Made by a program: the position numbers and the translations under genes
Shown: positions 1 to 34,443 of the stretch, piece by piece
Layout of the letters: the number at the start of each line of letters is the position of its first letter
How positions within the stretch are numbered: the stretch's first letter is position 1
The notes under the pieces: generated by a model
Told to the model about the DNA's origin: nothing
What the model saw: only the letters and a program-made list of their open reading frames with translations
Database searches by the model: none
From: Anaerolineae bacterium
GTDB lineage: Bacteria > Chloroflexota > Anaerolineae > J102
Length of the DNA stretch: 34,443 bases
Direction: 5' to 3'
Assembly (NCBI GenBank): GCA_011371305.1
Contig: DRQW01000205.1
Location: 1-34,443, forward strand

Positions 1-255
1 GAGCTGGACCGCAAGGCGGTGTATGCCCGCTGGGGTTGGGATTGGGCGCATCTCATGCGAGAGCTTTATCAGCAACGGGAGGAGACCATGTGGAACCTGG
101 AGGATTTCGGTGGTCCTATCCTCCACCGCCAGTTTGAGGTCCAGGGCCAATGGCTCAGTCCCTATGATGTGTTAGCTGCACTGGCGTATGAAGAGCAAGC
201 GGTGGGTGATGTATTGTGGGCATGGCGTGATCGGATCGACTGGACGCAATCATGA
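1..255 (+). CDS. C-terminal part of a hypothetical protein, possibly DinB-like (5' end outside window)
   Basis: Frame is open from base 1 (ELDRKAVYARWGWDWAHLMRELYQQ...) to the stop at 255; its end overlaps the next ATG at 252 (ATGA). Family assignment is weak. Confidence 0.5.
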   Translation, partial: ELDRKAVYARWGWDWAHLMRELYQQREETMWNLEDFGGPILHRQFEVQGQWLSPYDVLAALAYEEQAVGDVLWAWRDRIDWTQS

Positions 256-809
256 GAGATTTGCAGACCATCGACGCATTGCGCGAAGGAACGGCCACGC
301 AGCAGGCCGCGTGGCGGGTGTTGGTTGCTTTGGGTATTTTGGAAATCCTGGCGCCCTTCCAAGCCCGGCTGGTGGGTACAATTCCCATCGATGTGGATAT
401 CCCAGGCAGCGATCTCGACATCATATGCCACGCACCTGACCTAGACGCGCTGGCCCGAACTTTGGAAGCCCACTTCAGCTATCTCCCAGACTTTCGTTTC
501 TCCCGTAAGCAACACTACAGGCAATCTGTGCTGATATGCGAGTTCAGGTATGGTGGATTTCCTATCCAGGTGTATGGTTCGCCCACGCCGGTGGCACGAC
601 AACGGGCCTGGGTGCATCTGGTCGCGGAGGCACACCTACTGGCGCAGGGCGGCGCGGCGGCCAAAGCCGCGGTGAGGGCATTGAAACTTGCCGGAGAAAA
701 GACAGAGCCCGCCTTTGCCCAGGTCTTTGGGCTGGCGGGCGACCCGTATGAGGTGTTATATGATTTGGGGATGAGGCTGCTTGGGATGGAGTGTGAGGGC
801 GATGATTAG
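252..809 (+). CDS. DUF4269-like nucleotidyltransferase-fold protein
   Basis: 185 aa with LVGTIPIDVDIPGSDLDIICHA, resembling the DUF4269 signature GTxPIxxDxPxSDLDI. Confidence 0.75.
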   Translation: MRDLQTIDALREGTATQQAAWRVLVALGILEILAPFQARLVGTIPIDVDIPGSDLDIICHAPDLDALARTLEAHFSYLPDFRFSRKQHYRQSVLICEFRYGGFPIQVYGSPTPVARQRAWVHLVAEAHLLAQGGAAAKAAVRALKLAGEKTEPAFAQVFGLAGDPYEVLYDLGMRLLGMECEGDD

Positions 810-1600
810 GACTGGGGTTCGGCAGCATCTGGGACACGCGCCCAGAAGTCAGGCTGGTGGCAAGGAATATCGTAGGGAGCGCAGACGATTTCCATGAAGC
901 GGGGGAGGAGTTTTTCGGTTTCCGGGCTGGGTTGGAAGGAATCCAGCATTTCCTGGATTTGCTCTTCGGTGAACAGATGGGCGTAAATATGGAGATAGCG
1001 GCGGAAACGCACAAGATGGTCTTCCAAATCGAGTTCAGGATGAAACTGGGTGGCCCAGATGGGCTTGCCAGGAATACGCATAGCTTCGTACGCGACTTTG
1101 TCGCTGTACGCCAGGGTGATCACGCCGGGCGGCATGACTTCTGCCCGTTCTTTGTGCCCAAGTTGGGCCATGAATTCATCGGGCAGGATGCCGAAAAGTT
1201 CGTCGTTCTTGGCTGCTTCGGTGAGGTAGATGGGAAATGTTCCGATCTCGGTGGTGTCGGGGTCGTTGACGATATTCCCTCCCAATGCCTGCACCATGAG
1301 CTGAAACCCAAAACAGGAGGCGAACATGGGTAGCCCCAAATCCACAATTTCACGCAAGCGTTGTAGGGTGGCGTCTTGATGAGGCAGATTCCATTTAGAA
1401 ACATCAAACTCCCCCGATCCACCCACGAGTACTGCCTTATGCGCTCGGACCTTTTCCAAAGATGGGGGGCCTTGTAACAGGTCATAGGGCACGATAGCGT
1501 CCAGAGGAACGCGTAATCGCTTGGCAAAAGAGACACGCTCTTCGTGGCGGGCGGGGTCTTCGGCCCGGCGGGCCTGCAGCAGTAGCAATTTCAGCGTCAT
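806..1600 (-). CDS. Type 1 glutamine amidotransferase (GATase1) family protein
   Basis: 264 aa; nucleophile elbow MFASCFGFQLMVQALGG and distal QFHPELD consistent with a Cys-His-Glu triad. Confidence 0.85.
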   Translation of the reverse strand: MTLKLLLLQARRAEDPARHEERVSFAKRLRVPLDAIVPYDLLQGPPSLEKVRAHKAVLVGGSGEFDVSKWNLPHQDATLQRLREIVDLGLPMFASCFGFQLMVQALGGNIVNDPDTTEIGTFPIYLTEAAKNDELFGILPDEFMAQLGHKERAEVMPPGVITLAYSDKVAYEAMRIPGKPIWATQFHPELDLEDHLVRFRRYLHIYAHLFTEEQIQEMLDSFQPSPETEKLLPRFMEIVCAPYDIPCHQPDFWARVPDAAEPQS

Positions 1601-1652
1601 TGCCGATCCTCGTTGCGTTTTGGTCTAAAATTGCAGATGAATCCGAACAGTG

Positions 1653-1682
1653 ATTATAATGGCTCCTCCCATGGATTGTAAA
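1653..1682 (-). promoter_or_regulatory. Putative sigma70-type promoter for the GATase gene
   Basis: Minus strand: TTTACA (1682-1677), 18-bp spacer, TATAAT (1658-1653), about 50 bp upstream of the ATG at 1600. Confidence 0.5.
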
Positions 1683-1780
1683 AACAACAGGCGTTTGTTT
1701 TCCTTATCGAAACCCCACGACGAACGTCACTTCGTTGGCTCTTCCGTTTTGCGTATTTTTTCAGTAGCTCCAGACAGCCG

Positions 1781-3106
1781 ATGAAAAACACACTGATTAT
1801 CGACCCAGCCATGGGTATGGCTGGGGATATGTTTTCCGCCGCACTTATTGGCCTGGGCGCCCCAGCGGATGCCATCCTGGGCGTCATGACGCGTACGGCC
1901 CGTCTGTTGGGTGAGGCCGAGATCCATGTCGAATGTATTCCCACACCAGAAGGCGATGGATATCGCCTGAAGGTGCATCTGGCCGCTAATGACCACGTGC
2001 TGCCCGAATCACGAGCTCGTAAGCTGCTGGAACAGGCCATTGAAGCAGAAGGATTGGCGAAGCCCTATGCTGAATTTGCCCGTCGTGCGCTGGCCATCCT
2101 TATTGACGCAGAACGGGAGGCGCACAGCAGCGGGCGGCTCGATTTCGGCGCCATGTACGTGCAGGCCATCGGCGTCGCTCATACGCCCTATCATCATACT
2201 CATGAAGAGCATGACCATGCCCACTCCCATCCACATGCTCATTTACATACTCACCACCATCATGACCACCATCATCCGGACGCCCCCTATCAACCAGGGG
2301 TAGATACCGAAGGCGAGTTCTTTATCGAGGTCTTTCCTGAATTCGCGACCGGTCTTGCAGAAATCGACACCTTTTCCCACGTGTTCGTTCTCTCCTGGAT
2401 GCATCACAGCACGGGATATGCTCTGCAGGTGACGCCTCCCTGGCAACAAGGAGAAAAAAAGTGGGTGGGATTGTTCGCCAGCCGTTCGCCCAATCGCCCC
2501 AACCCTATTGGTCTGACCTTAACTGAGGTACGGGGAGTCGAAGGCAATCGGTTGATGACCGGGCCGCTGGATCTGTTCGATGGCACACCTATCATTGACA
2601 TTAAGCCCCATGTGCGATCCCTGGACCAGACCGGGGTAGGAGATGATGGTTGGTTGGCTGAGACCAATCATCTGGAGTTGCACCGAAGGGGCATCCCGCA
2701 CAGTCATGCGGGCGAAGAGGCCATGCTGCACGAGGCTCAAGACATACTGTTGGATGTGATGGGCGCGGCTACGGGGTTGCAGCAGTTAGGCATCGATATG
2801 AGTACGGTGACCTGTCTCATCCCTGTGGCCGTGGGCGGCGGTGTCATCAATTTCAGCCACGGCATCTTGCCCGCACCTGCGCCCGCCACCATAGCTATCC
2901 TCAAGCACCATCGCATCCCCCACGTGGCTGGGCCGGTGGACGTGGAGCTGCTGACGCCGACCGGTGCGGCCATCTTGGCTGCTCTGCATCCCCTTTGGCG
3001 GTGCCGTGAACCTCTGCCAGAGGCTCGTGTTCTGGCACGCGGTATGGGCCTGGGGACGAAAAATTTGCGGCCTCTCAACGCGCTGCGGTTGGCGCTGATG
3101 TCATAA
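1781..3106 (+). CDS. LarC-like (DUF111) protein with an internal TrmO/TsaA tRNA methyltransferase domain and a His-rich loop
   Basis: N-terminus LIIDPAMGMAGDMFSAALIGLG and C-terminal part VGGGVINFSHGILPAPAPATIAILK...VELLTPTGAAILAAL match the LarC N-terminal region; the middle MYVQAIGVAHTPY...APYQPG...GLFASRSPNRPNPIGLTLTEV...DLFDGTPIIDIKPHV matches TrmO. Confidence 0.85.
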   Translation: MKNTLIIDPAMGMAGDMFSAALIGLGAPADAILGVMTRTARLLGEAEIHVECIPTPEGDGYRLKVHLAANDHVLPESRARKLLEQAIEAEGLAKPYAEFARRALAILIDAEREAHSSGRLDFGAMYVQAIGVAHTPYHHTHEEHDHAHSHPHAHLHTHHHHDHHHPDAPYQPGVDTEGEFFIEVFPEFATGLAEIDTFSHVFVLSWMHHSTGYALQVTPPWQQGEKKWVGLFASRSPNRPNPIGLTLTEVRGVEGNRLMTGPLDLFDGTPIIDIKPHVRSLDQTGVGDDGWLAETNHLELHRRGIPHSHAGEEAMLHEAQDILLDVMGAATGLQQLGIDMSTVTCLIPVAVGGGVINFSHGILPAPAPATIAILKHHRIPHVAGPVDVELLTPTGAAILAALHPLWRCREPLPEARVLARGMGLGTKNLRPLNALRLALMS

Positions 3107-3130
3107 AGCTGTCACTCGTCAGGCGCCATG

Positions 3131-4363
3131 TCAGTCCTGCGTCCATACAGGCAGATAGGCCCGATAGGCCCGCGAAGGTAGCCGCTGCCATAGCGTCGGG
3201 TCCTCACCCCCCAACCGCCATAAAATGACCCCGCGTAGGCTTGCATCCGCGGCCAGTTGCGCTCGCGCGGCTACACTGTCCGCATTGGCGAACACCACCG
3301 TGTGCTCTCCATCTCCATAGCTGAACCAAGGCTCCCGCACCAGTCCTCGATCATCGGCCTCCCACCATTGCAGGTCTGCGTTATGCTCCAGCCGCATCGC
3401 TTCTGCCTCCTCCCACACCAGAGCCTGCCCTGTCATATCCGCCAGGCTCAGTGGCACCCACAAGGGTTTGCTCTCGTCCCACCAGTCGTAACCATAGAGG
3501 TGGATGCCTAAGACCAGCTTGTCGGCCGGGGCCTGGGATCTGGCGTAATCGATGACCCGCTGCACCCAGTGGATGGGCGCGATGGGGCCAGGTGGGTCGC
3601 TGCCTATACAACCTGTCCGCCAGCACCAGCCATAGGTCATGATGCGCATCTCGTCTGCGGCCGCGGCCAGCGCCCGGTAATCCTGCGCGCCCGGCCCGTC
3701 CCAGCCTGCCGCGTCGAAGGTCTTGGGTTGCACGGTGATGGTGAGCAGCTTGCCTCGCGCGTGGAGATCGTCGGCCAGGGCCTGGACCCAGACTGAAAAT
3801 CGATCCTTATCTTCAGCCCACATCCCTTCGTAATCCAAGTCGATGCCGTCGTAATCGTATTGGCTGACCTCATTCACGATGGCCTGACGATGAGACGCGG
3901 CCAGGGCGTCATCAGTGAGGATGGCGTGGATGCGGTCGCCATGGTATTGATTGCTGATTGTGGGGATGACGCGTACGCCCGCGAAGCGGGCTTCCCGCAA
4001 CAGGGAGGAATCGCGAGCGCCCTGCAGGGGAGCAAGCGCACCATCCGTGCTTACGCCATACCAGAAGGGACTGATCGCATCGAGTTGACTGGCATGGGCG
4101 CGAAAGGACGCCCAGGCGGCTTCGGTATCCCAAGAGGTGGGCATCCAGGCCGAAACCTGCAGGCGGATGGGGGGAGGGAGGGGAGAGGCTAGGAGGGCTG
4201 CCGCTCGAGTGGGGAGGGGATGTGGGGATGCGTGAAGGCTGATGAGTGGGAGTAATCCGAGCAAGAAAAGGGTGTGCGCATAGCCTGGCACTATCTTGCC
4301 AACCACTGCTTCACTCCAAACCTTAGAAATGACTATTTTCAACACCTGTAACAACCGGTTCAT
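3131..4363 (-). CDS. Glycoside hydrolase family 18 protein (YaaH/spore germination-type)
   Basis: Catalytic motif YDGIDLDYEGM (DGxDxDxE) and downstream GH18-like features; N-terminal hydrophobic segment. Start overlaps the fmt stop by 4 nt (ATGA). Confidence 0.85.
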   Translation of the reverse strand: MNRLLQVLKIVISKVWSEAVVGKIVPGYAHTLFLLGLLPLISLHASPHPLPTRAAALLASPLPPPIRLQVSAWMPTSWDTEAAWASFRAHASQLDAISPFWYGVSTDGALAPLQGARDSSLLREARFAGVRVIPTISNQYHGDRIHAILTDDALAASHRQAIVNEVSQYDYDGIDLDYEGMWAEDKDRFSVWVQALADDLHARGKLLTITVQPKTFDAAGWDGPGAQDYRALAAAADEMRIMTYGWCWRTGCIGSDPPGPIAPIHWVQRVIDYARSQAPADKLVLGIHLYGYDWWDESKPLWVPLSLADMTGQALVWEEAEAMRLEHNADLQWWEADDRGLVREPWFSYGDGEHTVVFANADSVAARAQLAADASLRGVILWRLGGEDPTLWQRLPSRAYRAYLPVWTQD

Positions 4364-5292
4364 TCGCCCAACCTCGTACCAATGAAATCAGGCCGACCAC
4401 GCAAGAAGGCATCGATAGGCAACATTTTCTTACCCGGCAATTGCGCCTGTTCGATGATCAACAAACCCTGGCCGGTGCCCACAGCGACCTTCTTATCCCA
4501 GGCGATGACCCGGCCTGGCTCCGCTTCGCCCTCGGCCACGGACGCGGCCCCGATCTTCAGAGGCTGGCCCGCCCAGGTGGTGAATGCGCCCGGCCAGGGC
4601 TGATAGGCCCGCACCATGCGTTCGATCTCGGCCGCGGGCCGGGTCCAATCGATCCGGGCGTGCTCCTTCTTCACCAATCGGCAGATTGTGACGCCCTCTG
4701 TGGGCTGAGGTCTGGGACGGATTTTGCCTTCGAGATAGCAAGGCAGGGTCTCAATCAGCAGATCCGCCCCCAACCGGGCCAACCGGGCGCTCAGGCTTCC
4801 CGTGGTATCGTCCGGTCGGATGGGCTCGGCCTGCTGGCTGAGGATGGGGCCCGTGTCCATGCCCTCGTCCATCTGCATGATGGTGACGCCGGTGAGGGGA
4901 TCGTCGGCGAGGATGGCCGCGGTGATAGGCGAAGCACCCCGCCAGCGGGGGAGCAGGGAAGCATGGACATTGACACAGCCATGTTTGGGCAGGGCTAGTA
5001 CGTTGGGGCGCAGGATCTGGCCGTAGGCGGTGACGACGATAAGGTCGGGTTGCAGTGCAGCCAGGGTTTCGAAAGCATTGGGTTCGTGTAGTCTTTTGGG
5101 TTGAAGGATAACAGGGATGCCCGCTGCCAGGGCGGCTTCCTTGACGGGCGGTGGAGTTAGTTTGCGTCCGCGGCCTGCTTTGCGGTCAGGTTGGGTTACG
5201 ACGCCCACGACGTGAAAGTCGGGATGATCGAGGAGTGCTTGCAGGGAGGGAACCGCAATTTCGGGCGTTCCCATGAAGACGGTGCGGATCAT
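4360..5292 (-). CDS. fmt: Methionyl-tRNA formyltransferase
   Basis: MIRTVFMGTPEIAVPSLQALL..., VNVHASLLPRWRGASPITAAIL, GVTIMQMDEGMDTGPIL. Start set to the internal ATG at 5292 rather than the ORF-track start at 5421. Confidence 0.95.
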   Translation of the reverse strand: MIRTVFMGTPEIAVPSLQALLDHPDFHVVGVVTQPDRKAGRGRKLTPPPVKEAALAAGIPVILQPKRLHEPNAFETLAALQPDLIVVTAYGQILRPNVLALPKHGCVNVHASLLPRWRGASPITAAILADDPLTGVTIMQMDEGMDTGPILSQQAEPIRPDDTTGSLSARLARLGADLLIETLPCYLEGKIRPRPQPTEGVTICRLVKKEHARIDWTRPAAEIERMVRAYQPWPGAFTTWAGQPLKIGAASVAEGEAEPGRVIAWDKKVAVGTGQGLLIIEQAQLPGKKMLPIDAFLRGRPDFIGTRLGE

Positions 5293-5507
5293 GGTAGTGT
5301 TGGCTAGGGTTGGAGGGTATCGGGAATAATGCTTTGCTGTAGAGCCGCTCGCTGATTCCGACGAAAAATGATGATCAGTGGCTCGGTAACCTGAAAGACC
5401 AGGGAAACCAGGTAGCGTCATTATCCTCCCGGTCTACTGGTTTACAGGCTTTCCAGTTTGCAGACCTTTACTATCTGAGTCTTTCTGTGTATTTATCCGT
5501 GTTTTCT

Positions 5508-6440
5508 TCAAAACAACAAAAGCAAACCACCGAAGAGGCCGGTGAGAACAGTGGCAAGATAGATAATCAATGACATGGCGATGGCCTGTTCGGGCAAGGC
5601 GCCGATTTGGGTGAACAGGCCCACATAACTCAATTCCCGTACACCAATGCCACCAATGGAGGGTAGGAGTAAGGCCAGGGAGACCAAAGGTGTGAACACG
5701 AGGTAGTCGATGAGACTTGCCTGAATGCCCACGGCCAAACCCGCGGTCATGTTGATAAGGATCCAGGAGGCGTTGAAGATGAGAGAAATCATCATGGCTC
5801 GTCCCAGGATGCGACTGTCATAATCTTGCAACGCTTCATAGAGGGAACGCAGGCTTTTCATACTCACGATACGCCGACCAAACCCATCGGGGAACAAACG
5901 CAGAATGTGATCCCGTAGCCATTGAATGAGGGTGCGTTGGCGTAGAAGCCAGAAGCCCGCGATACTGCCGAAGAAAGCCGCCAGGATGAACAGCGGAATC
6001 AGGGGATGGATATCGGCCCGGTTGAACGGTATGGCCAGGACGCCAATGCCCAACAGCACAAGGATGCCCAACAGCCGGTCGAGCACGACCGTCCCCACCG
6101 CACCTCCTGGGTCATCCGTCGCTTTAGCGAGATATACCGATTTGGCCACATCGCCGCCGAAGCCTGTAGGGAGGAGGGTATTGAAGAACGCGCCGATGTA
6201 GTACCAGCGTGCCAGGCTTCCGAACCCCACAATCATACCTCGGGCCTGAACTAGCACCTGCCAGCGCATAGTGCGCAATAGGATGCTGAAGGCGAAAAGG
6301 AGGACAGTGATGACCACCCACCAGGGATTGGCGTGGGTGATTACGTTCCCCAGCGAGGGTAGGTCAATACGGGCGAGGAGAAACAGAATCAGCCCCAGGC
6401 TGATAGCGGCTTTGAGGAGCGTTTTCCAATGGCGGGTCAT
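5508..6440 (-). CDS. Lysylphosphatidylglycerol synthase TM-region/UPF0104-like flippase-family membrane protein
   Basis: Multi-TM protein; W.V....L....R..RW..L.....YY.G.F.N..LP...GGD..R/K pattern (GAFFNTLLPTGFGGDVAKSVYLAK). Start set to ATG at 6440. Confidence 0.75.
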   Translation of the reverse strand: MTRHWKTLLKAAISLGLILFLLARIDLPSLGNVITHANPWWVVITVLLFAFSILLRTMRWQVLVQARGMIVGFGSLARWYYIGAFFNTLLPTGFGGDVAKSVYLAKATDDPGGAVGTVVLDRLLGILVLLGIGVLAIPFNRADIHPLIPLFILAAFFGSIAGFWLLRQRTLIQWLRDHILRLFPDGFGRRIVSMKSLRSLYEALQDYDSRILGRAMMISLIFNASWILINMTAGLAVGIQASLIDYLVFTPLVSLALLLPSIGGIGVRELSYVGLFTQIGALPEQAIAMSLIIYLATVLTGLFGGLLLLF

Positions 6441-6507
6441 AGCTCCGGCATTGTGCCACAACCTGGGGCGAGGGGCAAAACAGTATTCCGTCTTCAGTGA
6501 ACAGGTA

Positions 6508-7785
6508 TCAGTTGGTACGTTGGACCGTGCCCATGGGGAAGCCGTCGGTACGGGTTTCCATGTCTTGGGAGCCGTGGTCGCCCACGTCTTCGATACGTTC
6601 ATCGATGAAAGGCTTCAGGGCAAAGGGAAGGGGGCTGTAATCTGGTTCGGGCTCAATGCTGATGACGGCCGCGTAGCCGGAGGTGAGGTCGATCGGCGGG
6701 TTGATGAAGTCCTGGCCAGGGAAGCTGGGGCCCGGTTTAGGGCCGGCTGTAGGACCGTTGCCATCGCTATCAGCCATGTCACCCGAGGTGAAGCGCCCAG
6801 TAGAAATAGGGCCGTCAGGACCCACGACCCAGCCTTCGTACACCCAGCCCTGAGGAAGATCGGGCAATTTCAGGTTAGGCCACCAAATGCCCTTGCGGTA
6901 ATCTTTCGCTGCCATCTCGCTGGACGGTGCGCCCAGGATGTAAGATACCTGTACTCCGTTGAAATCAACACCCAAGGCCAGGGAATGACTCACGGTTAAG
7001 GTGGCCGTGTCGTCTCTGAAATCGCCACCAAGGATGTGGATTGCGCTGGGAGCAGGGTTCTCGTCGGGATTGGGTTCGATGGTGAGGACGAAAGCGGTAG
7101 CGTTCTTCAGGGCGTGGGCGTCTACCGGGAATTCGGTGGTGCTGGCCATGCCCTTATCATCCACGGTGAATACGCCGGTAGTGACGGGCTTCCCGTTCAC
7201 GATGAGCCAACCTTCATAAGCCCAATCTGGGCCTAAATTCGGAAAATTCGTGAAAGAAAGCGTTAGTGTTCCTTTCATCATGGCGTCCTCAGAATCCATG
7301 CCGCCATCCTTCTTTTCCATGCTTCCGTCGGAACTCATCTCGCCATCTTCCTTTTTCATGGACTCATCCGATGCCATGGCGTCATCCTTTTGTTCCATGG
7401 TGTTATCCGAAGCCATGCTGTCGTCTTCTTTTTCCATGGACGCATCCGAAGTCATGTCGCCATCTTTTTTCTCCATGGATGCCTCCGAGGCCATACTCCC
7501 ATCCTTCTCCATGCTTTCGTTGTCCATGTCTTCCTTTTCTTCGTCATGGCTCATGTCTTGCGCTTTATCCATACTGTCATCGTTGGTCATGGCGTCTTCT
7601 TTCGCCATCGTATCTTCTTTGCCCATCGTGTCATTTTTACTCATGGCATCATCCTTGTCCATGCTATCATCGGACATGGTGGCAGAAACAGATGTGGAGC
7701 TGGGTTCTTGAGACCGAGCACAGGCCGAGATGACGATAGCGGCAGTTAGTAGTACAATAAGGGAAAGTAGCAGTCGTTTTTTCAT
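6508..7785 (-). CDS. Lipoprotein with Met-rich MxKxD-like repeats and two anti-sigma-K-factor-like (EGWL...G.FTV) domains
   Basis: Signal peptide with VISAC lipobox; 23 Met in residues 37-170; paired modules WAYEGWLIVNGKPVTTGVFTVDDKG and WVYEGWVVGPDGPISTGRFTSGD. Confidence 0.75.
   Translation of the reverse strand: MKKRLLLSLIVLLTAAIVISACARSQEPSSTSVSATMSDDSMDKDDAMSKNDTMGKEDTMAKEDAMTNDDSMDKAQDMSHDEEKEDMDNESMEKDGSMASEASMEKKDGDMTSDASMEKEDDSMASDNTMEQKDDAMASDESMKKEDGEMSSDGSMEKKDGGMDSEDAMMKGTLTLSFTNFPNLGPDWAYEGWLIVNGKPVTTGVFTVDDKGMASTTEFPVDAHALKNATAFVLTIEPNPDENPAPSAIHILGGDFRDDTATLTVSHSLALGVDFNGVQVSYILGAPSSEMAAKDYRKGIWWPNLKLPDLPQGWVYEGWVVGPDGPISTGRFTSGDMADSDGNGPTAGPKPGPSFPGQDFINPPIDLTSGYAAVISIEPEPDYSPLPFALKPFIDERIEDVGDHGSQDMETRTDGFPMGTVQRTN
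7276..7677 (-). repeat. Coding tandem repeat of Met-rich units (18-bp hexads, then 5 x 39-bp units)
   Basis: Met at residues 37,42,48,54,60,66,72,78,87,92,98,104,111,117,124,130,137,143,150,156,163,169,170; the 7/6 alternation gives 13-residue units at 7282-7476. Confidence 0.85.
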
Positions 7786-7854
7786 GGTGCGTTCCTTTTG
7801 AGTGAGGTTGAGGTCAGGCCATCAGTGCCGTTATCCCCACCTTCGCCCAAGCCT

Positions 7855-7919
7855 CTTACAGACTTGCGACGGATATCTTACAATTCCCTTACGCTACTTT
7901 TCTGTAAGGCTTTTGTAAG
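7855..7919. promoter_or_regulatory. Candidate response-regulator binding region with phased CTTACA/TGTAAG boxes
   Basis: CTTACA at 7855 and 7877, CTTACg at 7888, TGTAAG at 7903 and 7914: spacings of 22, 11 and 11 bp, between divergent genes. Confidence 0.5.
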
Positions 7920-7941
7920 AATTCCCGATTTCACTGAGACC

Positions 7942-8640
7942 ATGACGACACAACCTTTAATTTTGGTAGTTGAAGATGAACCGAGCATCGCCGAAGTGAC
8001 CCGCCTCTATTTGCAGCGTGCGGGTTATCGGGTGGAAGTGTTGGGTGATGGCGCTGCCGCGCTGGAGTATCTCGCCCGAGAGTCACCTGATCTTGTGGTG
8101 CTCGATTTGATGTTGCCTGGGGTGGATGGATTGGAGATCACCCGTTGGTTGCGGGCCCGGAGCGAAACGCCTATCATCATGCTCACAGCCCGGCGTGAGG
8201 AGACCGACCGGGTGCTGGGCTTTGAGATGGGCGCGGATGACTACGTGGTCAAGCCCTTCAGCCCCAGGGAACTGGTGAGCCGGGTACGCGCGGTGCTACG
8301 CCGTACCCAGGGCACGGGGAGTTCGCCCGTGCAGGCCCAGCGCGTCCTGGAATTCGATGGCTTGGTTATCGATCCCAACACTCGCCAAGTACAGGTACGC
8401 GAGGAGGATGTCGCGCTCACAGCCCGTGAATTCGATCTGCTTTATCTGCTGGCCCGCCATCCCCGTCAGGTTTTTAATCGGGATCAGCTTCTCGATCTCG
8501 TATGGGGCGTGAATGAATTCATCGACCCCAGCACCGTGACGGTTCATGTACGCCGTCTACGCGAGAAGATCGAGCCCGATCCCTCCAAGCCCCGCTACAT
8601 CCTTACCGTCTGGGGTGTTGGCTACAAGTTCGAACCCTAA
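7942..8640 (+). CDS. OmpR/PhoB-family two-component response regulator
   Basis: LILVVEDEPSIAEV, DLVVLDLMLPGVDG, KPFSPRELVSRVRAVLRR, winged-helix C-terminus TVTVHVRRLREKIEPDPSKPRYILTVWGVGYKF. Start set to ATG at 7942. Confidence 0.92.
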   Translation: MTTQPLILVVEDEPSIAEVTRLYLQRAGYRVEVLGDGAAALEYLARESPDLVVLDLMLPGVDGLEITRWLRARSETPIIMLTARREETDRVLGFEMGADDYVVKPFSPRELVSRVRAVLRRTQGTGSSPVQAQRVLEFDGLVIDPNTRQVQVREEDVALTAREFDLLYLLARHPRQVFNRDQLLDLVWGVNEFIDPSTVTVHVRRLREKIEPDPSKPRYILTVWGVGYKFEP

Positions 8641-8702
8641 TTTGGGCTTCATTGAAAAACCGTTCTCATTCGCCAAGTTGCAAAAGCGCCAAGGTAAAAA
8701 AC

Positions 8703-9956
8703 ATGCAATCCACCCTCACCACGACGCCACACACCCGGTCCACTTCCCTGCCCCTACGCTTCATCGCGGGCGTGATCCTGACCATGATCATCGCCTTGGG
8801 GCTGTTCTGGCTGCTCATGCAACCGCCCGTGGCTGACTTTCGGGCCATGGCTCTGTTCCTGAGCATCACCGCGGGCATTTCCATCCTGGCAGGCTATGTA
8901 GCTTATCGCACAGGCCTGGCTCAGAAAGCCCCATACATTAGCTGGCTACTGATGGGCGGCTATGCCCTGGCCAGTATCCTCACCTTCCTCAATGTTTGGC
9001 TCACAGCCCGGTTGATGTTCGCCAGCCAGCACGATCTGCTATTGGCCACCGTGTTGCTTATCTTTGCCGGGGGGATCGCCATGTCGCTGGGGTATTTTTT
9101 TGCCAACGCGGTTACGGATTACATTCGGGAGCTGAACGAGGCCGCCCAGGCCATCGCGCGTGGACGTTACGATGTGCGGGCGCCAGTGCGGGGTTCCAAC
9201 GAGGTAACGGACCTGGCCCGAACCTTTAATCTCATGGCCCAACGCCTGCAAGAGGCCGACCGCAAGCAACGTGAGCTGGATCAGATGCGACGAAATCTCA
9301 TTGCCTGGGCGGGGCACGACCTGCGCACCCCCCTGGCCTCCATCCAGGCCTTGGTGGAGGCGCTGGCCGATGGTCTGGTGGAGGACCCCGCTATGCAGCA
9401 ACGTTATTTGCGCACAGCCCAACGAGACATCCGTTCCCTTTCCTTGCTTATCGATGATCTCTTCGACTTGGCCCAATTCGACGCGGGTGCACTGGAATTG
9501 AATTTGCAACTGGTGGACTTAAACGATCTCATCTCCGATACGGTGAATCGCTTCACGGAGATGGCCACCCGCAAGGGCGTGGCGCTTTCGGGCCAGGTGG
9601 TTGCTGAACCCGATTTAGTGCGAGTGGATGTGCAAAAAATCGAGCGGGTGCTGGCGAATCTAATCGCCAATGCTATCCGTCATACGCCCGCGGGGGGTGA
9701 GGTGAGGGTGCAGGCCCGACGTCAGGGATCAGCCATCCTGGTGGAAATTATCGATACGGGGGAGGGCATCGCGGCCGACGACCTCCCCCATATTTTCGAT
9801 CAGTTCTATCGGGGGGAAAAGTCGCGCAGTCATGCGACTGGCGGATCTGGTCTGGGACTGGCCATTGCCAAGCGTATCGTTGAGGCCCACGGCGGTGAGA
9901 TCGGCGTGGAAAGCGAGCAAGGAATGGGGGCGCGCTTTTGGTTTACCTTGCTATGA
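8703..9956 (+). CDS. HAMP-containing sensor histidine kinase
   Basis: TM segments, HAMP-like region, H-box WAGHDLRTPLASIQ, N-box NLIANAIRHTPAGG, DTGEGI and GGSGLGLAIAKRIVEAHGG. Start at ATG 8703; the TTG at 8652 is an alternative. Confidence 0.92.
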   Translation: MQSTLTTTPHTRSTSLPLRFIAGVILTMIIALGLFWLLMQPPVADFRAMALFLSITAGISILAGYVAYRTGLAQKAPYISWLLMGGYALASILTFLNVWLTARLMFASQHDLLLATVLLIFAGGIAMSLGYFFANAVTDYIRELNEAAQAIARGRYDVRAPVRGSNEVTDLARTFNLMAQRLQEADRKQRELDQMRRNLIAWAGHDLRTPLASIQALVEALADGLVEDPAMQQRYLRTAQRDIRSLSLLIDDLFDLAQFDAGALELNLQLVDLNDLISDTVNRFTEMATRKGVALSGQVVAEPDLVRVDVQKIERVLANLIANAIRHTPAGGEVRVQARRQGSAILVEIIDTGEGIAADDLPHIFDQFYRGEKSRSHATGGSGLGLAIAKRIVEAHGGEIGVESEQGMGARFWFTLL

Positions 9957-9967
9957 GGACCATCACG

Positions 9968-11728
9968 TTACTCGACGATCTTCAGATGGAGTTCCTCTAA
10001 CTGCTGGGGAGAGATCGGGCTGGGGCTGTTGAGCATGAGGTCGGTGGCAGAGGCTGTCTTGGGGAAGGCGATGACCTCGCGGATGCTGTCCTCATGGGCC
10101 AGGATGGCGATGAGGCGGTCCAGGCCCAATGCGATGCCGCCATGGGGAGGCGCGCCGTAGCTGAAGGCTTCCAAAAGATGGCCGAATTGCTCCTGGGCCT
10201 CTTCCTGGGAGATACCCAGCGCTTCGAATACCATGCGTTGATGCTTGGCGTCATGGATACGGATACTACCCCCGCCGATTTCCATCCCGTTGCAGACGAT
10301 GTCATAGGCGTTGGCTAGAGCTTTACCGGGATCGGTTTTTAACAAAGGCCAGTGTTCGGGCTTGGCACTGGTGAAGGGGTGATGCACCGCCACCCAACGC
10401 GCTTCTTCCTCGTCCCATTCCAGCAGCGGAAAGTCCACCACCCAGCAGAAGGCCAGCGTGTTTGGATCGGCCAAGTTCAATTCGGCAGCCAGATGGGTGC
10501 GCAGCCAACCAAGGCTTTCGGCCACGACCCGAGGCGTATCGGCTACGGCCAGGATAAGATCACCTTCGTTTGCGCCTGTGAGTTCGATGATCGCGTCCTT
10601 TTCATCTTCGGACAGGAATTTGGCGATGGAGGAGCGCAGCCCATCCCGTTCCGCCTTGAGCCAGACCAGGCCCTTCGCACCCCGTTCCTGAACGCCCTGG
10701 GTAAGCTCATCGATGCGTTTGCGGGAGAAGGAAGCCGCGCCGGGAACGCAGATAGCTTTGATCTGGCCGCCTGCGGCCGCGGTGTTGGCGAAAACGCCAA
10801 ATCGGCTATTTCGTACAGTTTCGGTCAGGTCCACCAGCTCCATGGCGTAACGTAAATCGGGACGGTCGCTACCATAGCGGGCCATAGCCTCCGCGTAAGT
10901 AAGCACCGGAAAAGGCTGCTCCTGGATGTGCATCTCGCTGACCGCCTGCACCAGTTCGATGAGCAGGGCCTCGATCAACGCCCGCACATCTTCCTGCTCA
11001 ACAAAGGACATTTCCAGGTCCAGCTGGGTGAATTCGGGTTGGCGATCCGCGCGCAGGTCCTCATCTCGGAAGCAGCGGGCGATCTGATAGTAGCGCTCGT
11101 AGCCTGCCACCATCAAGAGTTGCTTCATTTGCTGGGGCGATTGGGGAAGCGCGTAGAACTTGCCCGGATGGAGACGACTGGGGACGACATAGTCGCGGGC
11201 GCCTTCGGGGGTGCTCTTCAGCAGAATGGGTGTTTCGATCTCCAGGAAGTCGGCCTTGTTGAGGAAATCGCGGATGAAGGTGATGATATTGTGCCGGAGG
11301 ATGATATTCCGCTGCATGCGCTCCCGACGCAGGTCGAGATAGCGGTATTTCAAGCGCACTTCATCCCGCACAGGCGTGTCTTCATTGATGGGAAAGGGTG
11401 GGGTCCTAGAAACGTTCAGGATAATCAGTTCATGAGCTTCGACCTCGATCTCTCCCGTGGCCAGGTTGGGATTGACCAAACCCTCGGGCCGGGCCGCGAC
11501 GACCCCCTTGACCTGAATGACATATTCAGGTCGTACGGTCTCGGCCAATGTGTGGGCCGGCTCAGAGATGTCGGCATTGAATACGACCTGCACCAGACCG
11601 GAACGGTCCCGCAAGTCAAAGAAAATGAGGCCGCCATGATCGCGGCGGCGATGCACCCAACCCGCCAGGGTGACGGCCTGACCCACGTGTTCCTTGCGCA
11701 ATGCGCCGCAGTCAATGGATTTGAGCAT
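9968..11728 (-). CDS. aspS: Aspartyl-tRNA synthetase (bacterial type)
   Basis: 586 aa; [85 protein letters not shown]. Confidence 0.96.
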
Positions 11729-11769
11729 GATGGCGATGAGTCCTCCGAGAAGAAAATGATGGCTGATTG

Positions 11770-11815
11770 ATAATAAAAAGCCGCTGGTCGGGCCAGCAGC
11801 CCGCGCCGCAGCGGC
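11770..11815 (-). terminator. Putative intrinsic terminator between the permease gene and aspS
   Basis: On the minus strand, GCCGCTGCGGCGCGGGCTGCTGGCCCGACCAGCGGC followed by TTTTTATTAT. Confidence 0.65.
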
Positions 11816-11878
11816 GTTGTTTCGTTTTGCAATTATAGTAAGATCGTTTGCTCCAAAGCAAATTCTGGGGCGAGTGCG

Positions 11879-14434
11879 TTACCTTTCATCCCCCTCCTCC
11901 TCGGTGGGAACCTCTTCCTTCGTGGCCGCTGGTTCGGCCAGGTCGGTTTCCTCCATGCTGACAACCTCTTCCGGCTCCAACAAGGGCGTAGCGATATCCT
12001 CTTTTACCGCAGTGTAATCTTCATCTTCGGGCATGGTCGCATGTACATGGATGCGACGGAACTCCTTGCCATTGGCAACAGTCACCACCATGTCGAATTC
12101 GATATCCTTGGGCAACAACCCGAAGTCTTGCAACGTCCAGATGGTGGTAATCCGATCTGAAAGGTTGGGCCACTGGTCTTTGGCCCAGAGATAGCGCTGC
12201 CGGCTGAATTGCCAAATGGGTTCTGGCTGGCGAATAGGTTTGAATGCCTTGTATTCTGCCCAGATCTCTTCATGTGGGGTGAGGGGGAAGAGAATGTCAA
12301 CCATAGCCTGTTGCACCACTTCGGGCCCGCGGCCGGTTTCAGGTGAAATCCAGTTGACATGATAGTTGTGGATGAACATAAAAATACCGAAGTGGGAGTA
12401 TTTTTCAATGCGCTGCAAGAGTGTTTCCTTCTGCGCATAAGCCCGCTCATAGGCCTCTGCCAGGATCAGGTTCGGCTCTTCGATGCGTTCATCCTCGTGC
12501 TCTTCCGCTTTTTTATTAAAAATGGCTGGGTCCAGATTGTAAAGGTAGGCTATTAGTTGCTGAATGCGCCAGAAATCAACGTTGAACTTGACCAGCCGTC
12601 CCTCTCGCTGCAGATCGACCAGTGCGTCGGCGATGCCGCGTTGCCGGGCCTGTTCGATAGCCCGCTCGATACCGGATCGCGGCTTAATCTTTTCTTTGCT
12701 TGCGACAATGGCATCCATGAGCCTGCGTACATCCTGTTTTTTGACTCCGCCATTGGCGACAAGCAACTGAATGGCAGTCAGGATAATGCCTGCCACGGCT
12801 ACGGCATACAAAGCGTGGGTTTTTTCCGCTACCAGGACGGCTCCCATGAGGTAGCTGGCAAACATGCCCCGGGCCCCTGCGAAGCGCAGGGATTTTGCTT
12901 CGGGTGAGCCGGGCTTGATCCCCTTCTTTTCCAACACGTCATTGCGAACGAAGAAAACCGCGGTGCTGGTAATGATGAACGCGCTGACAAAACCGAACGC
13001 GTAATAGCTTTCCACAACGACGACTTGTCGGATGATGGGGATCAGGACCGCGGAGACGCCCCAGATGATGGCAATGCCGATCCGATCATCCAGCAGGAAG
13101 CCAGGAAGCCGGCCCAATCGAGCCGCGTTGGCAGCCACGGCGGCGCCGCCCACATAACCGCCACCTTGAGCCAATAGCAAGATGATGGCCATAAGCGTGC
13201 CCGCGATGAACAGAAACGTAGCACCGGGGGAGCCCGCCAGGGTCTCTGTGATGGCGCGCGACACCGCGATGTCGTAGGAGACGTCCTCGATGAATTGCTC
13301 GTGGTCGGGAGGAGGCGGCTTTGGAGGGCGGATTTTTCCACCCAAAATCCCTTCGAAAGGATTGGCCAGGGCTTCTTCAGCATATACCTGTTCCGCGGCC
13401 AGCCTGTCCGCAGGGGTAACCACGATCGCTTCGGGTTGAACGCCCGGACTCATAGCCTGGATCGCAACGATTTCATACTCGATGAGCAAGGTGCTGTAAC
13501 CTTCGGTCGCTGGGATTTCCCAGACTTTCGAGGCATAAAGTTGGGCCATTCCCGTGCCAATTAGAAAAACTGCAGCTAGGGTTAGGGCGACGCTGATTAC
13601 TTTCCATTTAGGGCGGGCCGCATGCTTGCCGCTGGCAGGAATGACTTCATATCCCGAAAAGCCTAACATAGCACTGGACATGGAGCGGAAGAAGAGTTGC
13701 ATGATAACAACTGTGCCCAGTGTGGCCATATCCTGTTGGACCCGAACGACGTGCTCAACGACCCGTGTGGCTTCCAGTCGGCGGACGATGCCATCGGTGA
13801 GAAAGGCCCATTCAGGATGAATGGCCGCTTCCACCGCCACCAGCGAGAGTGCCGCCAGGGTGAAGAGGGTGAACGCTCCACCACCGATGAGAAACAGTGG
13901 CACAGCCTTTTTGGGCCCCATAAGCACCAATACCACCATGATGAAAAAGGCAAAGAACTCTGCCAGCAGGATGCGATAAGGCGCCAGTTCGGGCATGACA
14001 AGCATGGTCACGTCCGCGGCCGAGATGGAGCTGATAATGATGGTCAGGACAGCATCCACAAAGAACAAGCTCGTACCCACCCACGAAAGCCATCGGAGCC
14101 AGCCTGGTCCGATGGCCTCCACCATAGGGCCGCTTCCGCCCGCGTTGGGACGCAGATAGCTTCCGGCCTTGTATGCGGGGACAATCCCAAAGAAAAGTAG
14201 GATGGACAATACGACAAACGCCCAGATCGCGATCCGATGGTAGCCAGCGGCGCCATGGATGGCCAGAAGCGTTTGGTACGCGGCCACACTGAACGCGTCC
14301 GCTGCGATTTCGAAGATCAGGGCGAAGATACCCAGGCCTGTGCCGCCTAGCAACAGGCCCTCTACGAATAGCTTGGGAAGTTTCCGGTTGGCTTCCGCTC
14401 GTTCTTCTGCGGGGATGTAACTTTTGAAAAACAT
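11879..14434 (-). CDS. APC-superfamily-like amino acid permease/membrane protein with large soluble C-terminal region
   Basis: 851 aa; about a dozen hydrophobic segments in the first ~530 residues, then ~300 aa soluble with an acidic tail. Confidence 0.65.
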   Translation of the reverse strand: MFFKSYIPAEERAEANRKLPKLFVEGLLLGGTGLGIFALIFEIAADAFSVAAYQTLLAIHGAAGYHRIAIWAFVVLSILLFFGIVPAYKAGSYLRPNAGGSGPMVEAIGPGWLRWLSWVGTSLFFVDAVLTIIISSISAADVTMLVMPELAPYRILLAEFFAFFIMVVLVLMGPKKAVPLFLIGGGAFTLFTLAALSLVAVEAAIHPEWAFLTDGIVRRLEATRVVEHVVRVQQDMATLGTVVIMQLFFRSMSSAMLGFSGYEVIPASGKHAARPKWKVISVALTLAAVFLIGTGMAQLYASKVWEIPATEGYSTLLIEYEIVAIQAMSPGVQPEAIVVTPADRLAAEQVYAEEALANPFEGILGGKIRPPKPPPPDHEQFIEDVSYDIAVSRAITETLAGSPGATFLFIAGTLMAIILLLAQGGGYVGGAAVAANAARLGRLPGFLLDDRIGIAIIWGVSAVLIPIIRQVVVVESYYAFGFVSAFIITSTAVFFVRNDVLEKKGIKPGSPEAKSLRFAGARGMFASYLMGAVLVAEKTHALYAVAVAGIILTAIQLLVANGGVKKQDVRRLMDAIVASKEKIKPRSGIERAIEQARQRGIADALVDLQREGRLVKFNVDFWRIQQLIAYLYNLDPAIFNKKAEEHEDERIEEPNLILAEAYERAYAQKETLLQRIEKYSHFGIFMFIHNYHVNWISPETGRGPEVVQQAMVDILFPLTPHEEIWAEYKAFKPIRQPEPIWQFSRQRYLWAKDQWPNLSDRITTIWTLQDFGLLPKDIEFDMVVTVANGKEFRRIHVHATMPEDEDYTAVKEDIATPLLEPEEVVSMEETDLAEPAATKEEVPTEEEGDER

Positions 14435-14640
14435 CAGGTCTTTAGGAAGAGAGCTGTCTGAGAATGATGTTTGGTAGGATTTTGAACTTTGACATCCTAA
14501 TCAGAATGATGTAATTTGGCAAAAACAGCGCTCCCTTTTCCACCTCTTTTCTGTAATTGACCACCGCGATTTCCATCATCTCATTCCCTGTGGGAAATCG
14601 GCGTCAGCGTTTACTTCGCCTCTTTGTCCCTCTTCTTCCC

Positions 14641-15030
14641 ATGTATGACTTATCTTTTTCCGGCTTCGATTTCCAATCCGGAGCCCTCGACATCGCCCGG
14701 GTAGAGGATGTTGATTTCAGTAAATCCCCGCTCATTCCCGCTATCGTCCAGGACGCGCGCACAGGCCAGGTGTTGACCCTGGCTTATATGAATCGCGAGG
14801 CTCTGGCCCAGACCCTGGAACTGGGCCAAACAGTATTCTGGAGCCGCAGTCGGGGCGAACTGTGGCATAAGGGCGCGACCAGCGGCCATTATCAGGACGT
14901 CGTTGCCATCCGTTTGGACTGCGATGGCGATGCGCTCTTGGTGCTGGTGCATCCCCATGGTCCCGCCTGCCACACGGGCGCGTCCTCTTGTTTTTACCGC
15001 CAATTGGCTGAGAGGCCCCACGACCTCTGA
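14641..15030 (+). CDS. hisI: Phosphoribosyl-AMP cyclohydrolase
   Basis: [64 protein letters not shown]. Start set to ATG at 14641. Confidence 0.95.
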
Positions 15031-18000
15031 ACGCGTGGCCATACCCATCGTAAGCCGCTGAGGGTACCGGTGAAAAGGACTAGCAATACAAACACCAGAT
15101 CGAGAAATCCGGCAAGGGTTTTTATGCGCGAGGCATGGGTTTGGATCAGGGCAAAGGACCAAGCATACCGGCCTAGATATCCTACATAAAAATCACCCGC
15201 GATCCCGACTCCGGGTAGCCCCTCGGCTTCACTGAAGGCATTCAGGTTGAGAAGGTGCGCAACGCCAAATGCCGCAATGGCCCCTAGCACTAGGGCGCCG
15301 AGGCGCATGAGCCAGGATTTGAAGGGGATGTGGTTTTGCTGCCAGGGATAACCGGCCAATGCGATGCTGAGGCCTAGGCCCGCGGGCAAGCCTATCAGGA
15401 ATGCTCGTGGGAGTAACAATGATACACGCAGAAAAACTTGCCGGGTAAGGTCGGACAGGCTTGCGAACCCTGCGATGAGCGTGATGCTCAGAGCAAAGGC
15501 TGCGGCGCCGAACAGGATGATGAATATCCTGGCCGCCGGGCGTGGTGGAGGCATCTCGGCTTGGGGATGGCGGAGAAGCAGGTACTCCGGCAAAAGCAAA
15601 CCCAAGGCCATGCATATCCCCATGAGGAGCCCCCACCACAATCCCACACCAAACTGAATCCCCGGAGAATGGCCCAGGGCGATGCTGGCGGAGAAAAAGC
15701 GGAAGGTCGCGAATAGGAATCCCACGCTCAGGGCGGCAGCGCTGATCTGCGCCCATAACGGTTGCCACTGATGGGCAAGACGTCGCCCCACGCGCCAGCC
15801 CCAGGCTCCGAGTCGGTCACCAGGGGAGAGTCGTGACGGGGGGATGAGGTTGCTTGCATCGGCCAATATGCCGAAGAGCTGAGATGCGCGCAGCCAGCGG
15901 ACAGGGCCTTTGAGATGAGATCGAAGCCCCTCCTCTAGCTCAGCTACGCCCGCTTCCTCCTTCAATGCCGCCAGAGCCAGGGCCGCGGTTTGTCGGGTGA
16001 CGCCATCGGGATGGTGTATGGCGGCCTGGGCGAGGGCGCCTACGGAGCTGGTGGTTGGTTGAGAGCGTCCTACCAATCCTAATAAACGTCGGGCTCGGTC
16101 CACGGCCACTACGCCACACGCACTGAACGCGTCGGCCTGGGCTTCGGTGTCCAGCCATCGTAACAAATCCCTCACACCTTCGGCCTGGACCCAAGAAAAC
16201 CAAGGCTGAAGGGTGATATCGTGGGCTTTCACTGCAGCCCGTAGAAGCATCAGAGATTGAACAGGGAGTGGGGCGAGGCTGTCATGTGCTTGGGCCAGCA
16301 GCGTCAATTGGTCTGGGTTGGGCAAGGCATGGTCCGCGGGGCTGGTCGGGTCTTCTCCTTCGGCCACCGCTGCGATCCACATGCGCCAGATCCGCTCCAG
16401 TTCATCCTCCGCCAAATAGCGTAGCCGTAGCGCCTCGCCGCCCAAATTGCGGGCTTCTTGAGCGACGATGACATTGGCGAACGCGTAGGCTATCCGTCCC
16501 TCGCGACGGCGGTGGATGAGCAATCGGGCTTCGGCAAGCCGTTCTAATACCATGGCAATGCGTTCTAGAGAGGCGTCTTCCTCAACCAGATCCTCAGGGC
16601 GAACCAGGAGTGGGGCACGGGGGGCAGCCATTTTCACCAAGATATGTTCGGCCAGTTCCCGGACATCCGCCAGGCGGGTGGCTAACGTGTGTTGCATATA
16701 CCGGGTGAGGATGCCCTCCGCCCCACCCGCTTCCCTCACGTAAAGCTCCTGGTCGATCTCCGGTGGTTCCTTTTTTCGTGCTTGCTCATAGAGCCAGTAA
16801 CAAACGATCTGCAATTGCGCGGGATGAACACTTCCACCAAGTTGTTCCTTTTCCGGTTCATAGAGTGCATCCAAATCCCGGGCGATCTGTTCCTGGGCGA
16901 ATTCAGGTTGGATCATCACCGGCCATCCCAAGGTTTGCAGTGGCCCCACGATGGCTTCGGCTGCGGCGTCGCGCGGCAACACAGGGGTTTCGATCCAAGG
17001 CTGGGCAATAGCCTGGAATCGCTCCTGCAGTGTCGCAAAATCCCCAAGATACCCCGTATGCATGGCGATGACCAGCTTCAAGCGGTCGCCCAGCGTGGCC
17101 ATCGCCGCCACGACCTCATCGGCCAGCGTGTCTTGTTTTTCTCTGCCCAGGGCGAAAACCCGTTCGAACTGGTCCATCATAAGGACGATGCGCCGTCCAG
17201 TATGAGCACTGATGGCCCGCAGCACTTCTTCCAATGGCGCATCGCCTCGCAACGCCAGCCGTAGCGGGCGCCCTTGCCAACGGACCTGGAGACGCACTTC
17301 GCTGGCAATGTCCTCGTATTCCGTCACGTGGATAACCAAGTCACCTTGCTCCTCCAGTTTGGGCCGAACTCCTGCTTCGAGTAGCGAAGTGATGCCTACG
17401 CCTGGTTCGCCATAGAGGACGGTGACTCGATAAGAATCCACACGTTCGGCAACTCGGTTACTGAGTTCCTCTCGTCCTTTGAAGATGTCGGCATCGGCGG
17501 CAGTGTAGGGAGCCAGGTATTTGTAGGGAACACGGTGCGCGGGTTTGAATTGCTCGTCGGGAAGGAAAAGTAAGCCATCCTGAAGCCGCATGGTGAGGGA
17601 AGGGACCGCCCACTCCCACGTATCCGGGGCATACAAAGCAGCTCGGGCATGGGTGATCGCCTGATCCACATAGCCGCTTTGCAGCAACATCTCGTAGAAG
17701 GTGCGATAGAAGGTCTTCGCTGACTCGACGCCGATTTCATCCAACATGCCCACCACAGCGGGGCATCCAGCCAGGATGAGCCTGGGCGTCAGGCCCGAAA
17801 GCGCCTCTCGCGTCCCAGGGAACGCGCTTTGGCACGTGGCCAAAGTGATCAGCATCGGCAGAGTCGCCTGAACCTGAAGTTTGGCGATGAGGGAGTCGGC
17901 GTCCACCTTGTCCGGGAGGATGGTTCCATCCTGCTCGGTGGCGAGAATAAGCGAAGCCTGGCCCGATTGTTCATCCCAAATGCCGTGGCCCATGAAATGC

Positions 18001-18662
18001 AAGATGTGGTAGGGGGTTTGCGCCAGGGCCTGGACAATGCGATCCGCGGTGATAGGGGCCTCCATACGCCGAACCATCACGCGATCACCATATGGTTGAA
18101 GGGCTTCCTCCAGGCTCTCCCAGGCAGCCTGGGCATCGAAATGGCGCTGATGTCCTGGGGGATAGGGATTGGCGATGACCACAAGCATGCGCAAGGGGCC
18201 GCTACCCCAAGGCGTCTGCCAACCCACGCCTTGGGGTGCAAGGAAGCGGGCGAGGAAGATATCGGATGAGGCCCCTACAGGTTTCCAGCCCCCACCAAAT
18301 GGCTGAAACAACCGCTCCCAGGGCACATAATGGAGTTCCGGCGCGTTGGGATCCAGGGCCAGCAGCAATTGCACACCTCGATAACCGGCAGCAGCCACAG
18401 CCTGGGCATAATGGAACCCCAGGGGTTCGGGGAAAAGATGACGATAGAGAATCTGGCCATACGCTGCGGGATTGCGCGAGGACCAAACGGGTTGACTTTG
18501 CTCTAGCGAAGCCAATGCATCCTCCAACGCGTCCAGGTTCAGTCGAGCTCCGCCCGGGGTTGAACCATCGGGCAGCGTCAGCGTGATGGTGAAACCGCGG
18601 GAGTGGTCTCGTTGGATTCTCAGGAGAATGCGGTCGGGGACGGGCGAAAAGGAAGGACTCAC
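14994..18662 (-). CDS. CHAT-domain protease fused to a STAND-type NTPase and C-terminal multi-TM region
   Basis: CHAT motifs HILHFMGHG and [15 protein letters not shown]-like [20 protein letters not shown]-loop GEPGVGITS (no Lys), Walker B-like [13 protein letters not shown]; several hydrophobic helices at the C-terminus. GTG start overlaps the upstream TGA. Confidence 0.88.
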
Positions 18663-20851
18663 GGCAGGGTATAGATCACATGCAAATGAGGTTCACGAAA
18701 AATCAACAAATCCGCAGTTTGATCGTAATTGGTATATCCTTCGTTGAATTGAAGGCGCAAACGGTAGCGTTTCGTACCTAACGACTGCTGTAAAGTCTCG
18801 ACGATATCGTCCTGAACCTCGTTGGCCAGCAGATCTTCCTCCGAACACCAACGTGCTACAGCGCCCAATTCAGGCTCCCAGGCAAAGGCTTCGATGCTAA
18901 ATCCCTTGGATGGAGAAAGATAAGCCCGCAAGCAACCCAATTTCGTGAAGGGTTGGCCCATGGTCTTCACTTCCGAAAGGTCCAGCCAGGCTTCGATGAT
19001 CTGTGCTTGCATCGGAAGATCGGTGATATCGAAGCTGAGAATCATCTGAACGGTCGCATCCTTATGGGTGTCTCCTACCCTCCACTCGTTGGGAAATACC
19101 TCTTCCAAGGAAGTAAGTGCACCGCTTTCCTGGGATTGAGGGCTCAACGAGATCTGGATTGGGGGCGCTTCTGTCGAAACAGTTTCATGCCAGTCCGCAT
19201 GGATCGCAGGCCCCAGCCAAAAAACAGCTTGGCCGTTGCTTACGTATGTGGTCAGAATGTCCGGCGCGGCCGTGGGCTTGGTGGGATAGATCGCGGTTTT
19301 TACCCCGATTTCGGTTAAATAAGTCCGAACAGCGTCCGCAGCTTTCAGGAACGGTTCATTTTCTTGCACGACCAAAATGATGGGAAAATGGCCATCTGCC
19401 CCCGATTCACCCAGGATCTGACGGGCATAGACGGGATCATACGGGAAGTCATCCGAGGTGACGTTTTCGAGTCCAGGAAATGTGATGGGAATGGGGTCTT
19501 CGATTTTTAGGATCAATTGCAGAGCGCGCCAGTCGATGGCGGTGAGCACGGCCCGGCCGACGAAGGGATCCTCCAGTGGGCCGCCACCTCCCTGGACAGC
19601 GGGAGAAGGTGATGGTATCGGATCGATTTCTTCAGTCAATGCTGGAATGTCCAAGTTCAGGGTGGGGCCAATCCAAATGACACCCGCACCTTTTCCTAAA
19701 ACATCTTCGATGACAGCGGTGGCATGTTCAGGATCGATAGGAATGATCCCGACAAAGATATCGACTTTCGCAAGAAATGCCTCCAATCGGGATGCGGCGC
19801 GCATATAAGCTCCGTCTTCCATTACCACATAAAAGCCTATGGGGCCAGCGGCCCCAGCCGTTTTCAACAGGGCCTGTGCCCGATCGGGATTGTATGGGAA
19901 ATCCGCGGTGGTGCGGCCAGGAAGATCGGGGAGAGACACGGGGGCCGGCCCGGGAAAAAGGGAAATGCGCCCGAGTATGTCTTCCCAGTCGATGCTCATC
20001 ATGACTGCCCGTCCGATGGCCGGATCGGTCAGCGGGCCACCACCTCCCTGGATCTCGATAGGGGTTTGCCAATCCTCTGGAGCCACACCCTCCTCAATGG
20101 CCTCATCCCGCACCCGGTCATACCACGGGGTCAGCTTGGCTGCCTCCACAATGGTAGGAAGCTCGTTTAGGGACAGGGCTTCGCGCGGGGGTAAATCCCC
20201 GATCTGGAGCGAGGTCTCACCTGGTGTGGTGTACCACATGTGTCCCGCGGGGATGGTTTTCCAGGTTTCAGAAACCTGAGCAGTTTCGGGATCGATGACT
20301 GCCCGGACCTGGGCTTCGCCTTCCAGAACCGAAACCAGAGTGAGCTCCATCTCTGGCTGATAACTGATAACGACCCAGCTTCCCACGATCTGGACCATGC
20401 CGCTGGGGGTTTGTTGCAAATTGGCCACGCATCCTTGATAGACGGCTGTTCCTTCTTCCTGGCAGGTGACAGTAGCACCGCCATGTTGCATGGCCCGGCT
20501 ACATGCCGAAACACGCAGGCTGGTATCGAAGAAGATATGGATGGTACAGGTTTCGTTCGAGGCGAGCGCGCCGCGGAGCACACCTTCACCTGTGTCGTTG
20601 GTGGTGATCACCATGCCTCTGGACACTGGGCTGGGTGTGGCGCTGGTCAGCGGTTGCAGGGAAGACGCGTCCTTGCCCATGCTCACTTCAGGAGTGAGAC
20701 GTTGCAGGGTGAAACCTATGCCGCTATCCTGAACGTGACGGTTGTCGCGTTTGCAAGCTGCGGTCGTAAGCATCAGTCCGAGGATGACAATGCTCAACCA
20801 TACCCACCGCAGGTCAAATAGTCGATGTGTGGAAGGGGGATGGAGATTCAT
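18659..20851 (-). CDS. Lipoprotein with FecR-like segment and two tandem oligopeptide-binding-protein (SBP_bac_5)-like fragments
   Basis: Lipobox LTTAAC; repeats GGGGPLTDPAIGRAVMMSIDWEDIL...FPYNPDRAQALLKTAG and GGGGPLEDPFVGRAVLTAIDWRALQ...FPYDPVYARQILGESG; C-terminus resembles a DNRLRE-like beta domain. Confidence 0.7.
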   Translation of the reverse strand: MNLHPPSTHRLFDLRWVWLSIVILGLMLTTAACKRDNRHVQDSGIGFTLQRLTPEVSMGKDASSLQPLTSATPSPVSRGMVITTNDTGEGVLRGALASNETCTIHIFFDTSLRVSACSRAMQHGGATVTCQEEGTAVYQGCVANLQQTPSGMVQIVGSWVVISYQPEMELTLVSVLEGEAQVRAVIDPETAQVSETWKTIPAGHMWYTTPGETSLQIGDLPPREALSLNELPTIVEAAKLTPWYDRVRDEAIEEGVAPEDWQTPIEIQGGGGPLTDPAIGRAVMMSIDWEDILGRISLFPGPAPVSLPDLPGRTTADFPYNPDRAQALLKTAGAAGPIGFYVVMEDGAYMRAASRLEAFLAKVDIFVGIIPIDPEHATAVIEDVLGKGAGVIWIGPTLNLDIPALTEEIDPIPSPSPAVQGGGGPLEDPFVGRAVLTAIDWRALQLILKIEDPIPITFPGLENVTSDDFPYDPVYARQILGESGADGHFPIILVVQENEPFLKAADAVRTYLTEIGVKTAIYPTKPTAAPDILTTYVSNGQAVFWLGPAIHADWHETVSTEAPPIQISLSPQSQESGALTSLEEVFPNEWRVGDTHKDATVQMILSFDITDLPMQAQIIEAWLDLSEVKTMGQPFTKLGCLRAYLSPSKGFSIEAFAWEPELGAVARWCSEEDLLANEVQDDIVETLQQSLGTKRYRLRLQFNEGYTNYDQTADLLIFREPHLHVIYTLP

Positions 20852-20890
20852 CGGGGGTGCCTCGAAAAAGAATTTGGCGTTGGCTGCAGC

Positions 20891-21988
20891 CTATCCCACG
20901 GCTTTTTTTACCCAAATCTTATATTTTCCCGTACCGCGAGGGCGATAGTGTTTGATGCGGATGTAGTATTCGCCTGGATCCAGTTCGGCCCGGATGCGGG
21001 CGTTGAACCACCAGCCGCTGTCATCATCTTCCGCAATGAATTGTGTTTGGTCATCAGGCCCGAACAACGCCATCACGATATCGGTCCAGCCAGAAGTCTC
21101 GATTTCAAATCGTCCCTTTTCGGCCACAATGAAATGGAACCAGTCAATTTCCTCATGTTTGCCGATTTCTGCATCGACCCTGGGACCATCTACCTGGAGT
21201 TCCACCATCGGCTTTTTTCGCTGAGGATACACCGTGGCAATGAGTTCTTTATCCTTTTGTGAAAGCTCCATATTGCGCCAGGGCACTTCCCAGTCACCGA
21301 TGGTGAACTGGTTGGGAATTGGGTAGAGCATGATGGATTTGGGGTCGAATTCCGTGAATTGGGTGATATCTCGGCTGTATTTACGGAAGAGGTTGAGGTC
21401 CACCTGTTCACGGGTCCAGTTGTTGGGTGGGCCTGTAAAATAGGCATAGACGGCTTCTTTGTCCCAAGGGATACCCGCGGCCGGATTTTGATGCTCATGG
21501 ATTGCGCCCAGTGCATGTCCGAACTCATGGCGGACGACCCGAGCGTATTCATCGTCGGGCGTGTCGCGGGTCAACCAACCGAAATTCATGGTGGGTTGAT
21601 CTTTGGGCACCCCCAACGCATCGGTGCCGATGTAGGACCAGGAGCCAGGATATTGGAAGGAAATGCGAATTTCGGCATTGGGGTCATCCCCGAATTCGAA
21701 ATGAATATTGGCGTATTTCGTCCAATCCAATGCGAAGGGGATGATGCGTTGTTGGACGACGGGGTCCCCATCGAGGAAGCGAACGCGTAAAGTGCGTCCT
21801 GGTCGCCATTTTCGCCCTGTGAGGATGGCTAAGAAGGGAGGAGGCAAGGGAGGCATGGCAAAGCCTGGGGCAAAACTGAATGCAGGTGCGTTATCGGAAT
21901 TTTCTTCCACGGCCAGGCGAGCCGCATCGGGCAACATGGCTTGGGTTAGAAATTTATCAATGCAGACTTTGATAATTTCATCGGGCAT
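20891..21988 (-). CDS. Astacin-like (M12A-type) zinc metalloprotease with C-terminal PPC-like domain
   Basis: HEFGHALGAIHEHQ (HExxHxxGxxH), Met-turn SIMLYP, C-terminal DWFHFIVAEKGRFEIETSG...LDPGEYYIRIKHY. ATG at 21988 follows GGAGGT; the TTG at 22000 is an alternative. Confidence 0.85.
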   Translation of the reverse strand: MPDEIIKVCIDKFLTQAMLPDAARLAVEENSDNAPAFSFAPGFAMPPLPPPFLAILTGRKWRPGRTLRVRFLDGDPVVQQRIIPFALDWTKYANIHFEFGDDPNAEIRISFQYPGSWSYIGTDALGVPKDQPTMNFGWLTRDTPDDEYARVVRHEFGHALGAIHEHQNPAAGIPWDKEAVYAYFTGPPNNWTREQVDLNLFRKYSRDITQFTEFDPKSIMLYPIPNQFTIGDWEVPWRNMELSQKDKELIATVYPQRKKPMVELQVDGPRVDAEIGKHEEIDWFHFIVAEKGRFEIETSGWTDIVMALFGPDDQTQFIAEDDDSGWWFNARIRAELDPGEYYIRIKHYRPRGTGKYKIWVKKAVG

Positions 21989-22274
21989 GATGACCTCCAA
22001 TGGGTTGAAAGGCTAGGTAGCAAAAAATGGAAAACGGGAAAGCAAAGGTTTTTTCGGTGGGTGTTATTTCTGAAGCCGCACATCCTTCCCCCTATTGTAA
22101 CATCTCCTTTCAATGATTAAACGCCGGGCTGGATGGTTTTTCGGTGACCAAGGTCCGCTGCACCACAAACCATGGCTTGCACCATGAAGATACCCCAGGA
22201 ACCAGAACAGAATGTGGGTCGTTCACAGGGGAAATCGTTTACCAAATTTTCTTCTCACCGACATCGAACGTTGG

Positions 22275-22991
22275 TTATTCCCACATTTGACGGAGCACAT
22301 CCGCGGCATCCCGTAGCACCTCCAGCGCATTGACCCGCACGACGCGCTGATTTTCCCAAACCGGTCCGGGTTCGTCGAAGACCCAGTCTTCCGGCTCCTC
22401 AATATAAAGGTGAATGCGTCCATCCGGGCCAAATAGTGCCAGGTCCGCCTCTGGCCGATCGCCCATATCTACCGGATACCAGCATTCTACGGCCAAGCCA
22501 CGTTCTCGCACGGCCGTGTACAGCTTTTTTCGAGCAGCTTCCCGCAACCACAGGTCACTGACATCCTGGGCCTGGAGTAGCCGCTCCAGGGTTGTGATCA
22601 GAAAGGTAAGCCTGGGATGGCGTTTGTTGGTGATAGGTGTTTTCAAGGGGATAAAATCGCCTAGCTCGAGTTTGAAATACTGGTCGTGGGCGCGAGGGTG
22701 GTCCGGTTCGTCGGGGATGAGCTCCCGACGCGTGACGATGTGATAGCGGAGAATGGGCGCATAAATGTTGATCCGTCTGCCTTGTGCCCCGAATTTTCCC
22801 GTCTGATAAAGTGCGAGATACTCCGCCGCGATCTGTCTGGGGGCGCGCTTCACTGGAATGCGATACCAGTGTTCTTTTAGTGCGCGCTGGAGGTCCTTTT
22901 CGTTGTTGACCACGGCAACCAGGACAGGAGTCCACGCGTCCGCGGGGGAGGTATGACGATAGACTGGCCGGTTGCGTTGCAGTTGGGTCAT
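22275..22991 (-). CDS. Hypothetical protein
   Basis: About 238 aa in a long ORF; ATG at 22991 preferred over TTG at 23006. No confident family. Confidence 0.65.
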   Translation of the reverse strand: MTQLQRNRPVYRHTSPADAWTPVLVAVVNNEKDLQRALKEHWYRIPVKRAPRQIAAEYLALYQTGKFGAQGRRINIYAPILRYHIVTRRELIPDEPDHPRAHDQYFKLELGDFIPLKTPITNKRHPRLTFLITTLERLLQAQDVSDLWLREAARKKLYTAVRERGLAVECWYPVDMGDRPEADLALFGPDGRIHLYIEEPEDWVFDEPGPVWENQRVVRVNALEVLRDAADVLRQMWE

Positions 22992-23075
22992 GGTGGTAAT
23001 GCGCAAGCAACGGGGGGTGGTTTTCGTGCTTTTTATTGTACCTGTTCAGCTGCGACGGACAAACTTACCTGCTCC

Positions 23076-23615
23076 TTAAGGTATTTTTGGACCGGATGGC
23101 GTCCAACGCACGAAGCCCGCGGCGATAGCATCTTCTTCACGGCAGAACCATGTTTCCCCCCGCTGGACGGGGTAGATGGCATCTTCGGGAAGGACGTAGA
23201 GCTTCATTCCATCTAACCTGGCCCGAAAGCCTTTGACCACACACCCCTCGGGGGGTTGGATGCAACCTTGCATACAGGGAATGGGGGTGGGCGTAGGAGT
23301 GGGTAAAGGCTTCCCTGAGATGGTTACTTTCTTGCTGATGAGAAGCCGATCACCCGGCTGAATGACATCGGGATTGGAGAGTTCGTTCACTTGAATCAGA
23401 ACTTCGATGTCCACTCCGACTTTTTGGGAGATTGTCCACAGGGTATCGCCTGGTTTCACGATGTAGTAATAGGGGGTTGGTGTCGGGGTAGGCGTTGATG
23501 CCGCTTGGTCGATTTCTCCGGGCGCTGACTGAGTGATCTGGAATATGTTGTTTGCGCAGGCGGCAAGGAACCAGATGGCACAAAGGAATGAAAGAAAGCG
23601 AAACGCGCTTTTCAT
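23076..23615 (-). CDS. LysM-domain lipoprotein
   Basis: Lipobox FLAAC; TPTPTPTP linker; LysM YYIVKPGDTLWTISQKVGVDIEVLIQVNELSNPDVIQPGDRLLI. Confidence 0.9.
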   Translation of the reverse strand: MKSAFRFLSFLCAIWFLAACANNIFQITQSAPGEIDQAASTPTPTPTPYYYIVKPGDTLWTISQKVGVDIEVLIQVNELSNPDVIQPGDRLLISKKVTISGKPLPTPTPTPIPCMQGCIQPPEGCVVKGFRARLDGMKLYVLPEDAIYPVQRGETWFCREEDAIAAGFVRWTPSGPKIP

Positions 23616-23664
23616 GATCAGCTTCCCTGAAAAACCATAGTCACTGAGATACAGGGGTCACAGA

Positions 23665-26019
23665 TCATTCGCCGTATTGGTTGGATGCTTGAAGATGCAC
23701 GGAGGTTTTCATCTTCTCCGCACTAAGGACCCACTGGCGTGGTGGCAGTAATTTGGGTTGTTTGACCAGAGGGCGCTTGTTGGGCGTTGTGTCGCAGTCA
23801 TTGAGATGTTGAACCGCGCGCAGAAAACGCTTTCGGACCCAATTTCGGGCCGCAGCCGCGGATCGGGTGTCTTTGGGTAAGGGAAGGAAATAGGCTTCTG
23901 GTGGGGATGGGGCTGCACCAGCGGGCAAGCAGTAACCGCGATCGCGTCCTGTGGGTAGGCTCGTGGGCAGGCTGGCAGGATAGACTTCCTCTACCATCCG
24001 AGGGCAACGAGGCGTGAATTTCCCAGGCAACCAATCGCAAACAGGAATGGTGACCGTATCGGGCGGAAGGATAAAACCCTGGGGCAAAACACCATCCGCA
24101 TACCCTAAGGCATCGTACAAAGACTCATCTGCCCAGATAGCTTCCATCACATCGTGCCAGATGGGGCCGGCCGTGTAAACACCGACTGCATTGCGCATAG
24201 GTTTGTTGTTGGTATTTCCTATCCATACTCCCACGGCGAGATAAGAGGTAAAGCCGACGGTGAGATTATCACGCCAGCCGTCCGTGGTGCCGGTCTTGAC
24301 TGCGGTGATCTGGCTGGTGTCCAGCGGGGATGGACGGGGGAACATCATGCGGCGGGCCCGGGCGTCGCTGAGGATGCTGGTGAGTTGATAGGCCGCGAGG
24401 GGGGAAATGGCCTGCCGTTGTGTCTCCCTGGGCTTGGCCTGAAACACCACCCGCCCCGCGCCATCTCGTATCTCGGTGATGGGATAAAGGGGCGTGTAAA
24501 CTCCTTGGTTGGCGATAGTGGCGAAGGCGTGGGTGAGTTCAAGCAGGGGAACTTCGTAGCCACCCACTGCCAAGGAGAGCCCATATTGGTCTTGGGGTTG
24601 GCGCCAAGCCTTGATGCCCAGTTTCTCCGCGGTCTCTAGCACAGCGGGGATTCCGATGGCCTGAAGCAGTTTGACCGCGGGCACATTCAGGGAGTTGGCC
24701 AGGGCCATCCGCAACCGCAAGGGGCCATAAAAACGCCCGGTGATGTTGCGAGGAGCGTATCGACGTCGGCCATCCAGCGTGTAATACACAGGCAGATCCC
24801 AGATGATGGATGCCGGGCTCCATCCCCGTTCAAATGCTGCAGCGTAAACAATGGGTTTGATGGCAGAACCGGGTTGGCGGGGTACGGTGGTCATATTCAC
24901 CTGGCCCGCGATCTTTTTGTCGTTGAAATCGATGCTACCCACCATGGCCAGTATCCCACCACTTTGCGGTTGGATGATAACCACGGCTGCATTGGAAAAG
25001 CGATATTTCTTCCCTTTACGCTTAACCTGAGCCCGAGCAATGCGCTCCGCCAGAGCCTGATAACGCAAGTCCAACGAGGTGTGGACTTGGTAGCCACGAT
25101 GGATGCCCTCTGTGCCAAAGCGCTCGATAAGGATATCTCGGATGTAATTCACGAAGTGAGGTGCGCGGTTCCGAGGGCGTTGATAGGGGTGAAACAGCAC
25201 AGGTTGGGCCCGTAACGCATCCGCCTCGGAGGAAGTCAGGAAACCTGCTTCTTGCATCAGCGAAATGACGGTGCGTTGGCGCTCCAACGCGCGTTCCGGA
25301 TAGCGGAAGGGATCATACATCGCGGGCGCCTGGGGAAGACCGGCTAGTAGTGCTGCTTCTGCTAGAGTTAATTCGGAAAGAGATTTGTTGAAATAGACCT
25401 CCGCGGCGGCAGCTATCCCATATGCCTGATTTCCGTAATAGACCATGTTCAGGTACATGGCCAGGATTTCTTCTTTTGTGTAGTAAGTTTCCAGAAACTG
25501 GGCCAGTTCGACTTCTTTCAATTTACGTTGGATGGATTGTTCATAACGTTCGCTGGGTGACAAAAACAATATACGGGCCAATTGCTGGGTGATGGTGCTT
25601 CCTCCGGAAACAATGGTTTCAGATTGGGTGTTTTGCCACAGTGCTCGGACAATTGCCAGATAATCAATCCCTTGGTGTTGGAAAAATCGTCGGTCTTCGG
25701 TGGCGATGGTTGCCTGAATGACGATATCGGGAATCTCGTTGTAGCCTACGATGGTGCGTCTCCCCCGGTCGTCGATATCTGCGAGAAGGATGCCGCGGCG
25801 GTCGTAGATGCGTGTGGTTTGAAAAGGCTCTTCGCCGCTCAGTGAGGTGATGAGTTCGATGACGCGAGCCGCGTCAGGGGGCGGGGCCGGATCTGATTCG
25901 GCCTGGGTGGGGCGTGGAGGGGAGATGGATAGCAGCAACCCCAGCACGAGTACAATGGCCAGAGCGCGCTGAAACGCGCGTAAGAGGGTAGGATGAAGTG
26001 AAAAACGAATATCCATCAT
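23665..26019 (-). CDS. Class A penicillin-binding protein (PBP1A/PbpC-like transglycosylase/transpeptidase)
   Basis: GT51 motif ATEDRRFFQHQGIDYLAIVRAL; transpeptidase SAIK, SLN and KTGTTDGWRDNLTVGFT. Start near 26016/26019 (two adjacent ATGs). Confidence 0.93.
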   Translation of the reverse strand: MMDIRFSLHPTLLRAFQRALAIVLVLGLLLSISPPRPTQAESDPAPPPDAARVIELITSLSGEEPFQTTRIYDRRGILLADIDDRGRRTIVGYNEIPDIVIQATIATEDRRFFQHQGIDYLAIVRALWQNTQSETIVSGGSTITQQLARILFLSPSERYEQSIQRKLKEVELAQFLETYYTKEEILAMYLNMVYYGNQAYGIAAAAEVYFNKSLSELTLAEAALLAGLPQAPAMYDPFRYPERALERQRTVISLMQEAGFLTSSEADALRAQPVLFHPYQRPRNRAPHFVNYIRDILIERFGTEGIHRGYQVHTSLDLRYQALAERIARAQVKRKGKKYRFSNAAVVIIQPQSGGILAMVGSIDFNDKKIAGQVNMTTVPRQPGSAIKPIVYAAAFERGWSPASIIWDLPVYYTLDGRRRYAPRNITGRFYGPLRLRMALANSLNVPAVKLLQAIGIPAVLETAEKLGIKAWRQPQDQYGLSLAVGGYEVPLLELTHAFATIANQGVYTPLYPITEIRDGAGRVVFQAKPRETQRQAISPLAAYQLTSILSDARARRMMFPRPSPLDTSQITAVKTGTTDGWRDNLTVGFTSYLAVGVWIGNTNNKPMRNAVGVYTAGPIWHDVMEAIWADESLYDALGYADGVLPQGFILPPDTVTIPVCDWLPGKFTPRCPRMVEEVYPASLPTSLPTGRDRGYCLPAGAAPSPPEAYFLPLPKDTRSAAAARNWVRKRFLRAVQHLNDCDTTPNKRPLVKQPKLLPPRQWVLSAEKMKTSVHLQASNQYGE

Positions 26020-26348
26020 CGGTGTGTGGGGAGATAAGTAGGAACACAGGTGGTCCCGTAGGTAGACCGATGGGCCGGTAACGTAGTAAACCAAGTTGTC
26101 CAGTGAACACGGGGCCTGACGAATGCCTCGGTTTTCTGTATTCCTGATTCATCGGACTATCCACCACGCATTCCATCCATATCGAGGCACCACGCGTAAA
26201 TCATGCTTAAAACAAATGACGAAAATCGACTAAAAAAGATACGCACTCGAACCAAGTTCAGCCCACCACATATGGTTTCCCCCCCGTTTTTGTGTCACGA
26301 TATCCGTTGAAAAAGCAGGCGTTTTCAGCGGTCTGTGCCTGGTATGCG

Positions 26349-26831
26349 TCAGTAGGTTTGCATCATGCCCGTTTTCTCGAAGGCCCGAAGTGCTTTCAGT
26401 GCGTGTGAGACTTCGTCGTGTAAGTTGGGAGGCATTCTATCGCCCGGAAAGAATCGTACACCCCAATTGATATCTACTGGACGCAGATCACCTTCCCAAC
26501 GTGTTACCAGGAACAGGGTGGCATACATTTGGAAGAAGTCCCCGTACATGGCATCGGGCCGAAACTGGCTTTCATCGACTCGGGCGATGGGGATAGGATT
26601 GATGGCCTGCAAACCCGTAAGTTCTCGTATCGTCCGCAGCACCGCGTCATACACCGACTCATCCACCGCCGCGAATCCACCCGGCAACCGCCATTGGGTT
26701 TCCAAAGGATGCTTAATCAACAAGATCGCGCCCGAATCATCCCATAGCAACGCTTTTGCCTTAGGCGCGACCTTGCGCCGTCGCAGAGTGCGATCTCGAA
26801 GGCGGGCGAGGAACGAAGTAAGCGAAGACAT
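26349..26831 (-). CDS. Nudix-fold protein with partly degenerate Nudix box
   Basis: KALLWDDSGAILLIKHPLETQWRLPGGFAAVDESVYDAVLRTIRELTGL. Confidence 0.8.
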   Translation of the reverse strand: MSSLTSFLARLRDRTLRRRKVAPKAKALLWDDSGAILLIKHPLETQWRLPGGFAAVDESVYDAVLRTIRELTGLQAINPIPIARVDESQFRPDAMYGDFFQMYATLFLVTRWEGDLRPVDINWGVRFFPGDRMPPNLHDEVSHALKALRAFEKTGMMQTY

Positions 26832-27024
26832 AAAGCTTCCGATTGGAGCTCAACCTATGGCTACCTTTCCGAATCCCTACGGGCTGGTAGAATAGCCCAA
26901 AAGGGGCTTGGTGGTCCGCCGCTCATGGATTCAGCTCCAAGCGCAAAGAAGGGAAGAACTTCGATTTCGGAAATGCCTTCTGTTTAGCTTTCCTGGTTCG
27001 GGCGGGTGTTTCCAGCCTGTAGAT

Positions 27025-28392
27025 TTAACTTACCAGACTCGCGGCAATGCGAGGGATAGGTTCGATCCCGTGTTCCTTTATCCAGCGCTCCAACGCAAGC
27101 AAGGCCCGCTCCGCATATTTGCGATATCGTTCTCGCTTGCGCCGAACCCGGGGTTGCAAAGGCGGTAGCAAGCCGAAGTTGGCTTTCATGGGTTGGAAAG
27201 CTGAGGGCTCGGCATGGGTCACATACCAGAACAACGCGCCCATCATGGTCTCCCGAGGCATGACCAAGGGATTCTGGTCCGAAAGCAACCGGGCCATGTT
27301 CAGACCGGCCAGAAGACCGCCCGCGGTAGAGCCGACATAGCCTTCCGTGCCGATGATCTGACCAGCGAAGAAAAGGTCATCACGATCATGCCATTGTAGC
27401 GTGGGACGCAGGAGCACGGGCGAGTTGATGAATGTATTGCGGTGCATCTGGCCAAGGCGAACGAATTCTGCTTCCTCTAGGCCCGGGATCATGCGGAAAA
27501 TGCGTCGTTGTTCCGGCCAACGAATGTTCGTCTGGAACCCCACCAGATTGTATAGGGTCCCTGCCAGGTTATCTTGTCGGAGCTGAACCACCGCGAAAGG
27601 GCGCTTACCAGTGCGTGGATCCCGGAGCCCCACCGGCCGCATCGGCCCAAACGCCAGCGCATCATCCCCGCGCATGGCCAGTACCTCTACCGGCAAGCAC
27701 GCCTCGAAAAACCGTTCATCATCTTGCTCAAACGGGCGCAATTCGATGCGCTCCGCCTCGCGCAGGGCCTTTACAAAGGCCCGATACTCTTCCTCCGTCA
27801 GTGGACAATTGATATAGTCGCCCTCGCCCTCGCCGCTGTCTCGGTCATAGCGGGATTGTCGCCAGCAGGGAGGCATCTTGATGGATTCGAGGGTGACGAT
27901 GGGAGCGAGCGCGTCGTAAAAATAGAGATAATCCTGGCCCGCGAGCTCGCGGATGCGTTCGGCCAGGGGCGCGGAGGTGAGGGGACCTGTGGCGATAATC
28001 GTCGGACCGGAGGGAATATCCGTGACCTCTTCCCGGATTACCTGAATGTTTGGGTGATGGGTGATCGCCTGGGTGACATAATCGCTGAACTCCTCGCGGC
28101 CCACGGCCAATGCCCCTCCCGCGGGCAAGGCGGTCGCGTCCGCGGCCTCGATGATCAACGAGCCCAGGCGACGCAGTTCCTCTTTGAGAAGCCCCATGGC
28201 CCGGTCGAGCGATCGTGCCCCCAAGGAGTTAGAGCAGACCAGCTCTGCGAATTTATCGGTTTGATGCGCCTCGGTGAATCTCTTTGGGCGCATTTCATAC
28301 AGATGCACGGTGAAACCTCGGTTCGCGAGCTGCCAGGCCGCTTCCGATCCGGCCAGCCCCGCACCGATGACAATCACAGGTTGGTTGGACAT
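27025..28392 (-). CDS. trmFO: Methylenetetrahydrofolate--tRNA-(uracil-5-)-methyltransferase
   Basis: [67 protein letters not shown]. Confidence 0.95.
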
Positions 28393-28471
28393 ATTTTGGA
28401 AAAAATGTGATGGGGTTGAGGTATGATTTTATGTCATTTTACAGGAATTGGACCGCGAATGCAAGGAGTGC

Positions 28472-28521
28472 CAAAAAAGAGAAGCCCGCTGGCGGTCAAG
28501 CGTACCTTCGGGCCAGCGGGC
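28472..28521 (-). terminator. Intrinsic terminator of the cyclase-family gene
   Basis: Perfect 10-bp inverted repeat GCCCGCTGGC (28484-28493)/GCCAGCGGGC (28512-28521); minus strand continues into TTCTCTTTTTTGG. Confidence 0.7.
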
Positions 28522-28541
28522 AGCTCCGTCTAGAAATGATG

Positions 28542-29399
28542 TCATACCAATGCGATAACCCGGCTCGGGCCGCCCGTCGCGCCCTGAATGGTAGGGCCTC
28601 CAGCCACTAGAATTGCTCCTTTGGGCGGCAATTCGCCCAGATTCGCCACATTTTCCATACCCCAGCGATTCTCGGGCAGCCAGGCATAATGGGTGTCGAA
28701 GGTCGTGCTAGGGCCATAATCCAGGCTCAAGGTGTCCACCACAATGCCTACGATATCCCGTTCTTCCAATAAAAACTGTACGGCTTCAACATGAAAGCCT
28801 GGGAAATGCATCACGCCGTTCTCATCTGCATTTCGGAATTTATCCGATTTAACGAACTCTTCCCAGCCGCTATACATGGCAACGATCCCCTTGGCGGGCA
28901 GGGGACCATGTTGCGATTCCCAGGTTTTGATATCGTCCGGTGTGAGTTGGGCATCTGGGTTTTCCTGGGCTTTTTTACGGATGTCAATAATGGCCAGTGG
29001 GCCGACGAGATTAGCCACCGGGATTTGATCCGCGCTCCAACCATTGGCTGAGAAGTGGATCGGTGCGTCCATGTGTGTGCCGGTATGTTCCACCAACAAC
29101 CAGCGCTTCATATTGAAGCCGTCCTTTTCAAAGGTGAAAAGGACTTCTTCTTCGTAATTTTGCGTGCCGCCGAAGGTGGGGAACGTGGGCCACAACGTGT
29201 GGGTGAGATCGACCACCCGAGAGAAGCTGTAGGTTGGCGTGCCCTGTGGGCTTTCCTGGGCTGGCGCTGTTTGTTTTGGTAGCTCGGGAACAGCGCAGGC
29301 GGCAAGTCCTATGCTGGCCGCGGAGACACCCGCGAGTCTGAGAAAGTTCCGGCGAGAAAGCCGACGCAATACCGTCTCTTGAACAAGAGGGGAGCACAT
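28542..29399 (-). CDS. Cyclase family (kynurenine formamidase-like) protein, Tat-exported lipoprotein
   Basis: Tat motif SRRNFLRLAG plus lipobox GLAAC; metal-binding HTGTHMDAPIHF. ATG at 29399 preceded by AAAGGAGGT. Confidence 0.9.
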   Translation of the reverse strand: MCSPLVQETVLRRLSRRNFLRLAGVSAASIGLAACAVPELPKQTAPAQESPQGTPTYSFSRVVDLTHTLWPTFPTFGGTQNYEEEVLFTFEKDGFNMKRWLLVEHTGTHMDAPIHFSANGWSADQIPVANLVGPLAIIDIRKKAQENPDAQLTPDDIKTWESQHGPLPAKGIVAMYSGWEEFVKSDKFRNADENGVMHFPGFHVEAVQFLLEERDIVGIVVDTLSLDYGPSTTFDTHYAWLPENRWGMENVANLGELPPKGAILVAGGPTIQGATGGPSRVIALV

Positions 29400-29746
29400 A
29401 CTGAACCTCCTTTCAAGGTGTGTGGGGCGAGATGTGACGGATCCAAGAAGGAAATTTTTGTAATTATACCCAGCTAAAGCAGAACGCCAAGTCAATCTTT
29501 TGGGGCTTCTTTTAATGCGAAAGTGCGTTGCCGTAAGAATTGGCAGGATAGAGGTTTGGGAATCAACATAGGAAGGTATTGGCGATATATTTAGGCCGAA
29601 CCGAATTCATGCACCAGCGCGGTTTCTTTGTGCTACGCGCTAAGGAATAAAGTACAATGTGGCCAAGAAAGTGAAAGTCAGGCTATTGAGTGTGGCGTCA
29701 GGAGAGCCCAGATGAGGCTTTGCACCCTGGCGCTTTTGGGTGGAGC

Positions 29747-30529
29747 CTATTGAGGGTCAGTCGCCCGCGCGACCAGAGTTTCGGTGTCCATAGGGGGCTG
29801 GCCCGGCCTCAGCCACAGCAGGAACTCTCGGTTGCCTTTCGGGCCGAGAATAGGGGAGGGGATGAGTCCGCGCGGGCCGAAATCATGATCGGCGGCCCAT
29901 TGGACGATCTCCCGCAGCACCTGGCGATGGACCGAGGGGTCTCGAACCACGCCGCCTCTTCCCACCTGCTCTCGTCCCGCTTCAAACTGAGGTTTGATCA
30001 GCGCGATGATTTGACCTCCGGGGGCCAACAGGCGTCTGGCCGCGGGCAACAGCAACCGCAGGGAAATGAACGAGGCGTCGATAGTAACCAGTTGGATGGG
30101 CTCAGGAAGTCCTTCGAGATAACGGGCGTTAGTGCGTTCCATGACCACGACCCGCGGGTCGTTGCGCAACCGCCAGTGCAACTGCCCGTAACCCACATCG
30201 ATGGCATAGACTTTTGCGGCCCCGCGCTGTAGCAGTACATCGGTGAACCCGCCCGTGGACGCCCCGATATCCGCACAGATCCAACCTTCGGGCGAGATGC
30301 CGAACGCGTCCAGGGCCGCGGCCAGCTTATATCCCCCCCGGCTGACATAGGGCAACTGCTCCCGAACCGTGATCTGCGCCCTGCTCGAAACCTTGTGTCC
30401 GGGCTTGGTGACGGTCCGGCCATCGACCGATACCCATCCGGCCATGATCATACGCTGGGCCTGTTCGCGGCTTTCGGCCAGGCCGCGAGCCACCAGCAGT
30501 TTGTCCAACCGTTCCTTGCTCATTGCCAT
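29747..30529 (-). CDS. tlyA: TlyA-family rRNA (cytidine-2'-O)-methyltransferase
   Basis: S4 domain [67 protein letters not shown]. Confidence 0.93.
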
Positions 30530-31002
30530 GTCTCTGGGGGCCAGCGGTAGACCTCGGTGAATCCCCGCATATTTTCTTCCCGTTCATGGTAGGGCTCCCC
30601 GTCGAGGATGTTCCAGGCGTGGCCCGCCAGGCCCGATGGCTCGTGTGTCTGGCGTTTACGCATGGCGAAGACGATACCCACGGGCAAGCCCACGCGACGG
30701 AGGAAGTGATAGCGGAGGAGGGAGCGGCGCAGGCACAGGCCAAAGGGGGAACTATGGTCGAGGAGGGCTAGCGCGTCCACTAGTTCTCGCACCGCCTCCT
30801 CGCTCCTACCAGCCCAGTCCGCGCGTTGGGGCGTGAGCCAGGCCAGGAAGTCGGGTAAGGCGAGGGCCTCGTAACGGGCGGGCATGGCCGCCTGCAAAGC
30901 CTGGATCTCAGCTGTCATCGCCCGGCCCGCGCGCGTGAGCTGGGCTCGGCCCAGGGTAAACCCGGCCGCGGCGTAGCGAAGGAAGGCGGCAGGAGAAGGC
31001 AT
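30520..31002 (-). CDS. Transglutaminase-like protein of the lasso peptide biosynthesis B2 type
   Basis: [31 protein letters not shown]...[14 protein letters not shown] (Cys...His-Ala-Trp). Start set to ATG at 31002; end overlaps tlyA start. Confidence 0.7.
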
Positions 31003-31025
31003 GATGGGGGTGCTTGACCAAGGGG

Positions 31026-31472
31026 TTATCGCCGGGGGCAACGGGAGTTCCGTAGCGCGTTCATGTGGGTTGCAGGATCGACGATGACATAAACGCATTG
31101 ATGGGTAAACGGACCAGGGGTGAAGGTGCGCAGTGGGTCCGGAGGGATAATGCGCATCTCGCCTTCGAACACAACCAGCCAAACGGGCGAGTTTGCCCCC
31201 TTCTTTTTCCCAAAAGAAAGGCTATCATGGCGATCGATGAACCGACGTGCGCGAGCATGGGTGGTCTTTTCGATCCTGATGAGTTGCGGAGGCGCCTGAA
31301 ATTCGAGGCGGGAAGCTCCCAGAAATCGTTGGGCTTCTGTTACGATTTTTTGCTGCTCGGGTGGTAGGTGCTCCGTGTCGATGGGCGTTGATTGGGATGA
31401 ACAGCCCACCATGAATCCCAGCAGTACCAGCAAGGCTTGCCACAACAGCACTCGATTCATTCGCATGGTCAT
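31026..31472 (-). CDS. Small lipoprotein of unknown function
   Basis: Signal peptide MNRVLLWQALLVLLGFMVGC; ATG at 31472 overlaps the ribF-like stop (ATGA). Confidence 0.65.
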   Translation of the reverse strand: MTMRMNRVLLWQALLVLLGFMVGCSSQSTPIDTEHLPPEQQKIVTEAQRFLGASRLEFQAPPQLIRIEKTTHARARRFIDRHDSLSFGKKKGANSPVWLVVFEGEMRIIPPDPLRTFTPGPFTHQCVYVIVDPATHMNALRNSRCPRR

Positions 31473-32818
31473 GTATCGAAGAGGACTTGCGCCCGCCAAA
31501 GACCGCCTCTCTCTGCGGGTGGCGTAATAGCCAGGTCGTGGTAGGTAACGGCCTTGATATGGGCTAGATCGCTGGGGCCTACCCGTCCGAAGACCAGCGC
31601 CCGCAGGCGGGTCTCGGTCAGCTCCCGAATGAAGACATTTTGAACGACCAGCCCATGGGTTTCCTGTTGCCATAACAGCTCACTCAGCCAGCTTACCAGC
31701 AGGTCCTCCCGATCCGCCCCTTCCACCTCGATAGCTTGCTGTAGGGTTGGTCCCTCCACATCATAACCCGCTTGCAGCCCAAACATAGCAATGGCCGCGT
31801 GAATGTAAAGCTCCTCCAGGGTAGTCCCGAATACCTCCACCCCCCAGTCTGCGGTGTAAGGCAATTCGCGATAGCGCTCATAATCAGGGATGTGCGGGTT
31901 CTGGGATAGCAGCCATGAGGCCAGGTCCTTATCTCGGGCGATTTGGGCGATGAGGGCATCCAGGCTGGGAAATTTCATCTCATCTCGCAGCCGCGCGACA
32001 AAAGCCAATTCCAGACATCGTCCGTAAATATCCTCATCGAATCCAATGAGATGCGCTTCGATGAGGCGTTCCTTGCCATTGACCGTGGGGCGCACACCGA
32101 TATTCACCACCGCGGGAAAGCGCCTGTTTTCCACGGTGGCCCAGGCGGCATACACGCCATCCGCGGGATGCACGCGGTTTTGGGAAATGGTCAGGTTCGC
32201 GGTGGGGAAGCCGAGTTTCCGGCCGCGGTGCGCACCGTGCACCACCAGTCCGGAGATGGTAAAGAACCGCCCCAACCATACGTTGGCCCATTCCAGGTTG
32301 CCGCGCATGATGGTCTGGCGGATGAGAGAAGACCGTACAGGGATCCCTTCCCAACGGAATTCCGGAACGACATGGACGCGAACGCCGATTTTCTGACCGT
32401 ATTCGCGAAGAAATGCCACATTCCCGCGACGGGCGCGCCCCATCGCGAAATCAGGTCCAACCCAAAGATCGCTGAGCGCGAGATGGGCTTTCAGTAAATC
32501 CATGAACGCCTCGGGTTCCGTTTGGGCAGTTCGTCGGGTAAAGGGATGGATGATGGCAAAGTCAAGGCCGGCTTGGGCGTAAAGTTTCAGACGTTCGGCC
32601 AACGAATTGATACTCGCGATGGGTTGGTCTGGATGGAGGACGGAACGGGGATGGGGATGAAAAGTCAGTAGTCCACAAGCCGCACCATGGGCATGCGCAT
32701 CCGCCTGCATGGTGGCGATGAGCGCGCGATGGCCCCGGTGCATGCCATCGAAATTGCCGATGGTGAGATGGGTGGGACCCTGGAGCTGAGCAGCCGTGAT
32801 GGATTCGAATACCTGCAT
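31469..32818 (-). CDS. ribF: Bifunctional riboflavin kinase/FAD synthetase (RibF) fused to a C-terminal archease domain
   Basis: RibF: LTIGNFDGMHRGHRALI, RSSLIRQTIMRGN, HGAHRGRKLGFPTANL, GVYAAWATV. Archease-like (31469-31882): YRELPYTADWGVEVFGTTLEELYIHAAIAMFGL...DREDLLVSWLSELLWQQETHGLVV...IKAVTYHDLAI...WRAQVLFDT. Confidence 0.88.
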   Translation of the reverse strand: MQVFESITAAQLQGPTHLTIGNFDGMHRGHRALIATMQADAHAHGAACGLLTFHPHPRSVLHPDQPIASINSLAERLKLYAQAGLDFAIIHPFTRRTAQTEPEAFMDLLKAHLALSDLWVGPDFAMGRARRGNVAFLREYGQKIGVRVHVVPEFRWEGIPVRSSLIRQTIMRGNLEWANVWLGRFFTISGLVVHGAHRGRKLGFPTANLTISQNRVHPADGVYAAWATVENRRFPAVVNIGVRPTVNGKERLIEAHLIGFDEDIYGRCLELAFVARLRDEMKFPSLDALIAQIARDKDLASWLLSQNPHIPDYERYRELPYTADWGVEVFGTTLEELYIHAAIAMFGLQAGYDVEGPTLQQAIEVEGADREDLLVSWLSELLWQQETHGLVVQNVFIRELTETRLRALVFGRVGPSDLAHIKAVTYHDLAITPPAERGGLWRAQVLFDT

Positions 32819-32824
32819 GGGAGG

Positions 32825-33697
32825 TTATCGTGGGAGGTTTTTTAACCAATCAGGGAGTTGGTTCACATCGGTGAGGACGCCATCCGCGCCGAGATATCGC
32901 CAGCGTTCGGGATTATGGTCATGGTCGATGGCCACAAAAAGCACCGTCGCCCGGTTCCGTCCGGCCGGAAGCGCGCGATAATTCAATACCAGACGCAAGT
33001 CATCAATGCTATCCCCCACCATGACCGCATAAGAAGCCCCCAACGCCTCGATGGCCCGAACCAGTAGGTTGGGGTGGGGCTTATTGCCATCCTCATCGGT
33101 GAAGACCGCGTTGGGAACCAGAAGACCGTTGAAATCCAGCGCCGCCATCGGTGTGCGCATTTCGTTGCGATTACGACCTGTGATGATACCTGCGCGGCGC
33201 ACGCCCGCGGCTTTGAGCCGAGGGAAGAGATCGGCGTGCGCATAGGGACGTTCGGCGTGGGCAAAGCCGGGGCGGAATGCGATGACGGGTTCGCGGTCAT
33301 AGATGGCGGGATAACGGTCCGCCCCCCAATAGTAGGCGTCGTAAAGCCGTTGGAGTTCAGCGAAATCTGGGGCATGAGGCCCAGCGTAAAGTCGCGCCCA
33401 CGAAATGCCGCGGCCCGCGTTTTCTTCGGCCAGGTCAAACCAACTCTTTTCGGGTGGAATACGTCCCTCCGCGCGGGCTTGCAGCAACACAACCAGGGCC
33501 CAAATCATGTCCCAATCGCTGTTGAATCCTCCCGAACGCTTGAAAGCCCGGATGTGATCCAAATTCAGCCCGGCATCGGGCCAGCCATGTTCTCTGGCCA
33601 GGGTACGGGCTACATACAGCGTGCAGCGATTATAGGCATCCTGGGCCGCCCACAACACGCCATCTACGTCGAAGATGACGGTGTCTATCCGGTTCAT
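32825..33697 (-). CDS. HAD-superfamily hydrolase
   Basis: DTVIFDVDGVLWAAQDAYNRC (motif I), GIITGRNRNE, MVGDSIDDLRL. Start set to ATG at 33697, overlapping the upstream stop by 4 nt. Confidence 0.88.
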   Translation of the reverse strand: MNRIDTVIFDVDGVLWAAQDAYNRCTLYVARTLAREHGWPDAGLNLDHIRAFKRSGGFNSDWDMIWALVVLLQARAEGRIPPEKSWFDLAEENAGRGISWARLYAGPHAPDFAELQRLYDAYYWGADRYPAIYDREPVIAFRPGFAHAERPYAHADLFPRLKAAGVRRAGIITGRNRNEMRTPMAALDFNGLLVPNAVFTDEDGNKPHPNLLVRAIEALGASYAVMVGDSIDDLRLVLNYRALPAGRNRATVLFVAIDHDHNPERWRYLGADGVLTDVNQLPDWLKNLPR

Positions 33698-34224
33698 GGC
33701 ATGCGATTCCTGAAATAGGCTTGGTATCGCTGGCCGCGTTCCCGATACCGACGGGCGTTGTCCAAGATGGCATCCAGCTCTTGCTCGCGCACCGCCCGCG
33801 CGAATCGGGCGGGCACGCCTTTGTAAAGGGTGCGCGGGGGCACGACCATGCCCGGCGGCACCAACGCGCCCGCCGCGATGATCGCGCCGGCGCCGATATG
33901 CGCGCCGCTCAGCACGGTGGCATGGATGCCGATGAGCGCGCCATCTTCCACCACACATCCGTGCACCACCGCGGCGTGGCCGATAATCACATGTTTGCCG
34001 ATGAGCGTTGGAAAACCCGGGTCACAGTGGAGGACAACGTTGTCTTGCACACTGCTCCCTTCACCGATGAGGATGCGGTCCACATCGCCGCGTAGCACGG
34101 CGCCGAACCAGATGTTGGCCCCGGCCTCCACACGCACGTCACCGATGAGGGTGGCATTGGGCGCAATAAACGCGTCGGGGTGGATTTTTTCCGGCTGGTA
34201 TTCTATGACTTCAATGTTTGGCAT
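33694..34224 (-). CDS. Gamma carbonic anhydrase-like left-handed beta-helix protein
   Basis: Hexapeptide repeats; GDVDRILIGEGSSVQDNVVLHCDPGFPTLIGKHVIIGHAAVVHGC. Confidence 0.9.
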   Translation of the reverse strand: MPNIEVIEYQPEKIHPDAFIAPNATLIGDVRVEAGANIWFGAVLRGDVDRILIGEGSSVQDNVVLHCDPGFPTLIGKHVIIGHAAVVHGCVVEDGALIGIHATVLSGAHIGAGAIIAAGALVPPGMVVPPRTLYKGVPARFARAVREQELDAILDNARRYRERGQRYQAYFRNRMP

Positions 34225-34346
34225 AAGAATGATTACAAGGCAAAATCAGGAATATGGCTTGCCACGCTCTCAAGTTTAGCATGGATCGTTCCGTCTGACG
34301 AACCTGGGGGATGCACGGGCGTGTTGTTCAAGCCGTGTATGCTCAT

Positions 34347-34375
34347 TTTACACACACTCGGTGACGCGATACAAT
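34347..34375 (+). promoter_or_regulatory. Putative promoter of the terminal plus-strand gene
   Basis: TTTACA (34347-34352), 17-bp spacer, TACAAT (34370-34375), 7 nt before the ATG at 34383. Confidence 0.6.
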
Positions 34376-34382
34376 TTCTATC

Positions 34383-34443
34383 ATGAAAATCTTCATTCAT
34401 GGGCTGCTCAGTAGCGGCCAGGGGTTCAAAGCCCGTTTGCTGC
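34383..34443 (+). CDS. N-terminus of a probable alpha/beta-hydrolase-like protein (truncated by window end)
   Basis: MKIFIHGLLSSGQGFKARLL..., similar to the HGxxSS N-terminus of YqiA-type hydrolases; only ~20 residues visible. Confidence 0.45.
   Translation, partial: MKIFIHGLLSSGQGFKARLL

Follow-up and report, generated by a model that had tools for sequence, protein, structure and literature searches.

Why should a TrmO-type methyltransferase domain lie inside a LarC-type protein? The question is raised by a single gene in the window, the 34,443-nucleotide stretch of Anaerolineae contig DRQW01000205.1 analyzed here, which a sequence-only reading had described as one continuous LarC-TrmO-LarC open reading frame (ORF). 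Pfam, NCBIfam, and alignments to solved structures agree with that description. The ORF has no internal stops, and its product reads from the N-terminal part of LarC1 through a complete TrmO_N domain into the C-terminal part of LarC1 (Table 1). The Pfam family Ni_insertion (PF01969; 131.7 bits against a cutoff of 22.1) matches in two stretches that flank PF01980 (TrmO_N; 108.9 bits), which covers its whole profile, positions 1 to 116, at residues 167 to 282. The NCBIfam equivalog cutoffs are exceeded for both TrmO (TIGR00104; 109.9 bits, cutoff 93.25) and LarC1 (TIGR00299; 103 bits, cutoff 90). Residues 167 to 283 align with AF_0241 (2nv4; E value, 2.3e-21), and residues 307 to 439 align with the solved LarC chain 12bi_D (E value, 2.7e-12). 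Only the LarC1 half is represented: the PF01969 match stops near position 234 of 375, and the CTP-binding LarC2 domain is absent from the protein, which ends where LarC2 would be expected to start. The insert spans roughly residues 125 to 309, between AEREAHS and EEAMLHEAQD. Its end was set near residue 309 from the closest standalone TrmO (L013), whose C terminus, HLILHIKGIPHDY, resembles the insert tail HLELHRRGIPHSH as far as GIPH. Elsewhere in the window, the minus strand at 6511 to 7785 encodes a protein with long low-complexity Met/Asp/Ser/Lys-rich repeats (DDSMDKDDAMSK...) followed by a C-terminal part of ordinary composition.

Table 1. Features of the nested gene in the window and of related loci in other genomes
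Feature	Location (strand)	Residues or size	Motifs or content	Basis
Nested LarC1x-TrmO-LarC1x gene	1781..3106 (+)	441 aa		Pfam, NCBIfam, same order in relatives
LarC1 N-terminal part	1781..2152 (+)	1-124	DPAMGMAGDMF; helix 94-117 ends in conserved H115	PF01969 positions 1-108, model
Inserted TrmO with tail	2153..2707 (+)	125-309	Tail HLxLHxxGIPHSH	PF01980, 2nv4 fold match
His-rich loop within TrmO	2192..2275 (+)	138-165	17 His in 28 residues	Sequence, alignment
AdoMet-binding residue span	2291..2605 (+)		Q171-R235-D264-K275	Alignment to AF_0241
LarC1 C-terminal part	2708..3103 (+)	310-441	LHEAQDILLDV, SHGxLPAPAPAT, LLTPTGAA	PF01969 positions 107-234, 12bi_D alignment
Divergent CODH/ACS alpha/beta-like family	L058:11570-13378; L056:3906-4940; L121; L122	About 600 aa		
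LarC1x without TrmO	L061:7971-12031		Co-directional with radical SAM protein and Mo-hydroxylase subunits	
Unfused run	L083:6067-11224; L084:110-5999		LarC1-TrmO-HypB-HypA-LarE-LarB-LarC	

The AlphaFold2 model of the nested protein (29-row alignment; mean pLDDT, 82; pTM, 0.63) leaves domain orientation uncertain; a mixed alignment that included canonical LarC was left out of the modeling, its N-terminal parts being misaligned. Most of the LarC1 blocks exceed a pLDDT of 90, and the TrmO insert is confined to one loop, between helix 94-117 and the strand/helix at 315 to 336. This loop leads from a helix with a terminal conserved His to the HFHE-like strand, so the insertion falls just ahead of a conserved LarC segment, as had been claimed from the sequence. 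The strand carries a mark of the nested clade, which reads LHE-AQD where canonical LarC reads HFHEVGAVD, with two residues fewer after HE. As canonical LarC carries AEARVHGVGIEEVHFHEIGAVD at the insertion site, the methyltransferase stands in for a loop near conserved His, Glu, and Asp residues, presumably the LarC active site. Foldseek matched the TrmO part to 2nv4 (TM score of 0.76 by target length); the PDB fold search that found TrmO returned no match for the LarC1 fold, and the correspondence to solved LarC entries (12bi and others) comes from sequence alignment.

Residues of both partners are conserved across an alignment of 18 distinct nested proteins. Q171, R235, D264, and K275, which correspond to Q22, R82, D111, and K122 of the A. 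fulgidus protein AF_0241, are invariant in all 18, and the equivalent AdoMet contacts in Escherichia coli TrmO are mutationally important (PMC4132733). On the LarC1 side, H115, H317, E318, D321, and D325 are retained in most of these proteins; all five are missing in L056 to L058, three in L055, and two (H317 and D325) in L052. Within the TrmO domain of the window protein, a His-rich loop precedes a conserved APYQP; this loop is restricted to the window's genus and is modeled with a pLDDT below 50 at residues 141 to 168.

The window's assembly is 72% complete and divided into 213 contigs, which would favor an assembly or binning artifact, but the architecture is repeated in so many independently assembled genomes that we give this explanation almost no credence, and a local chimera is ruled out. 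Among 150 relatives, the nested order recurs within the window's genus (G003, G005, G006, and G007; the G004 copy is cut short at the edge of its contig), and members of further families in the class (G034, G050, G082, and G102) have it as well. With further carriers (G167, G238, and G257), the nested architecture is found in 13 of 397 class genomes, counting the truncated G004. When 85,488 species genomes were scanned, it was recovered in Anaerolineae/Chloroflexi records and also in four contigs labeled Latescibacterota, Paceibacterota, Deltaproteobacteria, and Desulfobacterales, phylum labels that need care because these are metagenome bins. Viral contigs yielded no relatives. The segments are thus fused in relatives rather than carried as separate genes, and we found neither a paper describing the architecture nor, in the open-access literature, any link between TrmO and LarC. 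Two known domain families are joined in an arrangement that is conserved, suggestive of function, and apparently undescribed.

Phylogenies of the two partners point to a single insertion of TrmO into LarC1. The nested TrmO domains group in one clade, on one side of a branch with support of 94/93 (97% of bootstraps). The LarC1 parts likewise group together (100/100), distant from canonical LarC1 across a long branch of 2.28; we refer to this lineage as LarC1x. Two LarC1x proteins have no TrmO, and in both of them a His-rich loop fills the insertion site instead: L039, from a member of the window's genus (G002), and L061, labeled Eisenbacteria. Because L039 is nested within the window's genus, TrmO was lost in G002, which kept LarC1x and LarC2, so methylation is dispensable there. 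For L061, either loss or the ancestral state would fit, as the root of the tree is not fixed. Regions encoding identical LarC1x protein sequence occur in G002 (C425) and G139 (C60), which belong to different families; the presence of this G002 stretch in G139 is probably a binning error.

These patterns bear on whether the insertion is neutral, that is, a selfish or accidental event tolerated in a flexible loop with the two domains working independently. Loops that connect secondary-structure elements accept insertions readily, and G002 dropped the insert while keeping LarC1x. However, a single insertion has been retained across families of one class and in contigs labeled as other phyla, LarC1 and TrmO genes are adjacent independently elsewhere (see below), and the insert is under strong purifying selection. 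In each of the three segments, dN/dS was 0.06 to 0.22 across seven pairs; these figures are rough because dS is near saturation. The LarC1 N-terminal part, TrmO, and the LarC1 C-terminal part are all under purifying selection. We consider a neutral insertion very unlikely.

The genomic complement of lar genes suggests what the LarC1 half may be doing. The window's genome (G000) encodes a LarC2-only gene on C202 (NF052512, 154 bits) and adjacent LarE and LarB genes on C75. No full-length LarC was found there, and the nested protein is therefore the sole LarC1 found in this genome. The other nested-gene genomes of the genus (G003 to G007) present the same picture, and in G050 and G082 a LarC2 ORF lies directly upstream, overlapping the start of the nested gene by 29 nucleotides. 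LarC1x-TrmO-LarC1x and the separate LarC2 appear to make up a split LarC. A precedent for such a split is Lactobacillus plantarum LarC, which is also divided over two reading frames, in the adjacent genes lp_0106 and lp_0107, whereas here LarC2 is either distant or upstream of LarC1 with the 29-nucleotide overlap. LarC2 adjoins XdhB/XdhA in G000 and G007; we rejected this as a functional link, as the genes are convergently oriented and no XdhA match lies nearby in G002, G004, and G006.

This complement is not shared by all carriers. LarB, LarE, and LarC2 were not found in the nested-gene genomes G034 (97% complete), G238 (93% complete), G167, G257, and G158; LarE for G238, G257, and G167 was judged from G154, G153, and G151, which hold the same nested contigs and were taken as the same assemblies. 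Conversely, a full LarC or lar set accompanies the nested gene in G102, G155, G156, and G157, and G150 has LarC without LarB or LarE. LarA-type Lar_N proteins are patchy across the genomes examined, and none was found in the 72% complete G000. They are present in G034, G151, and G154, where LarB/LarE were not found, for which incompleteness, cofactor salvage, or a use independent of the nickel-pincer nucleotide (NPN) could account. As some nested-gene genomes have no LarB, LarE, or LarC2 and some nested proteins have lost the LarC motif, part of the family has probably been repurposed.

An association between LarC1 and TrmO also exists without fusion. In another family, sampled by two genomes (G061 and G026), the two genes open a run that continues with HypB, HypA, LarE, LarB, and LarC. 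HypA and HypB are nickel-delivery proteins. All seven genes were identified by family models in G061, where HypA scored 82 bits, slightly below its 88-bit cutoff, and the G026 run is supported through sequence matches, with LarC at C382:6272-7009. The LarC1 of this run has a His-rich C-terminal tail, and in G061 the LarC1 part of the last LarC is weak. On the tree, the TrmO of the run occupies a long branch separate from the nested clade, so two TrmO lineages have acquired, or kept, a link to LarC1. It is not a general adjacency, as no TrmO was found near LarC within the flanks examined in Clostridia lar loci.

The inserted domain had been taken for a tRNA t6A37 methyltransferase, which is not supported as stated: the TrmO segment ends at about residue 309, where LarC resumes, with no C-terminal DPRxxY domain, and the contexts are those of metal-cofactor genes. 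The DPRxxY domain, of the gamma/beta-proteobacterial and mammalian type, is needed for t6A37 methylation in E. coli; archaeal homologues do not have it, and m6t6A was undetected in the archaeal tRNAs analyzed by 2014 (PMC4132733). Because the nested TrmO is the sole TrmO found in G000, G003 to G007, G034, G050, and G082, we retain tRNA methylation as the main functional rival. The TrmO part would then be an ordinary m6t6A37 tRNA methyltransferase functionally unrelated to LarC1x, which would serve as a scaffold or as an RNA- or partner-binding substitute for the missing C-terminal domain. The domain does pass the TIGR00104 cutoff with its AdoMet residues intact, but same-genus genomes G001, G002, and G008 have no TrmO at all, neighbors in other clades are cofactor genes rather than translation genes, and a lar run elsewhere includes a TrmO of another lineage. 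Given also the lack of the domain required in E. coli, this explanation seems unlikely.

The neighborhoods in clades II and III raise another alternative. There, the nested gene runs with MFS transporter, CGGC, methyltransferase, radical SAM, MIP18-like, and metallo-beta-lactamase genes. A divergent acetyl-CoA synthase (ACS) lies downstream in the same run in L056 and L058, a Mo hydroxylase lies near the nested gene in L057 and near LarC1x in L061, and radical SAM genes occur in the runs of L052, L058, and L061. Of 397 class genomes, 3 encode a member of the divergent ACS family (57 to 62% identity, against 39% for the next best), and 2 of these 3 are also carriers of the nested gene. Together with the recurrence of MFS, MIP18-like, CGGC, and methyltransferase neighbors, this would fit an ancestral role in clades II and III as a maturation factor for another metalloenzyme (divergent ACS-like or Mo hydroxylase-like), with any NPN role secondary or absent. 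However, the window's genus, G050, and G082 keep LarB, LarE, and LarC2 without an ACS, neighbors vary between clades, the divergent ACS is missing in G102 and G155, and some contigs may be misbinned. We regard this alternative, too, as having a low probability. A tie between the window's genus and CODH/ACS was rejected, as ACS (CdhC) was not found in that genus. The absence of NPN genes in some carriers and the neighbors in clades II and III indicate that the shared theme is metal-cofactor maturation and not NPN alone.

The best reading, to which we assign a probability of about 0.45, is that the gene encodes part of a split LarC that carries an AdoMet methyltransferase and acts in cofactor maturation. 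The presence of LarC2, LarB, and LarE in the window's own genome, the overlap with LarC2, and the unfused lar/hyp run with its separate TrmO lineage speak for it, as do the invariant AdoMet residues, the low dN/dS of each segment, the well-modeled LarC1 core with its insert in a single loop, the missing DPRxxY domain, and the known fusions of UPF0066 to FmdE. Against it stand the carriers without LarB/LarE/LarC2, the loss of LarC1 motifs, the length of the LarC1x branch, the loss of TrmO in G002, the full LarC of four carriers (G102, G155, G156, and G157), and the passing of the TrmO equivalog cutoff. The earlier suggestion of a new coupling or a repurposed LarC fold is accordingly supported in part, the coupling by the LarC2 overlap and the unfused run and the repurposing by the LarB/LarE/LarC2-less genomes and the motif loss in one clade.

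Under the split-LarC reading, the nested protein would be the LarC1 half, with TrmO inserted once in an active site-proximal loop that is short or His rich in relatives. Its most likely role in the window's genus is in NPN synthesis alongside LarB, LarE, and LarC2, the CTP-dependent half, with which the protein may pair physically. LarC1x would bind a metal or a cofactor precursor, LarC2, where present, would supply the CTP chemistry, and the TrmO barrel would methylate the cofactor, precursor, or partner that LarC1 holds at its site. The His-rich loop could serve to hold or store nickel. In clades without LarB, LarE, and LarC2, the nested protein probably serves another metal-cofactor pathway. 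A more specific version, in which LarC1x-TrmO is a dedicated bifunctional enzyme whose AdoMet-dependent methylation of NPN or a related metal cofactor during assembly yields an undescribed methylated cofactor, is tentative and on balance doubtful; to our knowledge, no methylated NPN is known. The CTP chemistry has a counterpart in Moorella LarC, which cytidinylylates P2TMN (PMC11796402).

Compared with LarC as known, the nickel-pincer cofactor cyclometallase (PF01969, TIGR00299, and NF052512), the nested protein shares the LarC1 motifs and the size and order of both LarC1 parts and, in G000, the accompanying LarC2, LarB, and LarE genes, of which LarB and LarE are missing in carriers such as G034 and G158. 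It differs in having only the LarC1 half, the TrmO insert, the shortened segment after HE, and a long-branched clade. Short TrmO homologues are common in prokaryotes, above all in archaea. With TrmO/YaeB (PF01980 and TIGR00104) of the short archaeal type, such as AF_0241 (2nv4), the insert shares the whole N-terminal domain, the AdoMet residues, and the fold; it differs in being nested in another protein, in having no DPRxxY domain, and, in the window's genus, in its His-rich loop. UPF0066/TrmO joined to a metal-binding domain is already on record as fusions with FmdE, which involve another partner and for which nesting is not described (PMC2954224). The fusion with a nickel insertase and the independent lar/hyp run make it a testable proposal that some short TrmO proteins act on metal cofactors, which, if true, bears on NPN use outside LarA (PMC11796402). 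The arrangement suggests that some TrmO-like enzymes help to build metal cofactors instead of, or besides, modifying tRNA.
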